A stretch of DNA of 64,000 bases from Asanoa sp. WMMD1127 (GTDB lineage: Bacteria; Actinomycetota; Actinomycetes; Mycobacteriales; Micromonosporaceae), in contig NZ_JARUBP010000001.1 of the NCBI RefSeq assembly GCF_029626225.1, forward strand, positions 4,030,001 to 4,094,000. The letters run 5' to 3'. Below, piece after piece: positions 1-64,000 of this stretch. The notes beneath the pieces are model-generated. The model was not told the DNA's origin. It made no database searches and worked only from the letters and a program-made list of their open reading frames with translations. A program made the translations under genes and the position numbers. The first letter of the stretch is position 1, and each line of letters begins with the position of its first letter.

Positions 1-456
1 ACCGTCGACCACGTAGAGCACGTCGCGGACGACGGTGGCCCGCTTGTAGCGGCGCGCGAGTTCGTCCTGCAGGCCGTGGTGGGTGGTGCAGCGGCGGCCG
101 TCGAGCAGGCCGGCCCGGCCGAGCACGTCGGCGCCGGAGCAGACGCTGGCCACGGTGCCGCCCGCGCGGTGGTGGTCGGCGACCCAGTCGAGCGTCTCGG
201 CGGCGAGGCGGCCGGTGCCGCGCAGGGTCGGCGACCGCCAGCCGGGCACGATCAGCAGGTCGTCGGGGCGAAGGGCGGGCCAAATCGTCTCGGCGTGTAC
301 GGGCAGACCTTGCGCGGTGGGCACCTCGGCGTGCTCGCTGAGGTAGGCCAGCGCGTAGTCGTAACCGAGGTCGCGCGCGGTGGAGAAGACCTGGGCGGGC
401 CCGGCCAGGTCGAGCAGGTGCAGGTCGGGCACCAGCAGGAAGCCGACGGTGGTCAC
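1..456 (-). CDS. GlxA-family transcriptional regulator, N-terminal DJ-1/PfpI part (runs off the window)
   Basis: The reading frame starts at a GTG at 456 (protein begins VTTVGFLLVPDLHLLDLAGP) and is still open at base 1, so about 152 residues are seen. The fold is the DJ-1/PfpI glutamine-amidotransferase-like domain of GlxA/AraC-type regulators: a hydrophobic first strand, the LLDLAGPAQVF segment, and a nucleophile-elbow region VASVCSGADVLGRAGLLDGR with cysteine at the elbow, followed by TTHH, typical of this family. An AraC HTH would be expected beyond the window edge; I cannot see it. The gene follows the isochorismatase-like gene on the same strand with a 10-bp gap, so the two are probably co-transcribed. 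The family assignment is solid; the ligand or target is unknown. Confidence 0.8.
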   Translation of the reverse strand, partial: MTTVGFLLVPDLHLLDLAGPAQVFSTARDLGYDYALAYLSEHAEVPTAQGLPVHAETIWPALRPDDLLIVPGWRSPTLRGTGRLAAETLDWVADHHRAGGTVASVCSGADVLGRAGLLDGRRCTTHHGLQDELARRYKRATVVRDVLYVVDG

Positions 457-466
457 GATCCGGTCA

Positions 467-1063
467 TCATGCCACGAGTGCGGCCCCGAGCACGTCGGCG
501 ACCGTGCGCACGGTGGCGAACCGGCCGTCGAGGACCCGCTCCGTGCGCTCCACGATCGCGTCGACGCCGAGCGTGCGGGGGTCGGCCAGGATCTCGTCGA
601 CGCTCGCGCCGGTGGCGTCGCGGTGGGGGATCGGGAAGGTGAGCGTCGCGTCGGTGACGAACGTGACGGCGTACCCCAGATCGCCGCCGACCCGCGCGGT
701 GGTCTCGACGCACTGCTCGGTCCGGATGCCGGTGACGGTCAGGTCGAAGATCCGCCGCTCGGTGAGGAACTGGCCCGCGTTGGTGGTGGTGAAGACGTTG
801 TGCGAGGTCTTGACCATGGTGGGCTCGCCGGTCCCGGGCACACGGAGGCCGTCGAGGAGGCGGACGTGGCCGTTGACCGGGTCGAAGACTCCGCCGGTGC
901 CGGGCTCGCTGTGCAGCACCCAGATCACGGTGTCACCGGCGGCGCGGAACGCGTCCACGAGCCGGTTGACGTTGTCGACGAAGTCGGGATTGGAGCCGGC
1001 CCGCCAGATTTCGCGTTGCCGGAAGGACTCCTGGGCGTCGATGACGAACAGTGCGCGCTTCAT
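467..1063 (-). CDS. Isochorismatase-family cysteine hydrolase
   Basis: 198 residues, the usual size for the isochorismatase-like hydrolase superfamily. The catalytic triad can be placed by motif: Asp9 in ALFVIDAQ, Lys85 in TMVKTSHNVF and Cys118 in GIRTEQCVETTAR. No signal peptide is present, so it should be cytosolic. It hydrolyses or amidohydrolyses a small molecule; without the flanking motifs of true EntB, nicotinamidase or biuret hydrolase I cannot name the substrate. It lies 10 bp upstream of a GlxA-type regulator gene on the same strand, a pairing common in actinomycetes. It is divergent from the response-regulator/reductase operon starting at 1200. Start is ATG at 1063. Confidence 0.85.
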   Translation of the reverse strand: MKRALFVIDAQESFRQREIWRAGSNPDFVDNVNRLVDAFRAAGDTVIWVLHSEPGTGGVFDPVNGHVRLLDGLRVPGTGEPTMVKTSHNVFTTTNAGQFLTERRIFDLTVTGIRTEQCVETTARVGGDLGYAVTFVTDATLTFPIPHRDATGASVDEILADPRTLGVDAIVERTERVLDGRFATVRTVADVLGAALVA

Positions 1064-1101
1064 GTCCTGATCGTCGCCGCGGCGCGGCCTGTCGCGGAAG
1101 G

Positions 1102-1132
1102 CCGGATCGGGTCCGTGGGCGGACGGATCCGG
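1102..1132. promoter_or_regulatory. Imperfect inverted repeat in a divergent promoter region
   Basis: Between the divergent starts at 1063 and 1200 lies CCGGATC (1102-1108) mirrored by GATCCGG at the end of the element, with GGTCCG/CGGAC inside the arms. It is a candidate operator for either direction. I see no clear -10/-35 pair to tie it to. Confidence 0.25.
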
Positions 1133-1199
1133 TCATTCCCGGGGTGGCGCGATCCACAGGGTGCGGCAGCGCACGCGTGCTGAGTGCTTTCATTGGGGC

Positions 1200-2858
1200 A
1201 TGGCGAATCCGGCGATCCTCACCGTCGACGACGACCTTGCCGTTTCCCGGGCCGTCGCCCGTGACGTCCGCCGTCAATACGGCGAGCGTTACCGGGTCGT
1301 CCGCGCCAACTCCGGGGCCGAGGCGCTCGATGCGCTCAAAGAGATCAAGCTACGTGGTGACCAGGTTGCCGTCCTGCTCGCCGACTTCCGCATGCCCCAC
1401 ATGAACGGCATCGAGTTCCTCGAAGCGGCGATGGACCTGTTCCCGCGCGCGCGGCGGGTGCTGCTCACGGCCTATGCCGACACCGACGCGGCGATCGACG
1501 CCATAAACCGGGTCGATCTCGACCATTACCTGCTCAAGCCCTGGAACCCGCCGGAGGAGAAGCTCTATCCGGTGCTCGACTCGCTGCTCGAGGCCTGGAC
1601 GGCCACGCCCGAGGCGGGCTCCACCGTCACGCGGGTCGTCGGCCACCGCTGGTCGGCCCCCTCCTTCAAGGTCCGCGACTTCCTGGCCCGCAACCTGGTG
1701 CCCTACCGGTGGTACCTGTGTGACGAGCCCGAGGGCGCCCGGCTGCTCGCCGCGGCCGGGGTGACCGAGGCCGACGTGCCGCTGGTCATCACGCCCGAGG
1801 GCAAGTCGCTGGTCCAGCCGTCCGAGTCCGACCTGGCCACCCACGTGGGGCTGTCGACGACCCCGGCCAAGGACTTCTACGACCTGGTGGTGGTCGGCGC
1901 CGGCCCGGCCGGGCTGGGCGCGGCGGTCTACGGCGCCTCCGAGGGGCTGCGCACGCTGCTGGTCGAGCGGCACGCCACCGGCGGCCAGGCGGGCCAGAGC
2001 AGCCGCATCGAAAACTATCTGGGCTTTCCCGACGGGGTGTCCGGGTCGCAGCTCGCCGAGCGGGCGCGGCGGCAGGCGGTGCGGTTCGGCGCCGAGCTGC
2101 TGACCACCCGCGAGGCCACCGAGCTCGACGTGCGTGGGGCGACCCGGGTGCTCAAGTTCGGCGACGGCAGCGAGGTCGCGTCGCACGCGGTCGTGCTGGC
2201 CACCGGCGTCTCCTACCGCATGCTCGACGCGCCGGGCCTGTCCGACTACCGCGGCCGGGGCGTCTTCTACGGCTCGGCGGCCACCGAGGCGCCCAGCTGC
2301 TCCGGGCAGGAGGTCTACATCGTCGGTGGGGCCAACTCCGCGGGTCAGGCGGCGGTCTACTTCTCGCGGTACGCGCGGCAGGTGCACATCCTCGTCCGGG
2401 GCGACGGGCTGACCCGCACGATGTCGCGCTACCTGATCGACCAGATCGAGAGCCACGAGAACATCGACGTGCACTCCTACACCGAGGTCGCCGAGGCTAC
2501 CGGCGACGACCACCTCGAACGGCTGGTGCTGCGCGACACCCGCTCCGGCGAGACGCGGGACGTCGACACGTCCTGGCTGTTCATCTTCATCGGCGCCGAG
2601 CCGCGCACCGACTGGCTCGACGGTGTGGTCACCCGTGACGCGCACGGTTTCGTGATCACCGGGCCTGACCTGATCGCGGGCGGCAACCGCCCCGTCGGCT
2701 GGTCCATGCCACGCGACCCCTACCACCTCGAATGCAGCATCCCTGGCGTGTTCGCCGCGGGCGACGTCCGCTCCGACTCGGTCAAGCGGGTGGCTTCGGC
2801 GGTCGGCGAGGGCGCGATGGCGATCTCCCTGGTGCACCGTTATCTGGAGGCACAATGA
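1200..2858 (+). CDS. Response-regulator receiver domain fused to a thioredoxin-reductase-like flavoprotein
   Basis: 552 residues. Residues 1-130 are a CheY-like receiver: acidic DDD at 10-12, phospho-acceptor Asp62 in LLADFRMP, Thr90 and Lys113 (LLKPW). A linker domain follows, then from about 220 an FAD/NADPH pyridine-nucleotide oxidoreductase: DLVVVGAGPAGLGAAVYGA, GGQAGQSSRIENYLGF, NADPH-site VYIVGGANSAGQAA and a C-terminal GVFAAGDVR. The normal CxxC redox pair of thioredoxin reductase is absent: the matching stretch reads EAPSCSGQEV with one Cys. The enzyme may therefore not reduce thioredoxin in the classical way. ATG 1200 is chosen because the receiver fold begins there. The stop overlaps the next start (ATGA), coupling it to a sensor kinase. 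It may signal redox state (inference). Confidence 0.9.
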   Translation: MANPAILTVDDDLAVSRAVARDVRRQYGERYRVVRANSGAEALDALKEIKLRGDQVAVLLADFRMPHMNGIEFLEAAMDLFPRARRVLLTAYADTDAAIDAINRVDLDHYLLKPWNPPEEKLYPVLDSLLEAWTATPEAGSTVTRVVGHRWSAPSFKVRDFLARNLVPYRWYLCDEPEGARLLAAAGVTEADVPLVITPEGKSLVQPSESDLATHVGLSTTPAKDFYDLVVVGAGPAGLGAAVYGASEGLRTLLVERHATGGQAGQSSRIENYLGFPDGVSGSQLAERARRQAVRFGAELLTTREATELDVRGATRVLKFGDGSEVASHAVVLATGVSYRMLDAPGLSDYRGRGVFYGSAATEAPSCSGQEVYIVGGANSAGQAAVYFSRYARQVHILVRGDGLTRTMSRYLIDQIESHENIDVHSYTEVAEATGDDHLERLVLRDTRSGETRDVDTSWLFIFIGAEPRTDWLDGVVTRDAHGFVITGPDLIAGGNRPVGWSMPRDPYHLECSIPGVFAAGDVRSDSVKRVASAVGEGAMAISLVHRYLEAQ

Positions 2859-4360
2859 GCACCGAACTCGCCGGTCACGCCGAAGGTGACCGGCTCAGCC
2901 CGGCCGAGCTGCGCAAGCTGTTCCTGTTCGAGAAGCTCGACGCCGAGCAGCTCGACTTCCTGGCCAGCCACGGGTCGGTCGAGCACTACCCGGGTGGCGC
3001 CTACGTCTATCGCGAGGGCGAGCAGGCCACCTGCTTCTACGTGCTGCTCAGCGGCACGGTCGCGCTGCGCCGCAGCGTGCGCGGCGACGAGATCGAGGCC
3101 GCCCGCACCGACCAGGTGGGCGCCTACGCCGGGGCCACCCAGGCGTACATCGAGCGGATCCCGCAGATCTACCTCAACAGCATGGTGGCGATCTCCGACG
3201 TCGAGGTCTACCAGCTGCCCGCCAGCGAGCTGGCCGAGGCGCTCAGGGACTGGTTCCCGATGGCGATGCACCTGCTGGAGGGCCTGTTCTTCGGCATGCG
3301 CTCCATGCAGACGGTGGTCAGCGAGCGCGAGCGGCTGCTGGCCCTCGGCTCCCTGTCGGCCGGCCTCACCCACGAGCTCAACAACCCGGCCGCGGCGGCG
3401 GTCCGGGCGACCTCGGTGCTGCGCACACGGGTCACCGGCATGCGCCACAAGTTGGCCATGATCGCCGACGGGCGGGTCGACGGCACGCGCCTGCACGCCC
3501 TGGTCAACCTGCAGGAAGAGGCGATCAAGCGGGCGGCCGGCGCGCCCGAGCTGACCCCGATGCAGACCAGCGACGCCGAGGACGAGGTCGGCGAGTGGCT
3601 CGAGGACCACGACATCACCGGCGCCTGGGACATCGCGCCGACGCTGGTCTCCGGCGCCATCGACACCGAGTGGCTGACCAAGGTGCGCGGTGAGATCGGT
3701 CCGGAAAACTTCGAGAACGCGCTGCGCTGGCTGGTCTACACGCTCGACACCGAGCAGCTGATGACCGAGATCGACGACGCCGTCACCCGGATCTCGTCGC
3801 TGGTCGCGGCGGCCAAGCAATACTCACAGCTCGACCGGGCGCCGCACCAGACGGTCAACGTGCACGAGCTGCTGCACGCCACGCTGGTGATGCTGCACGC
3901 CAAGTTCCCGAAGGGCATCAAGCTGGTCAAGGAATACGACCGGTCGCTGCCCGACATCCCGGCCTACGCGGCGGAGCTCAACCAGGTGTGGACCAACCTG
4001 ATCGACAACGCGATCAGCGCGATGGGGGAGTCCGGCACGCTGACGGTGCGCACGTCCCGCGAGGGCGACAACCTCGTGGTGTCGGTCGGTGACACCGGCC
4101 CAGGCATCCCCAAGGACATCCGGCCCCGCATCTTCGAGCCGTTCTTCACCACCAAGCCGGTGGGCGAGGGCACGGGGCTCGGGCTCGACATCTCCTACCG
4201 GATCGTCGTCAACAAGCACCACGGCGACATCCGGGTCGACTCGAAGCCGGGGGAGACCTGGTTCCACGTCGTGCTGCCGATCGACCCCGACGAGCCGGTC
4301 GAGCCGACGGACCTCGCGGAGCGGGCCGAGGCCGAGGCCGAAGCCACCGGCGCCGCGTGA
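2855..4360 (+). CDS. Cyclic-nucleotide-binding-domain sensor histidine kinase
   Basis: 501 residues and no membrane segment, so a cytosolic kinase. Residues 20-130 form a CRP/FNR-like cNMP-binding domain (FYVLLSGTVALRR, GAYAG). A dimerisation/phospho-acceptor helix follows with H-box LSAGLTHELNNPA (His173), of the HELNNPL class. The C-terminal HATPase has NQVWTNLIDNAISAMG (N box), GDTGPGIP (G1), FEPFFTTK (F box) and GEGTGLGLDIS (G2). It overlaps the receiver-reductase gene before it by ATGA and the HAD gene after it by GTGA, so the three form one translational unit. The kinase most likely phosphorylates the receiver of its upstream neighbour (inference from coupling). The ligand of the cNMP-like domain is unknown. 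Confidence 0.92.
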   Translation: MSTELAGHAEGDRLSPAELRKLFLFEKLDAEQLDFLASHGSVEHYPGGAYVYREGEQATCFYVLLSGTVALRRSVRGDEIEAARTDQVGAYAGATQAYIERIPQIYLNSMVAISDVEVYQLPASELAEALRDWFPMAMHLLEGLFFGMRSMQTVVSERERLLALGSLSAGLTHELNNPAAAAVRATSVLRTRVTGMRHKLAMIADGRVDGTRLHALVNLQEEAIKRAAGAPELTPMQTSDAEDEVGEWLEDHDITGAWDIAPTLVSGAIDTEWLTKVRGEIGPENFENALRWLVYTLDTEQLMTEIDDAVTRISSLVAAAKQYSQLDRAPHQTVNVHELLHATLVMLHAKFPKGIKLVKEYDRSLPDIPAYAAELNQVWTNLIDNAISAMGESGTLTVRTSREGDNLVVSVGDTGPGIPKDIRPRIFEPFFTTKPVGEGTGLGLDISYRIVVNKHHGDIRVDSKPGETWFHVVLPIDPDEPVEPTDLAERAEAEAEATGAA

Positions 4361-5013
4361 GCCACATCCTCTTCGACTTCTTCGGCACGCTGGTCGACTA
4401 CGACGACGGTCATGCCCGCACGCCGGCCCGGTCGGCGGCGATGGCCGGGCTGCCGGTCGACGAGTTCATCGTGCGGTGGGACGCGGTGTGGATGTCGTGG
4501 GAGGCGCGCTGCGCGCCGTCCGGTCGCGAGTTCTCGATGCTGGACGTGGCGTCGTCGTTCCTGCCCCGCGCCACGCCTTCGGAGGTTTCGGCGTTCGTCG
4601 GGGTCTACATCGACGAGTGGAACGCCGGCGTGCGTTATCTGCCGGGGATCGTCGACCTACTGGGCTCGCTGTCTTCCTCCTACCGGCTCGCGGTGGTCTC
4701 CAACACGCACGAGCCCGACCTGGTGCCGGCCCACCTGGCCGCGATGGGCGTCGCGTCGTTCATCTCCACCGTGGTGACCTCGGTCGAGGTGGGGGTGCGC
4801 AAGCCGGCGCCGCTGATCTACGAGGAGGCGCTGGGTCGGCTCGGCGTCGCGGCCTCGTCGGCCGTGTTCGTCGGTGACAACCCGTCGGCGGACTATTTCG
4901 GGCCGCTGGCGGCGGGCATGCGGGCGTTCCTGATCGACCCGGCGGCACGACATGACGCCGTGCCGCCGGCGCACCGGCTGGCCTCGGTTTTCGACCTGCC
5001 GGCCGTCCTCTAG
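4357..5013 (+). CDS. HAD-superfamily hydrolase
   Basis: 218 residues with all four HAD motifs: I, DFFGTLVDYDDG near the N-terminus (nucleophile Asp and general-acid position in DxxGT); II, VVSNTHEPDL; III, the Lys in VGVRKPAPLIYEEAL; IV, FVGDNPSADYFG. A helical cap lies between motifs I and II (residues about 15-90). It is a phosphatase or haloacid-dehalogenase-like enzyme of unknown substrate. The GTG start overlaps the kinase stop (GTGA), making it the third gene of the receiver-reductase/kinase operon. Its 3' end overlaps the convergent synthetase-like gene by 4 bp. Confidence 0.88.
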   Translation: MSHILFDFFGTLVDYDDGHARTPARSAAMAGLPVDEFIVRWDAVWMSWEARCAPSGREFSMLDVASSFLPRATPSEVSAFVGVYIDEWNAGVRYLPGIVDLLGSLSSSYRLAVVSNTHEPDLVPAHLAAMGVASFISTVVTSVEVGVRKPAPLIYEEALGRLGVAASSAVFVGDNPSADYFGPLAAGMRAFLIDPAARHDAVPPAHRLASVFDLPAVL

Positions 5014-6089
5014 GCCGTGCTCCATTCGTGGGCGCTGCCTTCGTGCAGGGCGGCGTAGACGCGGTCACGGATCCCGTTGGCCTCTGTTGTGGACAGTGTG
5101 TGGCTAAGGTCGCGGAGCACGAGGCGGAGCAGGACGTTCTTCTGTCCTTGGCTGAGGCCCATCCGGTGGCGGGCGGATTCGGGCAGGTCGGCCCAGGGCG
5201 TCTCGCTCCTGACCGAGACCTCCTCGACGGCGGTGGCGTCGTCGCCGAGGGCCGCTCTGACCCGGTCGCCGAGCTGTTCGACGTCCTGGTCGTCGGCGAC
5301 CGCGATCGACAGGTCGCGGCTGGTGGCGGGCATGGCCGAGACCGGTTGGTACGGGCTCAGGTCGCGCATCTGACGTGCGATGCGCGGATCGTCGGCCCGC
5401 AACAGGCGGATGTCGTCGATTCCCTTGACCAGCATGGCGATCCGGTCGAGGCCGAGGCCCATGGCGAGGCCCGTCCGGTGGTCGTCGCGCAGCACCTCGG
5501 GGTGGGCGAGGCCACACTCACCGATCTCGACGCCGTCGACGTAGATCTCGCGTCCGTCCAGTGTGTAGGGATGGGCGCTCTTGGGCGTGTCGATCCGCCG
5601 CCCCGGCAGCACGGCGTGGACCACTGTGTCGATCATCGCTTGCAGGTCGGCGACGGTCAGTCGCCGGTCGGTGCTGACCCGCCAGAGGTCGAGCTGGTGG
5701 GGCTCGCCGACGTGCTGGCGGTCGATCGCGTCGCGGCGGTAGCACATGCCGGGGACGCTGAGCAGGATGTCTGTTTCTTGGAGACCGTCCAGCAGCCTGG
5801 GTATCCGGGCGGTGGTGTGCGACCGCAGCATCCGCTCGGCGTCGACGTAACGGCTGTAGCGGCGGTCCCGGGTGACAGCAGCGCTCTCGTACCGCAGCCG
5901 GTCGTAGTTGTCGGCGACGCTGACGACGCGCGGCCCCGGATCGCGCCGGACCGGGATCTCCCAGCGCGCCGCCAATGCGGCCTCGATGTCGGCGACGACG
6001 TGTTGGATCGCGTGCTCACCGGCGGCGGGGTCGGTGAGGTCGCGACGGGCCAGGGCGGCATCGAGTTGGGCAGGGGTCAGGTAGGACAT
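5010..6089 (-). CDS. Stand-alone phenylalanyl-tRNA synthetase-like protein with C-terminal anticodon-binding (FDX-ACB) domain
   Basis: 359 residues from the ATG at 6089 (MSYLTPAQLDAALARRDL). The core is a class II synthetase fold of the PheS type: motif 2 region YRRDAIDRQHVGEPHQLDLW and motif 3 GLAMGLGLDRIAMLVKGIDDIRL. From about residue 265 comes a ferredoxin-fold anticodon-binding domain (YQPVSAMPATSRDLSIAVADD), normally found at the end of bacterial PheT. PheS core plus FDX-ACB in one chain is the plan of mitochondrial monomeric PheRS, not of the usual bacterial heterotetramer. The long N-terminal coiled coil of normal PheS is missing. It could be a second PheRS, a resistance paralogue or an amide-forming synthetase-like enzyme. 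A terminator hairpin sits between its promoter and start, so it is probably attenuation-controlled. Confidence 0.85.
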   Translation of the reverse strand: MSYLTPAQLDAALARRDLTDPAAGEHAIQHVVADIEAALAARWEIPVRRDPGPRVVSVADNYDRLRYESAAVTRDRRYSRYVDAERMLRSHTTARIPRLLDGLQETDILLSVPGMCYRRDAIDRQHVGEPHQLDLWRVSTDRRLTVADLQAMIDTVVHAVLPGRRIDTPKSAHPYTLDGREIYVDGVEIGECGLAHPEVLRDDHRTGLAMGLGLDRIAMLVKGIDDIRLLRADDPRIARQMRDLSPYQPVSAMPATSRDLSIAVADDQDVEQLGDRVRAALGDDATAVEEVSVRSETPWADLPESARHRMGLSQGQKNVLLRLVLRDLSHTLSTTEANGIRDRVYAALHEGSAHEWSTA

Positions 6090-6126
6090 GGCAGTGCTCC
6101 TCACGGGTTTCGGGCGGACGATGCGA

Positions 6127-6160
6127 CGAAAAACCCCCGGCGTAGGCCGGGGGTTCTTCG
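6127..6160 (-). terminator. Intrinsic terminator/attenuator hairpin upstream of the synthetase-like gene
   Basis: On the minus strand the arms CGAAGAACCCCCGGC and GCCGGGGGTTTTTCG pair (one mismatch) around a 4-nt loop, and the T-run lies in the 3' arm and tail. It lies 38 bp upstream of the ATG at 6089 and 33 nt downstream of a short leader ORF, exactly where an attenuator belongs. It could also simply end transcription from upstream, but its place inside the leader argues for attenuation. Confidence 0.75.
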
Positions 6161-6192
6161 TGGTCGTCCGCACCCGCAAGGGGCGATCGAAA

Positions 6193-6258
6193 TCAGCGCA
6201 CGACGCTCAACCCACCGGTCTCCCGGGGGCGGCTAAATCGCATCACGCGCGGTCGCAT
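6193..6258 (-). CDS. Putative 21-residue leader peptide of the synthetase-like gene
   Basis: Protein MRPRVMRFSRPRETGGLSVVR, stop TGA at 6193-6195. The ATG at 6258 follows the -10 hexamer TACACT (6265-6270) by six nucleotides with no Shine-Dalgarno sequence, the pattern of a leaderless transcript. The ORF ends 33 nt before the terminator hairpin at 6127-6160. It carries one Phe codon (a TTT, rare in this genome) and no run of regulatory codons, so classic Phe attenuation is plausible but not proven. Which amino acid or drug it senses is unknown. Confidence 0.5.
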   Translation of the reverse strand: MRPRVMRFSRPRETGGLSVVR

Positions 6259-6264
6259 GCCACC

Positions 6265-6270
6265 AGTGTA
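6265..6270 (-). promoter_or_regulatory. -10 element TACACT of the leader transcript
   Basis: TACACT fits TANNNT and lies 6 nt before the leader ATG. No good -35 is seen at 16-19 nt further upstream. Confidence 0.5.
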
Positions 6271-6341
6271 TGCCGAACCGCAATCCCTTTGCCGGGTCAC
6301 GGCTTTGACCGGTCTGGGTCGGTCCGGCCGGCCGTGGTTGG

Positions 6342-6947
6342 TCAGGCCGCGGCGCGGATCGCGGCTTCGACCCGGCGGCGGAGGTCGTCGACCTCGAAGC
6401 CGGCCTCGGTCAGCACCATCACCCCTAGGCCCTCGCCTTCGCGGAGCACGCCGAGCAGGACGTGCTCGGTGCCGATGTAGCGGTGCTTGAGCCGGAGCGC
6501 CTCGCGCAGGGACAGCTCGAGAGCCTTCTTCGCGCGGGGCGAGAACGGGCCGCCGGTCATCGGGCGGCGGCGGCGCAGGCCGAACAGGCCGCGGGAGTGT
6601 GGGCGGGCCGGGGGTCGCAGCGCGCCTTCGCCGAAGGCTGCTTCGACCTTTCGGCGCACCGCTTCCAGGTCGATCCCGATCTGCCGCAGGGCCTCCGCGT
6701 CGGCGTCGCTCAGGGCGCGCGATCCCGACCCGACATGCGCCTCGATGCGAGCGCGCAGGTCGTCGGCGGTCACGCCGGCCTCGCGCAGGACGCGCCCGGC
6801 CACTCCGCCGCCGCCGCCCTCCGGCGTGTCGTCGAGCATCGCGAGCAGCAGGTGCTCGGTGCCGACCTTCTCGTGCCCCAACGTGCGCGACTCGGCCACG
6901 GCGCCCTTGACCACTGCCCGCGCCCGATCGGTGAACCGCTCGAACAT
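6342..6947 (-). CDS. Stand-alone double Clp-N domain protein
   Basis: 201 residues from the ATG at 6947 (MFERFTDRARAVVKGAVAES). It contains two Clp-N repeat motifs, each with the GTEHLLLAMLDD / GTEHVLLGVLREGEG signature (residues about 1-80 and 135-200), and no AAA ATPase module. It resembles the N-domain of ClpC cut away from its unfoldase. Such proteins may act as adaptors or decoys for ClpC/ClpP (inference). The start overlaps the stop of the small HTH gene upstream by one base (TGATG), so the two are coupled and read from the strong promoter at 7190-7218. Confidence 0.85.
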   Translation of the reverse strand: MFERFTDRARAVVKGAVAESRTLGHEKVGTEHLLLAMLDDTPEGGGGGVAGRVLREAGVTADDLRARIEAHVGSGSRALSDADAEALRQIGIDLEAVRRKVEAAFGEGALRPPARPHSRGLFGLRRRRPMTGGPFSPRAKKALELSLREALRLKHRYIGTEHVLLGVLREGEGLGVMVLTEAGFEVDDLRRRVEAAIRAAA

Positions 6948-7183
6948 CACGCCTCCTGTGACGGACGCACGACCGGACGCCCGGCGTGCTTCTTGTGTAC
7001 GGCCTGCCGACTCACCTCGAGCGCGGCGGCGATGTCCTGCCACGACCACCCCTGCGCCCGCGCGTTGTCGACCTGCACCGTCTCCAGGCTTTCGAGAAGG
7101 CGGCGCAGCGCCAACACCGCACGCAGACCGACCTTTGGATCGGTGCTGCTGGCGGCCGCGGCGAGGTCCACTGCCTGAGTCAT
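6947..7183 (-). CDS. Small helix-turn-helix protein in the Clp-N operon
   Basis: 78 residues. The C-terminal half (QGWSWQDIAAALEVSRQAVHKKHAG) is a clear helix-turn-helix of the sigma-70 region-4/homeodomain-like kind; the N-terminal half is helical. It is the first gene of a two-gene operon with the double Clp-N protein. The ATG at 7183 follows TAGATT by six nucleotides with no Shine-Dalgarno sequence, so the mRNA is probably leaderless. Inverted repeats overlapping the promoter suggest autoregulation (inference). Confidence 0.85.
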   Translation of the reverse strand: MTQAVDLAAAASSTDPKVGLRAVLALRRLLESLETVQVDNARAQGWSWQDIAAALEVSRQAVHKKHAGRPVVRPSQEA

Positions 7184-7189
7184 GCCGTC

Positions 7190-7218
7190 AATCTACGTTG
7201 ACATTCGTCGGTTGTCAA
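7190..7218 (-). promoter_or_regulatory. Near-consensus sigma-70 promoter with overlapping inverted repeats
   Basis: On the minus strand: TTGACA (7213-7218), a 17-nt spacer and TAGATT (7190-7195), then six bases to the ATG at 7183. Two inverted repeats overlap it: GTTGACA/TGTCAAC with a 9-nt spacer and GTCAAC-TCCG-GTTGAC, together spanning about 7197-7229. They are good operator candidates for the HTH protein. Confidence 0.8.
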
Positions 7219-7235
7219 CTCCGGTTGACGGCGCG

Positions 7236-7536
7236 GCTCGGACGGTCGACGTGGTGACGACGACCGGAGGGGAGGTCGGACGGCGAGGTCGCGGACTTGC
7301 GCGGTCGCGAAGCGGCGCGGGCGGCCGAGGTAGGGGCGCAGGGGAGGTTCCTGCGGTTGTGGCCTCGCTCCCGGGGAATGGGGGCTTTTCCGCGCGGCGG
7401 ACGGCGACTTGTCAGCGGTCCTCGCCTCGATGCCGCTGCGGGTGTGGCGGCACGACACCGTCACGCCGTTGTCGCCGTACCCGAGTGCCCAGCTCGATCG
7501 GCCTGCCTGCCGAATACGGCGACTGCTTGGTCGGTT
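7236..7536. other. Intergenic stretch with no recognised feature
   Basis: About 300 bp between the Clp-N operon promoter and the end of the ArsR-AHSA1 gene. Open frames here have poor codon bias and no family likeness. I see no hairpin followed by a T-run. Confidence 0.5.
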
Positions 7537-8325
7537 CTACCAAGTGGGAACCTCGTCGGTCTCGAGGAGCGTCTTGAGGCTGGAGATGATCTGCGGCCAG
7601 CCGGTGGTGATGGCGTTGAGCACCGCGCTGTCGGGGCCGGGGAAGCCGCCGTGGATCACCGTGAGCTTGACGGCCGTGCCGGCGGGCTCCAGTTCGAAGG
7701 TCACTGTGGACCGTGGCTCGGCCGCGAACCTGGCGCGATCCTCTTCGGCGATGCCGGACGCCTTGGCCCAGTCGGTGGTGAAGGTGTGCCAGGTGTAGGT
7801 CAGTCGCCGCGGCGGGTCGGACTCCAGGATCACCTGCTCGGGGTCGGCGATCCGGGCGCCGTCGGCGAGCCAGACCATGGTGGAGTCGGCGGCCCAGTCG
7901 GTCTCGAACTCCGTGCCCCAGTAGCGCTTCGTGAAGGCCGGGTCGGTCAGCGCCTGCCAGAGCTTCTCCGGCGTGGTGTTGATGTAGGTGGTGTAGACGA
8001 ACTCCGACGTACTCATGCCTGATCGCTCCAATGTGGTCTTGAGGTCGGCCAGGGCCTGCGCGCGGCCGCGGTCGTAGCGGTTGATCCAGCGGTCGGCGAT
8101 CGCGTTGACCGGGGCGGCGTTGAGGTAGTGCAGCTTCTCCCGCCCGCGGCGGACCGTGGTGACGAGCTCGGCGGCCTCGAGCACCGCGAGGTGCTTGCTC
8201 ACCGACTGGCGCGCCATGTCGAGCCCGGCGCAGAGCTCGCGCAGGCTCTGGCCGTTGCGCGCGTTGAGCGAGTCGAGTAGTTGGCGGCGACTCGGGTCGG
8301 CCAACGCCTTGAAAACGAGGTCCAC
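7537..8325 (-). CDS. ArsR-type HTH regulator fused to an AHSA1/SRPBCC domain
   Basis: 262 residues. Residues 1-100 are a winged-helix ArsR domain (ALADPSRRQLLDSLNARNGQ, DMARQSVSKHLAVLEAAELV) without the metal-binding cysteines of SmtB/ArsR. Residues 105-262 are an AHSA1-type START-like cavity (FVYTTYINTTPEKLWQALTD, YWGTEFETDW, LTVIHGGF). In many genomes these are two adjacent genes; here they form one polypeptide, as in other known fusions. The AHSA1 domain could bind the effector (inference). Two near-identical 20-bp palindromes lie just before the start (8342-8390), so the gene is probably autoregulated. Start at 8325. Confidence 0.88.
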   Translation of the reverse strand: MDLVFKALADPSRRQLLDSLNARNGQSLRELCAGLDMARQSVSKHLAVLEAAELVTTVRRGREKLHYLNAAPVNAIADRWINRYDRGRAQALADLKTTLERSGMSTSEFVYTTYINTTPEKLWQALTDPAFTKRYWGTEFETDWAADSTMVWLADGARIADPEQVILESDPPRRLTYTWHTFTTDWAKASGIAEEDRARFAAEPRSTVTFELEPAGTAVKLTVIHGGFPGPDSAVLNAITTGWPQIISSLKTLLETDEVPTW

Positions 8326-8341
8326 GGGGTCACGTCCTTAC

Positions 8342-8390
8342 AGGCAACCTTATGGCTGCCTTTCGACCATAGGCAGCCGTGTGGCTGCCT
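8342..8390. promoter_or_regulatory. Two tandem ArsR-type operator palindromes
   Basis: AGGCAACCTTATGGCTGCCT (8342-8361) and AGGCAGCCGTGTGGCTGCCT (8371-8390) share the consensus AGGCA-N-CC-N4-GG-N-TGCCT. They are 29 bp apart centre to centre, about three helical turns, and end 17 bp before the ArsR-AHSA1 start. The placement supports autorepression. Confidence 0.75.
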
Positions 8391-8460
8391 GTCAACTGGG
8401 CTCGTTCTCGCCTTAGATGATCAAGTAAAAACTGTCGTACGTACGTTCTAATCTGCCTGC

Positions 8461-8595
8461 ATGGATGTGGAGCTGGCCACCCCGGGTGGCGAAGGCGGTC
8501 CGTGGGGCGATGGGCCTCAGTGGCGTTCGGCGGCCGTGGGTTCCGGCCCGCGGTGCGGCGACCTGATGCGCGCCCTGGGCGCGGGTGTGCGGTGA
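8461..8595 (+). CDS. Possible 44-residue leaderless small ORF
   Basis: ATG at 8461, stop at 8593-8595; protein begins MDVELATPGGEGGPWGDG. The hexamer TAATCT (8449-8454) ends six bases before the ATG, as in other leaderless genes of this window. The region upstream is unusually AT-rich and contains the self-complementary CGTACGTACG (8437-8446). Codon bias is weaker than in neighbouring genes and I recognise no family, so it may be noise or a decayed gene. Confidence 0.3.
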   Translation: MDVELATPGGEGGPWGDGPQWRSAAVGSGPRCGDLMRALGAGVR

Positions 8596-8613
8596 GCTGA
8601 GATGACGATGCGG

Positions 8614-9492
8614 TCAGCGCAGGCGGGGCAGCAGCGCCGGCACCTCGCGCATGTGGTCGGCATAGCCGCCGCGGCGATCCAGCGACCGGCGGTCCATCAA
8701 CGGAATGCTCGCGGCCTTGAAGAGCACGACCATGGCCACGGGCCCGAGCACAGTCCACCACCACGCGGGCGCGGCGGCCAGGCCGAACATCCAGAGCCCC
8801 CACCAGAACGCGATCTCACCGAGATAGTTCGGGTGGCGCGTCCGCCGCCACACCCCGGTCGCCAGGATGCGGCCGCGGTTCTCCGCCGCGGCCGCGAAGC
8901 GGTGCATCTGCCTGTCCGCCACGGCCTCCAGCGCGATCGCGCCCGCGGTCACCGCCGTGGCCACCACATCGAGCCAACCGAAAGGACGTGAGCCGGCGAG
9001 CGCGGGCCAGACCGGGAGCAGACCGAGAAACACGACGAGCGTGGGCATGAGCTGGATGCCGCCCAGGTTCACCAGCCACCACGGCACCCGGCCGCGCGTG
9101 GCCCGCAGGTGCTCGTAGCGCCAGTCGACGTGGTGCAGGCCCTTCCAGCCGTAGGCCCAGTTGCCGGTGAGCCGCACGGCCCAGACGGCGATCAGGGCGA
9201 GCACGACGGCCTGCCGCGCGCCGTCGCCGTTCGGGGCCTCGGCGACCCACCAGGCGGCGACGACGGGCGGGGCGACGCTCCAGTACGGGTCGTACAGGCT
9301 CGCGTTGTCGAGCACCATCGACATACCGAAGATCAAGATGGTCGCGACGATGTCGGCCACGAACACGATTAGCAACGGATGCCAGGAAGGAGGCGCCATA
9401 GCGACCACCACCCAAGCGGCGGCGAACGCGAGCAGATAGGCGCCCAGCACGACGACCATCGACCAGGCTCGCGACACCGATGGCCTACGCAC
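8614..9492 (-). CDS. DUF1295 family integral membrane protein (steroid 5-alpha-reductase-like)
   Basis: 292 residues from the GTG at 9492, chosen because a GGGAGGG Shine-Dalgarno sequence lies a few bases upstream. Several hydrophobic segments span the protein. Diagnostic DUF1295 stretches are YDPYWSVAPP, RLTGNWAYGW, DWRYEHLR and the C-terminal GVWRRTRHPNYLGEIAFWWG, whose TRHPNY block is shared with steroid reductases and ICMT-type methyltransferases, followed by AASIPLMDRRSL. The likely role is a membrane NAD(P)H-linked reductase or lipid-modifying enzyme; the substrate is unknown. It stands alone, with a 600-bp repeat-bearing gap upstream. Confidence 0.85.
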   Translation of the reverse strand: MRRPSVSRAWSMVVVLGAYLLAFAAAWVVVAMAPPSWHPLLIVFVADIVATILIFGMSMVLDNASLYDPYWSVAPPVVAAWWVAEAPNGDGARQAVVLALIAVWAVRLTGNWAYGWKGLHHVDWRYEHLRATRGRVPWWLVNLGGIQLMPTLVVFLGLLPVWPALAGSRPFGWLDVVATAVTAGAIALEAVADRQMHRFAAAAENRGRILATGVWRRTRHPNYLGEIAFWWGLWMFGLAAAPAWWWTVLGPVAMVVLFKAASIPLMDRRSLDRRGGYADHMREVPALLPRLR

Positions 9493-10120
9493 GCGACCCT
9501 CCCGTCCGAGATCGCGATCATCGTAGGCGCCGCCACCGCCCAACACCATGCCCACACCACCTCTCGCAATCGAGGCGGCGACCGCCGTCGCATCGCGCCT
9601 CGCGGCGCCGGCTGGCTCGCGCTCGACGCTGCCACGCTGCGGCGAGGTGCTGCGTCACGGTGGGTGAGCGGCGCCGCGCCCCGCCGCGGCGGGCGCCGGG
9701 CGACGCGGCGCCGCGCTGCGCGGCGCTGCGCTGCGCTGCGCGACGCTGCGTCAAGGGCGTTGGGCGACGCTGCGTCAAGGGCGTTGGGCGACGCTGCGTC
9801 AAGGGCGCCAGGCGACGCTGGGCTGCGGTCCGGGCGACGCTGCGCTGCGCGACGCTGCGTCAAGGGTGCCGGGCGACGCTGCGTTCCTGGTGCTGCGGGC
9901 TGCTGGGTCGTGCCGGCCGTGCGGTGCGTGGCCGGCAGCGCTGGTTCGCTCCGCTGCGTTCCCGGCCTTCGCCAGCGCGGCGAGGCGGCGATGCGCGGGC
10001 GCGTGCCCCGGTTCCAGGCTGGGCATGCGTGAAAGTGGGGATGCGCACCCGAACGAAACTCGGGTCGCCAGAATCGTTGCGGTCCTGCACACTTCTGTCG
10101 TGGAAGGGAGACGTTCCGGG
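9493..10120. other. Gene-free interval containing simple tandem repeats
   Basis: No frame here shows family likeness. The centre is built from CGACGCTGCG-type units (listed separately). The last part carries the ribosome-binding site of the lipid kinase gene (GGAAGGGAG at about 10102-10110). Confidence 0.6.
9741..9873. repeat. 24-bp tandem repeat array
   Basis: The unit starts CGACGCTGCGTCAAGGGCG. Units 1 and 2 (9741-9764, 9765-9788) are identical; unit 3 (9789-9812) differs in the last bases; 9813-9834 and 9835-9849 are diverged or shortened; 9850-9873 is again close to the consensus. The copies abut, so this is a minisatellite-like array and not CRISPR. Confidence 0.85.
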
Positions 10121-11080
10121 GTGCGCTCGGCTGTGGTGTTCAACCCGGCCAAGCTGGACGATCCCGACGATCTGCGGGTCGTGCTCGAGAAGGCTCTGGC
10201 CAAGGCCGGCTGGCCCGCGCCGGAGTGGCACGAGACCACCCGCGAGGATCCGGGGCGCGGGCAGAGTCGCGCGGCGGTCGATGCCGGCGCCGATGTCGTG
10301 TTCGCGTGCGGCGGTGACGGCACCATCATGGCCTGCGCGTCGGGGCTGGTCGGGACCGAGGCGGCGCTCGCCGTGCTGCCCAGCGGCACCGGCAACCTGC
10401 TCGCCGCCAACCTGGGCCTCTCCGGTGACCTCGCCGCCGGGATCGCCGTGGCGATCGAGGGTGGGCGGCGGCGGCTCGACCTCGGGCTGCTCAAGGGCGG
10501 CGACGAGAAGCGCTACTTCACCGTGATGGCCGGCATGGGGTTCGACGCCCAGATGCTGGGGTCGACCTCCGAGACGACGAAGGCGCGGATCGGCTGGCCG
10601 GCGTACATCGTGGGTGGGTTGAAGCATCTGCGTGACGGACCGATGCGGATCTCGGTGCGGATCGACGACCGGCCACCGATGCGGCGGCGGGCGCGGTCCG
10701 TGCTCATCGCCAACGTGGGCCGGCTGCAGGGCGGCGTGCGGCTGTTCAAGGAGGCCGAGCCCGACGACGGTTGGCTCGACATCGCGATCCTCACCCCGCG
10801 CACCGTCGGGCACTGGGCCGCGCTCGGCTGGGCGGTGCTGCGGCGCCGGGGCCGGGTGCCGCGGATGGAGACCTACCGCGGCCACCGCATCCAGGTCAGC
10901 AGCAACCGGCCGCAGCCGCGCGAGCTCGACGGGGATGTGATCGAGGCCGGCCGCACGCTCCAGGTCGAGGTGCAGCCGCGGGCGATCTGGCTGTGCGTAC
11001 CCCGACCGGAAGACTCCGACGACCTGACCTACGACGTCGACGCGGCGTCCGAGCGGGGCGAGCGGCTGGTGCAGCAATGA
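10121..11080 (+). CDS. Diacylglycerol kinase-family lipid kinase (YegS/DagK-like)
   Basis: 319 residues from the GTG at 10121, which has GGAAGGGAG about 10 nt upstream. The DAGK catalytic domain is plain: VVFNPAKLDD at the start, phosphate loop FACGGDGTIMACASGL and VLPSGTGNLLAANLGL, then a beta-sandwich C-terminal half. The enzyme should phosphorylate a lipid alcohol (diacylglycerol or similar) with ATP at the inner membrane face; specificity cannot be read from sequence. Its stop overlaps the YihY start by ATGA, and a double PAP2 phosphatase follows, so the operon pairs a lipid kinase with phosphatase-type enzymes. Confidence 0.88.
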   Translation: MRSAVVFNPAKLDDPDDLRVVLEKALAKAGWPAPEWHETTREDPGRGQSRAAVDAGADVVFACGGDGTIMACASGLVGTEAALAVLPSGTGNLLAANLGLSGDLAAGIAVAIEGGRRRLDLGLLKGGDEKRYFTVMAGMGFDAQMLGSTSETTKARIGWPAYIVGGLKHLRDGPMRISVRIDDRPPMRRRARSVLIANVGRLQGGVRLFKEAEPDDGWLDIAILTPRTVGHWAALGWAVLRRRGRVPRMETYRGHRIQVSSNRPQPRELDGDVIEAGRTLQVEVQPRAIWLCVPRPEDSDDLTYDVDAASERGERLVQQ

Positions 11081-12075
11081 GCTCCACCCGCATCGTGCCG
11101 GAGACGCGGCTGATGACCGCCGAGCAGCTCACCGCCGACGACGCCTGGCACACGCTCAAGCGCCACGGCGGTTGGCATCTGCTGCGCGACGCGTTCGTGC
11201 GGCTGCGCTACGGCGACGGCTTCAGCCACGCCCGGGCGTTCGCGTTCCAGCTCTGCCTGGCCGTCGTACCCTTCCTGATCGCCCTCACCGGTCTGACCAC
11301 CGACCTGGGTGTCGAGGCCGGCGGCCGGGTGGTCGCCGACACCGTGATCGCGCTGACCCCGGGTGCCAGCGTCGACGTCGTGCGCGACCTGCTGGTCGAC
11401 GACGAGCGCACCGAGGACGCCGGCGAGCTGGCGCTTGCCCTGGGTCTCCTGACCGGCCTGGTGGCGCTGACCATGGCGATGTCGCAGGTCGAGCGCGGGG
11501 CCAACCGGATCTACGGTGTCGAGCGCGACCGGCCGGCGTTCTTCAAATACGTCCGGGCCGCGGTGCTCGCGGTGACCGCCGGCCTGCCGATGCTGCTCGG
11601 CTTCCTCATCCTCGTCGCCGGCGGGCCGATCGGGGCCTCCCTCCAACAGCATTACGGCTGGGGTGGCTGGGTGCACGACGTCTTCGACGTGGTCCGCTGG
11701 CCGCTGTCGATCGCCCTGACCGTTTTCGCCGTGGCGGTGCTGTTCCGGCACACCCCGCGCCGGCGCCAACCCGGACTGTCGTGGCTGCTGTTCGGCGCCG
11801 GCATCGCGACCGTGCTGTGGGTCGGCGCGAGCGTCCTGCTCGCCATCTACGTCGCGGTCGCCGAGAGCTTCAACCAGACCTACGGCGCGCTCACCGGGAT
11901 CATGGCGCTGCTCATCTGGGCCAACCTGACCGGCGTGGCGTTCTTCTTCGGCCTCGCGTTCGCCGCGCAGCTCGAAGGCATGCGGGTCGGCGCGCCCGAG
12001 CCCGCCGAGCCTGACATGTGGAAGCCGATCGAGCAGCGCGTCGACGAGGGTGTGCCCGAGACGACTTCCGGGTAA
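11077..12075 (+). CDS. YihY/virulence factor BrkB family membrane protein
   Basis: 332 residues from the ATG at 11077, overlapping the lipid kinase stop. Family features are the early HARAFAFQLCLAVVPFLIAL segment, FFKYVRAAVLAV, LSIALTVFAVAVLFRHTPRRRQP with the usual P-rich cytosolic turn, and the final ESFNQTYGALTGIMALLIWANLTGVAFFFG block. About six membrane spans are predicted by eye. The function of the family is unsettled; older RNase BN annotations are wrong. Its position between a lipid kinase and PAP2 phosphatases suggests an envelope lipid role (inference). Confidence 0.88.
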   Translation: MSSTRIVPETRLMTAEQLTADDAWHTLKRHGGWHLLRDAFVRLRYGDGFSHARAFAFQLCLAVVPFLIALTGLTTDLGVEAGGRVVADTVIALTPGASVDVVRDLLVDDERTEDAGELALALGLLTGLVALTMAMSQVERGANRIYGVERDRPAFFKYVRAAVLAVTAGLPMLLGFLILVAGGPIGASLQQHYGWGGWVHDVFDVVRWPLSIALTVFAVAVLFRHTPRRRQPGLSWLLFGAGIATVLWVGASVLLAIYVAVAESFNQTYGALTGIMALLIWANLTGVAFFFGLAFAAQLEGMRVGAPEPAEPDMWKPIEQRVDEGVPETTSG

Positions 12076-12086
12076 CAGATCCGCCC

Positions 12087-13601
12087 ATGACGGTCGGTAC
12101 GGACACCGGGGCCCAGCCGGACGCGAAGGAACGCGGCGGCATCCTGCAGCGCCCCCTCGAACACTTCACCGCGCGCAGCCTCGGGGGCCTCGTCGCGGTC
12201 GTCGTCGCCGGGATCGCGTTCGGCGTGCTGCTCGCCCTGGTCCGGTTCAAGTTCGGCCCGTTGTACGACCTCGACCACGGCGTCGCCGACTCCGTCAACG
12301 GCTACGTCTCCGACCACGAGGGCCTGCTCAACGTCATCCGGTTCGTCACCGACCTCGGCGGGCCGCTCAAGGTCTGGGCGGTCGTCCTCGGCGTGGCGGT
12401 CCTGCTGATCCGCCGCCGCATCCGCCTCGCGGTCTACCTGGTGATCGCCGGCCTCGGCGCCCTCGTCCTCGACCCGACGATCAAGCTGCTGGTCGGCCGG
12501 CTGCGCCCGGTGGTCGACGTCCCGGTCGCCCACGCGCCCGGCAACAGCTTCCCCAGCGGCCACGCGCTCGGCTCGTTCGTCGTCTACGGCTCGCTGCTGC
12601 TGGTCTTCCTGCCGGCCGTGCCGAGGCGCTGGCGCCCCGCCGTCATCGCCGCGGTCGGCACCCTGGTCGCCCTGATCGGGGTCAGCCGGATCGCGCTCGG
12701 CGTGCACTTCGTCTCCGACGTGCTGGCCGGCTGGCTGCTCGGCGCGGCCTGGCTCGGCATCACGTTGTACGCGTTCCGCCTCTGGCGCCGCGAGGACGGC
12801 CGCCCCGAGCCGGCGCTCACCGAGGGCCTCGAGCCGGAAGCCGCGCAGGACCTCAAGCCGGCGCCGACCGAGCGCGCGGTGCTGCACCACCCGTGGGTCG
12901 GGCTGGCCGAGGTGCTGGTCGGCTGGGTGCTCGTACTCGGCGCGCTCTTCGGTTTCGGCATGTGGGCCAGCTACCACGCCGACGGCACGGTGATCGCGGC
13001 CCTCGACGACGCGGTGCCGCGCTGGTTCGCCGAGCACCGCACCCCGATGCTGGACGGTTGGAGCCACTGGGCCAGCAAGGCGGGTGACACCCACACGATC
13101 CTCGCCGTGTCGCTCGTGTTCTGCACGCTGGTTCTGGCACGCTGGCGGCAATGGCGGCCGATCCTGTTCCTCACGCTCGTGATGATCGGCGAGCTGACGC
13201 TCTTCCTCTCCTCGGCCGCCGCGGTCAACCGCCCGCGCCCCGACGTGCCGCACCTCGACCAGAACCTGCCGACGGCGGCGTTCCCGAGCGGCCACATCGC
13301 CGCGACGCTGTGCCTGTGGACGACGATCGCACTGATCGTCATGGCCCGCACCGACAGCTGGTGGCGCTGGCTCTCGATCGTCGCCGCCGTCGTCATGCCG
13401 GTCATCGTCACCACGTCGCGCTTTTACCGCGGCATGCACCACCCGAGCGACCTGATGGGCGCACTCATGCTGACTGCCCTTTGGGTCGGCCTGCTCTTCG
13501 TCGTGCTGCGCCCCAACGCGGAGGCGGTGAAGGCAGATGCGGGTGATGACCTACAACATCAAGACCGGGGGGTACGACGGTTCGCGCGGCGCTCGGCTTG
13601 A
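12087..13601 (+). CDS. Duplicated PAP2-family membrane phosphatase
   Basis: 504 residues from the ATG at 12087. It holds two complete PAP2 modules in tandem. The first (residues about 40-235) has KLLVGRLRPVVDV, NSFPSGHA and SRIALGVHFVSD; the second (about 270-480) has AAVNRPRPDVPH, AAFPSGHIAA and SRFYRGMHHPSD. Both keep all three phosphatase signature motifs, so both may be active. Each sits in a bundle of about five or six membrane helices with the active site facing outward, as known for the family. It follows YihY by 11 bp. The last 65 bp overlap the next gene in another frame, so the C-terminal tail after AEAVKADAG may be a recent extension. Confidence 0.9.
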   Translation: MTVGTDTGAQPDAKERGGILQRPLEHFTARSLGGLVAVVVAGIAFGVLLALVRFKFGPLYDLDHGVADSVNGYVSDHEGLLNVIRFVTDLGGPLKVWAVVLGVAVLLIRRRIRLAVYLVIAGLGALVLDPTIKLLVGRLRPVVDVPVAHAPGNSFPSGHALGSFVVYGSLLLVFLPAVPRRWRPAVIAAVGTLVALIGVSRIALGVHFVSDVLAGWLLGAAWLGITLYAFRLWRREDGRPEPALTEGLEPEAAQDLKPAPTERAVLHHPWVGLAEVLVGWVLVLGALFGFGMWASYHADGTVIAALDDAVPRWFAEHRTPMLDGWSHWASKAGDTHTILAVSLVFCTLVLARWRQWRPILFLTLVMIGELTLFLSSAAAVNRPRPDVPHLDQNLPTAAFPSGHIAATLCLWTTIALIVMARTDSWWRWLSIVAAVVMPVIVTTSRFYRGMHHPSDLMGALMLTALWVGLLFVVLRPNAEAVKADAGDDLQHQDRGVRRFARRSA

Positions 13602-14343
13602 CGACATCGCTGAGGTCATCGCCTCCGCCCGACCCGACATCGTAGCCCTCCAGGAGCTCCGCGGCGAATCCGGCCCCTGGCTGGCCGAGCGCCTCGGCAT
13701 GCGGATGGTCCGCGCCCGCTCGTTCTGGGGCCAACCGGTGGCGATCCTGACCGATCCAGAGTGGACGGTGCTGTCGGCCGGCAGCGTCGCCCGCCCGTTC
13801 CACCACGCGGCGGCCCGCGCCGAGGTGGCCACCCTCGGCGGCCCGCTCACGGTGATCTCCGCACACCTCAACCCGCACTGGGGCTGGCGCCGCCTCGCCG
13901 AAGCCCGCTGGCTGGTCAACGCGGTCGGCCGGGCGCGCCTGGCGCTGGTGATGGGCGACCTCAACACCCTCGACCCGTGGACCGACCACCAGGAGCGGCT
14001 ACGCGCCCTGCCGCCGCCCTACCGGGTCCGCCACCTCCGCCGCCGCCCCTTCGGCCGCCCCCCGTCCGACCGCGACGTGGGCGCGCTCGCCCGCGTCGAC
14101 ACCCGCGCCATCGCGGCCCTCGACGCCGCCGGCCTGATCGACGTGTTCCGCACCGTCGGCGAGGGCCCGGCCGAGACGGCACCGACGGCGCTCGGGGGAG
14201 CGGAGTTCTCCGGCATGCGCCTGGACTACATGTTCGCCACCCAAGGGCTCCGCGACCACCTCCGCTCCTGCCGCGTCCTGCGCACGCCGGCCGCCGACCG
14301 CGCCAGCGACCACTACGCGCTGCTCGCTGAGATCGACATCTGA
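13537..14343 (+). CDS. Endonuclease/exonuclease/phosphatase (EEP) family protein
   Basis: 268 residues with the full EEP signature in order: MTYNIKTGGYD, IVALQELRGES (metal Glu), TVISAHLNPHW, LVMGDLNTLD (Asp/Asn), MRLDYMFAT and the terminal SDHYALLAEIDI (Asp/His). No signal peptide, so probably cytosolic. Family members cleave phosphodiesters in nucleic acids, lipids or phosphoinositides; none can be singled out here. The start lies inside the 3' end of the double PAP2 gene (65-bp overlap), so it belongs to the same transcript and completes a lipid-kinase/phosphatase-like operon. Confidence 0.88.
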   Translation: MRVMTYNIKTGGYDGSRGARLDDIAEVIASARPDIVALQELRGESGPWLAERLGMRMVRARSFWGQPVAILTDPEWTVLSAGSVARPFHHAAARAEVATLGGPLTVISAHLNPHWGWRRLAEARWLVNAVGRARLALVMGDLNTLDPWTDHQERLRALPPPYRVRHLRRRPFGRPPSDRDVGALARVDTRAIAALDAAGLIDVFRTVGEGPAETAPTALGGAEFSGMRLDYMFATQGLRDHLRSCRVLRTPAADRASDHYALLAEIDI

Positions 14344-14439
14344 CGGGCGATTCACTGCCTGCCTGCGACTTCATGGCTCGTTCGTCGCGCTGCCCGACGA
14401 TGCCGCGGATAGTGCCGCAGCGCCCGGCCGTCGTGCGCC

Positions 14440-15096
14440 TCAGCGCATTCTGTCGACCGCGTCGGCGAGGGCCGAGACGGACGCCACCGATGCCAGGTCC
14501 GCCTTGTAGTGGTCGTCGTTCCGCGCCGGTTGCTCGGCCAACGGAGTGTCGATCGCGTCCCGGGAGGTCGCGGTCCACAGCCCTCGGGAGTTGACGACCC
14601 GGTAGAGACCCGCCTCGGCCCCGCCCTTGTGTCGCAGAAAGACCACCATCTCACCCTGGGGCAGCGACGCGGAGACCTCTTTGACGGCGTCGTCGGGGCC
14701 CGCGCCCTGTTGAGCGCTGATCATGAACTCGACGGGAACGGGGGACGGGATGCGTCCGCCGGCGAGCTGGCGTGACACCGAAAGGTTCACGGCGAGATAG
14801 TGGACACTGTCGCCAGCCTCCGCGCTCACGGTCCGCATCTTCCCGACTCCGCTGAATCGGCCGAGAACGGTCGCGTCGGCGCTCATCACCATGCTGCCCA
14901 TGGGCGCGTACGGCTCCACCTCGTCCCCGGTGATCCGGAACGTCTCCCAGAACCGTTCCGAAGCGTCACCGGAGTTGCTCAGCGCGCCCGCCGAGTCATC
15001 GGACGCGCACCCCACCGCACCAACGAACAAGGTGACGGTAAGCAGCGCGGTCAATGACGCCGCCCGAATCCGTTTGGCGAGTGACATCTGATTCAT
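14440..15096 (-). CDS. Secreted putative lipoprotein of unknown function
   Basis: 218 residues from the ATG at 15096 (MNQMSLAKRIRAASLTALL). The N-terminus is a lipoprotein-type signal with positive RIR and a hydrophobic stretch ending FVGAVGCASDDSAG. The lipobox is loose because -3 is Ala rather than Leu. The mature part contains VSRQLAG, GEMVVFLRHKGG and LYRVVNSRGLW, compatible with a small beta-rich extracellular domain, but I recognise no family. It is divergent from the phosphotransferase gene, with a 100-bp shared promoter region. Confidence 0.7.
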   Translation of the reverse strand: MNQMSLAKRIRAASLTALLTVTLFVGAVGCASDDSAGALSNSGDASERFWETFRITGDEVEPYAPMGSMVMSADATVLGRFSGVGKMRTVSAEAGDSVHYLAVNLSVSRQLAGGRIPSPVPVEFMISAQQGAGPDDAVKEVSASLPQGEMVVFLRHKGGAEAGLYRVVNSRGLWTATSRDAIDTPLAEQPARNDDHYKADLASVASVSALADAVDRMR

Positions 15097-15195
15097 CGGA
15101 TCCCCATCGAGTGTCGCCCTCGCTGGCCTCGCACGCGTTCCAGTGTCACAGAACCAGGGCGAGGCCACACTGACGATGAGGCAGGCTCGCCTCGC

Positions 15196-16023
15196 GTGGG
15201 GAACGCACGATCCGAAACCAGCTGGTGCGCCGGGCGCCGGCGGGTGCAGGATCTGGCGGTGGACGAGGTCGCGGCGCGGTTCGGGCTCGGGACGGTTGCG
15301 GACAACCCGGTCCGGGTCACCGGGGGACTGTCCAATGAGGTGTGGCGGGTCGTGACCGACACGGGAGCGTTCGCGGTCAAGCGGATGGTGCTCAACGCCG
15401 ACCGGCCCGACTTCGTCGGCAACGTCGAGGCGTCCTACGCCGTCGAACGACGGGCCTGGCAGGCCGGCGTAAGAATGCCGGAGCCCGTCCCGGATCCGGA
15501 CACCGGCCGAGCCCTCGCCACCGTCGACGGCAGCCTCTTCCGCGTGCACCGCTGGCTCGACGGCCAACCCCGAGCCGGCACCGCCACGGACGCCGCCGAC
15601 CTGCTCGCCACCATCCACGCCGCCGGCGCACCCCGCCGTGCCCACGGCATGCTCGTCGTCGACAGCCACCGCGACCTCGACCGCAAGAACGCCCTCCTGC
15701 GCGCCGACGGCACCCTCGCCGCCCTCGACTGGGACGCCGCCGGCCCGATCGGCGCCGTCCACGAGGCCGCGGCCCTCGCGCTCGACTGGTCCGCCAACGA
15801 CCCCGGAACGTTCGCGACCGCCATTGACCGCTACCAGGACCGCAGCGGCCTCACCGTCCCCGCCGAGCCGTGGATCTTCGACGGTTGGATCGCCGCCCAA
15901 CGTGGCTGGCTTGATCACCACCGAGGGGAGAACGGCGACCCGGAGCAGGTCCGGCTGACCCTCGCCCACCTGCAGGGACTCGACGACAACCGCGACGACC
16001 TGCTCGCCGCCATAGGCGCCTGA
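15196..16023 (+). CDS. APH-family phosphotransferase (aminoglycoside/choline kinase fold)
   Basis: Up to 275 residues. A kinase-like fold is shown by VRVTGGLSNEVWRVVTDTGAFAVKRM (nucleotide loop and Lys), the catalytic loop VDSHRDLDRKNALL (HxD...N) and the metal-binding Asp in LAALDWDAAGPIGAVHEAA. Family members phosphorylate small alcohols or antibiotics; the substrate cannot be told. Three in-frame GTG codons (15196, 15244, 15259) could start it; only 15259 has AGGA at a good distance, so the first 21 residues may not be translated. It is divergent from the lipoprotein gene. Confidence 0.75.
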   Translation: MGNARSETSWCAGRRRVQDLAVDEVAARFGLGTVADNPVRVTGGLSNEVWRVVTDTGAFAVKRMVLNADRPDFVGNVEASYAVERRAWQAGVRMPEPVPDPDTGRALATVDGSLFRVHRWLDGQPRAGTATDAADLLATIHAAGAPRRAHGMLVVDSHRDLDRKNALLRADGTLAALDWDAAGPIGAVHEAAALALDWSANDPGTFATAIDRYQDRSGLTVPAEPWIFDGWIAAQRGWLDHHRGENGDPEQVRLTLAHLQGLDDNRDDLLAAIGA

Positions 16024-16039
16024 CGTCCCGACCCGAGCA

Positions 16040-16081
16040 TTGACAGCCCTGAAACCCGATGGCAACATGGGAGCGCTTCCA
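16040..16081 (+). promoter_or_regulatory. Promoter with CebR-type operator ahead of the GH9-PL11 operon
   Basis: TTGACA (16040-16045) is followed after 17 nt by CAACAT (16063-16068), then at 16068-16081 by TGGGAGCGCTTCCA. That matches the 14-bp palindrome TGGGAGCGCTCCCA recognised by the cellulose-utilisation repressor CebR of Streptomyces at all but one base. The operator touches the -10 region, as expected for repression relieved by cellobiose or cello-oligosaccharides (function inferred). Confidence 0.75.
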
Positions 16082-16110
16082 GCCATAGTCATCAATGGAG
16101 GGGACGGCTC

Positions 16111-19100
16111 GTGACCCGTCATGCCCGCGGCCCGGCCGCCCTCGTCATCACCGCGCTGCTCGTGGCCGCGGCGCCCGCGGCACCGGCCCACGCGGCCCCG
16201 GTCGAGCACATCGCCAACGGCACCTTCGACGCCGGCACCTCGCCCTGGTGGTCGACCGCCAACACCACCCTGGCCGTACGCGACGGCCGCCTCTGCGTCG
16301 ACGTTCCCGGCGGCACCGCCAACCCCTGGGACGTCGCCATCGGCCACAACGGCATCCCGCTCGCCGACGGCGCCGCCTACACCCTCGCCTTCACGGCGGA
16401 CGCCACAGTGGACACCACCGTGGCGGCCAACGTCCAACTCAACGCCGCCCCCTACACCACGGTGTTCTCCACGAGCGTCACCGCCGACGGCACACCGCGG
16501 ACCCACACGTTCACCAGCGACCTGACCGCCACCGACGGCACGTTCACCCTCCAGCTCGGCGGCAAGGCCGACCCCTACACGTTCTGCCTCGACGACGTCA
16601 GCCTCACCAGCGACGGCGAGCTCGACCCCGAGCAGATCGAGAACGGCGACTTCGGCGACGGCCAGGCCGGCTGGTACTCCTACGGAACCACGAGCACCGC
16701 GGTCGAGGACGGCCGGCTCTGCTCCGTCGTGCCCGGCGGCCTGGCCAACCCGTGGGACGGCGGGGTCGGCCAGAACGACGTCCGCCTCACCGCCGGCGCC
16801 GCCTACACGCTGAGCTTCGACGCCCAGGCCGACCCGGCCGCCACCGTACGCGTCGCGGTGCAGCTCGGCGCCGACCCGTACACCGGCTACTTCAGTCGCG
16901 ACCTCGCGCTGACCCCGGCCGGCGACCACTACGAGTTCACCTTCACCGCCCCCGACGACACCCCGGCGGGCCAGGTCGCGTTCCAGGTCGGCGGCAACGC
17001 GGCCGGCTACCGCTTCTGCCTCGACAACGTCTCCCTGCGCGGCGGCGAGGCCGAGCCGCCCTACGTGCCCGACACCGGCCCGCGCGTCCGGGTCAACCAG
17101 GTCGGCTACCTCCCCGACGGCCCGAAGCGCGCCACCCTCGTCACCGACGCCACCGCCGCCGTGCCGTGGCAGCTCAGGAACAGCGCCGGCGCCACGGTGG
17201 CCAGCGGCTCGACCACCCCGCGCGGCACCGACGCGGCATCCGGCCAGAACGTGCACACCATCGACTTCACCGGGTACGCCGCCGAGGCGCGCGACCTCAC
17301 CCTGACCGCCGACGGGGAGACCAGCCACCCGTTCGACGTCACGAAGACCCTCTACGACCAGCTGCGCTCCGACTCTCTGCAGTTCTTCTACATCCAGCGC
17401 AGCGGCATCGCGATCGACGGCGACCTGGTCGGCGAGGAGTACGCCCGCCCCGCCGGCCACTTGGGACAAAGCCCGAACCAGGGCGACACCGACGTCCCGT
17501 GCCAGCCCGGGGTCTGCGACTACCGGCTCGACGCCCGGGGCGGCTGGTACGACGCCGGCGACCACGGCAAGTACGTGGTCAACGGCGGCATCGCCACGGC
17601 CCAGCTGCTGAGCACCTACGAGCGCACGAAGACCGCTCCCACCGGCCGTTTCGGCGAGAAGCTGGCCGACGGCACGCTCCGCGTCCCCGAGCGCGGCAAC
17701 GCCGTCCCGGACGTCCTCGACGAGGCGCGCTGGGAGCTGGAGTGGCTGTTGCGAATGCAGGTCCCCGCCGGCAAGCCGCTGGCCGGCATGGCCCACCACA
17801 AGCTGCACGACCAGAACTGGACCGGCCTGCCGCTGCAGCCGCAGGACGACCCGCAGCCCCGCGAGCTGCACCCGCCGTCGACCGCCGCCACGCTCAACCT
17901 GGCCGCCGCCGCGGCGCAGGGCGCCCGGCTCTGGGCGCCCTACGACCCGGCCTTCGCGGCCCGCGCCCTCACCGCGGCCAAGACGGCGTACGCCGCCGCC
18001 AAGGCGCACCCCGCCGTCTACGCGAGCCCGACCGACGGCAACGGCGGCGGCGCCTACAGCGACAACGACGTGACCGACGAGTTCTACTGGGCCGCCGCCG
18101 AGCTCTACCTCACCACCGGCGCGGCGACCTACCAGGCCGACGTCACGGCCAGCCCGCACCACACCGGCGACGTGTTCGCCGCGACCGGCTTCTCGTGGGG
18201 CAGCACCGCGGCGCTCGGCCGGCTCGACCTCGCCACGGTCCCCAATGGACTGCCGGCCGCCGAGAAGAACCGCATCCGGCAGTCCGTGCTGACCGCGGCC
18301 GACGCCTACCTCGCCACGGCCGCCGGCCAGGCCTACGGTCTGCCGATGCCGGGCTCGCCCAACGCGTACTTCTGGGGCGCCAACAGCAACATCATCAACA
18401 ACGGCGTGGTGCTGGCCACCGCGTACGACCTGAGCGGCCAGGCCAAGTACCGCGCCGGCGCCATCGAGGCGATGGACTACATCCTCGGGCGCAACGCGCT
18501 CAACCAGTCCTATGTGACCGGCTGGGGCGAGAACGCGTCCGAAAACCAGCACAGCCGCATCTTCGCCAACCAGCTCGACTCCGCGCTGCCGCACCCACCG
18601 GCCGGCTCGATCGCCGGTGGCGCCAACGCGAGCCTCGACGACCCGTTCGCCAAGCAGTTGCTCGACGGTTGCCGGCCGATGTTCTGCTACGTCGACGACA
18701 TCAACTCGTACGCCACGAACGAGGTCGCCGTCAACTGGAACTCGGCGCTGGCCTGGCTCGCGTCGTTCCTCGCCGACCAGGGCGCCGGCCCGGCCCCGAC
18801 GGCCGTGTCCTGCCGCGTCGTCTACACCAACTTCGGCGCGTGGCAGGGCAACACCGGCTTCACCGGCCAGCTCGACATCACCAACACCGGCCGCACTCCG
18901 ATCGACGGCTGGACCGCCCGGTTCGCGTTCACCGGCGACCAGAAGCTGCGCGACGCGTGGCTGGCGCAGGCGAGCCAGGCCGGTGCGGTGCTGACGGCCC
19001 GCAACGAGGCGCACAACGCCCGCATCCAACCGGGGGCCACCGCGATGTTCGGCTTCAACGCCACCCAGTCGTCCTCCTACGCCAATCCCGCGCCGAGCCT

Positions 19101-19134
19101 GGTGACCGTCAACGGAAGCCGGTGCTCGTCATGA
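16111..19134 (+). CDS. Secreted multidomain GH9 endoglucanase (CBM4/9-CBM4/9-Ig-GH9-CBM2)
   Basis: 1007 residues. Signal peptide 1-28 (ending AAPAHA). Two carbohydrate-binding modules of the CBM4/9 type follow, both starting with the (I/E)NG-F motif (about 33-170 and 180-310). Next are the Ig-like domain of CelD-type enzymes ([17 protein letters not shown], 320-410) and the GH9 (alpha/alpha)6 barrel (about 420-890). Its active site is present: catalytic Asp in [28 protein letters not shown], and the acid Glu in [19 protein letters not shown]-terminal CBM2 spans 900-1007, with its third surface aromatic changed (EAHNARI, His in place of Trp). It hydrolyses beta-1,4-glucan outside the cell. GTG start with GGAGGGG upstream. 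Its stop overlaps the PL11 gene by ATGA. Confidence 0.93.
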
Positions 19135-21332
19135 GGACGCCAGCGGTCGTGACGGCGACCGCGCTCCTCGGCGCGAGCCTCGCCGCCGCGGTGGGCACCG
19201 CCACCGCGGCGGCGGGGTGCCGGGTCGACTACACGGTGCCCAACCAGTGGCAGGGCGGATTCGGCGCGAGCGTGACCGTGACCAACCTCGGCGACCCGAT
19301 CAACGGCTGGACGCTCACCTGGGCCTACACCGCGGGCCAGACCGTCACCCAGGCCTGGAACGCCACCGTGACCCAGTCAGGGACCGCGGTCACCGCCCGC
19401 GACGCGGGCTACAACGCGGCCCTGCCGACCAACGGGACGGCCACGTTCGGCTTCAACGGCGCCTGGACGAGCAGCAACCCGGCCCCGGCGACCTTCACGC
19501 TCAACGGCACGGCCTGCACCGGCGGCACCGCGCCGGAAACGCCAGCGCCGACCCCGACCGACCCGCCGACCAACCCGCCGGCACCGGGCGCCAAGCAGGT
19601 CGAGGACCTCGACCGCGGCGCCATCTCCGTCCGCTCCGGCACCGGCAACCTCGTCTCCTGGCGCCTGCTGGGCACGGAGGCCACCAACACCGGCTTCCAC
19701 GTCTACCGCGGCACCACCCGGGTGACCACCACCCCGATCACCACGACCACGAACTACCTCGACGCCGGGGCCCCGACCGACGCCGCCTACACGATCCGCG
19801 CGGTCGTCAACGGCGTCGAACAGCCCGCGAGCCCACCGGCCCTGCGGTTCGTCAACGGCTACCTCGACGTGCCGATCCAGCGCCCGGCCGGCGGCACCAC
19901 CCCGACCGGCGAGGCCTACACCTACAGCGCCAACGACGCGAGCGTCGGCGACCTGGACGGCGACGGCGACTACGAGATCGTGCTCAAGTGGGACCCGAGC
20001 AACGCCAAGGACAACTCGCAGGCGGGCTACACCGGCCCCGTTCATGTCGACGCCTACCGGCTCGACGGCACCCGGCTGTGGCGGATCGACCTCGGCCGCA
20101 ACATCCGCGCCGGCGCCCACTACACCCAGTTCCAGGTCTACGACTACGACGGCGACGGCGCCGCCGAGGTGGCCATGAAGACCGCCGACGGCAGCCGCTC
20201 GGGCACCGGTCAGGTGATCGGCAACGCGGGCGCCGACCACCGCAACAGCAGCGGCTACGTGCTGGCGGGCCCGGAGTTCCTCACGATGTTCGACGGCCGC
20301 ACCGGCGCCGTCCGGTCCACCGTGGACTATCAGCCACCGCGCGGCACGGTGTCGAGCTGGGGCGACAACTACGGCAACCGGGTGGACCGCTTCCTCGCCG
20401 GCACCGCGTACCTCGACGGCGCACGGCCGTCGCTGATCGTCTCCCGCGGCTACTACACCCGCACGGTCATCGTCGCCTACGACTTCCGCGGCGGCGCCCT
20501 CCAGCGCCGCTGGACGTTCGACTCCAACACGGCGGGCAGCGCGTACGCCGGGCAGGGCAACCACAGCCTCACCATCGGCGACGTCGACGCCGACGGCCGC
20601 GACGAGGTGGTCTTCGGCGCGATGACGGTCGACGACAACGGCTCTCCACTGTGGAACACCCGGCACGGCCACGGCGACGCCGCCCACCTCGGTGACCTCG
20701 ACCCGGGCCGCCCCGGTCTCGAATACTTCAAGGTCTCCGAGGACGCCAGCAAGCCCGGCTCGTGGTTCGCCGACGCCCGCACCGGCCAGGTGCTCTGGTC
20801 GACCGCGCCGGCCGGTGACAACGGCCGGGGCGTCGCCGCCGACGTGCACGCCGGCAGCCCGGGCGCGGAGTCGTGGTCCTCCGCCGTCGACGGCCTGCGC
20901 TCGACCACCGGTGCGAATGTCGGCCGCAAGCCGTCGTCGGCCAACTTCGTCATCTGGTGGGACGGCGACCCCGTGCGGGAACTGCTCGACCAGACCCGGA
21001 TCGACAAGTACGGCACGGGCGGCGACACGCGCCTGCTCACAGGATCCGGGGTGGCCGGCAACAACGGCACCAAGGCCACCCCGGCCCTGTCCGGCGACAT
21101 CCTCGGCGACTGGCGCGAGGAGGTGATCTGGCGGACCACCGAGAGCACGGCGCTGCGGATCTACGCGACGCCGAGCCCGACGGACCGGAGGATCCACACG
21201 CTGGCCCACGACCCGCAGTACCGGGTCGCCCTCGCGTGGCAGAACACCGCCTACAACCAGCCGCCGCACCCGAGCTTCTTCATCGGCGCGGGCATGGCCC
21301 AACCACCGCGCCCCAACGTCTACGTGAGCTGA
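19131..21332 (+). CDS. Secreted rhamnogalacturonan lyase (PL11) with N-terminal CBM2
   Basis: 733 residues. Signal peptide about 1-27, CBM2 at 28-135 ([16 protein letters not shown] ... [10 protein letters not shown] ... NGTAC), a Pro/Thr linker at 136-155, then a PL11 catalytic region of about 575 residues beginning [25 protein letters not shown]. The eight-bladed propeller and its calcium-type loops are visible as repeated DxDGDG segments ([48 protein letters not shown]). The enzyme beta-eliminates the rhamnogalacturonan I backbone of pectin, as known for YesW/YesX. Being coupled to a GH9 cellulase behind a CebR-like box suggests pectin cleavage is switched on together with cellulose use. 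The 3' end overlaps the convergent oxidoreductase gene by 13 bp. Confidence 0.92.
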
Positions 21333-22306
21333 CTGACCAGCTCGAACGAGCGGATCCGGTCCTCGACGTCGTACACCATGGTGGTCAGCATCAGCTCGTC
21401 CGCCCTGGTCGCCTCGAGCAGGGCCGACAGCTGCCCGGAGACCGTCGACAGCGAGCCGACCGCCTGCCCGACCTGGCGGTCGGCCATGAACACCCGTTCC
21501 ACCTCGGTGTAGGGGTGGGCGGCGGCCTCCTCCGGCGTGGCCAGCGGCTGCGGCCGGCCCTGGCGCAGCCGCAGGAACGACAGCCCGGCCGGCCCGGTCA
21601 GGAACTGCGCCCGCTCGTCGGTCTCCGCGGCGACCACGGACACCGCGACCATGGCGTACGGCGCGTCCAGCCACCGTGACGGCCGGAACCGGTCGCGGTA
21701 GAGGGCCAGGGCCGGCAGCGTGTTCTGGGCGCTGAAGTGGTGCGCGAACGCGAACGGCAGCCCGAGCAGCCCGGCCAGCTGGGCGCTGTAGCCGCTCGAG
21801 CCCAGCAGCCACACCTCGGGCGACTCGCCGGCGCCCGGTGACGCCACGATCTGCCCGGGGTCATCGCCGGTGAAGAAGTTGATCAGGTCGGCCAGCTCCT
21901 GCGGGAACTGCTCCGCCGACAGGCCCTCGACGGTCCGCCGCAGCGCCAGGGCGGTGGCCTGGTCGGTGCCCGGAGCGCGGCCGATGCCCAGGTCGATCCG
22001 GCCCGGATGCAGGGCCGACAGGGTGCCGAACTGCTCGGCGACCACCAGCGGCGCGTGGTTGGGCAGCATCACGCCGCCCGAGCCGACCCGGATCGTCGAG
22101 GTGTTGGCGGCCAGGTGCGCGAGCAGCACGGCCGGGGCCGAGGAGGCGATGGCGGGCATGTTGTGGTGCTCGGCCACCCAGAAGCGGCGGAAGCCGAGCT
22201 CCTCGGTGCGCTTGGCGAGCGCGGTGGTGTGGGCCAGCGCCTCACCGGGCGAGCCGTTGGCGGCGACGGGGGCGACATCGAGGACGGAGAGCGGAACGTC
22301 GATCAC
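21320..22306 (-). CDS. Luciferase-like (LLM) flavin-dependent oxidoreductase, MsnO8 type
   Basis: 328 residues. TIM-barrel bacterial-luciferase fold with VPLSVLDVAPVAANGSPGEAL at the start, FRRFWVAEHHNMPAIASSAPAVLL, RVGSGGVMLPNHAPLVVAEQFGTL, GRIDLGIGRAPGTD and VWLLGSSGYSAQLA. These are hallmarks of the MsnO8-like subgroup that uses reduced FMN. No signal peptide. It lies 39 bp downstream of another LLM oxidoreductase on the same strand, likely co-transcribed. The substrate is unknown, and I see no link to the flanking polysaccharidases. Confidence 0.88.
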   Translation of the reverse strand: MIDVPLSVLDVAPVAANGSPGEALAHTTALAKRTEELGFRRFWVAEHHNMPAIASSAPAVLLAHLAANTSTIRVGSGGVMLPNHAPLVVAEQFGTLSALHPGRIDLGIGRAPGTDQATALALRRTVEGLSAEQFPQELADLINFFTGDDPGQIVASPGAGESPEVWLLGSSGYSAQLAGLLGLPFAFAHHFSAQNTLPALALYRDRFRPSRWLDAPYAMVAVSVVAAETDERAQFLTGPAGLSFLRLRQGRPQPLATPEEAAAHPYTEVERVFMADRQVGQAVGSLSTVSGQLSALLEATRADELMLTTMVYDVEDRIRSFELVSQLT

Positions 22307-22345
22307 GAACCAGACTCAACGCCGCCGGGCGGGAATACCTTCCCG

Positions 22346-23308
22346 TTACAGCCGTCGGAGAGCCGGAATCAGGTCACTCTCGGCCCAGTCGAGGAAATCC
22401 CGCTGGCTCTCGTCGCCGATCTGGAGGACCGAGACGCTGGTGAACCCGGCGTCGACGTACTTCTTGACCGCTTCGACGTGCGCGTCGAGGTCCGGACCGC
22501 AGACGATGCCCTGGGCGACGTCCTCCTCCCGCACGAACCGTGACGCCTGGGCGAACGCGTCGGGGTTCGGCAGGTTGGAGTTGACCTTCCAGCCGAGGCC
22601 GAACCACGGGAACTGCTCGTGGGCGATCTTCCGGCAGGCCGCCTCGTCGGTGCCCCAGCAGATCGGCACCTGGCCGTAGCGGGGCTTGCCGGCGCCGCCC
22701 GCCTCGTCGAACATCCGCAGCAGCTTGGCCACCGGCTCGGTCGCGATCGCGCCGTCGCCGTACTCGCCGGCCAGTCCCGCCGACTCCGGCCCGGAGAGCG
22801 CCACCGCGATCGGCACCCGGCGGTCCGAGCGGTCCCAGACGTACGCCTCGGGCACCTCGAAGTACTCGCCGGAGTAGGTGAGCTTCTCGCCGTCGAGCAG
22901 CGGCCGGATGATCTCCAGCGCCTCGGCCAGCATCGCGTGCCGCTCGCGCACGTGCGGCCACGGCCCGACCACGTGCTCGTTGAGGTTCTCGCCGGCGCCG
23001 ACGCCGAGCACGAACCGGCCGTCGGCCAGCAGCTGCATGGTCGCCGCCTTCTGCGCCACCACGGTCGGGTGGTAGCGGCGCGTGGGACAGGTGATGTAGG
23101 TCATCAGCTCGACCCGGGAGGTCGCGTGGGCCACGGCGCCCAGCACCGACCAGGCGTACGGCGCGTGCCCCTGCGCGTCCAGCCACGGGTAGTAGTGGTC
23201 GGAGATGGTGATCTGGTCGAAGCCGACCTCCTCCGCCCGGATCGCGTAGTCGACCAGTTCCTTCGGCCCGGACTGCTCGCACAACAGGGAGTAGCCGACG
23301 GCGACCAT
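22346..23308 (-). CDS. LLM-class F420-dependent oxidoreductase (FGD-like)
   Basis: 320 residues. The sequence follows the glucose-6-phosphate-dehydrogenase-like F420 enzymes: GYSLLCEQSGPKELVDYA, FDQITISDHYYPWLDAQGHAPYAWSVLGA, TYITCPTRRYHP, FVLGVGAGENLNEHVVG and VPIAVALSGPESAGLAGEYGDG. It should transfer hydride between cofactor F420 and an unknown substrate in the cytosol. The ATG at 23308 is preceded by GGAGG. It precedes the MsnO8-type gene by 39 bp, forming a pair of luciferase-fold enzymes that use different flavins. Confidence 0.88.
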   Translation of the reverse strand: MVAVGYSLLCEQSGPKELVDYAIRAEEVGFDQITISDHYYPWLDAQGHAPYAWSVLGAVAHATSRVELMTYITCPTRRYHPTVVAQKAATMQLLADGRFVLGVGAGENLNEHVVGPWPHVRERHAMLAEALEIIRPLLDGEKLTYSGEYFEVPEAYVWDRSDRRVPIAVALSGPESAGLAGEYGDGAIATEPVAKLLRMFDEAGGAGKPRYGQVPICWGTDEAACRKIAHEQFPWFGLGWKVNSNLPNPDAFAQASRFVREEDVAQGIVCGPDLDAHVEAVKKYVDAGFTSVSVLQIGDESQRDFLDWAESDLIPALRRL

Positions 23309-23395
23309 GGTTTCCCTCCTCGAAACATCACCTTTCGCCCCGCATACCCCGCTCGCCGGGGGCCAACCGCCCTCGGCCCGGCCGATGTGACGACC

Positions 23396-23439
23396 GTCAA
23401 CTTAACCGGTTGACCTGTCCCGGTCGGCGGCCCTAATGT
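23396..23439 (+). promoter_or_regulatory. Promoter and palindromic operator of the GH5 mannanase gene
   Basis: TTGACC (23410-23415), an 18-nt spacer and TAATGT (23434-23439). An inverted repeat GTCAAC-N7-GTTGAC (23396-23401, 23409-23414) with inner AACCGGTT overlaps the -35. The 5' leader also contains the hairpin CGGCAGCTG/CAGCTGCCG (23464-23487). No CebR-type box is present, so this gene is probably under a different repressor from the GH9 operon. Confidence 0.6.
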
Positions 23440-23521
23440 GGAGCGACGCCCCAGGGAGCCGGGCGGCAGCTGACGGGCCAGCTGCCGACCCCTTGTCACG
23501 TCTCCCTTGTGAAGGCAGGAA

Positions 23522-24901
23522 ATGCGATCCCGACTCCTCGCCGTCCTCACGGCGCTGTTCGCCGCCGCCCTCGCGGCCACGTTCGTCCTGACCATCGGTT
23601 CGCCGGCGCGCGCGGCCGCCGGCTTCACGGTCGCCAACGGCCGGCTCTACGACGCCAACGGCACCGAGTTCGTCATGCGCGGCATCAGCCACGCGCACAC
23701 CTGGTACCAGACCCAGACCCGCGCCTTCGCCGACATCAAGGCGACCGGCGCCAACACCGTGCGGGTCGTGCTCAGCGGCGGCCGCTGGCCGGCCAACGGC
23801 GCGGCCGACGTGGCCAACGTGGTCAACCTGTGCAGGCAGAACCGCCTGATCTGCGTGCTGGAGAACCACGACACCACGGGGTACGGCGAGCAGAGCGGCG
23901 CCGTGCCGCTGGCCACCGCCGTCGACTACTGGATCGGCCTGCGCGACGTGCTGGCCGGCCAGGAGCGCTACGTCATCATCAACATCGGCAACGAGCCGGT
24001 CGGCAACAACGCCGTCAGTCCGACCTGGACCCAGGCGACGACCACGGCGATCCAGCGGATGCGCCAGGCCGGCTTCGACCACACGCTGATGGTCGACGCG
24101 CCCAACTGGGGCCAGGACTGGCGGTTCGAGATGCGCGACAACGCGGCCGCCGTGTTCGCCGCCGACCCTGACCGCAACACGGTGTTCAGCATCCACATGT
24201 ACGGCGTCTTCGACACCGCCGCCGAGATCACCGACTATCTCGGCCGGTTCCGCACGGCCGGGCTGCCCATCGTCGTCGGGGAGTTCGGCCACAACCACTC
24301 CGACGGCAACCCCGACGAGGACACGATCATGTCGTACGCCCAGGCCAACCGGATCGGCTACATCGGCTGGTCGTGGAGCGGCAACGGCGGCGGCGTCGAA
24401 TACCTCGACATGGTCACCAACTTCGACCCCGCGCGGCCGACGAGCTGGGGTCAGCGGATCGTCGACGGGGTCAACGGGATCCGGTCGACCTCGCGCGAGG
24501 CGACCGTGTTCGGCGGCGGCCCGACCGGCAGCCCCACCGCGACGCCGACCACCGGGCCGACCCAGACCCCGACCGCGCAGCCGACCACGCCGCCGCCGGC
24601 CCGTGGCTGCACGGCCGCGTACCGCGTGATCGGTCAGTGGCCGGGCGGTTTCCAGGCCGAGGTCACCGTCACCGCCGGCAGCGCCGGCACGAGCGGGTGG
24701 ACCGTCGGCTGGAGCTGGGCCAACGGCCAGCGGATCAACCAGTCCTGGAACGCCACACTGTCCACCTCGGGCACCGCGGTCACCGCGCGCAACGTGACCT
24801 ACAACGGCACGCTGGGCGCCGGCGCCAGCGCCACGTTCGGCTTCCTCGGGTCGTGGACGGGCAGCAACACCACGCCGACGCTCACCTGCACCGCGAGCTG
24901 A
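23522..24901 (+). CDS. Secreted GH5 beta-mannanase with C-terminal CBM2
   Basis: 459 residues. Signal peptide 1-34 (ending SPARAAA). The GH5 TIM barrel spans 35-330 and reads like subfamily 8 mannanases: MRGISHAHTWYQTQT, NTVRVVLSGG, VLENHDTTGYGEQ, acid/base Glu in IINIGNEPVGNN, FSIHMYGVF, nucleophile Glu in PIVVGEFGHNHSDG and GWSWSGNGGGVEYLDMV. A Thr/Pro linker (335-360) leads to a CBM2 (361-459) with WPGGF and SWNAT; its third Trp position is Tyr (TYNGTL). It cuts beta-1,4-mannan outside the cell. ATG 23522 has AAGGCAGGAA upstream. Confidence 0.92.
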   Translation: MRSRLLAVLTALFAAALAATFVLTIGSPARAAAGFTVANGRLYDANGTEFVMRGISHAHTWYQTQTRAFADIKATGANTVRVVLSGGRWPANGAADVANVVNLCRQNRLICVLENHDTTGYGEQSGAVPLATAVDYWIGLRDVLAGQERYVIINIGNEPVGNNAVSPTWTQATTTAIQRMRQAGFDHTLMVDAPNWGQDWRFEMRDNAAAVFAADPDRNTVFSIHMYGVFDTAAEITDYLGRFRTAGLPIVVGEFGHNHSDGNPDEDTIMSYAQANRIGYIGWSWSGNGGGVEYLDMVTNFDPARPTSWGQRIVDGVNGIRSTSREATVFGGGPTGSPTATPTTGPTQTPTAQPTTPPPARGCTAAYRVIGQWPGGFQAEVTVTAGSAGTSGWTVGWSWANGQRINQSWNATLSTSGTAVTARNVTYNGTLGAGASATFGFLGSWTGSNTTPTLTCTAS

Positions 24902-24925
24902 GCCGGCCGGCGGCGCCGGGGTCGC

Positions 24926-25789
24926 TCAGTCGACCTCGGCGCTGCCGCTGACGCGGAGCTTGCGCCGCGCGCGCTCCGAGAACGTGGTGTGGCCGAGCCG
25001 GATGACCCGCGCCGCGGCCGGCACGGCGTTGACGTCGATCCGGTCGCCCGGGCCGACATAGGTCGCCACGCCGCCATCGACCTCGACCGCGAGCCGCCCG
25101 CTGCGCTCCAGCACGTCCAGCGTCACGGTCTCGTCGACCGAGAGCATCAGAGCCCGGTTGTACGACGAGTGCGGCGAGGACGGCACCACCAGCATGCCCT
25201 CGAGCCGGGGCGACACGATGGGGCCGCCGGCCGAGAACGCGTACGCCGTCGACCCGGTCGGCGTCGCCACGATCACCGCGTCGGCGGCGTAGCGGACGAA
25301 CGGGACGCCCAGGATGCGCACCCCGACGGCCGCGGAGCCGTCGCCGGGCACGCGTACGAGCGCGATGTCGTTGAAGGCCGTGACCTCTTTGTCGTTGGGC
25401 AGCCGCGAGCGGATGGCCAGGCGCTCCTCCAGCGAGAACTGCCGGTTGTCGATCGCGGAGAGCGCCCACGGCAGCTCGTCGACGTCGATCTCGGGCAGGT
25501 AGCCGAGCTTGCCCAGGTTGACGCCCAGCACCGGCGACTTGGTGCCGGCCGCGAGCCGCATGCTGCGCAGCATCGTCCCGTCGCCGCCGAGGCTGACCAG
25601 CAGGTTGGCCTTGGTCGCGAGGGTCTCCGCGTCGACCGGTATCGCGCTGCAGTCGATCCGCGCGATGTCGTCGGCCAGCCCCAGGACGGACGCGCCGTGG
25701 CCGTTGGCCCACTGGAGGATGGTCTCGATGGCCGTGGCCGAGTCGCGCTGCGGATGCAGCACGATCCCGACGGTATGCACCATTCCCAC
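24926..25789 (-). CDS. nadK: NAD kinase
   Basis: 287 residues. Diagnostic motifs are LLVSLGGDGTMLRSMRLAAG (GGDG), VLGVNLGKLGYLPEID, EVTAFNDIALVR (NE/D motif) and ATPTGSTAYAFSAGGPIVSP. The protein phosphorylates NAD to NADP in the cytosol. It may start at the GTG at 25789 or the ATG two codons later; TACAGT (25796-25801) lies six bases before the GTG, favouring a leaderless GTG start. The gene stands alone, away from the recN/tlyA-type neighbours often seen with actinobacterial NAD kinases, so it may be a second copy (inference). Confidence 0.93.
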   Translation of the reverse strand: MGMVHTVGIVLHPQRDSATAIETILQWANGHGASVLGLADDIARIDCSAIPVDAETLATKANLLVSLGGDGTMLRSMRLAAGTKSPVLGVNLGKLGYLPEIDVDELPWALSAIDNRQFSLEERLAIRSRLPNDKEVTAFNDIALVRVPGDGSAAVGVRILGVPFVRYAADAVIVATPTGSTAYAFSAGGPIVSPRLEGMLVVPSSPHSSYNRALMLSVDETVTLDVLERSGRLAVEVDGGVATYVGPGDRIDVNAVPAAARVIRLGHTTFSERARRKLRVSGSAEVD

Positions 25790-25815
25790 AGCGCAACTGT
25801 AGTGCGTAGACGACG

Positions 25816-25844
25816 GAGCGCCCGGTCTCGACGACCGGGCGCTC
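25816..25844 (-). terminator. Strong hairpin after the LolA-like gene
   Basis: GAGCGCCCGGTC (25816-25827) pairs perfectly with GACCGGGCGCTC (25833-25844) around TCGAC, 12 bp beyond the stop of the LolA-like gene. There is no T-run, which is usual for actinobacterial terminators. Confidence 0.65.
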
Positions 25845-25855
25845 CAGTGCGACGG

Positions 25856-26983
25856 TCAGCGGTTGGCGGCCGCGACCTCGTAGAGCTTCTCCGGGCTGAC
25901 CGCGCCCGCGAACACCCGGCCGTCGTCGGTGAGCAGGCCGGTGACCAGGCGGCTGGTGAACAGCCGGCCGCTGCCCCAGGCGCCGCTGACCTTGGGGAGC
26001 TGGCCGAGCAGCCCGCTGATCTCCGGCGCCTCCGCGTCGTTGGCCTTGTTGTCGAGCTTGCCCATGACGACGCTGGTCCAGCCCTCGCCGATGATCTTCG
26101 GGCCGGCGCCGGCCGGCCGCTCGGCGAGCTCCTTCTCGAACTCCTTCTTGGCGGCTTCGCCCTCCTTGCGGGCGGCCTCGCCGTCGACCTTGTCGCCGGC
26201 CTCGGTGACCTTGGTGCCGGCCGGCGGGTTGAAGACGAACTGGCCGTCGTCGGGGCGGTCGAAGCTGACCATGGTGAAGGCGACCTCGAACGCCGGCTTG
26301 TCGGAGGCGCTCGGGTAGACGCGGAACCGCAGCGGCACGTGCTCTGTGGCGTCGATCGCGATCGATACCTGGCCGACCAGTGACTCGTGGTCGCGCGGGG
26401 TCAGGTTCAGCTCGTACGCGTCACGCCCGGCGATCTTAGTCGATCGGCCGACGCTGACCTGGGTGCTGGGCTCGATCGCCTTGAGCGCCAGGTCGGCGGC
26501 CTCCTGCGGGGAGGCGGGCACGCCCGCCGGCGGCGCCCCGTGGTCGCCGTCGGCGTCGATCTTGGTGTGGGTGGCGGTCTTGGTGCGGCTGCTCCAGAGC
26601 CAGGCGTCCGTGCCGTTGCGAATCACGTCGGTCTGGGCGGTGCCGCCCACCAGCGAGACGCGGGCCTTGTCGGGGCCGGCGTACCAGACCCGCAGGGTGT
26701 GCTGGCCGTCGACCAGCGAGGCCAGGTTGTCGTCGCCCAGCATGCCGGCCATGCTCACGATCGGCGGCAGGCCGAGGTCGGCGCGCTGCACGACGGTGCC
26801 GGAGAGGCCGTCGAGCCGCGCGGTCTGCAGGTCGACGAGGAGTTGGGCGGCGGACCGCTCGGGGAGGGTCGGGTCGGCCGCGCCGGCGACGGTCGCCACC
26901 GCGGCGCCGCCACCGATCACGGCGGCCGCTGCGGTCGCGGGGACCAGCCAGCGCATCACCGGTCGCTTGGACAAAACAGACAT
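25856..26983 (-). CDS. Exported LolA-like / RseB-like lipoprotein-carrier-fold protein
   Basis: 375 residues. An N-terminal signal or anchor (VMRWLVPATAAAAVIGGGAAV, residues 9-35) is followed by a domain of the LolA/LppX/RseB half-barrel type: LQTARLDGLSGTVVQRADLGLP, HTLRVWYAGPDKARVSLVGG, TDAWLWSSRTKTATHT, YELNLTPRDHESLVGQVSIAID and PLRFRVYPSAS. A charged helical stretch (EAARKEGEAAKKEFEKELAE, about 270-295) interrupts the C-terminal part. It probably binds a lipid or peptide outside the membrane. It is divergent from a two-component system starting at 27080, which may sense or control it (inference). Confidence 0.75.
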   Translation of the reverse strand: MSVLSKRPVMRWLVPATAAAAVIGGGAAVATVAGAADPTLPERSAAQLLVDLQTARLDGLSGTVVQRADLGLPPIVSMAGMLGDDNLASLVDGQHTLRVWYAGPDKARVSLVGGTAQTDVIRNGTDAWLWSSRTKTATHTKIDADGDHGAPPAGVPASPQEAADLALKAIEPSTQVSVGRSTKIAGRDAYELNLTPRDHESLVGQVSIAIDATEHVPLRFRVYPSASDKPAFEVAFTMVSFDRPDDGQFVFNPPAGTKVTEAGDKVDGEAARKEGEAAKKEFEKELAERPAGAGPKIIGEGWTSVVMGKLDNKANDAEAPEISGLLGQLPKVSGAWGSGRLFTSRLVTGLLTDDGRVFAGAVSPEKLYEVAAANR

Positions 26984-27079
26984 GGGTGGTTACCTCCTGC
27001 GAAACATGATGGCGGGTGCCGGCTGTGACGCGGCTGAGAGGGCTGGGAACCCATGGCCCTGGGATGGCACGCTTTGCTG

Positions 27080-27736
27080 GTGCGGTTGCTGGTGGTCGAA
27101 GACGAGGAGCGGCTGGCCTCGGCGCTGCGGCGTGGGCTGCAGGCCGAGGGGTTCGTCGTCGACCTCGCGGCCGACGGCCCGACGGGGCTGGAGCTGGCCC
27201 GGCACGGCGAATATGACGCCATGATCCTCGACGTGATGCTGCCCGGCCTGTCCGGTTACCGGGTGGTCCGCGCGCTGCGGGCCGAGGACCGCTGGCTGCC
27301 GGTGCTCATGCTCTCGGCCAAGGACGGCGAATACGACCAGGCCGACGGGCTCGACTGCGGGGCCGACGACTACCTGACCAAACCCTTCTCGTACGTCGTG
27401 CTGCTGGCGCGCCTGCGGGCCCTGCTGCGGCGCGGGGCGCCGGCCCGGCCGACCGTGCTGGAGGCCGGCGACCTGCGCCTCGACCCGGCCCAGCGCACGG
27501 TGACCCGCGACGGCGACCCGGTCGGGCTGACCGCCCGCGAGTTCGCGCTGCTCGAATATTTGATGCGCCGCAGCGGCGAGGTCGTGTCCAAGACCGAGCT
27601 GCTCGACCACGTCTGGGACGCCAGCCTCGAGACCGCGCCGAACGCCGTCGAGGTCTACGTGGGCTACCTGCGCCGCAAGATCGGCCGCGACCGGCTCGAG
27701 ACCGTCCGCGGCGCCGGCTACCGGCTGGCGTCGTGA
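27080..27736 (+). CDS. OmpR-family response regulator
   Basis: 218 residues from the GTG at 27080 (VRLLVVEDEERLASALRRGL); an ATG at 27053, with GAGGG upstream, would add nine residues. Receiver domain with Asp51 (MILDVMLPG), LSAKD and the Lys in DDYLTKPF; a linker; then a winged-helix effector (LRLDPAQRTVTRDGDPVGLTAREFALLEYL, VEVYVGYLRRKIGRDR, VRGAGYRLAS). It binds DNA and controls unknown targets. The stop overlaps the kinase start (GTGA), so the pair is a standard two-component system. Confidence 0.93.
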   Translation: MRLLVVEDEERLASALRRGLQAEGFVVDLAADGPTGLELARHGEYDAMILDVMLPGLSGYRVVRALRAEDRWLPVLMLSAKDGEYDQADGLDCGADDYLTKPFSYVVLLARLRALLRRGAPARPTVLEAGDLRLDPAQRTVTRDGDPVGLTAREFALLEYLMRRSGEVVSKTELLDHVWDASLETAPNAVEVYVGYLRRKIGRDRLETVRGAGYRLAS

Positions 27737-29193
27737 ACCCCCGCGGGCTGTGGCAGCGGCTGAGCCTGCGGGCCCGGCTGATGCTGCTCGGCGTCTCCGG
27801 CCTGGTGGCCGGCCTGCTGGTCGGCGGGGTCCTGCTCGTGACGGTGCTCGGCGGCACCCTGCACCGGGGCGCGGAGGACGCCGCCAACCGGACGGCGACC
27901 GAGTTCGCCGGCCTGATCGCCAACGACTCGCTGCCCGACCCGCTGCCGGTCTCCGGCGACGACGTGCGGGCCCAGGTGATCGACGACCAGGGCCGGGTCG
28001 TCGCCGCGTCGCTCGGGGCCGACCGGCTCGTGCCGTTCCTCTATCCCGACGAGCGGCCGGCGCCCGGGAGCGACCGGACCAGCAGCGTCTACATCGCCGG
28101 GGAGCGGATCGGCGTCACCGGGCCCGTGCAGGTCGTCGCGGTGCCCGCCGGCACGGCCGCGCAGCCGCGGACCGTGCTGGTCGCCAAGTCGCTCGGCGAC
28201 CTCGTGCGCGCCGTCGACCTGCTCAAGCACTCGCTGCTGATCGCGTACCCCCTGCTGGTGCTGCTCCTCGCGGCCATCGCGTGGCGGGTGATCGGCGCGA
28301 CCCTGCGGCCGGTCGAGGCGCTGCGGGCCGGCGCGCAGCGGATCACCGACGGCAGCCGGGCCGACCGGCTGCCGCTGCCGGCGAGCCGCGACGAGATCCA
28401 CCGGCTGGCGGTGACCCTCAACGGCATGCTGGCCCGTCTGGAAGGCTCTCGCGCGCGGCAACGGGCATTCGTGGCCGACGCCGCCCACGAGCTGCGGTCG
28501 CCGCTGGCCAACCTGCGCACCCAGCTCGAGGTCGCGCAGCGGATCGGGGATCCGCCGGACACCGACGAGCTGCTCGCCGACGTGCGCCGCCTCGGCCGCC
28601 TCGTCGACGACCTGCTCCTGCTGGCCCGCTCCGACGACCTGGCCGGTCGGCCGGACCCGGTGACCGGGCCGGTCGACGTCGGCGGGCTGCTGGCCACGGT
28701 GGCGGCGCGCTACCCGGGCACGGTCACGCTGCGGCCGGTCGACGGCACACCGTGGACGGTCGGCGACGAGGCGGCGCTCGACCGGGTGGTGGCCAACCTG
28801 CTCGACAACGCCGTGCGGCACGCCCGCGGCCGGGTCGAGCTGGCCGGCGGCGTGACCGGCGACCGGGTGGAGATCACGGTGACCGACGACGGGCCGGGCA
28901 TCCCCGCGGCCGACCGCGACCGGGTCTTCGACCGGTTCACCCGCCTCGACGACGCGCGGGCCCGGGACGCGGGCGGCGCCGGGCTCGGGCTGTCGATCGT
29001 GCGGGAGCTGGTCGCCCGGCACGGCGGCACCGTCACCCTGGCGGACGCCGGGCCCGGACTGCGGGTCACGGTGCGGCTGCCGGCGGCGGAGCCGGACCCG
29101 GTCGAGCCCGACGTCGACTCCGACAGCGCCGCGCCGGCTCAGGCGCGGTCGGTGCAGACCGGCTTCGCCCGGCCGACCACGCCGGCCGGATAG
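27733..29193 (+). CDS. Membrane sensor histidine kinase
   Basis: 486 residues. TM1 at 15-38, an extracytoplasmic sensor of about 125 residues, TM2 at 168-187, HAMP 188-240, HisKA with His252 (FVADAAHELRSPLANL), and HATPase with VVANLLDNAVRHA, TDDGPGIP, FDRFTR and GGAGLGLSIV. It should autophosphorylate and pass phosphate to the regulator encoded just upstream. The extracytoplasmic domain has no recognised fold. The 3' end overlaps the convergent TPR gene by 55 bp, an unusually long antisense overlap. Confidence 0.93.
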   Translation: MNPRGLWQRLSLRARLMLLGVSGLVAGLLVGGVLLVTVLGGTLHRGAEDAANRTATEFAGLIANDSLPDPLPVSGDDVRAQVIDDQGRVVAASLGADRLVPFLYPDERPAPGSDRTSSVYIAGERIGVTGPVQVVAVPAGTAAQPRTVLVAKSLGDLVRAVDLLKHSLLIAYPLLVLLLAAIAWRVIGATLRPVEALRAGAQRITDGSRADRLPLPASRDEIHRLAVTLNGMLARLEGSRARQRAFVADAAHELRSPLANLRTQLEVAQRIGDPPDTDELLADVRRLGRLVDDLLLLARSDDLAGRPDPVTGPVDVGGLLATVAARYPGTVTLRPVDGTPWTVGDEAALDRVVANLLDNAVRHARGRVELAGGVTGDRVEITVTDDGPGIPAADRDRVFDRFTRLDDARARDAGGAGLGLSIVRELVARHGGTVTLADAGPGLRVTVRLPAAEPDPVEPDVDSDSAAPAQARSVQTGFARPTTPAG

Positions 29194-31352
29194 ACGACGC
29201 CGACCACGAAGCAGTAGTCGTCGCCGGCGGCGAGCCCGTAGACGACGTAGTTGTCGCTGCCGGCGGGCAGCTCCTCGATCGGTCGTGGCTGCTGGCCGGT
29301 GGGTCCGGCCGAGACCACCACCGGACCGCTCGCGCCGGCCGGGTAGCGCCAGCGGAGAGTGATCTGGTCGGCCCCGTCGACCAGGGAGACGCTCGCGGGC
29401 GGCGTGCCGGGCCGGGCCACCGCGGGCGCTGTGGTCGCCGGCGGCCGGTTCGTGGGTGCCGCGGTCGGCCCGGCTGTCGGGCGCGCCGTCGGCTGGGTGA
29501 TCGGGACGTCGCCCTGGTCGTCGATCAGGGCGAAGCCGGCGATCACCGCCGCGGCGCCGAGCACGACCACCAGGAGGCCGGCGAGCACGAGAGGGAGCAC
29601 GCGGCGGGTGCGGCGCGGCGGGGGCAACGGCTCGACCGCCCGGCGTTCCGGAAGGCGGGCGGCGCGCCGCTCCGCGTCGTCGCCGGCTTCCAGCGCCCGC
29701 GGGTAGGCCGGGGCGCCCGCCGCCCATGGTCCGGCTCCGAGGGCGGATCGGGTCTCGTCGGCGGCTTCGGCCGGTTCGCCGGCGCCGACCGGTCCGCCGG
29801 GGTTGGCCGGTCCGCCCGCATTGGCCGGTCCGCGCGCGGTGTCCGGTCCGCCGGCTCCGGCGACGCGGGCTACCCCGGCCGTTCCGGCTGCGCCGGTCCC
29901 GCCCGCCGCTCCGGCTGCGCGGGTCCCGCCGGCCGCTCCCGGCAGCGACGCCGCGCCCGGGTCCGGGCCCCACGCGTCGCGCTCCCAGTCGTCATCCGGG
30001 GCGGGCGCGGCCCACCGCTCGTCGTCGCTCCCGGTCCGGTGGCTCGACCAGACCTCTTCGCCGGCGTCCCAGCTGCCGTCGGCGCCGTCCCAGGTCTCGC
30101 TGGTCGTGCGGTCCCAGGTGGCGTCCTGGCGGGCCCAGATCTCGTCGCCGGCCGGCGCGGCGTCGTCGCGGCGCTGGGCCCAGGCCGACCGGTCCTCGTC
30201 GGTCGCGTGGTGGGCCCAGCCCGCGGCGGGACCGGCCGCCTCCGGCCACACCGGGCGCTCCTGCGCCGCCCGCTGGAGCGGCGGCGACCAGGGCTCCGCG
30301 TCGGCCGGGTAGGTCTCGGTGGCGTACGCGTCGCGCAGGTCCGCGCCGGCCGCGAAGCGGTCCGGGACGGCGTCGTCCGCGGCGTGCCGGGGCCCGCCCG
30401 GCGCCCCGTCCTCCTCGAGCGCGGCGCCGCTGTCGAAGCCGTCACGAAGGGTGGGCGTGACGGGCTGCGGCGCCAGCGGAGGCGGGGCGACCGGCACGGG
30501 CGCGACCGGCGGGGGCGTCATGGGCCGGGGGGCCACCGGCGGGGTGTGCTCCGGCACGGGGGTGAACGGCCGGACGTAGCCGGCCCCGGCGGGCGAGATC
30601 GGCGAGCGCGGCGGCGGGGGACCGGAGTCGGTGGCCACCCGCTCGCTGTCGTCGACCGCGCACACGTGGTCGGGGTTGGGTGCGGCCCGAGATAGCGCGG
30701 CCACCTGGGCGATGAGCGGGTGCTCCGGGGGCAGGTGGGTGCGGCACAGCTCCTGGGCGAGCGCGAGGTGGGCACGGGCGTCGTCGGCCCGGCCGCAGTC
30801 GCGCTCCATCGCCCCCAGCTTGGCGAGCATCCGGATGCCGGCCGGGTGGCCGTCGCCGTAGACCTCGCGATGGAGCTCCCAGGCGTCCTCGAGCCGGGTG
30901 CGGGCGGTCGCGCAGTCGCCCCGGGCGTATTCGACGGTGGCCAGGTCGGCGTGCGCGGCCAGGACCCGGGCCGACTCGGGGCCCTCGACGGCGGACAGCT
31001 CGAGGATCACGTCGTGGTAGAGCCGGGCGGCCCGCTCGTGCGCCCCGACCCGGTGCAACACCGCGGCGAGGGTGGTGGCGGTGTCGGTGGTGCGCGGGTC
31101 GTGGGCGCCGTAGAGCCGGGTGGTCGCCGAGTAGGCATAGGAGGCCCAGCCGCGCGCGTCGTGCGCCTCGCCGAGCGCCAGCAGCACCTTGGCCTGCAGC
31201 GCGGCGGCCAGCGCGAGGTCGTCGGTGGCGGTGGCCGGGGACGGGTCGGCCTTGGCCAGGGCGTCGGCGAGCAGCTCTTCGGCGCCGGCCAGGTCACCGG
31301 CGTGGATCCGGTCCTGCGCGCGCGCCGTGAGGTCACCGAGGCCGATGGACAT
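29139..31352 (-). CDS. Tetratricopeptide / FN3-like single-pass membrane protein with long low-complexity middle
   Basis: 737 residues from the ATG at 31352 (MSIGLGDLTARAQDRIHAGDL). The N-terminal 230 residues are TPR-like helical pairs (AGAEELLADALAKADP, AARLYHDVILELSA, ARTRLEDAWELHREVYG). A disordered region of about 350 residues follows, first Pro-rich, then Trp/Asp-rich (DRTTSETWDGADGSWDAGEE), then Gly/Ala repeats (GGTGAAGTAG). One TM helix (VLPLVLAGLLVVVLGAAAVIAG) leads to a Pro/Thr stalk and a C-terminal fibronectin-III-like fold (SLVDGADQITLRWRYPAGASGP). The TPR part should be cytosolic and the FN3-like part outside. Function unknown. Confidence 0.75.
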   Translation of the reverse strand: MSIGLGDLTARAQDRIHAGDLAGAEELLADALAKADPSPATATDDLALAAALQAKVLLALGEAHDARGWASYAYSATTRLYGAHDPRTTDTATTLAAVLHRVGAHERAARLYHDVILELSAVEGPESARVLAAHADLATVEYARGDCATARTRLEDAWELHREVYGDGHPAGIRMLAKLGAMERDCGRADDARAHLALAQELCRTHLPPEHPLIAQVAALSRAAPNPDHVCAVDDSERVATDSGPPPPRSPISPAGAGYVRPFTPVPEHTPPVAPRPMTPPPVAPVPVAPPPLAPQPVTPTLRDGFDSGAALEEDGAPGGPRHAADDAVPDRFAAGADLRDAYATETYPADAEPWSPPLQRAAQERPVWPEAAGPAAGWAHHATDEDRSAWAQRRDDAAPAGDEIWARQDATWDRTTSETWDGADGSWDAGEEVWSSHRTGSDDERWAAPAPDDDWERDAWGPDPGAASLPGAAGGTRAAGAAGGTGAAGTAGVARVAGAGGPDTARGPANAGGPANPGGPVGAGEPAEAADETRSALGAGPWAAGAPAYPRALEAGDDAERRAARLPERRAVEPLPPPRRTRRVLPLVLAGLLVVVLGAAAVIAGFALIDDQGDVPITQPTARPTAGPTAAPTNRPPATTAPAVARPGTPPASVSLVDGADQITLRWRYPAGASGPVVVSAGPTGQQPRPIEELPAGSDNYVVYGLAAGDDYCFVVGVVYPAGVVGRAKPVCTDRA

Positions 31353-31457
31353 CGCCTCATCGTGCTTGTTTGGCGACGTTGGGTACAAGAGCCAGTTGGC
31401 GGAGATATTGACCGGACGCTACGTGACCTGGGCCCGCGTACCCCGAAGTCGTCCGTT

Positions 31458-31474
31458 CGTGCGCATGGCGCACG
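31458..31474 (-). terminator. Short hairpin just after the MarR gene
   Basis: CGTGCGC-ATG-GCGCACG, perfect 7-bp arms, begins 4 bp after the MarR stop codon in its direction of transcription. It has no T-run, so termination is only possible. Confidence 0.3.
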
Positions 31475-31478
31475 TCCG

Positions 31479-31937
31479 TTATGGGCGGAAGTCCTTCAGG
31501 CCGCCGAGGATCGCGTCGCTGATCTTGCGAAGCTCGGCCACCTGCGCCGGGGTGAGCTGGTCGAAGAGGTGGGTCCGGACGCCTTCGACGTGACCGGGCG
31601 CGGCCTCGGCGAGCCGGCGGAAACCCTCGTCGGTCAGCACGGCGAGCTGGCCGCGGCGGTCGGTCGGGCAGTCCTGCCGGCGCACCCAGCCCGACTCCTC
31701 GAGCCGGGCGACGGCGTGGGAGAGGCGGCTCCGCGACGAGCCGCACGCGTCGGCGAGCTCGCTCATCCGCATGGTGCGGTCGGGCGCCTCGGAGAGCCGC
31801 ACCAGGATCTCGTAATAGGCGTGCGGCATGCCGGCCTCGTGCTGCAGCTCGCGGTCGAGGGCGTCCATCAGGGCCCGGGTGGCGCCCAGGAACGCACGCC
31901 AGGTCGCCTGCTCCTGGTCGTCCAGCCATCGCGTCAT
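31479..31937 (-). CDS. MarR-family transcriptional regulator
   Basis: 152 residues from the ATG at 31937. Winged helix-turn-helix with MRMSELADACGSSRSRLSHAVARLEESGWVRRQDCPTDRRGQLAVLTDEGF, the MarR signature. ATG 31937 is preceded by TATGAT (31944-31949) at six bases and no Shine-Dalgarno sequence, so the message is probably leaderless. It is divergent from a VOC-family gene across a perfect 20-bp palindrome at 31955-31974, its likely own operator. The expected ligand is a small aromatic or phenolic compound related to the VOC enzyme (inference). Confidence 0.9.
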   Translation of the reverse strand: MTRWLDDQEQATWRAFLGATRALMDALDRELQHEAGMPHAYYEILVRLSEAPDRTMRMSELADACGSSRSRLSHAVARLEESGWVRRQDCPTDRRGQLAVLTDEGFRRLAEAAPGHVEGVRTHLFDQLTPAQVAELRKISDAILGGLKDFRP

Positions 31938-31943
31938 GGCGGC

Positions 31944-31987
31944 ATCATACCCACCTAGTTGAACTCTCAACTAGACGGCGCTACCGT
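31944..31987. promoter_or_regulatory. Divergent leaderless promoters with a 20-bp MarR operator
   Basis: CTAGTTGA-ACTC-TCAACTAG (31955-31974) is a perfect palindrome. Rightward: TTGAAC (31959-31964), 17 nt, TACCGT (31982-31987), ATG at 31995. Leftward: TATGAT (31944-31949), ATG at 31937. The operator covers the rightward -35 and lies just upstream of the leftward -10, so one bound dimer could silence both genes. Confidence 0.8.
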
Positions 31988-31994
31988 TGTGGCC

Positions 31995-32513
31995 ATGGGC
32001 ATCCACCGACTCAACCACGCGGTCCTGTTCGTCAGCGACCTGGCCCGCAGCGTCGCCTTCTACCAGGACGTGCTCGGCTTCCACCGGGTGCCGATGACGC
32101 CCGACGGGTTCGCCGGCGCGGCGTTCCTCCAGGCCAAGGACTCGACCAACGACCACGACCTCGGGCTGTTCGAGGTGAAGGGCGCGGGCCCCTCGCCGGC
32201 CGGCCGGGCCACCGTGGGTCTCTACCACCTGGCCTGGGAGGTCGACACGCTCGACGAGCTGTCGGCGACCGCCGAGCGCCTGGCCGCCGCCGGTGCGCTG
32301 GCCGGCACGTCCGACCACGGCAGCACCAAGTCGCTCTACGGCAAGGACCCCGACGGCCTCGAGTTCGAGATCGTCTGGCTGATCCCGGCCGACCGGCTCG
32401 ACGACGCGGCGCTGGCCGCCCGCCGCCGCATCGGCCGGCTCGACATCGAGGCCGAGAAGGCCCGTTACGGCGGCCAGACGCGAGGCGGTGTCGGGATCTC
32501 CGTTCCCGCCTGA
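31995..32513 (+). CDS. VOC-family (glyoxalase/extradiol dioxygenase fold) protein
   Basis: 172 residues from the ATG at 31995, with -10 TACCGT seven bases upstream. Two beta-alpha-beta-beta-beta modules: HRLNHAVLFVSDLARSVAFYQDVLGF and VGLYHLAWEVDTLDEL, ending in GKDPDGLEFEIVW. Metal-ligand positions of the fold are occupied by His19-equivalent (LNHAV), His (LYHLAW) and Glu (LEFEIV), consistent with a catechol-2,3-dioxygenase-like or glyoxalase-like enzyme. It is regulated with the divergent MarR gene. The substrate is unknown. Confidence 0.88.
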   Translation: MGIHRLNHAVLFVSDLARSVAFYQDVLGFHRVPMTPDGFAGAAFLQAKDSTNDHDLGLFEVKGAGPSPAGRATVGLYHLAWEVDTLDELSATAERLAAAGALAGTSDHGSTKSLYGKDPDGLEFEIVWLIPADRLDDAALAARRRIGRLDIEAEKARYGGQTRGGVGISVPA

Positions 32514-32537
32514 CGCCTTTTCGGCCAAAATGGTGGC

Positions 32538-33464
32538 ATGGCCGGGCCGATCGACGACGTCGTACGCGAGATCCTCGTGCGACAGCTCGACGCGTGGGGT
32601 CCGGCCGCCCTGCACCGCAGCAAGCGGGCGACGTTCGCGCAGGCCTACGGCGGCCCGCTCGACGGGTTGCCCGAGGCCGCACTGCGGGTCTTCGACGAGT
32701 TCACCGACCTGCTGCGCGGCCGCCGGCTGACCGCGCCGGTCGTGGCGCCTGATCCCGACCGGCCGGCGCTCGACGCGGTCTACCGTGAGCTCGACTCGCC
32801 GTCCGGGTTGGACATCCACGCCGTCGACGGCGGGGTGGACACCCTGGCCGCGGTGCTGCGCGCCGCCTCGGCCGCCGGCGCGCCGCTGTTCGCCTACCTC
32901 GACGCGACCACCGGCCCGGCCCCCGCCACCGCGACCGTGGCCGCGGTGGCCCGCGGCAAGCCCGGCGAGCTGCTGCTGGTGCTGCCGGCCGGCACCCGCG
33001 ACCATCGGGCGTTGCTCGGCGAGGCCGGCTTCCCGCTGGTCGCCGACGTCGAGCTGGTCGCCCGCGACGGCAGCGCCCGGCTGGTCGCGTTCGCCACCGG
33101 CGCGGGCAAGAGCCTCGACACCTTCAAGGACGCGATGTGGGCGGTCGACGAGTACGCGGGCGTCCGTTACCGCGACCCGCACGACCCGGAGGAGCACCTG
33201 CTCGACATCTCCGAGCGGCCCCACCCCGGCCCGTTGCGCCGCGAGCTGCTGGCCCACCTCGGCGAGGTCGGCCGGGCGACGGTGACCGAGCTGCGCCGGT
33301 TCGCCGTGACCGACACCGTCTATCGCGCCGCCGACGCCAACCGGGTGCTGACCGCCTTGTTGACCGCCGGCCAGGTCACCCGCGACCCGCCGGCCGGCCG
33401 GCTCGGCGGCGACGTGGTCATCGCTGCCGCCGGTTGGCGCGCACCCGGGCGGACGCCTGGTTGA
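32538..33464 (+). CDS. Conserved-looking protein of unknown function, possible C-terminal winged helix
   Basis: 308 residues; I do not recognise the family with confidence. An N-terminal helical part (MAGPIDDVVREILVRQLDAWG) leads to an alpha/beta region (HAVDGGVDTLAAVLRAASAAGAPLFAYLDATTG, ELLLVLPAGTRDHRALLGEAG). The C-terminal LRRELLAHLGEVGRATVTELRRFAVTDTVYRAADANRVLTALLTAGQVTRD looks like a winged helix. The C-terminal pattern faintly recalls TcmP-type three-Cys-motif partner proteins, but the N-terminal motifs of that family are not evident. ATG 32538 follows CAAAAT by six bases. Codon bias is fully genic. Confidence 0.6.
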   Translation: MAGPIDDVVREILVRQLDAWGPAALHRSKRATFAQAYGGPLDGLPEAALRVFDEFTDLLRGRRLTAPVVAPDPDRPALDAVYRELDSPSGLDIHAVDGGVDTLAAVLRAASAAGAPLFAYLDATTGPAPATATVAAVARGKPGELLLVLPAGTRDHRALLGEAGFPLVADVELVARDGSARLVAFATGAGKSLDTFKDAMWAVDEYAGVRYRDPHDPEEHLLDISERPHPGPLRRELLAHLGEVGRATVTELRRFAVTDTVYRAADANRVLTALLTAGQVTRDPPAGRLGGDVVIAAAGWRAPGRTPG

Positions 33465-33915
33465 CCAGCAGCGACGCGCCCGTTGCCAGCACCGCGATGT
33501 TGAACACCATCTGGAAGCAGAGCAGCACCCGCGCGCCCTGACCGGCGGCGTGCACGTCGCCGAAGCCGACGGTGAACAGCGTCGACAGTGCGAAGTAGAG
33601 CGCGTCGGTGCGGGTCTCCAGCCCGTCGAACTGGGCGGGCAGCGTCACCTCGAGCACGTAGTCGGCCAGCGCGAACGCGATCGCCCCGGCCACCAGCGCG
33701 ACGGCCAGGCCCTCCAACGGGAGCTGGTCGCTGCGCAGCCGGCGGCGGATCTGCCAGACCACCAGGGCGACCGCGCCACCGACGAAGACGAGTGCGGCCA
33801 ACGCGCGTAGGGCCAGCCGCCAGCCGGCGTCGCCGCGCTCGACCGGCACGACGTAGTAGAGCGCGACCAGCAGCACGACCGCCGTCACCACACGGACCCA
33901 CGCCGCCCGGTTCAT
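33418..33915 (-). CDS. Two-TM potassium-channel-family protein
   Basis: 165 residues. Hydrophobic segments flank a pore loop YFALSTLFTVGFGDVHAAGQGARVL, where TVGFGD is the K+ selectivity filter. Two further N-terminal helices (VRVVTAVVLLVALYYVV, ALAALVFVGGAVALVVW) precede them, so four spans in all. There is no cytosolic RCK domain. ATG 33915 is chosen because TAGATT (33923-33928) lies seven bases upstream, which would give a leaderless mRNA; a TTG at 33924 is the in-frame alternative. The 3' end overlaps the convergent unknown gene by 47 bp. Confidence 0.88.
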   Translation of the reverse strand: MNRAAWVRVVTAVVLLVALYYVVPVERGDAGWRLALRALAALVFVGGAVALVVWQIRRRLRSDQLPLEGLAVALVAGAIAFALADYVLEVTLPAQFDGLETRTDALYFALSTLFTVGFGDVHAAGQGARVLLCFQMVFNIAVLATGASLLVNQASARVRANRRQR

Positions 33916-33943
33916 ATCGGACAATCTACTCAGGGCAGACGCA

Positions 33944-33982
33944 CTCGCGGCGCCCTTCCGGAGGACCGGAGGGCGCCGCGAG
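33944..33982 (-). terminator. Long perfect hairpin after the DUF4236 gene
   Basis: CTCGCGGCGCCCT (33944-33956) pairs with AGGGCGCCGCGAG (33970-33982), and TCCGG/CCGG extends the stem. It lies 9 bp past the stop of the DUF4236 gene. Strong but without a T-run; it also insulates the ion-channel promoter. Confidence 0.7.
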
Positions 33983-33991
33983 CGGGGGAGG

Positions 33992-34165
33992 TCAGCTCTT
34001 GTCCTGCTTCCAGGACAGCGGTCCCGGCAGGTCGACGCGGTGCGCGCGCGCCCGGGAGTTCCACGACCAGCGACCGATCTTGATGCTCCAGGAGCTGAAG
34101 CCGTTCTCCGTGAAGTTCAGGATGATCGGGCCGAATTTCTTCCGCTTACGGAACATCAGACCCAT
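33992..34165 (-). CDS. Small DUF4236-family protein
   Basis: 57 residues: begins MGLMFRKRKKFGPIILNF and ends GPLSWKQDKS. The FRKRKKFGPIILNFTENGFSSWSIKIGR block is the DUF4236 signature (F-R-K-R, G-P, L-N-F, G-x-S-x-S). Related actinobacterial genes encode proteins of about this length. The ATG at 34165 has AAAGGG at a suitable distance. A strong hairpin follows the stop. Function of the family is unknown; the basic start suggests nucleic-acid or membrane contact (inference). It is too short to be caught by default gene-length cut-offs. Confidence 0.8.
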   Translation of the reverse strand: MGLMFRKRKKFGPIILNFTENGFSSWSIKIGRWSWNSRARAHRVDLPGPLSWKQDKS

Positions 34166-34263
34166 GATCAGGCACCCTTTCTTTGTCGGCCCGCGGCATC
34201 CCTGGCGCCGGGGTCGAGCCTGAATGTGCCCAGATCGCTGATTTCCGAAACCGGCTTAGTGGA

Positions 34264-34497
34264 TCAACGCGATCGACCGGAGCGCATGACGCCGAGCCGG
34301 GACGCCCACGACATGACCGACCGCTCGGACGCGGCCGACAGCAGCGAGAACGCGCTGGCCCAGGAGCCGATCGAGAACGCGGAGAAGGCCGACCCGACGG
34401 AGCCGATGCTCCCGATCGACCCGATCGAACCGATCGAGAGGATCGATCCCTTGGACGCGATGCTGAGGACGGAGTCCTCGGAGCGGATGCACAGCAT
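34264..34497 (-). CDS. Small Ser-Ile-Gly-Ser repeat protein, possible beta-solenoid
   Basis: 77 residues beginning MLCIRSEDSVLSIASKGS, then a near-perfect period of three: SIGSIGSIGSIGSVGS, drifting to SAFSAFSIGSWASAFS. Ser repeats every third residue, with small or hydrophobic residues between. Third codon positions are almost all G or C. I recall such SIGS-repeat hypotheticals in other actinomycetes but cannot check here. The plus-strand frame shares the same third-position phase, so GC bias alone does not prove the strand. The ATG has only a weak GAAGG upstream. It is divergent from the sugar dehydrogenase gene. Function unknown. Confidence 0.55.
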   Translation of the reverse strand: MLCIRSEDSVLSIASKGSILSIGSIGSIGSIGSVGSAFSAFSIGSWASAFSLLSAASERSVMSWASRLGVMRSGRSR

Positions 34498-34537
34498 GCC
34501 TTCGGGTGCCCCGTGCGCGCGGCGCTATTCTCGATGG

Positions 34538-35602
34538 GTGAGCCGGGCTCGGATCGCCCTGACCGTGGTCACCGTCGTCGTGCTGGTCGCCGCCGCCCTC
34601 GGTGGCGTCGCGGCCTGGCGCGGCTGGTTCGCCGAGCCGTCCGTCGACGCCGCGCCCGACGCCCGGGCCGCCGCCGTGTCCGACGTGGTCACCGACCTGC
34701 GCGCGCTGTGGGGCCTGGCGTTCCGGTCCGACGGGTCGGCGCTGGTCACCGAGCGCGACACGGCCCGCATCCTGTCGGTGCAGGGCAACAGCGCCCGCGA
34801 GGTGACGGTGGTCGACGAGGCACAGCCGGCCGGCGAGGGCGGGTTGCTCGGCATCGCGATCGCGCCCGCCGGCGACTGGGTCTACGTCTACTACACCGCG
34901 GCCGACGACAACCGGATCGCGCGGTTCCGGCCCGACCAGCCCGACGCCCGCTCGGTGGTGTTCAGCGGGATCCCCAAGGCCGGCAACCACAACGGCGGCC
35001 GGATCGCGTTCGGACCCGACGGGATGCTCTACGTCGGCACCGGCGACGCGGGGGAGCGGGACGCCGCACAGGACCGCGCCAGCCTGGGTGGCAAGATCCT
35101 GCGACTCACCCCGGACGGCGCGCCGGCGCCGGGCAACCCGTTCGGCGCCACGCCGGTCTACAGCTACGGCCACCGCAACGTGCAGGGGCTGGCCTGGGAC
35201 TCCGGCGGCGCGATGTTCGCCTCGGAGTTCGGCCAGAACACCTACGACGAGCTCAACCGGATCGAGCCGGGCCGCAACTACGGCTGGCCCGAGGCGGAGG
35301 GCAACTCCGACGACCCGGCGTTCACCAACCCGATCGCCACCTGGCGCACCGCCGACGCGTCGCCGAGCGGCATCGCCGTCGGCCCGGACGGGCGGGTGTG
35401 GATGGCCTGCCTGCGCGGGGAGCGGCTCTACACGATCAACAGCGACGGCAGCGGCGCCCAGGCGCTGCTGCGCGGCGAGCACGGCCGGCTCCGGCACGTC
35501 GCGGCCGCGCCGGACGGGTCGATGTGGGTGCTCACCTCCAACCACGACGGCCGGGGCGACCCGGCGCCCGGTGACGACCGGATCCTGCGCGTCACCACCT
35601 GA
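34538..35602 (+). CDS. PQQ-dependent sugar dehydrogenase-like (GDH-B/Hhip fold) exported protein
   Basis: 354 residues from the GTG at 34538, six bases after TATTCT (34526-34531), so probably leaderless. A signal anchor ([21 protein letters not shown], 6-28) precedes a six-bladed propeller of the soluble glucose/aldose sugar dehydrogenase type: [93 protein letters not shown]. The HNGG and GHRN blocks are the usual active-site marks. It would oxidise a sugar outside the membrane using PQQ; no pqq genes are in this window. Codons upstream of 34538 overlap the divergent SIGS-repeat gene and are not taken as part of this protein. Confidence 0.88.
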
Positions 35603-35690
35603 CACCGGTAATTTCGCCGATGCGCTCCCGTGGGGGCGCGCCAAACACTGGTCCACGTCGATGTCCCCCGACGGACCAGGAGCCCCCCAC

Positions 35691-36554
35691 GTGAAGACAC
35701 CCATCCGCCTCGCCGCCGCGGCCGCGGCCGCCGTGCTCGCCGTCGGTGTCGTGGGCGTCCCCAGCGCCCACGCCGCCGAGAACCCCTACGAGCGCGGCCC
35801 CGATCCGAGCGTCTCCCTCCTCGAAGCCTCCCGTGGCCCGTACGCCACGTCTTCGACCACCGTTTCCTCGCTGGTCAGCGGCTTCGGCGGCGGCGTCATC
35901 TACTACCCGACCAGCACCGCCGACGGCACCTTCGGCGGCATCGCGATCTCGCCGGGCTTCACCGCCGCCTGGTCCAGCATCAGCTGGCTCGGCCCCCGGC
36001 TCGCCTCGCACGGCTTCGTGGTCATCGGCATCGAGACCAACAGCCGCCTCGACCAGCCCGCCAGCCGTGGCCAGCAGCTCCTCGCGGCGCTCGACTACCT
36101 GGTCAACAGCAGCTCGGTGCGCACGCGGGTGGACCGCAACCGGCTGGCCGTGGCCGGCCACTCGATGGGTGGCGGCGGCAGCCTCGAGGCCGCCTCCGAC
36201 CGGCCGTCGCTGCAGGCCGCGATCCCGCTCGCGCCGTGGAACACCGACAAGACCTGGTCCGAGCTGCGGGTGCCCACGCTGATCATCGGTGGCGAGAGCG
36301 ACACGGTCGCGCCGGTCTCCTCGCACTCGATCCCGTTCTACAACAGCATCCCGGCGTCGGCGGAGAAGGCCTACCTGGAGCTCAACAGCGCCAGCCACTT
36401 CTTCCCGCAGAGCACCAACACCCCGACCGCCCGGCAGATGGTGGCCTGGCTCAAGCGGTTCGTCGACGACGACACCCGCTACGAGCAGTTCCTCTGCCCC
36501 GGGCCGAGCGGACTGTCGATCGAGGAGTACCGCAACACCTGCCCGAGCAGCTGA
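35691..36554 (+). CDS. Secreted cutinase / PET-hydrolase-like polyesterase
   Basis: 287 residues from the GTG at 35691 with AGGAG upstream. Signal peptide 1-28 ([14 protein letters not shown]); the mature start is the ANPYERGP-type start of Thermobifida cutinases. Alpha/beta-hydrolase triad Ser158 ([10 protein letters not shown]), Asp204 (GESDTVAPV) and His236 (NSASHFFP). Trp183 (LAPWNTD) matches the aromatic clamp of PET hydrolases, but the oxyanion-hole Tyr is Phe90 (ISPGFTAAW). Cys269 and Cys284 form the conserved C-terminal disulfide (QFLCPGP, RNTCPS). HSIPFYN keeps the His/Phe pair of ordinary actinobacterial cutinases, not the Ser/Ile pair of Ideonella PETase. The natural substrate is probably cutin or another polyester. 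A terminator follows. Confidence 0.92.
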
Positions 36555-36570
36555 TCCGCGTACGCACGAC

Positions 36571-36604
36571 GAAGGCGCCCGTCGATCGACGGGCGTCTTT
36601 GTTG
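36571..36604 (+). terminator. Intrinsic terminator of the polyesterase gene
   Basis: CGCCCGTCGA/TCGACGGGCG (36576-36595) is a perfect 20-bp palindrome followed by TCTTTGTT, 18 bp past the stop region. Confidence 0.8.
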
Positions 36605-36636
36605 CCAGAAGCTTTCGGATAGGTGAAACTGGATAC

Positions 36637-39243
36637 ATGCTTGTTGCACCGGCAGTGCAGATATCTGCGCTGCTGCGTGGGCGGGCACGCGAGCTCGCCG
36701 CGATCGGCCAGCTGCTGCGCCGCGCGGCCGACGGCGCCGGCGGCGCGCTGGTGCTCGAGGGCGACCCGGGGTCCGGCCGCAGCGCGCTGCTCGCCCATGC
36801 GGTGCGGCAGGCCCCCGGCTTCGACCGGATCCCCGTCCTCGGCCTGCCCGGCGAGACCGACCTGCCCTACGCGGCGCTGCACCGGCTGCCCGTGCCGCCA
36901 CCGGTCCGCCGGCCGCGGACGGCCGACCAGCGGCTGCGGCTGTGCACCCGGGTGCTCGACGCGGTCGTCGCCCGCAGCCGTCGCCGGCCGGTGCTCGTCG
37001 TGGTCGACGACGCCGACCTGGTCGACCCGCCGTCGCTCGAGGTGCTGGCGTTCGTCGCCCGGCGCTGCGGTGACCACGCGGTCGCGATGGTCTTCGCCGG
37101 CGCCGCCGGGCCACCGGTCGACGGGGCGGCGCTGCGGCTCGCGCCGCTGGATCCGGCCACCGCCGGTGACGTGCTGGCCGACCACGGTCTCGGTGGGCCG
37201 CTCGCGGAGGTGCTGGTCGGGCTGGCCCGCGGCAACCCGGCGGCGTTGCACGACCTGATCCGGGCCCTGACGCCCGAGCAGCGCCGCGGCGCCGAGCCAC
37301 CGCCGGCCGGGCTGCCGGCCGACGGTGCACTCCGCCGGGCGTACCGGACGCGGTTGCGGTCCCTGCCCCCGGCCACCCGGCGCGCGCTGCTGCTGGTCGC
37401 CCTCGACGACGCGCTGGACCCGGCGGTGCTCGCCCGGCTCGGGGGCGGCGCCCTGGCCGCGGCCGAGCGGGCCGGGCTGGTCCGCGGCACGGAGCTCGCG
37501 CATCCGGCGGTCCGTGAGGTGATCCGCGACGAGGCCACGCTGGCCGAGCGCCAGCGGGCCCACCGCACGCTGGCCCGGCTGCTCACCGGCGACGCGCACC
37601 GGCTGCGCCGGCTCCTGCACCTGGCCGCCGCGACGCCGCCACCCAACGCCGCGCTGGCCGACGAGATCGAACGCGCGGCGGAGTCCGTCGTGGACTGCCG
37701 GGTCGGCGCGGTGGCGTTGGAGCGGGCGGCCGAGCTCAGCCCCGACGCCGGCCCGGCGTCCGCCCGGCGGGTCGCGGCCGCCCGCTACGCGTGGCTCGGT
37801 GGCGACCCCGCGCGCGCCCGCCGCCTGCTGGCCCGTTCCGGCGCCACCGGCTCGCTGCTCGCGGGCGAGATCGCGCTGCGCGGCGGCACCGCCGGCCAGG
37901 CGCTGGAGCTGCTGCTCGCGGCCGCCGACGAGCTGGCCCCCGCCCGGCCCGACCAGGCCTGGCGGGCGCTCGTGCTGGCCGGAGAGGCGGTCTGCCTCGA
38001 CGGTGACCACGGGCGCTACCGCGAGGTGCTCCGCCGTGCCGTCCGGCTGCGGCGCGCCGGTCTGGTCGAGCCGGTCCGCGCGGCCCAGGTCGCCGGTCTC
38101 GCCGCCGTGCTCCGCGGTGACCACGAGCGGGGCCGGCCGGCGTTGCGATCGGTCCTCGAACTGTCCACCTCGGACCCGGACGTGCTGATCTCCGCCGCCG
38201 CGGCCGGCCTGCTGCTGGGCGACGACACCGCCGCGCATCGGGCCCTGGAGCGCGCCGCCGAGCTGGCCCGGTCGAGCGGCGCGGTCGCGCTGCTGCCGCG
38301 GGCGCTGGAGCTGCGCACGTTCGTCGAATATTGGATGGGCTGCTACGGCGCCGCGGCCGCCAGCGCGGCGGAGGGCGTCGCGGTTGCGCGGGCCTGCGGG
38401 CAGGCGTCGACCGCCGGCAACCTCGTCGGCCTGCTCGCGGTGCTGGCCGCCCTGCGCGGCGACGCGCCCGAGTGCATGCGGTGGATGCGCGAGCTGCGCT
38501 CGGCCTCGCCGGCCAGCCGGCCGCGGGCGCTGGTGCAGTGGGCGCTGGCGGTGCTCGACCTGGTCGCCGGGCGGGCGGGCGACGCGCTGCGGCGGCTCGT
38601 CTCGATGGCCGACCCGGCGTCGGGCAGCGGCACCCTGCTGATCCAGATGACCGCCACGCCGCACCTGGTGGAGGCGGCCGCCACGGCCGGCGACCCGGAG
38701 GCCGGCCGGTCCGCGGCCGAGGTGTACGACCGCTGGGCCGCCGCCACCGGCGACCCGACCCGGCGCGCCCTCGCCGCGCGCTGCCGGGCCCTGCTCGCGC
38801 CGCGCGGTGGAGCGGAGGCGGTGGCCGCGTTCGAAGAGGCGCTGCGCCTGCACCCGGCCGACGGCGGCGATTTCGAGCGGGCCCGCACCGAGCTGCTCCT
38901 CGGCCGCGAGCTGCGCCGGGCCCGGCATCCCCGCGACGCCCGGCCGCACCTGCACCGCGCCGCCGAGGGTTTCGCGCTGGTCGACATGCCGGTCTGGGCC
39001 GCGCAGGCCAACGCCGAGCTGCGGGCCGCCGGCGACGCCTGCGACCTGCCGGCGTCGCTGCCGCCCGGCCCCGGCCTGACCGCCCAGCAGCAGCGGATCG
39101 CCCACCTGGTCGCCGCCGGCGCCACCAACCGCGAGGTGGCGGCCCAGCTGTTCCTCTCGACCCGCACGGTCGACCATCACCTGCGCAACATCTTCAGCCG
39201 CCTCGGCGTGCGCTCCCGCACCGAGCTGGCCCGCGTCATCTAG
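36637..39243 (+). CDS. LuxR-family ATP-binding (LAL/MalT-like) transcriptional regulator
   Basis: 868 residues from the ATG at 36637. N-terminal AAA-type NTPase: LRGRARELAAIGQLL, Walker A LEGDPGSGRSALLAHA (Arg where Lys is usual, GSGRS), Walker B RRPVLVVVDDADLVD. A long helical TPR-like middle (about 380-780) leads to a C-terminal LuxR HTH (LTAQQQRIAHLVAAGATNREVAAQLFLSTRTVDHHLRNIFSRLGV). Large LAL regulators are common in actinomycete secondary metabolism and sugar control. It sits directly after the polyesterase terminator and converges with a TetR gene (4-bp overlap). Its targets are unknown. Confidence 0.9.
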   Translation: MLVAPAVQISALLRGRARELAAIGQLLRRAADGAGGALVLEGDPGSGRSALLAHAVRQAPGFDRIPVLGLPGETDLPYAALHRLPVPPPVRRPRTADQRLRLCTRVLDAVVARSRRRPVLVVVDDADLVDPPSLEVLAFVARRCGDHAVAMVFAGAAGPPVDGAALRLAPLDPATAGDVLADHGLGGPLAEVLVGLARGNPAALHDLIRALTPEQRRGAEPPPAGLPADGALRRAYRTRLRSLPPATRRALLLVALDDALDPAVLARLGGGALAAAERAGLVRGTELAHPAVREVIRDEATLAERQRAHRTLARLLTGDAHRLRRLLHLAAATPPPNAALADEIERAAESVVDCRVGAVALERAAELSPDAGPASARRVAAARYAWLGGDPARARRLLARSGATGSLLAGEIALRGGTAGQALELLLAAADELAPARPDQAWRALVLAGEAVCLDGDHGRYREVLRRAVRLRRAGLVEPVRAAQVAGLAAVLRGDHERGRPALRSVLELSTSDPDVLISAAAAGLLLGDDTAAHRALERAAELARSSGAVALLPRALELRTFVEYWMGCYGAAAASAAEGVAVARACGQASTAGNLVGLLAVLAALRGDAPECMRWMRELRSASPASRPRALVQWALAVLDLVAGRAGDALRRLVSMADPASGSGTLLIQMTATPHLVEAAATAGDPEAGRSAAEVYDRWAAATGDPTRRALAARCRALLAPRGGAEAVAAFEEALRLHPADGGDFERARTELLLGRELRRARHPRDARPHLHRAAEGFALVDMPVWAAQANAELRAAGDACDLPASLPPGPGLTAQQQRIAHLVAAGATNREVAAQLFLSTRTVDHHLRNIFSRLGVRSRTELARVI

Positions 39244-39824
39244 CTTGCGGTGAACGCGGCCAGCAGCTTGCCGACCGCCGTGGCCAGGTCGGCGCGGTTC
39301 TCCGGCGTCCCGGGTGCCGGGGCGGTGAGCGCGCCGGCGCCGGCGAGGCGGTCGAACAGCAGCCCGTCGACGCAGGCGACGAAGTGGTCGCCGGCCTGGC
39401 CCGGGTTCGCCACGCCGGCCGCTGTCATCAGCGCGCGGGCCTGGTCGCGGGAGGCGCGGCCGTACGCCAGGATCGTGCGCAGTTCGGGATGGTGCGTCGC
39501 CTCGAGCAGGCAGGCGTAGCGGGCCAGGGTGCGTTCGCGGCCCGCCGTCAGCCAGGTGTCGAGCACCCCGGCCACCGCGTCGGCGAACGCCGTCGGATCG
39601 GTCGGCGGCGGGTCGAGCGTCTGCGTGGCCACATCGGCGTTGTCCAGCTCGGCGAGGCGACCGACCAGGCCCTCGATCAGCGCCTTGCGGGTCCGGAAGT
39701 ACGCCGACGTCGTGCCCAGGGGCAGGCCCGCCCGCGCGTCCACCGCCCGGTGGGTGAGGCCGCGCATGCCCTGCTCGGCCACCACGGCGATCGCGGCGTC
39801 GGTCAGGTCGGTGAAGCGGGTCAC
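39240..39824 (-). CDS. TetR-family transcriptional regulator
   Basis: 194 residues, probably from a GTG with GGAGGG upstream. The N-terminal HTH is DAAIAVVAEQGMRGLTHRAVDARAGLPLGTTSAYFRTRKALIEGLV; the C-terminal helical ligand domain resembles TetR_C of the YFRTR-KALI subgroup (ERTLARYACLLEATHHPELR). It is divergent from an FAD monooxygenase gene across two CTACANNTGTAG palindromes, so it most likely represses both and is released by a substrate of the monooxygenase. Confidence 0.92.
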   Translation of the reverse strand: MTRFTDLTDAAIAVVAEQGMRGLTHRAVDARAGLPLGTTSAYFRTRKALIEGLVGRLAELDNADVATQTLDPPPTDPTAFADAVAGVLDTWLTAGRERTLARYACLLEATHHPELRTILAYGRASRDQARALMTAAGVANPGQAGDHFVACVDGLLFDRLAGAGALTAPAPGTPENRADLATAVGKLLAAFTAS

Positions 39825-39840
39825 GGGCGCCCTCCTGCTC

Positions 39841-39878
39841 TTCTACACCTGTAGTATGGTGATTCTACAGATGTAGAA
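39841..39878. promoter_or_regulatory. Double TetR operator between the regulator and monooxygenase genes
   Basis: CTACACCTGTAG (39843-39854) and CTACAGATGTAG (39865-39876) are two CTACA-NN-TGTAG palindromes, 22 bp apart. Together they form a larger dyad with TTCTACA/TGTAGAA ends. This suits two TetR dimers on the same helical face. Confidence 0.8.
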
Positions 39879-39891
39879 GGGCGGAGGGGTC

Positions 39892-41019
39892 ATGGCGACA
39901 GCGATCGTGGTCGGGGCCGGCATCGGCGGGCTGAGCGCGGCGATCGGTCTGCGCCGGCGTGGCTGGGAGGTGACCGTGCTCGAGCGGGCGCCGCGGATCG
40001 CTCCGGTCGGTGCCGGGCTGACCCTGCTGGCCAACGGCATGCGCGGCCTCGACGCGCTCGGCGTCGGCGACGCAGTGCGGGCCCAGGGGCAGGTCGAGGC
40101 GTCGGGCGGCCTGCGCACCTCGGACGGTCGCTGGCTGTCCCGCGTCGACGGCGACGCGATGACCCGGGCGCTGGGCACCTCCGCGATCGGCATCCACCGG
40201 GCCACGCTGCACCGGGTGCTGCTCGAGGCGCTCCCGCCGGACACCGTGGTCACCGGCAGCGAGGTGCGGCAGGTGAGCGCCGGCCCGCGACCGAGCGTCG
40301 ACGGGCGCACGGCCGACCTCGTGGTGGCGGCCGACGGCATCGACAGCCTGATCCGCCGGCGGCTGTGGCCGACCGTCCCGTCGCCGGCCTACGCGGGCAC
40401 CACCGCCTGGCGCGGGGTGACCACCGAGCCGTGGCGGGGCCCGCTGGTGGTGGCGGTCACGTGGGGCGAGGGGGCCGAGTTCGGCATGGTGCCGCTCGGC
40501 GACGGCCGGGTCTACTGGTTCGGCGCGGTCACCTCGCCGCGGGAGGCCTGGAACGAGGACGAGCTCGCCGCCGTGCGGGCCCGCTTCGGGCACTGGCACG
40601 ACCCGATCCCGGCGCTGATGGCGGCGACCGACACCGTGCTCCGCGACGACCTCCGCCACCTCCGCACGCCGGTGCCGTCCTATGTGCACGGCGGTGTGGC
40701 GCTGCTCGGTGACGCCGCGCACGCGATGACGCCCAACCTGGGGCAGGGCGCCAACCAGGCGATCGAGGACGCGGTGGTGCTGGCCGCCCGCTGCGACCCC
40801 GACGGCGACGTGCGGGTGGGGCTGGCCGCCTACGACGCCCAGCGGCGACCGAGGTCACAGGAGGTGGCGCGGGCCGCGTACCAGATGGGGCGGTTCGGCC
40901 AGCAACTGCGCAACCCGCTCGCGGTCGCCCTGCGCAACGCGGTGATCCGCATGACCCCGGCGAGCGCGGGCCTGCGCTCGATGGCCCGCTACGCCAACTG
41001 GACCCCGCCCCAGCTCTAA
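39892..41019 (+). CDS. FAD-dependent monooxygenase (aromatic hydroxylase family)
   Basis: 375 residues. FAD site IVVGAGIGGLSAAIGLRRRGWEVTVLER (GxGxxG and Glu), central DG motif LVVAADGIDSLIRRRLW, and the second FAD motif GGVALLGDAAHAMTPNLGQGANQAIEDAV, all of group A flavoprotein hydroxylases. The protein should hydroxylate a small aromatic using NAD(P)H and O2. GGAGGGG precedes the ATG. It is controlled by the divergent TetR gene. Function in detoxification or catabolism is inferred. Confidence 0.92.
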   Translation: MATAIVVGAGIGGLSAAIGLRRRGWEVTVLERAPRIAPVGAGLTLLANGMRGLDALGVGDAVRAQGQVEASGGLRTSDGRWLSRVDGDAMTRALGTSAIGIHRATLHRVLLEALPPDTVVTGSEVRQVSAGPRPSVDGRTADLVVAADGIDSLIRRRLWPTVPSPAYAGTTAWRGVTTEPWRGPLVVAVTWGEGAEFGMVPLGDGRVYWFGAVTSPREAWNEDELAAVRARFGHWHDPIPALMAATDTVLRDDLRHLRTPVPSYVHGGVALLGDAAHAMTPNLGQGANQAIEDAVVLAARCDPDGDVRVGLAAYDAQRRPRSQEVARAAYQMGRFGQQLRNPLAVALRNAVIRMTPASAGLRSMARYANWTPPQL

Positions 41020-41028
41020 CCTTGGCGG

Positions 41029-41367
41029 ATGGCGAACAACCCGGTGGAGCGGCTGCGGGACGAGCGGCGCGCGACCGTCGCGCAGATCGAGGCGCTGGGG
41101 CGGGTGGTCGAGGGGATCGTGACCGCGCAGACCGGAGCCAACACCGACGACGAGCACGATCCCGAGGGGCAGACCATCGCGTACGAGCGGGCGCAGGCCA
41201 GCGCCCTGTTGCAGCGCGCCCGCGACCGCCTCGTGGCGATCGACGACGCGCTGCGGCGGGTCGAGGACGACAGCTACGGCCGGTGCGAGCGCTGCGGGCG
41301 ACCGATCCACCCGGAGCGCCTGGCCGCGCTGCCCGCGACCCGCACCTGCGTCAGCTGCGCCGCCTGA
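41029..41367 (+). CDS. DksA/TraR-type zinc-finger protein
   Basis: 112 residues. The N-terminal coiled-coil hairpin (VERLRDERRATVAQIEALGR, QASALLQRARDRLVAIDDALRRVEDDSYG) is followed by a four-Cys zinc finger CERCGRPIHPERLAALPATRTCVSC. Short DksA-like proteins act in the RNA polymerase secondary channel or as unrelated metal proteins; the acidic tip residues of true DksA are not obvious. TAACCT (41017-41022), which contains the stop codon of the monooxygenase, ends six bases before the ATG, giving a probable leaderless promoter inside the preceding gene. Confidence 0.88.
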   Translation: MANNPVERLRDERRATVAQIEALGRVVEGIVTAQTGANTDDEHDPEGQTIAYERAQASALLQRARDRLVAIDDALRRVEDDSYGRCERCGRPIHPERLAALPATRTCVSCAA

Positions 41368-41373
41368 CGCCGG

Positions 41374-42105
41374 TCACGCCTCGCGGACGACCGCGAGCTG
41401 GCTCAGCGCCTGGGTCTCGCTGCCGGCGTTGGGCGTCTCGACGCCGAGCGCACGCAGCTGGCCCTGCATGAACGCGACGAGCTGGGTGCGGTAGTCGCGG
41501 TCGAACTGCTGCAGCGAGTCGATCTCCTGCTGCAACGCCTCGCGCTGGGGCTGGAGGCTGCCGACCTGCTCCTCGTAGCGGCGCTGCGCGTCCTGCTCCA
41601 GCGCCTCGGCCGCGTCCTGCGCGTCCTGGGTGATCTGCTCGGCATTGGCCTGTGCCTCGCTGACCAGCCGTTCGGCGGTCTCGTTGGCGTCGGTGACGGT
41701 CTGCTCGGCCGTCTCCTGCGCCTCGTTGAGCAGGCGCTCGCCTTCGCGGCGGACGTCGTCGGCGTGGGCGGCCGCCTCGCGGGCGGACTGCTCGGCCGAT
41801 GCGCGGGCGTCGGCGAGCACCTTGTCGGCCTGCCGGCGCATCTCGTCGGAGTAGCCCTGCGCTTCGCGGGCCACCTGGTCCGCGGCCCGGCGGGCCTCGG
41901 CCATCAGCTGCTCGGCCTGGCGCTGCGCGGCGGCGACATGCTCGTCGGCCGTGCGCTGGGCGAGCGTCAGCACGGCGAGAGCCTGGTGCGAGTTGGGGTC
42001 GCCGAACGTCTCGGTGGGCACGGGCTCGACCATATGCTGGCCATTGTCCGGAGTCGTACCGCCGAACAGCCCTTTCACTCGGCCCTTCACCCGGTTGTCC
42101 GTCAC
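41374..42105 (-). CDS. Coiled-coil protein, DivIVA/Wag31-like
   Basis: 243 residues from a GTG (MTDNRVKGRVKGLFGGTTPD). Residues about 55-215 are an uninterrupted Ala/Glu/Gln-rich coiled coil (AEQLMAEARRAADQVAREAQG, ERLLNEAQETAEQTVTDANETAERLVSEAQ). The end (LQQEIDSLQQFDRDYRTQLVAFMQGQLRALG) matches the C-terminal helix of actinobacterial DivIVA/Wag31, but the N-terminal membrane-binding DivIVA domain is shortened or missing. A polar-growth or cytoskeletal scaffold is likely. It lies downstream of an ATP-synthase-b-like coiled-coil gene on the same strand, and its end nearly touches the convergent DksA-like gene (6-bp gap). Confidence 0.75.
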   Translation of the reverse strand: MTDNRVKGRVKGLFGGTTPDNGQHMVEPVPTETFGDPNSHQALAVLTLAQRTADEHVAAAQRQAEQLMAEARRAADQVAREAQGYSDEMRRQADKVLADARASAEQSAREAAAHADDVRREGERLLNEAQETAEQTVTDANETAERLVSEAQANAEQITQDAQDAAEALEQDAQRRYEEQVGSLQPQREALQQEIDSLQQFDRDYRTQLVAFMQGQLRALGVETPNAGSETQALSQLAVVREA

Positions 42106-42251
42106 CGGTCGACCTCCGTCCTTGAGCGACCCGGTCGGCCGGACGCTACCAGGCCGAGCGCCCTCGTATCGAGGGGGAAGACGACAGGATCCACTCTTGA
42201 CCAGGCGCGTTCGCCCTTAATGTCCACGATGAGATGAGTGAATAAGCCCTG

Positions 42252-42698
42252 CTAGCGGATGATCCGGGCAGCAAGATCGGCGGCCAGTCGCTCCGTGTCG
42301 GGCCGAAGTCCACGTGCGACGGCCGCACGCTCCGCCGCCAACCGATCACGCCCCGCCGCGACGATCTGATCGGCCTCGGCCCGCGCCGCCACCAACGCTG
42401 TGGCGCGCGTCTCGTCGGCGTCGGCCCGTGCCTCGTCGCGGATGCGGGCCGCCTCGACCCGCGCTTCGGCCAGCTTCTCGCGGTAGGAGTCGCGGAGCTG
42501 CTCGGCCTCGGCCCGCAGCGCCTCGGCGCGGGCGAGCCCACCCTCGATCGCGTCGGCGCGGGCCTGGGTCATGCGTTCCATCCGCGGAAACACGACCTTC
42601 ATCAGCACCAGCGCGAGGAGGCCGAATGTGACGACGCCGGTCAGCACCTCCGGCCAGAGTGGGGTGATCGCGAGGAAGGGGTTGTCTCGATCGAACAT
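42252..42698 (-). CDS. ATP synthase subunit b-like membrane coiled-coil protein
   Basis: 148 residues from the ATG at 42698 (GGAGG five bases upstream; a GTG two codons earlier is too close to it). One N-terminal TM helix (PEVLTGVVTFGLLALVLMKVVF) is followed by a long charged helix (RADAIEGGLARAEALRAEAEQLRDSYREKLAEARVEAARIRDEARADA), the architecture and length of AtpF. No other atp genes are nearby, so it is probably an orphan paralogue rather than the b subunit of the F1Fo enzyme. Lying between a coiled-coil DivIVA-like gene and the siderophore operon, it may organise membrane scaffolds (inference). Confidence 0.75.
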   Translation of the reverse strand: MFDRDNPFLAITPLWPEVLTGVVTFGLLALVLMKVVFPRMERMTQARADAIEGGLARAEALRAEAEQLRDSYREKLAEARVEAARIRDEARADADETRATALVAARAEADQIVAAGRDRLAAERAAVARGLRPDTERLAADLAARIIR

Positions 42699-42725
42699 CG
42701 CCACCTCCGTGCCGGGACATCGATC

Positions 42726-44669
42726 TTACCGCATACTCACCGGAATCAGTTCGCCCGCGGCCCACAGCGGCAGCTGGTCGGCGTAGTGCGGGTCGCCCGG
42801 CCGTCCACTAGCGCCGAACGGCACGATCCACCGGCTCGCCGCCCGGTCGCCGAGATCCCACACGTAGCGCGCGACGGGTCCACGCCAGCACGCGTCGGAG
42901 ACCCCCGGCACGCTGGTCGTGGCCAGCACGCAGTCGGTGTCGCCGGCGAGCGCCGCGGTGGGCACGCCACCCGGCAGCGCCTGGATCGGCGCCAGCACGT
43001 GCCGCTCACCCCAGGGCCGCGACGGCTCCGCGGCGGCCTCGGCCAAGGCGGCCGCCGCGACCGGCGCGCACAGCGCGGGCCCGAGGCCGGCCACCACACT
43101 CGCCAGCGCGACGCCGATGCGCCCCAGGGGGTCCGTCCAGGGCGCGAACAGCCGGTCGTACGCCGACGGCGCGTGCAACGGCCGCAGCACGGGGTGCGCG
43201 TGCAGCCGCCGCACCAGCGCCGACCGCCACGCCGCATAGTCACCGGCCTCGACACTGGCCACGCCCATCGCCCCGTCCCAGCCGAGCAGCCGGTCGCGCA
43301 GCGCCGCCGCCGAGCCGCTGACCGACGCCGCCGCGAGGAGATCGCGCAGCACCGGCCCGCGGACGTCGGTGTGGATCGCCGCCGCCGCTGTGCCCGCGTC
43401 GACCAGCTCCCGGATCCGCCGCGCCCGGTGCGGCGGCGCGAAGTCCACACCGAGGTCCGCCACCTCGGCGCGACGGTCGTTGGCGTGCACCGCCACACCG
43501 TCCACCGCCGACTCGGCGGCCGGCGCCCAGCCGTGCCAGGCATGGGCGGGATCCCAGGCCGGCACCGGCTCACGCAGGCACCGCGCGGAGCGCACCGGCA
43601 CCAGGCCGGCCACCAGTGAGCGCACGTCCCCGGTGGAGTCGGCGACCAGCACGCTGTTGACCGGCTCCACCCAGACCCGCAGGGCGGCGACCACGTCGGC
43701 CGTGCGCCGGGCCCGCAGCAGCGGTAGCAGCGCGTCGAAGCCCAGCGCGGCCCGCGCCCGGCTCGGCGTGCGCAGGCTCAGCGCCTCCCCGGTGCGCCGG
43801 TCGGTGTCGATCACCGGGCCGCGCGGCGTCTCGATCACCTCGACCAGCTCCGGCGCGCCGTCGCGGACCATCAGGTGTTCGATGTGGACGGTCGCCGGCT
43901 GCCACCCGGCCGGGCCGCGCACGGACACCCCGCCGTGCGCCCGGCGCACGCGCTCGCGGTAGAGGTCCTGGTAGTCGGCCATCGCGTTGGTGATGCCCCA
44001 GGCGACCCCGCCGGCGTGCCCGAAGTGCGGGACGCCAGGCACGCCGGGGAAGGCCAGCCCGACCACGTCGAACTCCGGGCACGCGAGCCCGACCTGTTGA
44101 TAGACGCCGGGCAGCTCGAGCAGGCGGTGGGGGTCGCCGGCGATCGTCGCGGGCGGCCCGGCCAGCGCCCAGGCGTTGCTGCCGGCCCCGCCCGGGTCGG
44201 CCGGGCCGAACAGCGCGGTGTCACCGAGCGCGGCGGCCAGGTCGGCCCGCCACAGCTTGTGCGGAAAGGCGCCGAACAGCGCGTGCTGCACGAGGAAGAC
44301 GCCGAGCGGTGTCCAGGGGCGCCACCGCCCGGGCCGGTGGCCGGCCGCCGCGAACTCGGGCGCGTCCGCGGCGACCAGCCCGGCATTGACACCGTCCACA
44401 TAGGCCGACACCCAGCGCCGGGTCTCCGGTGTCAGGCGGGCGAAACAGCGCCGGGCGGTGTCGTCGAGCCGGGCCCGGCGGGCGAACCGGTCCCACGGCA
44501 GCTCGGCCGGGCCCAGCACCGCCGCGAGCCGGCCCTCGGCGCGGAGCCGCTCCACCTCGATCTGCCAGGCCCGGTCGGTGGCGGTGACCCGGCCCTGCAG
44601 GAAGGCGAGCCGGTCGGCGTCGTCCGCCCACAGGTACGGGATGCCCCAGTCGTCCCGGCGTACCTTCAT
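42726..44669 (-). CDS. Penicillin-acylase-family Ntn hydrolase attached to the siderophore operon
   Basis: 647 residues, starting MKVRRDDWGIPYLWADDADRLAFLQG, the usual opening of penicillin G acylases (DxxGIPH). The autocatalytic Ser is in GGAGSNAWALAG (about residue 171), which would become the N-terminus of the beta chain; Asn in VWVEPVNSVLVADSTG fits the oxyanion Asn region. No signal peptide is evident, unlike secreted acylases. The ATG overlaps the stop of the GNAT-IucA/IucC gene by 4 bp, so it is translated with siderophore enzymes. PvdQ of Pseudomonas shows that Ntn acylases can mature siderophores, and I recall penicillin-amidase-like genes (desG) in some Streptomyces des clusters. 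An acyl transfer or removal on the siderophore is likely (inference). Confidence 0.88.
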   Translation of the reverse strand: MKVRRDDWGIPYLWADDADRLAFLQGRVTATDRAWQIEVERLRAEGRLAAVLGPAELPWDRFARRARLDDTARRCFARLTPETRRWVSAYVDGVNAGLVAADAPEFAAAGHRPGRWRPWTPLGVFLVQHALFGAFPHKLWRADLAAALGDTALFGPADPGGAGSNAWALAGPPATIAGDPHRLLELPGVYQQVGLACPEFDVVGLAFPGVPGVPHFGHAGGVAWGITNAMADYQDLYRERVRRAHGGVSVRGPAGWQPATVHIEHLMVRDGAPELVEVIETPRGPVIDTDRRTGEALSLRTPSRARAALGFDALLPLLRARRTADVVAALRVWVEPVNSVLVADSTGDVRSLVAGLVPVRSARCLREPVPAWDPAHAWHGWAPAAESAVDGVAVHANDRRAEVADLGVDFAPPHRARRIRELVDAGTAAAAIHTDVRGPVLRDLLAAASVSGSAAALRDRLLGWDGAMGVASVEAGDYAAWRSALVRRLHAHPVLRPLHAPSAYDRLFAPWTDPLGRIGVALASVVAGLGPALCAPVAAAALAEAAAEPSRPWGERHVLAPIQALPGGVPTAALAGDTDCVLATTSVPGVSDACWRGPVARYVWDLGDRAASRWIVPFGASGRPGDPHYADQLPLWAAGELIPVSMR

Positions 44670-46909
44670 CGCGCGATCGGGTTGGCCAACGTGCCGGCGA
44701 AGATGAGCGAGCCCGCCTGGTCGGTGAGGTCGACCATCTGCAGCGTGTTGCGGAGCTGCAGTCGGTTGAGGCACGAGTGGGCGAACTCGGGCCGGGCGAG
44801 GTCGAGCCGGCCGCGCAGGTCCGGGTGGTCCGCCGCGTGCGCGTCGACGCAGTCGGCGACGAGCGCCCAGAACCGGTCCCAGGGCAGCACGCCGTCGCCG
44901 TCGAGGATCCCGGCCAGGTGCCGCAGGAACCCGTCGAGCACGTCGGTGTGCAGCGCCAGCGCCTTCACGTCGTCGGAGACGTCGATCCGGATCCGCTCGA
45001 TCTCGGGCGGGAGCGGGCGGTCGAGGCTCATCACCGCGACCTCCTCGCCGATGTCCTTCATGAAGACCCGGGTCGGCACGTGCCCGGCCAGCACCATGAT
45101 CACGTTTTCGCCGTGGGGCATGAACGCCAGGTCGTGCCGGAGGATGCAGTGCACCACGGGGCGCACGTAGGCCCGCAGGTAGGCGGCGACCCACTGCCCG
45201 GCCGGCAGGCCCGACTCCTGGACCAGCGCCGCCACGAGCGACCGGCCGGCGCGGTCCCGGTGCAACAGGCTGGCCATCGTTGCCAACCGTTCGCCGGGCG
45301 CCAGCCGCGGCACCGGGCTCTCCCGCCAGAGCGCGGCCAGCATGCGCTGGTGCGCGGACGGAAAACCACTGCGGTGGTACGCGTCCCCGGTGTAACCCAC
45401 CGACGCCAGCTCGCGCAGCACGCCGAAGCCGCACTCGCGCAGCGTGTCGTCGGCCGCCACCACGCCGGCCACCCAGTCGTTGATCGGCGGCGTCGCGCGC
45501 ATGTAGGCGGGGGAGAGGCCGCGCAGGAAGCCCATGTTCTGGATGGCCAGCGCGGTCTTCACATAGTGCCGGTCGGGCCGGTCGGTGTTGAAGAACGTCC
45601 GGATCGACTGCTGCGCCCGGTAACGGTCCGGCCCGGCGCCCAGCGGCACGATGGCCCGACGTGCCACGTCGGGCGCGAACGTCACCGCGTGCTTGTGCTC
45701 CCACTGCCACGGGTGCACCGGCAGGTAGCGGTAGTCGGCCGGGTCCAGGCCGAGAGCGCGCAGCCGGCCGGCGAACCGGGCCAGCGTCTCCGGGCCGAGC
45801 TCCGCGGCGTAGTGGTCCTCCTCGGTGACCCCGGCGCCGGCGGTGAAGTCGCTCTCCGACCGGAGTGCCGCGAGCCAGAGCAGCCGGACGGGCCGGCCCG
45901 CCTCGGGCGCGTACGCCTCGTGGTCGGCCAGGCCGAAGCCGATCCGCCCGTTGTTGGCGACGAAGCCGGGGTGGCCTTCGGTCATCGCCGCCTCGATGGT
46001 CTGAAAGTCGGCGTGCACGAGGGCCGCCGCCGGTTGGCGCTCGTGGTGGTGCTTCCAGGCCGCGCCGGCCAGCGTGGCCGCGATCTCCTCCAGATAGGTG
46101 CCGACCAGCCGGTCCGGGATGCCCAGCGTCCCGGCCAGCCCCGCGAGGAAGGCCATCGCGTCGAGCGGCTCGCCGTCGTCGCGGCGCAGCGAGCCGGGAT
46201 CCACCACCCAGTGCTCGAGCCCGTAGCGGCGGGCGCTGAACCGGTGCCCCTCCAGCACGAATCCGTCGCCGTCGGGGGCGGGCGTCACGATCCGCTCGTG
46301 GCTGAACTCGGCGATCGCCTTGGCGATCAGGTTGCGGTGGGCGACCGCCATCGTCTCCGGCGTCAGGTGGGCGGGCGGCTCCGGCGCGGTCAGGGCGTAC
46401 GCGTCGCGCGTGCAGAAGCTCAACCGGGCCACCTTGTCGGAGAGCTGGATGCGGCGCTCCTCGACGAAGCCGACCTCGGCGTTCTTGCGCGCGATGGCGT
46501 CGTTGCGCTCGTCCGGCTCGACCACGACCCGCTTCGCCCGCGGGTCGGCGAAGATGAACGACATCACCGCCCGCATCACACCGGAGGTCAGGCCGTGCCG
46601 GGCCGGCGCGCCGGGCGCCGGGGGTGCGACCAGCACGTGCATCCCGACGTCGCCATCCTCCACTGTGTAGTGCTCGGCCAGCTCGCTGTGCGCCGGCTCG
46701 TAGGTCTCGGCCAGGAAGACCGGCGCACCGTCGAGCCGGCCGAGCCACGCCTCGTGGTGCGGGTCGCCGGCGATCTCCGCATAGGCCTTGCGCACGGTGT
46801 CGACCGAGGCGCCCTGCATTCCCCAGTAGACGGACCGCGGATGGGTGACCCAGGCGTGCAGCAGGTCCGCGTGCGCGTCGAGGTCGAGCGGTTCGAGCGT
46901 GAACGTCAC
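44666..46909 (-). CDS. Acetyltransferase-NIS synthetase fusion for hydroxamate siderophore
   Basis: 747 residues from the GTG at 46909. Residues 1-165 are a GNAT/IucB-like N-hydroxyamine acyltransferase (TFTLEPLDLDAHADLLHAWVTHPRSVYWGMQG, GDVGMHVLVAPP, AKRVVVEPDERNDAIARKNAEVGF). Residues about 190-747 are an IucA/IucC synthetase (ALVHADFQTIEAAMTEGHPGFVANNGRIGF, YLPVHPWQWEHKHA, SIRTFFNTDRPDRHYVKTALAIQNMGFLRGLSP, HGENVIMVLAGHVPTRVFMKDIG). It thus joins DesC- and DesD-type steps in one chain: acylation of N-hydroxy-diamine, then ATP-dependent condensation. Starts and stops overlap its neighbours by 4 bp on both sides. Confidence 0.92.
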   Translation of the reverse strand: MTFTLEPLDLDAHADLLHAWVTHPRSVYWGMQGASVDTVRKAYAEIAGDPHHEAWLGRLDGAPVFLAETYEPAHSELAEHYTVEDGDVGMHVLVAPPAPGAPARHGLTSGVMRAVMSFIFADPRAKRVVVEPDERNDAIARKNAEVGFVEERRIQLSDKVARLSFCTRDAYALTAPEPPAHLTPETMAVAHRNLIAKAIAEFSHERIVTPAPDGDGFVLEGHRFSARRYGLEHWVVDPGSLRRDDGEPLDAMAFLAGLAGTLGIPDRLVGTYLEEIAATLAGAAWKHHHERQPAAALVHADFQTIEAAMTEGHPGFVANNGRIGFGLADHEAYAPEAGRPVRLLWLAALRSESDFTAGAGVTEEDHYAAELGPETLARFAGRLRALGLDPADYRYLPVHPWQWEHKHAVTFAPDVARRAIVPLGAGPDRYRAQQSIRTFFNTDRPDRHYVKTALAIQNMGFLRGLSPAYMRATPPINDWVAGVVAADDTLRECGFGVLRELASVGYTGDAYHRSGFPSAHQRMLAALWRESPVPRLAPGERLATMASLLHRDRAGRSLVAALVQESGLPAGQWVAAYLRAYVRPVVHCILRHDLAFMPHGENVIMVLAGHVPTRVFMKDIGEEVAVMSLDRPLPPEIERIRIDVSDDVKALALHTDVLDGFLRHLAGILDGDGVLPWDRFWALVADCVDAHAADHPDLRGRLDLARPEFAHSCLNRLQLRNTLQMVDLTDQAGSLIFAGTLANPIAR

Positions 46910-48201
46910 GGCGCCACCTCCGCGAGCGCCGGCGCGGGGACGCCGAACTCCTGGAACGCGATCCGCTCCTCGACCGGGTAGACCTCGCGGCCCGTCAGGG
47001 CACGGATGATGACCGAGTTGCGGTAGGCGCCCATGCCGAGGTCGGGGGCGGTGAGGCTGTGCGTGTGCTCCTCCGCGTTCTGCACGAAGATCTCGTCGCC
47101 GGCCACGTCGACCGCGTAGCCCAGCGAGACGTCGTAGCGGCCGCGCTCGTCCCAACGGATCCGGTCGCGCACGGGGTCGAGGAAGGCCGGCACGCGGGGC
47201 GCGTAGCCGGTGGCCAGGATCAGCCCTCGCGTCTCGGCGGTGAAGGAGCGGTCCTGTTCGCCGTGGTGCAGGTCGAGGGTGAACCGCTCGCCGTCCCAGC
47301 TCGCCCCGGTCACCTCGACGCCGGTGCGCAGCGTCGTCCGGACCGGTCCGCTCAGGCCCTGCTCGTAGAGGGTGTCGAAGATAGTGTCGACCAGGTCGCC
47401 ACTGATTCCCTTGTAGAGGCTGCGCTGCTCGCGGCCGAGCCGGTCACGGGTGTCGGCCGGCAGGGCGTGGTGGTAGCGGATGTATTCCGGCGAGGTCAGC
47501 TCCAGCGTCAGCTTGGTGTATTCCATCGGAAAGAACCGCGGCGACCGGGTCAGCCAGGTCAGGTGGTAACCGCCGGGGTGCGCGCCGGGCAGCAGGTCGA
47601 GGTAGATCTCCGCCGCGCTCTGTCCACTGCCGACGACCGTGATGGAGTCGAGCCGCTGGAGCTCCAGCTTGGCCGCGAGATAGTCCGCGCTGTGCCGCAC
47701 CGGGCCGGGCAGGTCGCGCAGGGCGGCCGGCACACGCGGCGCCGTGCCGATGCCGAGCACGAGCTTGCGCGCCCACACCGTCTCGACCGCGCCGGCGGAG
47801 AGCACCCGCAGGGCGTACGCCCGACGGGTGTGGTCGTAGTCGACCCGCTCGACGCGGCTGCCGAACCGGATCGGCAACTGGGCGGCCGCCCACCGGCAGT
47901 AGTCGTTGTATTCCGCGCGCAGCGGGTAGAAGCTCTCGCGGATGTAGAACCGGTAGAGCCGGCCGGTCCGCTTGAGGTAGTTGAGGAACGAGAACCGCGA
48001 GGTCGGGTCGGCCAGCGTGACCAGGTCGGCCAGGAACGGCACCTGGATCGTGGCGCCCGGGATCATCAGGCCCGGGTGCCAGTCGAACCCGTCCCGCTGC
48101 TCGAAGAACACACCGTCCACATCGGGCAGGTCGGCGGTGAGGCAGGCCAGCCCGAGGTTGAACGGGCCGACGCCGACCGCGGCGAAGTCGTGGACCCGCA
48201 T
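46906..48201 (-). CDS. desB: Lysine/diamine N-monooxygenase (siderophore)
   Basis: 431 residues from the ATG at 48201. The opening AAVGVGPFNLGLACL (FAD loop), the VPFLADLVTLADPTSRFSFLNYLK segment, NADPH motif SITVVGSGQSAAEIYLDLL and the terminal ILATGYAPRVPAFLD are those of IucD/SidA/DesB N-hydroxylases. It hydroxylates the terminal amine of cadaverine, lysine or a related diamine with O2 and NADPH. The upstream decarboxylase suggests the amine is a decarboxylated amino acid. Gene order decarboxylase-hydroxylase-acyltransferase/synthetase matches the des pathway; the symbol is given by that analogy. Confidence 0.9.
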   Translation of the reverse strand: MRVHDFAAVGVGPFNLGLACLTADLPDVDGVFFEQRDGFDWHPGLMIPGATIQVPFLADLVTLADPTSRFSFLNYLKRTGRLYRFYIRESFYPLRAEYNDYCRWAAAQLPIRFGSRVERVDYDHTRRAYALRVLSAGAVETVWARKLVLGIGTAPRVPAALRDLPGPVRHSADYLAAKLELQRLDSITVVGSGQSAAEIYLDLLPGAHPGGYHLTWLTRSPRFFPMEYTKLTLELTSPEYIRYHHALPADTRDRLGREQRSLYKGISGDLVDTIFDTLYEQGLSGPVRTTLRTGVEVTGASWDGERFTLDLHHGEQDRSFTAETRGLILATGYAPRVPAFLDPVRDRIRWDERGRYDVSLGYAVDVAGDEIFVQNAEEHTHSLTAPDLGMGAYRNSVIIRALTGREVYPVEERIAFQEFGVPAPALAEVAP

Positions 48202-48202
48202 G

Positions 48203-49657
48203 TCACACCACCGCCGTGGCGAGCCGCGGGTCGTCCTCGGCCAGCAGCGCCCAGCCGGCCTCGCGCACCCGGTCGAGCACCGCACGCAGGTGGTCGGCCG
48301 TGGTCATCGGGTTGAGCAGCGTGAACTTGAGCCAGTGCCGGCCGTCGCGGGTCGTGCCGGCGATGATGGCCTCGCCGCCGGCGAACAGCCGGGCCCGCAA
48401 CCGCGGCGTCAGCTCGTCGCAGGCGTCCTCGTCGAGCCAGGCCGGCCGGTAGCGGAACAGCACCGTGCTCAGCGTCGGCGTCGCGGCCACCTCGAACTCC
48501 GGGTCGGCGCCGAGCAGCTGGTGCGCCTCCTCGGCGAGGTCGACGACCCGGTCGAACATCGCGCCGAGCTGCTCGGCGCCGACCGTGCGGAGCGTCATCC
48601 AGAGCTTGAGCGCGTCGAACCGGCGGGTGGTCTGCAGGCTCTTGTCGACCTGGTTGGGCACGATCGCCGTGGCCGGGTTGAGGTAGTCGGCGTGGTGGGC
48701 CATCCGGCGCATGGCGGCTGAGTGGCGCACGATGATCGCGCTGGAGCTGATCGGCTGGAAGAAGCTCTTGTGGAAGTCGACGGTGACGGAGTCGGCCCGC
48801 TCGATGCCGTCGAGCAGGTGCCGGCGCCGGGTCGAGACCAGCAGACCGCAGCCGTACGCCGCGTCGACGTGCAGCCAGACGCCGCGGCGGGCGCAGGCGT
48901 CGGCGATGTCGGCGATCGGGTCGACGCAGCCGAGGTCGGTGGTGCCGGCCGTGGCCACGACGGCCATGGGCACCAGGCCGTAGCCGACCAGGTCGTCGAG
49001 CGTGCGGGTCAGCGCGGCCGGGTCCATCCGCCCGGCGGGATCGGTGGCGACCGCGACCACCGCGTCCCGGCCGAGGCCGAGCAGGATGGCGGCCTGGGTG
49101 ACGCTGAAGTGCGTCTCGGCGGTGGCGAGGACGCGCATGCGGGACAGGTCGGTGGCGCCGCTCGCCTCCCGGGCCAGCAGTAGGCCGTGCAGGTTGGACT
49201 GGGTGCCGCCACTGGTGAACACGCCGTCGGCGTCCGGGCCGAAGCCGATCCGGCCCGCGGCCCAGTCGACGAGCCGGCGCTCGATCAGCGTGCCGGTGGT
49301 GCTCTGGTCGTAGGTGTCGACCGACGAGTTGACCGCGGCCAGCAGCACCTCGGCGCTGAGGGCGGGCAGGGCGACCGGGCAGTTGAGGTGGGCGACGTAG
49401 CCGGGCTCGTGGAACCAGACGGCGTGGTCGAGGTAGAGGCGGGCGACCTCGTCGAGGGCGGCGTCGGTGTCGCCGAGCGGCCGGTCGAGGTCCACGGCGT
49501 CGACCATGCCCTGCAGGTCCGTCAGGGTGGCGCCGGAGTAGGGACGGCGCACGGTGCGCACGCGGTCCGCCACGGCCTGCGCGGCGCGGGCGACATCGTG
49601 TTGGAACGTCGTCACAGTGGACCGGCCGAACAGGTGTGGAGTCTGGTGCTCCAACAC
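48203..49657 (-). CDS. desA: PLP-dependent group II decarboxylase of the siderophore operon
   Basis: 484 residues. Group II amino-acid decarboxylase: FTSGGTQSNLHGLLLAR (phosphate loop), VVATAGTTDLGCVDPI, WLHVDAAYGCGLL (Asp for the pyridine nitrogen), PLP Lys in SVTVDFHKSFFQP. The C-terminal part carries KLWMTLRTVG and WLKFTLLNP. It most likely makes cadaverine from lysine (DesA type), though a 2,4-diaminobutyrate or other acid cannot be excluded. The first codon is uncertain: a GTG at 49657, a TTG one codon on and an internal GTG are all possible. An iron box overlaps the promoter immediately upstream. Confidence 0.88.
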   Translation of the reverse strand: MLEHQTPHLFGRSTVTTFQHDVARAAQAVADRVRTVRRPYSGATLTDLQGMVDAVDLDRPLGDTDAALDEVARLYLDHAVWFHEPGYVAHLNCPVALPALSAEVLLAAVNSSVDTYDQSTTGTLIERRLVDWAAGRIGFGPDADGVFTSGGTQSNLHGLLLAREASGATDLSRMRVLATAETHFSVTQAAILLGLGRDAVVAVATDPAGRMDPAALTRTLDDLVGYGLVPMAVVATAGTTDLGCVDPIADIADACARRGVWLHVDAAYGCGLLVSTRRRHLLDGIERADSVTVDFHKSFFQPISSSAIIVRHSAAMRRMAHHADYLNPATAIVPNQVDKSLQTTRRFDALKLWMTLRTVGAEQLGAMFDRVVDLAEEAHQLLGADPEFEVAATPTLSTVLFRYRPAWLDEDACDELTPRLRARLFAGGEAIIAGTTRDGRHWLKFTLLNPMTTADHLRAVLDRVREAGWALLAEDDPRLATAVV

Positions 49658-49666
49658 GACCTCCCT

Positions 49667-49685
49667 TTAGGTTAGCCTTGCCTAA
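49667..49685. promoter_or_regulatory. IdeR/DmdR-type iron box
   Basis: TTAGGTTAGCCTTGCCTAA agrees with the 19-bp iron-box palindrome TTAGGTTAG-S-CTAACCTAA at all but two positions. On the minus strand it contains TAACCT, a likely -10 for the siderophore operon, so Fe-bound repressor would block it. The divergent sulfotransferase gene starts 67 bp on the other side. Confidence 0.88.
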
Positions 49686-49751
49686 CTCGGGGCAGACGTT
49701 ACAGGGCGGCGAGGGCAAACGGGAAGGGGGCTGCCCATAGAGTGGGCATTC

Positions 49752-50417
49752 ATGAAGATGATTGGCGTGGGGTTCGGCCGGAGTGGCACGCTGTCGCTGC
49801 GGGCGGCGCTCGAACGGCTCGGCGCGGGGCCCTGCCTGCACATGCAGGAGCTCAGCATCGGCGCGCACCGCGAGCGCGAGGCGGCCCGCTGGAAGCGGGT
49901 CGCCGACGGGGAACCGGTCGACTGGCGGGAGGTCCTCGGTGGCTGGCAGTCCACTGTCGACTGGCCGGCGTGCACCCGGTGGCGGGAGATCTGCGCCGCC
50001 TTCCCCGACGCGCTGGTGTTGCTCAACCACCGCGACTTCGACGGCTTCTACCGCAGCTGCGAGCGGACCATCTGGGCCGTCCGTCAGGCCGCCCGGGCCG
50101 GCCGGCTGGCGCCCCGCCCCGACGGCCAGGTGCCGCCGGCGGCCTTCCGCCACGTCATCGAGCGCTTGGTCTGGCAGGAGGACTTCCAGGGCCGGTTCCC
50201 GGACCGGGACTGGATGGAGCGGATGTACGTCGAGCGGATCGCGGCCGTCCGCCGCGAGATCCCGGCGGCGCGGCTCGTGGAATGGCGCCTCGGCCACGAC
50301 GGCTGGGCGCCGCTGGCCCGCGCGCTCGGCGTGCCCGTGCCCGACGAGCCGTTTCCGCACCTGCACGACACGGCCGAGTTCCGCGAGCGCTCGGGCCTCG
50401 CTCATTCGGCGACGTAA
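49752..50417 (+). CDS. Sulfotransferase-fold protein
   Basis: 221 residues. The first strand and loop, MKMIGVGFGRSGTLSLRAALERLG, is the 5'-PSB site of the sulfotransferase family (GxxRSGT), followed by CLHMQEL and ALVLLNHRDFDGFYRSCERTIW, typical of the short bacterial subgroup often annotated as NAD-dependent epimerase/sulfotransferase. A PAPS-dependent transfer to an unknown acceptor is likely. TAGAGT (49738-49743) ends eight bases before the ATG and no Shine-Dalgarno sequence is seen. It is divergent from the iron-boxed siderophore operon, so it may be iron-linked (inference). The 3' end overlaps the convergent XRE gene by 16 bp. Confidence 0.82.
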   Translation: MKMIGVGFGRSGTLSLRAALERLGAGPCLHMQELSIGAHREREAARWKRVADGEPVDWREVLGGWQSTVDWPACTRWREICAAFPDALVLLNHRDFDGFYRSCERTIWAVRQAARAGRLAPRPDGQVPPAAFRHVIERLVWQEDFQGRFPDRDWMERMYVERIAAVRREIPAARLVEWRLGHDGWAPLARALGVPVPDEPFPHLHDTAEFRERSGLAHSAT

Positions 50418-51250
50418 CGCCCGCCCTCGTCGCCCAACACCCGGAGGAACTCGAAGCTGTCGGCCGTGTGCGAGCCGGGCTGCGGCCGGAAGACGACCAG
50501 CCGCTGGCCGGTGGTCTCGCTGCGCACGTAGTCGCACTGCACGTCGAGATCGCCGGCCCGCGGGTGGACGATCAGCTTGCGGGTGCTGTGCAGCGGCGCC
50601 ACGCGCATCTCGCCCCAGTAGCCGGCGAACTCCGGGCTGGCCGCCGAGAGGTCGGCCACCAGCCGTTCGACCTCGGGATCGGGGCCGCGCCGGGCCGCGG
50701 CCGCCCGCAGGTCGGCGACGTAGCCACGGCCGAGCGACGCGTGCTCCTCAGGCGCGTTCAACGCCCGCGACTCCGGATCGGTGAACCACCGCCAGACCAC
50801 ATTGCGGGCGCGCTGGTCGCCCTCGGTCCACCGGCCGAGCAAGGCCCGGCTGAGCGCGTTCTGGGCGAGCACCGTGCTGAGATCGTCGGTCACCTGGGCG
50901 GGCACGTCGTCCAGCGTGTCGAGGAGGAACAGCAGCGCCGGGTCGACGTACCCGGTGACCGCTCCCGGGTTGGGCGCCGCGTATCCGCCGAGCCGGTAGA
51001 GGTAGTCACGCTCCTCGACCGACAGGCGCAGGGCGCGGGCCAGCGCGCCCAGCAGCGCCTCCGACGGGGTGCCGGCCCGGGACTGCTCGAGCCGCTCGTA
51101 GTAGTCGACCGAGAGGTTGGCCAGCAGCGCGACCTCCTCGCGGCGCAGGCCGGGCGTGCGCCGCCGGCCGCCCGACGGGATGCCCACGTCGGCCGGCCGG
51201 AGCGCCTCCCGACGACTCCGCAGGAAGTCGCCGAGCTCACCACGGGCCAC
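50402..51250 (-). CDS. XRE-family regulator with MmyB-like ligand domain
   Basis: 282 residues. N-terminal HTH_XRE: LGDFLRSRREALRPADVGIP, TPGLRREEVALLANLSVDYYERLEQSRAGTPSEALLGALARALRLS. From residue 105 it follows the MmyB domain (LLFLLDTLDDVPAQVTDDLSTVLAQNALSRALLG, RNVVWRWFTDPESR, and the terminal DLDVQCDYVRSETTGQRLVVFRPQPGS). MmyB-type regulators bind fatty-acid-like ligands. A short-chain reductase is the usual neighbour; here an aldo/keto reductase lies 5 bp upstream on the same strand, so they are probably one operon. Confidence 0.92.
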   Translation of the reverse strand: MARGELGDFLRSRREALRPADVGIPSGGRRRTPGLRREEVALLANLSVDYYERLEQSRAGTPSEALLGALARALRLSVEERDYLYRLGGYAAPNPGAVTGYVDPALLFLLDTLDDVPAQVTDDLSTVLAQNALSRALLGRWTEGDQRARNVVWRWFTDPESRALNAPEEHASLGRGYVADLRAAAARRGPDPEVERLVADLSAASPEFAGYWGEMRVAPLHSTRKLIVHPRAGDLDVQCDYVRSETTGQRLVVFRPQPGSHTADSFEFLRVLGDEGGRYVAE

Positions 51251-51254
51251 TGCG

Positions 51255-52250
51255 TCACTCCTCGATGGCGGCCATCGCCGCGGGCGTGTAGCGGGCGCCG
51301 ACCGCGGCCCCGACCGGCGCCGCCGCGTCGATCTCCGCCCGCAGCGCCGGTGTCAGCTCGATCGCGGCGGCGGCCACGTTGTCGTCGAGATAGCCACGGC
51401 GCTTGGTGCCCGGTATCGCGGTCATGTCCTGCCCCAGCACCCAGGCTAGTGCGAGCTGGGCGGCGCTGACGCCGGCGCGCTCGGCGACGGCCCGGATGCG
51501 GTCGACGAGCGCCAGGTTGCGGTCGAGGTTCCCGTCGGTCAGCCGGGGCCAGGTCCGGCGGAAGTCGCCTTCCGGGACGTCCGCCAAGGTGCGGATGGTG
51601 CCGGAGAGGAAGCCGCGGCCGAGCGGGGAGTACGCGACGAAGCCCAGCGCCAGCTCGCGGGTGGCCGCCAGCACGCCGTTGGTCTCGACGTCGCGGGTGA
51701 ACAGCGAGTACTCGGTCTGCACCGCGGACAGCGGCGCGGTGCGGTGGGCCCGGCGGATGCTCTCCGGCCCGGCCTCGCTGATGCCCAGGTAGCGCACCGT
51801 GCCCTCGGTGACCAGCCGGCCCAGCGCCCCGAACGTCTCCTCGACCGGCACGTCGGGGTCCACCCGGTGGAGGTAGAGCAGGTCGATGTGATCGACGCCG
51901 AGGCGGTCCAGACAGCGTTCGACGGCGGCGCGGACGTACTCGGGCCGGCCGTTTGCCGGACCCACGATCCGGCCGTCCGCGTCGAGGGTGAGGCCGCCGA
52001 CCTTGGTGGCGACGATCGCCTCGGCCCGCCGGCCCGCGAGCGCGCGGCCCAGCAGCCGTTCGGCGCTGCCGGCGCCGTACATGTCGGCGGTGTCGAACAT
52101 GGTCACGCCGAGGTCGAGGGCGCGGTGGATGGTCGCGACCGCCTCGGCGTCGTCAGGGGTGCCGTACATGGCGGTCAGGCCGAAGGTGCCGAGCCCTTCG
52201 ACGGACGCGGACAGGCCCTGGGTTCCGATGGTGTGTGTGCGCAATGCCAT
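51255..52250 (-). CDS. Aldo/keto reductase
   Basis: 331 residues from the ATG at 52250. TIM-barrel AKR with the tetrad visible: Asp and Tyr in FDTADMYGAGSAERLLGRAL, Lys in IVATKVGGL, His in LLYLHRVDPD. The C-terminal NADPH-binding part has VAYSPLGRGFLSG and IPGTKRRGYLDDNVAAAAIEL. It resembles the general-stress YhdN/AKR11-13 type. It is the first gene of a probable operon with the MmyB-type regulator and is divergent from the cobalamin riboswitch/cbtBA unit. Confidence 0.92.
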   Translation of the reverse strand: MALRTHTIGTQGLSASVEGLGTFGLTAMYGTPDDAEAVATIHRALDLGVTMFDTADMYGAGSAERLLGRALAGRRAEAIVATKVGGLTLDADGRIVGPANGRPEYVRAAVERCLDRLGVDHIDLLYLHRVDPDVPVEETFGALGRLVTEGTVRYLGISEAGPESIRRAHRTAPLSAVQTEYSLFTRDVETNGVLAATRELALGFVAYSPLGRGFLSGTIRTLADVPEGDFRRTWPRLTDGNLDRNLALVDRIRAVAERAGVSAAQLALAWVLGQDMTAIPGTKRRGYLDDNVAAAAIELTPALRAEIDAAAPVGAAVGARYTPAAMAAIEE

Positions 52251-52330
52251 GCGCTCCACCGTGCTCCGCGCCGGCGGCCGTAGCGGCGTCCTCGTTTTCC
52301 CCGACTTGGCAGGGCGACCCTGCGGCGGTA

Positions 52331-52453
52331 GCGTCCGGTGCGGAAGTGACGATGGTTGGAAGCCGGTGAGACTCCGGCGCGGTCGCGCCACTGTGACCAC
52401 GCTTCGCGTGGAAGTCAGACCCTCCACCGTCACGGAAACCCGTCGTGGGACGC
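52331..52453 (+). ncRNA. Cobalamin riboswitch upstream of cbtBA
   Basis: The core GGAAGCCGGTGAGACTCCGG (from about 52357), then CGGTCGCGCCACTGTGA, is the conserved AdoCbl riboswitch centre. GGAAGTCAGACC is the B12-box side. P1 can form between GCGTCC (52331-52336) and GGACGC (52448-52453). The GAGGAGG ribosome-binding site lies just after it (52462-52468), so translational control of cbtB is likely: cobalamin bound, cobalt import off. Confidence 0.92.
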
Positions 52454-52476
52454 GTGATCCCGAGGAGGTTCGTTTC

Positions 52477-52698
52477 GTGTCCAGCATTTCGTCTTCCGCC
52501 ACCCCGCGCCCGGCCGTCCAACCGGTGGCGATTCCGTGGCGCCAGCTCCAGCCGTGGCTACTGTTCGGCGCCGTCCTCGCCATCGTGCTGCTCTATTTCG
52601 TCGGCACCGAGCAGGGCGTCTTCCACGTCATCGGCGGCAGCGGCGTGCACGAGTTCGTGCACGACGGTCGCCACCTCCTCGGTTTTCCTTGCCACTGA
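52477..52698 (+). CDS. cbtB: Cobalt transporter accessory subunit CbtB
   Basis: 73 residues from the GTG at 52477, eight bases after GAGGAGG. One TM helix (QPWLLFGAVLAIVLLYFVG) and the C-terminal metal-binding tail GGSGVHEFVHDGRHLLGFPCH, whose HEFVHD-R-H pattern defines CbtB. It is thought to help CbtA take up cobalt. One base separates its stop from the cbtA start. Regulation by the upstream cobalamin riboswitch is strongly indicated. Confidence 0.92.
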   Translation: MSSISSSATPRPAVQPVAIPWRQLQPWLLFGAVLAIVLLYFVGTEQGVFHVIGGSGVHEFVHDGRHLLGFPCH

Positions 52699-52699
52699 C

Positions 52700-53434
52700 A
52701 TGCTGTCTCCCCGTACCCTGCTGATTCGCGGCATGCTGGTGGGACTGGCCGCCGGCCTGCTCGCGTTCGTCATCGCCTACCTGATCGGCGAGGGCCCGGT
52801 CGACGCCGCCATCGCTTTCGAGGAGGCGCATGCCGACCCGGCCGCCGCCGGTGAGCCCGCACTGGTCAGCCGGACCGTGCAGAGCACAGTCGGTCTGCTC
52901 ACCGCGACGCTGATCTACGGAGTCGCGCTGGGCGGCATCTTCTCGATGGTCTTCGCCGGCGCCTACGGACGCCTCGGTCGGCTCGGCGCTCGGGCGACGG
53001 CCGCACTGGTGGCGCTGGCCGGTTTCGTCACGGTCGCGCTCGTGCCGTGGTTGAAATATCCGGCCAACCCGCCGGCGACGGGGTCCGAGGAGACCATCGG
53101 CCGGCGGACGTCCCTCTTTTTCCTGATGCTGGTGATCGCCTTGGCCGCCCTGGCGTTGTCGATCTACATCGGACGGTCGCAGGTGGCCCGCTTCGGTGAC
53201 TGGAATGCCACCATCCTCGCTGCGGTCGTCTTCGTGGCCGTCATCGCGGTGGCGCACGTTCTGCTGCCCTCCATCGAGGAGATTCCTGACGGGTTCTCCC
53301 CGCTCGTGCTGTGGAACTTCCGCCTGGCGTCGCTCGCCACCCAGGCGGTGGTGTGGACCACCCTCGGCCTCGGCCTCGGTGCCCTCGTCGAGCGCAGCCT
53401 GCGCCGCGAGGCCGTGCTCACCACGTCCGCCTAG
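52700..53434 (+). CDS. cbtA: Cobalt transporter subunit CbtA
   Basis: 244 residues with five or six membrane helices (LLIRGMLVGLAAGLLAFVIAYLIGEGPVDAAIAFEEAH, LIYGVALGGIFSMVFAGAYGRLG, LVALAGFVTVALVPWLKYPANPPATG, TILAAVVFVAVIAVAHVLLP). LKYPANPPATG and the Glu/His-rich first loop are family marks. It should carry cobalt across the membrane for the corrin pathway encoded on the opposite strand. It converges with cbiX, with only 20 bp between the stops. Confidence 0.9.
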   Translation: MLSPRTLLIRGMLVGLAAGLLAFVIAYLIGEGPVDAAIAFEEAHADPAAAGEPALVSRTVQSTVGLLTATLIYGVALGGIFSMVFAGAYGRLGRLGARATAALVALAGFVTVALVPWLKYPANPPATGSEETIGRRTSLFFLMLVIALAALALSIYIGRSQVARFGDWNATILAAVVFVAVIAVAHVLLPSIEEIPDGFSPLVLWNFRLASLATQAVVWTTLGLGLGALVERSLRREAVLTTSA

Positions 53435-53454
53435 CGCACGGCCGGCCACCGCCG

Positions 53455-54279
53455 TCAGTGGTGGTGGTCGGCCGGGTGGTGGTGGGGCAGCTGGGCGGCG
53501 CCGACCGCGTGCTCGTGGAACGGCAGCGCGATCCGGTACTTGCACGTGTCGCAGTTGGCTCGGATGTCGCCGCCGAGGGCCTCGTGGTAGCGCTCGACCA
53601 CGATCTCGGCCAGCCCGGCGCAGTCGCCGATCACCTCGGCCGTCTCCGCGCCCCACGCCGCCGCCTGCGCGGCCACCCGGCGCGGCAGGACGCCGGTGAA
53701 GAGGAAGTAGGGCAGCACCACGATCCGCTTCGCCCCGAGCGCCCGGCAGCGGTCCAGGCCGGCCGGCACGCCCGGCTCCGCCAGGGACACGAACGCGTAC
53801 TCCACACCGGACACCGGTGTCGTCTCGGCCAGCAGGCGGGCCACCTTGGCCACCTCGGCGTTGGCGTCCGGGTCGGTGGAGCCGCGGCCGACCAGCAGCA
53901 CGGTGGTCTCCGCGCCGGCACCGGTCGCGGCGATCCGGTCCCGCAGCAGCGCCAGGATGCCCGGGTGCGGCCCGAGCGGGCGGCCGTAGGCGAACGACAG
54001 CCCGGGATGCCGGGCCCGTTCGGCGGCCAACGAGCCCGGGATGTCGCTCTTGGCATGACCGGCGGCCACGAGCATCAGGGGTACGCAGGCCAGCCGGCGC
54101 GCGCCGCCCTCGACGAGCCCGGCGACCGCGTCCCGGACCGGGGGCGGCGACAGCTCGATGAAGCCGCCGGCGACCGGCACGTCGAGGCTCCGGCCGACCC
54201 GGGCCACGAAGCGGCGGAACTCCTCGGCACCCTCGGGGTCGGTGGTGCCGTGGCCGGCGATGAGCAGGGGGATGGTCAT
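53455..54279 (-). CDS. cbiX: CbiX/SirB-type sirohydrochlorin chelatase with Cys- and His-rich tail
   Basis: 274 residues from the ATG at 54279. Two homologous class II chelatase halves: LLIAGHGTTDPEGAEEF with PLMLVAAGHAKSDIP, and LLVGRGSTDPDANAEV with VLPYFLFTGVLPRRV. The His in GHGT and the GHAKSD His are the metal ligands of CbiX-long enzymes. The C-terminus adds CDTCKYRIALPFHEH and HHHPADHHH, a metal-binding tail. It would insert Co(II) (or Fe) into sirohydrochlorin. It is the last gene of the cobalamin operon, overlapping cobH by 4 bp. A CobN-type late chelatase is encoded in the same region, so its exact role is open. Confidence 0.92.
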   Translation of the reverse strand: MTIPLLIAGHGTTDPEGAEEFRRFVARVGRSLDVPVAGGFIELSPPPVRDAVAGLVEGGARRLACVPLMLVAAGHAKSDIPGSLAAERARHPGLSFAYGRPLGPHPGILALLRDRIAATGAGAETTVLLVGRGSTDPDANAEVAKVARLLAETTPVSGVEYAFVSLAEPGVPAGLDRCRALGAKRIVVLPYFLFTGVLPRRVAAQAAAWGAETAEVIGDCAGLAEIVVERYHEALGGDIRANCDTCKYRIALPFHEHAVGAAQLPHHHPADHHH

Positions 54280-54878
54280 GCGAGCGGGTCTCCGTACAGC
54301 AGGGCGTTGACGGCGGCGGCGGCGACGGCCGCGCCGCCGCGGGCCGACCGGTTGGACAGTTGGGGCAGCGTGGTCGCGCGCAGCGCCGCCTTGGACTCGG
54401 CGGCGCCGACGTAGCCGACCGGCAGTCCGACGACGAGGGCGGGCCGGATCGCACCGGCGGTGGCGAGGCGGACGATCTCGGTCAGCGCCGTCGGCGCGTT
54501 GCCGACCACCCACAGCGCGCCGTGGGCGTGGGTCGCGGCGGCCAGCCGGATGCCCGCGGCCGACCGGGTCAGGCCCTCCTCCCGGGCGAGCGCGCCGGCG
54601 TCCGGCGCGGCCACCAGGCAGGTCGCCGGCCGGGTCGTGATGCCGGCGGCGACCATCGTCACGTCGGTGACCAGCGGGGCGCCGGCCGCGAGAGCCGCGG
54701 CGCCGGCGGCCAGCGCGGCCTCGTCGGCCACCAGGTCATCGAGCCAACCGGGGTCCGCGGTGGTGTGGATGATCCGTTCCACCACGTCCTTCGTGTGCCG
54801 CGGCAGCCCGGCCGTGTCGGCCTCGCCGCGCAGGATCCGGTAGGACTCCGCCTCGATGGGGTGCACGGCGCGCTTCAC
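54276..54878 (-). CDS. cobH: Precorrin-8X methylmutase
   Basis: About 200 residues (VKRAVHPIEAESYRILRGEAD). Motifs are RHTKDVVERIIHTTADPGWLDDL with the catalytic His, LVTDVTMVAAGI, LWVVGNAPTALTEI and LPVGYVGAAESKAAL. It moves the C11 methyl to C12, giving hydrogenobyrinic acid. The GTG at 54878 overlaps the cobJ stop by GTGA and is preferred; a GTG three codons earlier (54887) is possible. Confidence 0.95.
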   Translation of the reverse strand: MKRAVHPIEAESYRILRGEADTAGLPRHTKDVVERIIHTTADPGWLDDLVADEAALAAGAAALAAGAPLVTDVTMVAAGITTRPATCLVAAPDAGALAREEGLTRSAAGIRLAAATHAHGALWVVGNAPTALTEIVRLATAGAIRPALVVGLPVGYVGAAESKAALRATTLPQLSNRSARGGAAVAAAAVNALLYGDPLA

Positions 54879-56611
54879 GACAGCCACGCGTACTCCCGGG
54901 GTGTGACCATTCGCCCGGCCGCCGACCGGGTCCGGCTCGAGCCGACCAGCACCACGGATCGCATGTCCACGATGGATGGATCGGCGGCCAGCGCGGCCAG
55001 CGTGGTGCGGTGCACCTGTTGGCCCGGCCGGGTGGCGTCACGGACCACCCCGACCGGGGTCGCGGGCGGCCGGTGGTCGGCCAGGATCGCCAGCGCCTCG
55101 GCGAACTGGGCGGTGCGGGCCCGGCTGCGCGGGTTGTAGAGGCAGGCGACGAGGTCGGCGGCGGCCACGGCGCGCAGCCGGTCGACGATCACCGGCCAGG
55201 GGGTGTGCAGGTCCGAAAGCGAGACGTACGCGTGGTCGTGGCCGAGCGGCGCGCCCAGCAGCGCGCTCGCCGCGAGCGCCGCGGTCACCCCGGGAACGGC
55301 CTCGACGTCGACGTCGGCGCCGGCCAGCTCGAGCGCCGGGGAGGCCATCGCGTAGAGGCCGGCGTCGCCGGAGCCGATCAGCGCGACCGCGTGGCCGGCG
55401 GTGGCCAGGTCGACCGCCTCCCGGGCCCGCCTGGCCTCCTCACCGAGCGCGGAGGCGACGATCCGGGCGCCGGGGGAGAGCAGGTGGCGGACCTGGTCCA
55501 CGTACTGGTCGAGGCCGACGACGACGGCCGCCCGGCGCAGCGCGGCCGTGGCCCGCGGCGTGCGCAGGTCCTCGGCGCCGGGCCCGATGCCGACGATGGT
55601 CAGCCGGCCGCGCGGGACCAGCCGGGCCACCGCCGCGGTCGCGGTCGGCGTGACCTGCTTGGGCACCACGAGCGCGGCGTCCCGACCCGCGTCGCGAGCG
55701 GCCCGCAGCGCGGCCGCCTCGGCCACGCTCGGCGTGCCGACCGCGGCCCGCACGACCTCCGACGGCGTCGGCACGTCCTCGGCGGCCAACTCCGCGGCGG
55801 GGAAGGTGAGCAGCGGCCAGCCGCGTTCGGCTGCGAGCGCCAGGATCCCGGCCTCGTCGGCCTTGACGTCGACGGTGGCCAACGCCCGGACCGAGGCGGC
55901 GACCAGCCCACCGGCGGCCAGGGCCGCGTCCACCACGGCGCCCACCGCCGCCGCGGTGACTCCGCGACTGGCGCCGACACCGACCACCAACGACGGCGGC
56001 CGGTACACGAGGTCCCCGCCCGCGTCGACCCGGTCCGACACCACGAGCCGCACCGGTTCGGCGGCCGGGCTGTCCTCGGCTTCAGCGGACAGGCCCGGCC
56101 GATCGCCGGTGGGCAGCGGCGGTGTCGGCCAGGTCGCGTCGGAGACGACGGTCACGGCGGCGCCGTCGAGCATGGCTCGGGTCACCCGGGCGACCGGGGC
56201 CGCGTCGGCCAGCCGGAAGCCGAGGTCGGCGCCGAAGCCGTCCAGTGGCGGCAGGCCGCGGCTGTCGGTGGCCGTGGTGACCACCGGCTCGGCGCCCAGC
56301 AGCGCGGCGATCCGGTGTGCCGCGTCGTTGGCGCCGCCGTCATGACCGCCGGTCAGCGCGACCGCGAATCGTCCCGCCTCGTCGACGCAGACCACGCCGG
56401 GGTCGGTGTGCTTGTCGGCGAGCAGCGGAGCGATCAGCCGGACCGCCGCGCCCGTGGCGAGGAAGCAGACCACGACGTCGCTGCCGGCCCAGGCGGCCGC
56501 GAGCTGGTCGCGGGCCGGTCCCCCGTAGCTCCGGACCTCGCCGGGCCAGGCGCCGACGAGCCGCTCGGCCATCCGGCGCCCGGCCGCGGTCGGCGCCACC
56601 ACGCCGATCAT
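54875..56611 (-). CDS. cobJ: CbiG-CobJ fusion: cobalt-precorrin-5A hydrolase-like domain plus precorrin-3B C17-methyltransferase
   Basis: 578 residues. Residues 1-325 are CbiG: IGVVAPTAAGRRMAERL, VVCFLATGAAVRLIAPLLADKHTDPGVVCVDE, VALTGGHDGGANDAAHRIA, and the C-terminal CbiG half VVGVGASRGVTAAAV. Residues about 335-578 are an SAM uroporphyrinogen-III-type methyltransferase of the CobJ/CbiH kind (LTIVGIGPGAEDLRTPRA, VVGLDQYVDQV, VALIGSGDAGLYAMA, VEAVPGVTAALAASALLGAPLGHD). CbiG opens the delta-lactone in the anaerobic route; fused forms are known in actinobacteria. It overlaps cobL by ATGA and cobH by GTGA. Confidence 0.94.
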   Translation of the reverse strand: MIGVVAPTAAGRRMAERLVGAWPGEVRSYGGPARDQLAAAWAGSDVVVCFLATGAAVRLIAPLLADKHTDPGVVCVDEAGRFAVALTGGHDGGANDAAHRIAALLGAEPVVTTATDSRGLPPLDGFGADLGFRLADAAPVARVTRAMLDGAAVTVVSDATWPTPPLPTGDRPGLSAEAEDSPAAEPVRLVVSDRVDAGGDLVYRPPSLVVGVGASRGVTAAAVGAVVDAALAAGGLVAASVRALATVDVKADEAGILALAAERGWPLLTFPAAELAAEDVPTPSEVVRAAVGTPSVAEAAALRAARDAGRDAALVVPKQVTPTATAAVARLVPRGRLTIVGIGPGAEDLRTPRATAALRRAAVVVGLDQYVDQVRHLLSPGARIVASALGEEARRAREAVDLATAGHAVALIGSGDAGLYAMASPALELAGADVDVEAVPGVTAALAASALLGAPLGHDHAYVSLSDLHTPWPVIVDRLRAVAAADLVACLYNPRSRARTAQFAEALAILADHRPPATPVGVVRDATRPGQQVHRTTLAALAADPSIVDMRSVVLVGSSRTRSAAGRMVTPREYAWLS

Positions 56612-57759
56612 CGCGAACCCCAGACGAGCGTGACCGGGTTGGTCGCCGCCAGCCGGTGCCGGCCGGCGATCTCGGCGAGGCGGTTGGCCTGGACCTGGAC
56701 GCCCCCGGTGGCATAGCCCGCGGCGGTGAGCGCGTCGGCGGTGGCGCCGACCGGTTCGAGCGCCGCGTAGGCGGCGACGACCCGCGACGGTCGCCGGGTC
56801 AGCACGGCGGCGAGCACGTCCGGCCCGCCGCCCCCGACGAAGACGGCGTCCGGGTCCGGCAGGTCGGCCAGCACGCCGGGCGCCGCGCCGGTCACCACCC
56901 GCACGTCGACCGCGTGCCGGACGGCGTTGGCCCGGACCAGGTCCGCGGCGGCGGGATCGCGGTCTATGGCCACGACGGCCGCGCCGAACCGGCCACACTC
57001 GACGGACACCGAGCCGGAGCCGGCGCCCACGTCCCAGACCAGCGCGCCGGGCGCCGGAGCAAGGTGGGGCAGCGCGACCGCGCGTACCTCCGCCTTGGTG
57101 ATCATCGAGGCGCGATGGGTGAAGGAGTCCTCGGGCAGCGCCCAGCCGGCCGGGACCCGCACGCCGCCGGCGAGCCAGCCCGCGGAACCGGCGTCGGCGT
57201 CCGCCAGCGTGACCACCACGTTGGGCTCGGCCCAGTGGCCGTCGGGCCCGGTCAGCCGCTCGTCGGCCGCGCCCAGCCGGGACGCCACGACGATCCGCCG
57301 GGGCCAACCCGCCAGCGCGGCCGCGATCTCCGGCGGCTCCGCGCCGGGACCGGTCAGCACGGCCACCTTCGGGTACGCGCGGCAGACGTTGACCGCCCGC
57401 CGCAGCCCGCCGTCGCGCCCGTGGGCCGACACCACCACCGCGTCGTCCCAGGGCAGCCCGAGCCGGGCGAACGCCTGCGCCACCGACGACACCGCCGGCC
57501 GCACGACGGGGTCCACGCCGGCCCGCCGCAGCGCCCGCACGATGCCGAAGAACCCGGGATCGCCGCTGGCCAGCACCGCGACGGGTCCACTGTGGGCGAT
57601 CACCCGGTCGACCGCGGCCGGCACCGAGCCCATCACCACCCGCTCCGCCGGTGAGTCGACGTGACCCAGGTGCCGGGCCCCACCGACCAGCAGCGTCGCG
57701 TCGGCCACGGCGGGCGGCAGCGGCCCGCCGTCGTGCCCGTAGACCGTGACCTCAGGCAC
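56608..57759 (-). CDS. cobL: Precorrin-6Y C5,15-methyltransferase (decarboxylating), CbiE-CbiT fusion
   Basis: 383 residues. The N-terminal CbiE-type methyltransferase (LLVGGARHLGHV, VAVLASGDPGFFGIVRALR) joins a C-terminal CbiT-type Rossmann methyltransferase (MITKAEVRAVALPHLAPAPGALVWDVGAGSGSVSVE, VAIDRDPAAADLVRANA, DAVFVGGGG). The enzyme methylates C5 and C15 and decarboxylates the acetate side chain of ring C. Its 5' end overlaps the cobM stop by 8 bp and its stop overlaps cobJ by 4 bp. Confidence 0.95.
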   Translation of the reverse strand: MPEVTVYGHDGGPLPPAVADATLLVGGARHLGHVDSPAERVVMGSVPAAVDRVIAHSGPVAVLASGDPGFFGIVRALRRAGVDPVVRPAVSSVAQAFARLGLPWDDAVVVSAHGRDGGLRRAVNVCRAYPKVAVLTGPGAEPPEIAAALAGWPRRIVVASRLGAADERLTGPDGHWAEPNVVVTLADADAGSAGWLAGGVRVPAGWALPEDSFTHRASMITKAEVRAVALPHLAPAPGALVWDVGAGSGSVSVECGRFGAAVVAIDRDPAAADLVRANAVRHAVDVRVVTGAAPGVLADLPDPDAVFVGGGGPDVLAAVLTRRPSRVVAAYAALEPVGATADALTAAGYATGGVQVQANRLAEIAGRHRLAATNPVTLVWGSR

Positions 57760-58552
57760 GGCGAGCCTTGAGCTCGTCGCGGGCCGACCGGTCGGCCCGG
57801 CGGTGCCCGTGGAAGTGCCCCGGGTGGTAGAGGTGGCTGCGCGTGCCGTGCGCCGCGAGCGCCGGGCCGACCAGGAACAGGGTGTGCTTCCAGAGCTTGT
57901 GCGCCCGAACGGTCTCGGCCAGCGTGCCGATCGTGCACCAGGCCAGCAGCTCGTCGGGCCAGCTGACCCGGGACCCGATCACCACCGGCGTCTCCTCGGC
58001 GTAGCCGCCGGCCAGCAGCTGCTCGGCCAGCTGCTTGGCGCGGGCCGCGGAGAGGAACACCGCCATCGTCGTGCCATGGCGGGCGAAGTCGGCGATCCGC
58101 TCGCCGGCCGGCATCGGGGTCTTGCCGCCCTCCAGCCGGGTCAGGATCACGGACTGGGCGACCTCGGGCACGGTCAGCTCGCGGCCCGCCGCGGCCGCCA
58201 CCGCCGCGAACGCGGAGACACCGGGCACGATCTCGGTCGCCAGGTCGAGGCCGGCGCACGCGTCGAGCTGCTCGGCGACCGCGCCCCACAGGCTCGGGTC
58301 ACCGGAGTGCAGGCGCACCACGTGCAGGCCCTCGGCGGCGGCGCGGCGGTAGATCTCGACGACCGCCTCCAGCGGCACGGCGGCCGAGTCGACCACCTCG
58401 GCGTCGGGCCGCACGTGGTCGAGCACCTCGGCCGACACGAGGCTGGAGGCCCAGACCACCACGTCGGCCTCGGCGAGCCGGCGGGCGGCCCGCAGTGTCA
58501 TCAGGTCGGCGGCGCCCGGGCCCGCGCCGACGAACGTCACCCGCCCGGTCAC
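57752..58552 (-). CDS. cobM: Precorrin-4 C11-methyltransferase
   Basis: 266 residues from the GTG at 58552 (VTGRVTFVGAGPGAADLMTLRAARRLAEAD). Family signatures are VVWASSLVSAEVLDH, VVRLHSGDPSLWGAVAEQLD, EIVPGVSAFAAVAAAAGRELTVPEVAQSVILTRLEGGKTPMP and VVIGSRVSWPDE. It is SAM-dependent. A His-rich end (LYHPGHFHGHRRADR) goes beyond the usual length and may bind cobalt (inference). GTGA overlap with cobI. Confidence 0.95.
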   Translation of the reverse strand: MTGRVTFVGAGPGAADLMTLRAARRLAEADVVVWASSLVSAEVLDHVRPDAEVVDSAAVPLEAVVEIYRRAAAEGLHVVRLHSGDPSLWGAVAEQLDACAGLDLATEIVPGVSAFAAVAAAAGRELTVPEVAQSVILTRLEGGKTPMPAGERIADFARHGTTMAVFLSAARAKQLAEQLLAGGYAEETPVVIGSRVSWPDELLAWCTIGTLAETVRAHKLWKHTLFLVGPALAAHGTRSHLYHPGHFHGHRRADRSARDELKARRA

Positions 58553-59262
58553 AGCTTCCCTCCGCGCCGCTCGCGCACGGCCGGGATCAGCACGGTCGCC
58601 AGGTACGGCAATGGCCCGTCGACCGCGTCCAGCGGCTGGACCCGCTCGTCCGGCAGCCCGAGGTGGCTGCCGACCACGGCTCCGCGCCCGGCCGCCGCCT
58701 CGGCGATCGCGGTCATGTGCCGCCCTCCCTTGTAGACGACGACGGTGGCGTCGCGCTCCAGCGCCGCGTGCAGCGGGCCCAGGTCGCCGCGGGCCAGCGG
58801 CAGCAGCACCAGCTCCTCGCCTCCCTCGACCAGCGGCCGCCCGGCCGCCGCGGCCAGCGCCTGCATGGCGGTGATGCCGGGCACCGTCTCGACCTCCACC
58901 TCGGGCACGAGCCCGCGTACGGTCTCGGCCAGGTAGCCGAAGGTGGCGTACACGTTGGGGTCGCCGATCGTGGCGAACGCGGCCGTGCCGCCGGTGTCCC
59001 GCAACCACCGCGCCACCCGCCGGCCGGCCGCGTCCCAGTAGCGCTCCCGCCGGCCGGCGTCCGCACGCTCGTTGAGCGCGAACACCAGCCGCTCGATCCG
59101 CTCGTGTGCGGCGTGCGCGCGCACCGTCGCCTCGGCCCGCCCGACGTCGGCCGGGTCGAGCACGGGCACGAAGACCCGGCCGGCGGTGGCCAGCGTGCGC
59201 ACCCCTTTGAGCGTCAGCAGCTCCGGGTCGCCCGGACCGACGCCGACCCCGATCAGCCGCAT
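58549..59262 (-). CDS. cobI: Precorrin-2 C20-methyltransferase
   Basis: 237 residues. Motifs are LIGVGVGPGDPELLTLKGVRTL, VFALNERADAGRRERYWDAA, AAFATIGDPNVYATFGYLAETVRG, VETVPGITAMQALAAAAGRPLVEGGEE and VVYKGGRHM. It methylates C20 of precorrin-2 with SAM, the entry step of the corrin branch. The ATG at 59262 overlaps the cobB stop by 10 bp. Confidence 0.95.
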   Translation of the reverse strand: MRLIGVGVGPGDPELLTLKGVRTLATAGRVFVPVLDPADVGRAEATVRAHAAHERIERLVFALNERADAGRRERYWDAAGRRVARWLRDTGGTAAFATIGDPNVYATFGYLAETVRGLVPEVEVETVPGITAMQALAAAAGRPLVEGGEELVLLPLARGDLGPLHAALERDATVVVYKGGRHMTAIAEAAAGRGAVVGSHLGLPDERVQPLDAVDGPLPYLATVLIPAVRERRGGKL

Positions 59263-60584
59263 GCCGCCACCAGCCGTTCCGCGATCTCCGGCGCGCCGGC
59301 CCAGTGCAGGTGCAGATAGGACGCGTGCACGTTGCCCACCACGAATCCCTCGGCCGGCCGGCCCCGCCAGGCCCAGGCCGGTGGCTCGCCGGCGCCGGGC
59401 GTGACCGCCGTCCGGTGGAACTCGTGCCCGGTGACCCGCGCGCCGACCGGCGCCAGCCAGCTCGGCGACACGGCCACGGCGTCGCGGTAGCCGAGGGTGA
59501 GCTGACCGGTCATCGCGGCGTCGGCCGGCAGCACGCCGCACATCGGCGCGCCGTCGAGGCTGCGGGCGAGCCAGAGCAGGCCGGCGCACTCGGCGGCGAT
59601 CGGCGCGCCGGCGGCGGCCAGCCCCGCCACCGCCGCGCGCAGGGGCGCGTTGGCGGACAGTTCGGCCGCGTAGACCTCGGGGAAGCCGCCTCCGACGACC
59701 AGCGCGGCCGTGCCGGCGGGCAGCGACTCGTCGCGCAGCGGGTCCACCCCCACGACCTCCGCGCCGGCCGCGGCCAGCAGCTCGGTGGTCTCGGCGTAGG
59801 AGAAGCTGAACGCCGGCCCGCCGGCCACCGCGACCACCGGGCGCCGCTGTGCGGGGATGACGGGCGGCGACCACGGCTCGACGGGCAAGGGCGGCGCGGC
59901 AGCGGCGGCGGCCGCCACCGCGTCGAGGTCCACACTGGACTCGATCAGGGCGGCCAGCGCGGCCACGGCGGCGGTCGCCTCGGCCCTGCGCTCCACCACC
60001 GGCACGAGCCCGAGATGGCGCGACGGGGCGGCGACTGCGTCGCTGCGCCGGAGCACGCCGAGCACCGGGGTGCCGGTCTCCTCGAGCGCCTCGCGCAGGA
60101 TCGCCTCGTGCCGGTCGGAGCCGACCTTGTTGAGCACCACGCCGGCCAGCCGCAGCGTCGGGTCGAAGCCGCGGAAGCCGTGCGCCAGCGCCGCGACCGA
60201 ACGGCCGACCGCGGAGCCGTCGACCACCAGCAGCACCGGCGCGGAGAGCAGCTTGGCCACCTGGGCGGTGGAGCCGTGCTCACCGGCGTGCGCCCGGCCG
60301 TCGAACAGCCCCATCACGCCCTCGACCACCGCGAGGTCGGCGCCGGCCGCGCCGTGCGCGAACAAGGGCGCGATCCGCTCCTCGCCGACCATGACCGGGT
60401 CGAGGTTGCGCCCGGGCCGGCCGCCGGCCAGCGCGTGGTAGCCGGGGTCGATGTAGTCGGGGCCCACCTTGAAGCCGGCCACCGCGCGAGCGCGGGCCGC
60501 GTACGCCGCCAGCAGCCCGCTCGCGACCGTCGTCTTCCCGTGGCCGGATGCCGGCGCGGCCACGACGATCCGTGGCGTGCTCAC
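59253..60584 (-). CDS. cobB: Hydrogenobyrinic/cobyrinic acid a,c-diamide synthase
   Basis: 443 residues from the GTG at 60584. The N-terminal P-loop IVVAAPASGHGKTTVASGLLAAY and GFKVGPDYIDPGYHALAGG belong to the dethiobiotin-synthetase-like part; the C-terminal class I glutamine amidotransferase has nucleophile Cys in IAAECAGLLWLARSL and His near GHEFHRTAV. It amidates the a and c side chains using glutamine and ATP. GTGA overlap with cobO. A-rich inserts (VAAAAAAAPPLP) separate the two domains. Confidence 0.95.
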   Translation of the reverse strand: MSTPRIVVAAPASGHGKTTVASGLLAAYAARARAVAGFKVGPDYIDPGYHALAGGRPGRNLDPVMVGEERIAPLFAHGAAGADLAVVEGVMGLFDGRAHAGEHGSTAQVAKLLSAPVLLVVDGSAVGRSVAALAHGFRGFDPTLRLAGVVLNKVGSDRHEAILREALEETGTPVLGVLRRSDAVAAPSRHLGLVPVVERRAEATAAVAALAALIESSVDLDAVAAAAAAAPPLPVEPWSPPVIPAQRRPVVAVAGGPAFSFSYAETTELLAAAGAEVVGVDPLRDESLPAGTAALVVGGGFPEVYAAELSANAPLRAAVAGLAAAGAPIAAECAGLLWLARSLDGAPMCGVLPADAAMTGQLTLGYRDAVAVSPSWLAPVGARVTGHEFHRTAVTPGAGEPPAWAWRGRPAEGFVVGNVHASYLHLHWAGAPEIAERLVAACG

Positions 60585-61195
60585 CACTCGATGCCCTGCT
60601 GTCCCTTGCGGCCGGCGTCCATCGGGTGCGCGACCTTCGTCATCTCGGTGACGAGATCGGCCGCCTCGACCAACGCCGGCGCGGCGTCCCGCCCGGTGAC
60701 CACGACGTGCTGATTGCCGGGCCGGGCGCGCAGCGTCGTCACCACCTCGTCGACGTCGACCCAACCCCACTTCATCGGGTACGTGAACTCGTCCAGCACG
60801 TAGAACCGGTAACGCTCGCCGGCCAGGTCCCGCTTGACCTGCGCCCAGCCCTCCGCCGCCTCGGCCGCGTGGTCCCGTTCGTCGCCCGGCCGGGCCAGCC
60901 ACGACCAGCCCTCGCCCATCTTGTGCCAGGTGACCGGTGCGCCGGCGCCGGTGGCGGCGTGGTGGGCGCCCAGCGCCTTGAGCGCCGTCTCCTCGCCGAC
61001 CCGCCACTTCGGACTCTTCACGAACTGGAACACCACGATCGGCCAGCCGGCGTTCCAGGCGCGCAGCGCCATCCCGAACGCGGCGGTCGACTTTCCCTTG
61101 CCGACGCCGGTGTGCACCGCGAGCACTGGCTGCCGTCGCCGTTCGCGGGTGGTCAGGCCGTCGTCGGGTACCCGCTCCACCTTGCCCTGTGGCAT
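60581..61195 (-). CDS. cobO: Cob(I)yrinic acid a,c-diamide adenosyltransferase
   Basis: 204 residues. P-loop VLAVHTGVGKGKSTAAFGMALRAWNAGWPIVVFQFVKSPKWRVGEE, the WHKMGEGWSW segment, YRFYVLDEFTYPMKWGWVD and NQHVVVTGRDAAPALVEAADLVTEM are those of BtuR/CobA(St)/CobO. It transfers the adenosyl group from ATP to the reduced corrinoid cobalt. It lies between the chelatase gene (1-bp gap) and cobB (4-bp overlap). Confidence 0.95.
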   Translation of the reverse strand: MPQGKVERVPDDGLTTRERRRQPVLAVHTGVGKGKSTAAFGMALRAWNAGWPIVVFQFVKSPKWRVGEETALKALGAHHAATGAGAPVTWHKMGEGWSWLARPGDERDHAAEAAEGWAQVKRDLAGERYRFYVLDEFTYPMKWGWVDVDEVVTTLRARPGNQHVVVTGRDAAPALVEAADLVTEMTKVAHPMDAGRKGQQGIEW

Positions 61196-61196
61196 C

Positions 61197-63176
61197 TCAC
61201 ACCGCCCTGACGGCGGCGGCGTCGAGCGCGGCGAGCGGCAGGTATTCGGCGTCCAGCGCGGCCGCCAGCGTGCGGGCCATCGCGAGCCGCACCGGGCCCG
61301 ACTCGCAGTCGACGACGACCGTGGGCACGCCGGCCAGCGCCGGGGCGACCGTGCGGGGGTCGGGGCCGCGGGTGTGCCGGCCGTCGGTGACCACGACGAG
61401 CAGCGGCCGGCGCAGCGGGTCGCGGCGGCGCTCGCCGACCAACGTGCGGGCGGCGGCGGTCAGCCCCGCGGCCAGCGGCGTACGCCCGCCGGTGCGCAGG
61501 TCGGCCAGCCGCCGCACGCCGACCTCGTGGCTGGCCGTCGGGCGCAGCACGGTGGTGGCGTCGGTGTCCCGGAAGGTGATCATGCCCACCGTGTCGCGCC
61601 GCTGGTAGGCGTCGCGCAACAGCGAGAGCACGGCGCGCTTGACGGTGGCCATCCGGGCCCGGGCGGCCATCGAGCCGGACGCGTCGACCACGAACAGCAC
61701 GAGGTTGGCCTCGCGTCCGATGTGGACCGCCTCGCGCAGGTGCCGCGCGCGGACCTCGAGCGTCCCGTGGCCGGCTTCGCGAGCGGCGGCGAGCACCGTG
61801 GCGGGCAGGTGGACCGCGCCGATCCGGCCGCGCGGGGCGCGCGATCCGGCCACCCGGCCGCGGGCCGCGTAGGCGGGCGAACGCCGTCCACTGTGGCCGT
61901 GCCGGCCCCGTGAGCGGGCGGTCAGCGTGCGGGTGCGGTAGGCGGCGCCGACCGGCGCGGCGCTGGGCGGCGGCGCCGCGGGAGCGCCGCCGGGCCGGTC
62001 CTCGGCGTCGGGCGCGACGTCCGCGCCGCCGGGCCCGTCGGGCCGCGGCTCGTCCGGACCCGGCCCGCCGCTACTGCCGCCCGGTCCCGGATCGTCGTCC
62101 GGACGCGGCCCGCCGCCGCTACCGCCCGGTCCCGGATCGTCGTCCGGCTCCGGCGGCGGGTCGGCCGCCCGCGCCTGGGCCAGCGCGTCGTCCAGGGCCT
62201 GCTGGTCGGCGCCCGGCGGGTCCAACGGGTCGCGCCGCCGCCGGTGGGGCAGCGCCAACCGAGCCGCGTCGTCGACCTCCTGGTCGGTGACCGTCGGCCG
62301 GTCCCGCCAGGCGGCCAGCGCGACCGCGGTGCGCGCGATGACGATGTCGGCGCGCAGCCCGTCGACGCCGTACGCCAGGCAGATGCGGGCGATCCGGACC
62401 AGCACCGCGTCCGGCAGGGCGACCTTCGGTAGCCGGGCCCGGGCGGTGACGATCCGCTCGGCGGTCGCCGCGTCGGCGTCGGCGAACCGCGCCGCGAACG
62501 CGGACGGGTCCGCCTCGTGGGCCAGCCGGCGGCGCACCACCTCGGCCCGCTCGGTGGCCTCCGCCGGCGCGCTCACCTCGACCACCAGCCCGAACCGGTC
62601 GACCAGTTGCGGGCGCGGCTCGCCCTCCTCCGGGTTCATCGTGCCGACCAGCAGGAAGCGGGCGGCGTGCCGGAGCGAGACGCCGTCGCGCTCGACGAAC
62701 GCCCGGCCCATCGCGGCCGCGTCGAGCAGCAGGTCGACCAGGTGGTCGGGGAGCAGGTTGACCTCGTCGACGTAGAGCGCGCCCCGGTGGGCGGCGGCCA
62801 GCAGGCCGGGCTCGTAGGCCTTGGTCCCCTCGGTCAGGATCCGCTGCACGTCGAGGGTGCCGACGACCCGGTCCTCGGTGGCGCCGACCGGCAGCTCCAC
62901 CAGTCGCGCCGGCCGGGTGCTCGACGCGGCGCCGGCGTGCGGGCCGTCGGGGCACGACGGGTCCGGCGCGGCCGGGTCGCAGGCGAAGCGGCAGCCCGGC
63001 ACCACCGCGATGGCCGGCAGCAGCGCGGCCAGCGCACGCACCATCGTGGACTTCGCGGTGCCCTTCTCGCCGCGCACCAGCACCCCGCCGATGACCGGCG
63101 AGACGGCGTTGAGCAGCAGGGCCAGGCGCAGGTCGGCGAGGCCGACGACAGCGGAGAACGGGTACGCGGGGCTCAA
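61197..63176 (-). CDS. Magnesium-chelatase-like AAA/VWA cobaltochelatase subunit
   Basis: 659 residues if read from the TTG at 63176 (LSPAYPFSAVVGLADLRLALLLNAV), where homologous proteins begin. ChlI-type AAA domain 1-300: Walker A VRGEKGTAKSTMVRAL, Walker B GALYVDEVNLL, sensor FLLVGTMNPEEGEPRPQLVDRFG. Then an acidic Gly/Pro-rich linker (PDDDPGPGGSGGGPRPDDDPGP, about 375-430) and a ChlD-type VWA domain with MIDAS VLFVVDASGSMAARARM. One chain thus combines CobS/CobT-like roles and would work with CobN to insert cobalt. The TTG overlaps the stop of an 8-residue ORF (TTGA) whose own start has the ribosome-binding site, so translation is probably coupled. A cobalamin riboswitch lies upstream. Confidence 0.9.
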   Translation of the reverse strand: MSPAYPFSAVVGLADLRLALLLNAVSPVIGGVLVRGEKGTAKSTMVRALAALLPAIAVVPGCRFACDPAAPDPSCPDGPHAGAASSTRPARLVELPVGATEDRVVGTLDVQRILTEGTKAYEPGLLAAAHRGALYVDEVNLLPDHLVDLLLDAAAMGRAFVERDGVSLRHAARFLLVGTMNPEEGEPRPQLVDRFGLVVEVSAPAEATERAEVVRRRLAHEADPSAFAARFADADAATAERIVTARARLPKVALPDAVLVRIARICLAYGVDGLRADIVIARTAVALAAWRDRPTVTDQEVDDAARLALPHRRRRDPLDPPGADQQALDDALAQARAADPPPEPDDDPGPGGSGGGPRPDDDPGPGGSSGGPGPDEPRPDGPGGADVAPDAEDRPGGAPAAPPPSAAPVGAAYRTRTLTARSRGRHGHSGRRSPAYAARGRVAGSRAPRGRIGAVHLPATVLAAAREAGHGTLEVRARHLREAVHIGREANLVLFVVDASGSMAARARMATVKRAVLSLLRDAYQRRDTVGMITFRDTDATTVLRPTASHEVGVRRLADLRTGGRTPLAAGLTAAARTLVGERRRDPLRRPLLVVVTDGRHTRGPDPRTVAPALAGVPTVVVDCESGPVRLAMARTLAAALDAEYLPLAALDAAAVRAV

Positions 63177-63199
63177 CCCACGTGCCGGCGCGACGACAT
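63173..63199 (-). CDS. Eight-residue leader ORF coupled to the chelatase gene
   Basis: ATG at 63199, protein MSSRRHVG, TGA at 63173-63175. GGAAGGG stands eight bases before the ATG, the only good ribosome-binding site in the region. Its stop overlaps the TTG start of the chelatase (TTGA). It sits between the riboswitch and the chelatase, so it may pass riboswitch control on by translational coupling. Confidence 0.45.
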   Translation of the reverse strand: MSSRRHVG

Positions 63200-63244
63200 G
63201 GCGCAATCCCTTCCGCGGGTGTCCACGCCCGCGATGGTTCGACG

Positions 63245-63405
63245 GCGAGCGGCCGAGTGTCCTGGCTCCCGGATCGACGCTTCCCCTCGGCCTTCCAACC
63301 CTTGCGGGCCGTGACCATCGGGTGAGGGTTCGCTCCCCGGTGACAGTGGCGGGACCGCCCCGGAATCGCACCGGGTTCCTCCGCACCGCTCGTTGCCCAT
63401 GCTGA
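63245..63405 (-). ncRNA. Cobalamin riboswitch upstream of the corrin operon
   Basis: On the minus strand the core GGAACCCGGTGCGATTCCGG, then GCGGTCCCGCCACTGTCA, is diagnostic. The B12-box side GGGAGCCAGGACACTCGGCC follows at about 63251-63270. It lies between the stop of cobN (63440) and the chelatase gene, so it controls the operon from the chelatase down to cbiX independently of cobN. The ends are approximate. Confidence 0.9.
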
Positions 63406-63439
63406 CCCACCGAGGCGGGCCGCGTCAAAGGGAGGGGAA

Positions 63440-64000
63440 TCACGCCCCCTCCAGATCGCCCTCCGTCCGCAGGTACTCCGCCCGCAACGCGTCGATGGTC
63501 TCCGGCGCCGGCGCGGCCCACAGACCGCGTTCCGCCGCCTCCAGCAGCCGCTCGGTGATGCCGCGCAGCGCCCACGGGTTCGACTTGTCGAGGAACTCGC
63601 GCACCGACGGGTCCAGCACGTACGCGGCCGCCAGCTGCTCGTACATCCAGTCGTCGACCACGCCGGCCGTGGCGTCGTACCCGAAGAGGTAGTCGACCGT
63701 CGCGGCGAGCTCGAACGCGCCCTTGTAGCCGTGCCGGCGCATCGCCTCGATCCAGCGCGGGTTGACGACCCGTGCCCGGAACACCCGCTTCGTCTCCTCC
63801 GCGAGCGAGCGCGTGCGGACGTCGTCGGGACGGTGCGAGTCGCCGATGTACGCGGCCGGGTCGCTGCCGCGCAGGGAGCGCACCATGGCCACCATGCCGC
63901 CGTGGTACTGGAAGTAGTCGTCGGAGTCGGCGATGTCGTGCTCGCGGGTGTCGACGTTCTTGGCCGCCACGGCCATCCGCCGGTAGACCGTCTCCAGGTC
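63440..64000 (-). CDS. cobN: Cobaltochelatase subunit CobN, C-terminal part (runs off the window)
   Basis: The frame is open at base 64000; about 186 residues are seen, ending EYLRTEGDLEGA. The segments KNVDTREHDIADSDDYFQYHGGMVAMVRSLRG, GYKGAFELAATVDYLFGYDATAGVVDDWMYEQLAAAYVLDPSVREFLDKSNPWALRGITERLLEAAERGLW are the well-conserved end of CobN/ChlH large subunits. CobN binds hydrogenobyrinic acid a,c-diamide for late cobalt insertion. The gene is upstream of, and on the same strand as, the riboswitch-controlled corrin operon. Confidence 0.93.
   Translation of the reverse strand, partial: DLETVYRRMAVAAKNVDTREHDIADSDDYFQYHGGMVAMVRSLRGSDPAAYIGDSHRPDDVRTRSLAEETKRVFRARVVNPRWIEAMRRHGYKGAFELAATVDYLFGYDATAGVVDDWMYEQLAAAYVLDPSVREFLDKSNPWALRGITERLLEAAERGLWAAPAPETIDALRAEYLRTEGDLEGA

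What the first reader, a model, noticed from the sequence alone, without database searches (positions are those of the whole stretch)
5010..6270. Stand-alone PheRS-like protein behind a leaderless leader peptide and an attenuator
The protein joins a PheS-type catalytic core to a PheT-type FDX-ACB domain, like mitochondrial PheRS, in a bacterium that presumably has normal pheST. Upstream are a TACACT -10, a 21-codon ORF starting six bases later, and a strong terminator before the gene. That arrangement suggests ribosome-mediated attenuation by an amino acid or by an inhibitor of tRNA charging, and a possible resistance or amide-ligase role.
Basis: partly seen in the sequence, partly recalled or inferred. 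Interest (0 to 1): 0.75.

Follow-up and report, generated by a model that had tools for sequence, protein, structure and literature searches.

The report
Emergency phenylalanine-tRNA synthetase lacking phenylalanine
A bacterium carries a spare version of the enzyme that loads phenylalanine onto its tRNA; the spare contains no phenylalanine itself and sits behind what looks like a phenylalanine-sensing RNA switch, as if built to be made when charged phenylalanine-tRNA runs out.

Summary
Window 6089-5010 (-) encodes a 359-aa PheRS-core + FDX-ACB protein, NCBIfam "PheS-related mystery ligase SrmL"; a normal pheST lies elsewhere in the genome. The 21-codon leader is leaderless (TACACT, 6 nt, ATG) and precedes a strong terminator. 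Two further facts matter. (1) A leader ORF precedes srmL in 46 of 46 loci examined from Actinomycetota and an Azotobacter plasmid (21 from one family). Its fixed points are one Phe codon (TTT in 42) and, at constant distance, the CCC of a pairing arm. (2) SrmL avoids phenylalanine: 8 Phe in 17,418 residues, none in the window protein, against 5.8% in PheS; 5 of 6 large-phage copies have none, two behind Phe-rich leaders. In cyanobacteria srmL lies in the -1 frame behind a short ORF with a Phe codon, suggesting a switch by frameshifting at a starved codon; reinitiation at a TTG is a rival there. Best reading: an emergency phenylalanyl-tRNA synthetase induced by uncharged tRNA-Phe, probably when PheRS is inhibited. 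Charging and induction are untested. Folding supports the switch only step-wise, in window-type leaders; its direction elsewhere is open.

The parts
5010..6089 (-). srmL: stand-alone PheRS-like protein, 359 aa, no phenylalanine; NCBIfam NF051887
6265..6270 (-). -10 box TACACT of a leaderless transcript (inferred start at 6258)
   Evidence: TANNNT in 43 of 46 loci
6193..6258 (-). leader ORF, 21 codons + stop, MRPRVMRFSRPRETGGLSVVR
   Evidence: a leader with F..P in 46 of 46 loci
6235..6237 (-). control codon TTT (Phe), 8th codon of the leader
   Evidence: Phe in 46 of 46, TTT in 42 of 46
6223..6229 (-). arm A (CCCCCGG), starts 8 nt after the first base of the Phe codon; pairs with B (or with D in other lineages)
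6209..6218 (-). arm B (CCGGTGGGTT); pairs with A, or with C when a ribosome on the Phe codon covers A
6164..6181 (-). arm E after the leader stop codon, complementary to the srmL ribosome-binding region
6129..6160 (-). terminator-like hairpin (arms C 6155-6147 and D 6140-6129) with T run
6099..6121 (-). arm E', pairs with E and overlaps the Shine-Dalgarno sequence
6097..6102 (-). Shine-Dalgarno sequence GAGGAG of srmL
   Evidence: sequence

Best explanation
SrmL is an auxiliary, monomeric-type phenylalanyl-tRNA synthetase kept for emergencies. In normal growth the leader is translated past its single Phe codon to the stop: arm B is covered, C pairs with D, transcription ends, and the ribosome-binding site of any read-through RNA is closed by E:E'. 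When charged tRNA-Phe is scarce the ribosome stops on the TTT codon and covers arm A. B then pairs with C before D is made, which holds off the terminator and, because E lies inside the B:C loop, should also hinder E:E'; srmL is expressed. Because the enzyme has been purged of phenylalanine, even from the substrate pocket, it can be made while Phe-tRNA is missing, and it then recharges tRNA-Phe. A second synthetase cannot help if phenylalanine itself is absent, so the selecting event is most likely failure of the housekeeping PheRS, for example by an inhibitor or toxic analogue. Shown by sequence: leader conservation, Phe codon, Phe avoidance, kept catalytic motifs, pairing potential, separate pheST. 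Inferred: direction of the switch, the effect on E:E', charging activity, the trigger.
For: Leader with Phe codon in 46 of 46 loci (45 actinomycete loci including the window, plus an Azotobacter plasmid); TTT in 42 of 46 against 4 of 99 Phe codons in nine window neighbour genes. Codon +3 after Phe is CCC in 46 of 46 and codon +4 CGG in 39; the seven loci with another codon there (L007, L009, L011, L014, L015, L038, L062) still show a complementary downstream stretch. Phe content: 8 of 17,418 residues over 46 proteins, 40 of 46 with none, Tyr 2.3% and Trp 1.3%; PheS cores 5.79% (18 recovered of 20 loci given); window neighbour genes 3.0%. Motif-2 Arg, the HQ pair, motif-3 Arg and the pocket Ala are kept. 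Step-wise folding of 8 window-type leaders with arms set by eye: a ribosome on Phe gives B:C 0.62-0.88 in transcripts ending after C, against 0.00-0.22 with no ribosome; with a ribosome at the stop, C:D is 0.68-1.00. E:RBS cognate pairs -28.5 against -23.0 kcal/mol for swapped pairs in 29 loci, p <= 5e-5; two controls p 0.064 and 0.15. Phages: leaders MNTNTTFNFFFSHKMV (L118) and MNMLNKNNFSFFMFDFFG... (L123) before Phe-free SrmL; tRNA-Phe genes about 200 nt or less from srmL in L119 (both sides) and upstream in L121, within tRNA clusters.
Against: No aminoacylation or expression data. Once D is made, C:D wins over B:C in 6 of 8 window-type leaders even with a stalled ribosome, and in two (L034, L009) B:C wins even with no ribosome, so the switch needs kinetic control. 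In the window E:E' is 1.00 in all three ribosome states and computed Shine-Dalgarno access is not raised by the stall (0.16 against 0.25 at the stop). Over all 46 loci access is higher stalled than at the stop in 8, lower in 16, within 0.05 in 22. The cognate partner is the single best of the row in only 1 of 29 (E:RBS) and 5 of 29 (A:D). A terminator-like hairpin with T run was found in only 6 of 46 loci. 21 of the 46 loci are from one family, so the counts are not independent. The Phe pocket is changed (HPY). FDX-ACB scores are weak and absent at E 0.001 in L121. Phage L120 has 6 Phe and no leader; L122 has no leader.
Confidence: 0.75

Rival explanations
1. SrmL ligates a different amino acid or a Phe analogue to tRNA-Phe (or removes one), in response to Phe-tRNA shortage, rather than serving as a plain spare PheRS.
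For: Pocket residues FPF are HPY in all 20 rows of A2 (H and Y also invariant in A3 with phages), motif-2 Glu is Asp, and a Glu precedes the CG motif.
Against: Phe avoidance alone would force both pocket Phe residues to be replaced. Recalled, not tested: eukaryotic cytosolic and archaeal PheRS carry N-P-Y at this place and still use Phe. The regulation tracks Phe.
Confidence: 0.15
2. The leader is an arrest peptide sensing a ribosome-targeting antibiotic (as for erm-type leaders); Phe is just one residue of the stalling motif.
For: The peptide motif F..PR is conserved in sequence (41 of 46); leaderless uORFs before antibiotic-response genes are known in actinomycetes (recalled).
Against: Apart from Phe, the conserved residues are those encoded by arm A; where they change, a complementary downstream stretch is still found (L007, L011, L014, L062). 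Leaders of phages L118 and L123 have several Phe and no F..PR. The protein is Phe-free.
Confidence: 0.07
3. SrmL is not an aminoacyl-tRNA synthetase but an amide or peptide ligase of secondary metabolism.
For: aaRS-like ligases exist (recalled); the NCBIfam name leaves function open.
Against: FDX-ACB domain retained in the window protein and in L118 and L123; the window neighbours whose domains I looked at are not biosynthetic; tRNA-Phe genes near two phage copies and a hisS-like gene before a third; Phe avoidance would be pointless.
Confidence: 0.05

Closest known systems
Auxiliary indolmycin-resistant TrpRS1 of Streptomyces coelicolor
   Same: Second synthetase for one amino acid in an actinomycete, resistant where the housekeeping enzyme is not (PMC9437257, passages, which cite Kitabatake 2002 and Vecchione and Sello 2009; one cited title speaks of induced expression). 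Its control by ribosome-mediated attenuation is recalled.
   Different: Phe instead of Trp, class IIc fold, fused core and FDX-ACB, single leaderless control codon, and near-total absence of the cognate amino acid. Whether TrpRS1 avoids Trp was not tested.
E. coli pheST and pheA attenuators (leader peptides PheM, PheL)
   Same: Phe codons in a leader peptide control a Phe-related operon by alternative hairpins (PheL in PMC5009743, passages; pheM recalled).
   Different: There the housekeeping genes are controlled and several Phe codons are used (recalled); here one TTT in a leaderless ORF precedes a spare enzyme.
Mitochondrial PheRS (FARS2)
   Same: Single chain with catalytic core and C-terminal FDX-ACB; best hits among solved structures by sequence (E 9e-37 for profile A3).
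   Different: TIGR00469 score 91 bits against a cut-off of 258; HPY pocket, no Phe.
Attenuators of trpS and leuS in Streptomyces (PMC1262725, passages)
   Same: Classical attenuators before synthetase genes in actinobacteria.
   Different: That survey reports no conserved RNA structure for phenylalanine operons in Actinobacteria.
Hungry-codon frameshifting (PMC5009743, 2016, passages)
   Same: Starvation-induced frame change at a codon whose tRNA is uncharged.
   Different: The review states that no examples are known of trans-frame proteins with a starvation-specific function. Cyanobacterial srmL would be one. Later examples are not excluded: of 61 papers I saw 15 by listing only.

Membership tests
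NCBIfam NF051887 PheS-related mystery ligase SrmL | profile score of at least 300 bits over the whole protein | tested here: met
   476.5 bits, residues 16-351
Phenylalanyl-tRNA synthetase (functional) | class II catalytic motifs (motif 2 Arg, HQ pair; motif 3 Arg) | tested here: met
   invariant R118 R119 D120, H131 Q132, R216 in 20 rows of A2; alignment with PheS
Phenylalanyl-tRNA synthetase (functional) | Phe-binding FPF pocket | tested here: not met
   HPY, invariant H173 P174 Y175
Phenylalanyl-tRNA synthetase (functional) | anticodon-binding FDX-ACB domain | tested here: met
   PF03147 E 3.2e-7, exactly at the gathering score
Phenylalanyl-tRNA synthetase (functional) | charges tRNA-Phe with Phe | not testable with these tools
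   needs aminoacylation assay
Mitochondrial PheRS (TIGR00469) | score over family cut-off | tested here: not met
   91.2 against 258.35 bits
Ribosome-mediated transcription attenuator | leader ORF with conserved control codon(s) | tested here: met
   46 of 46 loci; translation itself not shown
Ribosome-mediated transcription attenuator | mutually exclusive terminator and antiterminator | tested here: inconclusive
   step-wise folding fits in 8 of 8 window-type leaders up to arm C; at equilibrium the terminator wins in 6 of 8 with a stalled ribosome
Ribosome-mediated transcription attenuator | intrinsic terminator before the gene | tested here: met
   window: yes; by the same rule only 6 of 46 loci in all
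Ribosome-mediated transcription attenuator | several control codons in a row | tested here: not met
   one Phe codon in the window leader; several in phages L118 and L123
Known Rfam leader or riboswitch (T-box and others) | match at gathering score | tested here: not met
   9 matches up to E 5, all below gathering
Antibiotic-resistant auxiliary synthetase | second copy beside housekeeping pheST | tested here: met
   4 of 4 genomes; the 13 genomes over the SrmL cut-off each have at least 2 matches
Antibiotic-resistant auxiliary synthetase | confers resistance to a PheRS inhibitor | not testable with these tools
   needs deletion and sensitivity test

The most novel reading that the evidence does not exclude
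SrmL is a family of starvation-proof PheRS, made without the amino acid it serves, and in cyanobacteria and one or two large phages its on-switch is -1 frameshifting at a hungry Phe codon. SrmL there starts at ATG-AAY-NAN-(CTG/TTG/CGG)-GAC-TTY (phage L121: ATG-GGG-TTC), frame 0 then ends at a stop, and srmL continues in the -1 frame. It would be a natural protein whose synthesis depends on frameshifting at a codon starved of its charged tRNA, of which a 2016 review knew no example. (Probability lowered from 0.55 on recheck, because an in-frame TTG that could serve as a reinitiation start is present in 14 of the 18 junctions.)
Probability: 0.5. Interest if true: 0.95.

Novelty: new variant of a known kind. 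Interest (0 to 1): 0.86.

Why it matters
A synthetase that has lost its own cognate residue, even from the substrate pocket, is an extreme case of low cognate bias, an idea put forward for amino-acid biosynthetic enzymes (PMC4209129, passages). It gives a named "mystery ligase" family a testable function and points to natural inhibitors of PheRS as possible selecting agents. The cyanobacterial and phage arrangement makes an open question directly testable: whether starvation-induced frameshifting is ever used to make a protein for starvation (PMC5009743, 2016, says no examples are known).

Tried and rejected
Rfam scan of the leader region: nothing at gathering score. tRNA genes near 51 bacterial loci scanned: none. 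Equilibrium folding as proof of the switch: it favours the terminator and E:E' in every ribosome state in the window, so only the step-wise folding supports it; SD access over 46 loci gave no uniform direction. Folding of phage L123's second leader closes the Shine-Dalgarno sequence in all four ribosome states tried, and L118's full transcript keeps the terminator in all four. Three further virus scans returned only the query's own locus. Ordinary pseudogene frameshift in cyanobacteria: rejected because 18 distinct junctions share the same frame relation, Phe codon and a conserved -1 frame. Reinitiation at an in-frame TTG there: not excluded where TTG is present (14 of 18), but 4 of 18 lack it and the residues before it are conserved in the -1 frame (TTG counted by eye). 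Literature: "SrmL" (27 papers; the 20 listed are unrelated by title, 7 unseen), "PheS-related" + ligase (1, unrelated by title); others (12 of 13 listed; 8; 10; 10 of 192) listed no title on this family; one search found none. Papers seen only as passages: PMC1262725, PMC5009743, PMC9437257, PMC4209129, PMC1183508.
Full report
What is in the window. The gene at 6089-5010 (-) codes for 359 residues. It matches the PheRS class II core (PF01409) and, C-terminally, FDX-ACB at its cut-off, and scores 476.5 bits with NCBIfam NF051887, "PheS-related mystery ligase SrmL" (cut-off 300). The same genome has a normal pheS followed by pheT. Upstream lie TACACT (6270-6265), six bases, and a 21-codon ORF, MRPRVMRFSRPRETGGLSVVR (6258-6193), then a hairpin with T run (about 6160-6129), then the Shine-Dalgarno sequence. 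The region folds with z -6.4 (0 of 200 shuffles as good).

Relatives. I found SrmL over the family cut-off in 13 of 298 genomes of the order, 26 of 394 of the class (both counts include the window genome), 2 of 148 of a cyanobacterial order and 21 of 217 of its family; the last two include genomes already known to have it. A pattern scan of genome contigs gave 19 loci, among them four Asanoa at 78-79% identity with the same four neighbour genes. Plasmids gave three records. Of 13 phage records with a match, one is near full length; the others cover 51-61% of the query at 26-29% identity. IMG/VR gave five contigs of 181-578 kb. The patchy spread and the plasmid and phage copies suggest transfer. 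In a tree rooted at its midpoint the 37 SrmL rows are separated from the five PheS rows by long branches with 100/100 support; 14 rows have an unusual letter make-up.

The leader is conserved for one codon and one RNA arm. In 46 loci (45 actinomycete loci including the window, one Azotobacter plasmid) every srmL is preceded by a short ORF with F..P. Of these 46, 21 are from one family (f34), so they are not independent. The Phe codon is TTT in 42 of 46, although Phe is TTT in only 4 of 99 cases in nine neighbour genes of the window. The third codon after Phe is CCC in 46 of 46. The fourth is CGG in 39; in the seven others a complementary downstream stretch is still found. In 43 of 46 a TANNNT box lies 5-8 nt before an in-frame leader start, against 81 of 5484 background start codons, so these leaders look leaderless.

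The RNA switch. In the window and seven similar loci, with arms set by eye, I tested three states. With no ribosome, A pairs with B (0.61-1.00). With a ribosome on the Phe codon, A is covered and B pairs with C in the transcript that ends after C (0.62-0.88 in 8 of 8). With a ribosome at the leader stop, B is covered and C pairs with D (0.68-1.00). This is the classical attenuator logic. The stretch after the leader stop (E) also pairs with the ribosome-binding region of srmL: cognate pairs average -28.5 kcal/mol, swapped pairs -23.0 (29 loci, p <= 5e-5), and A with the downstream stretch -28.7 against -24.5 (p <= 5e-5), while two control region pairs give p 0.064 and 0.15. Against this: the true partner is the best of its row in only 1 of 29 (E) and 5 of 29 (A). 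Once D is made, C:D wins in 6 of 8 leaders even with a stalled ribosome, and in L034 and L009 B:C wins even with none. In the window E:E' is 1.00 in all three states. A terminator-like hairpin with T run was seen in only 6 of 46 loci. Shine-Dalgarno access over all 46 loci is higher stalled than at the stop in 8, lower in 16 and about equal in 22; in the window it is 0.16 against 0.25. The direction of control therefore rests on step-wise folding in window-type leaders and, for the rest, on the next argument.

The protein avoids phenylalanine. The 46 proteins hold 8 Phe in 17,418 residues; 40 have none, including the window's. Tyr and Trp are not depleted in this way (2.27 and 1.26%). The cores of 18 PheS proteins (of 20 loci given) hold 5.79% Phe and nine neighbour genes of the window 3.01%. 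In the window protein the Phe residues of the PheS active site are replaced: FPF is HPY, FHQ is PHQ, GFAFG is GLAMG, while catalytic Arg, His and Gln are kept. In three phage proteins the middle residue of HPY differs, H and Y stay. Twenty-three distinct cyanobacterial SrmL hold 0.86% (2 of 23 with none), against 15 and 16 Phe in 330 residues for two cyanobacterial PheS. Five of six phage SrmL hold none, counted from the match start in L119 and L121, although other long ORFs in those loci hold 2.8-6.8%. A protein free of Phe can be made when Phe-tRNA is missing; I know of no other simple reason for this pattern.

Phages. L118 (a 635-kb uncultured phage record) has the leader MNTNTTFNFFFSHKMV, four Phe codons, then a terminator; with the ribosome on the first Phe codon a B:C-type pairing forms in the transcript ending after C, but the full transcript keeps the terminator in all states. 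L123 has two leaders in series, MNMLNKNNFSFFMFDFFG... before a terminator and MESDFTHFKSFTT before a hairpin that hides the Shine-Dalgarno sequence in all states folded. L119 has tRNA-Phe genes on both sides of srmL. L121 has one upstream with a tRNA-Val between. Both lie within clusters of several tRNAs, so this is weak evidence. L122 follows a histidyl-tRNA-synthetase-like gene and has no leader. L120 has no leader and 6 Phe, which goes against a strict rule.

Cyanobacteria. In 30 full-length loci no ATG, GTG or TTG lies in the srmL frame between the preceding stop and the start of the match, except a TTG in L103. Instead an ATG, in most with a Shine-Dalgarno sequence, opens M-N-(H/Q/Y)-(L/R)-D-F in another frame. 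Of 18 distinct junctions, 11 have a stop right after the Phe codon and 7 a stop four codons later; all 18 then continue LK(P/L)(D/G)LT(N/D)(P/Q) in the -1 frame. G-GAC-TT is invariant. An in-frame TTG (the second L of LKPDLTNP) is present in 14 of 18 junctions and could in principle be a reinitiation start; it is TTA, CTA or CTC in the other four. Two phages, nearest to cyanobacteria in the tree (92/87 for the joint group with L120), look alike by eye: ATG-GGG-TTC-AGC-CGC-TAA (L121; its only in-frame starts fall inside tRNA genes) and TTG-GAG-TTT-CAC-GGC-TAA (L119, where an in-frame ATG 33 nt before the match start is a possible ordinary start). The simplest reading is a -1 shift while the Phe codon waits for its tRNA. 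A 2016 review states that no natural examples of such use are known (PMC5009743).

How it most likely works, and what is not shown. I read SrmL as an emergency PheRS. Shown: sequence conservation, codon, Phe avoidance, motifs, pairing potential. Inferred: charging of tRNA-Phe, induction by its shortage, and inhibitor attack on PheRS as the usual cause. A single control codon fits a switch that stays off until starvation is severe; the model in PMC1183508 (passages) finds that one rate-limiting codon gives high sensitivity only at low read-through.

Novelty. The family has a name but no function in NCBIfam, and my searches of the held library listed no paper on it by title. Attenuated synthetase genes and spare resistant synthetases are known kinds; a spare synthetase purged of its own amino acid is, as far as I could find, a new variant, and the frameshift form would be a new kind of switch.

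Noticed in passing
L039-L047, L060, L089-L108 (srmL start): Cyanobacterial srmL has no ordinary start codon upstream in its own frame and a conserved ATG...GAC-TTY in another frame; likely -1 frameshifting at a Phe codon, or reinitiation at an in-frame TTG present in 14 of 18 junctions.
   Followed up: partly
L063 (Glutamicibacter plasmid pGnB68) 3260-6041: srmL lies next to a Cmx/CmrA chloramphenicol efflux gene on a plasmid from sludge near a pharmaceutical factory.
   Followed up: no
OV884290.1 (hit H3): A partial srmL-like stretch (57% of the query) on a Corynebacterium diphtheriae plasmid record; not fetched.
   Followed up: no
L048, L049, L050, L051, L109: Partial cyanobacterial srmL matches, probably decayed copies.
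   Followed up: no
L119 1223-1297 and 2749-2823; L121 1306-1380: tRNA-Phe(GAA) genes on both sides of (L119) or upstream of (L121) srmL in phage tRNA clusters.
   Followed up: partly
window 5010-5013: The convergent HAD-hydrolase gene (4357-5013 +) and srmL (5010-6089 -) overlap at their stop codons.
   Followed up: no
window 1161-2858: A protein joining a response-regulator receiver to a thioredoxin-reductase-like (Pyr_redox_2) domain, followed by a cNMP-binding histidine kinase-like protein (2855-4360).
   Followed up: no
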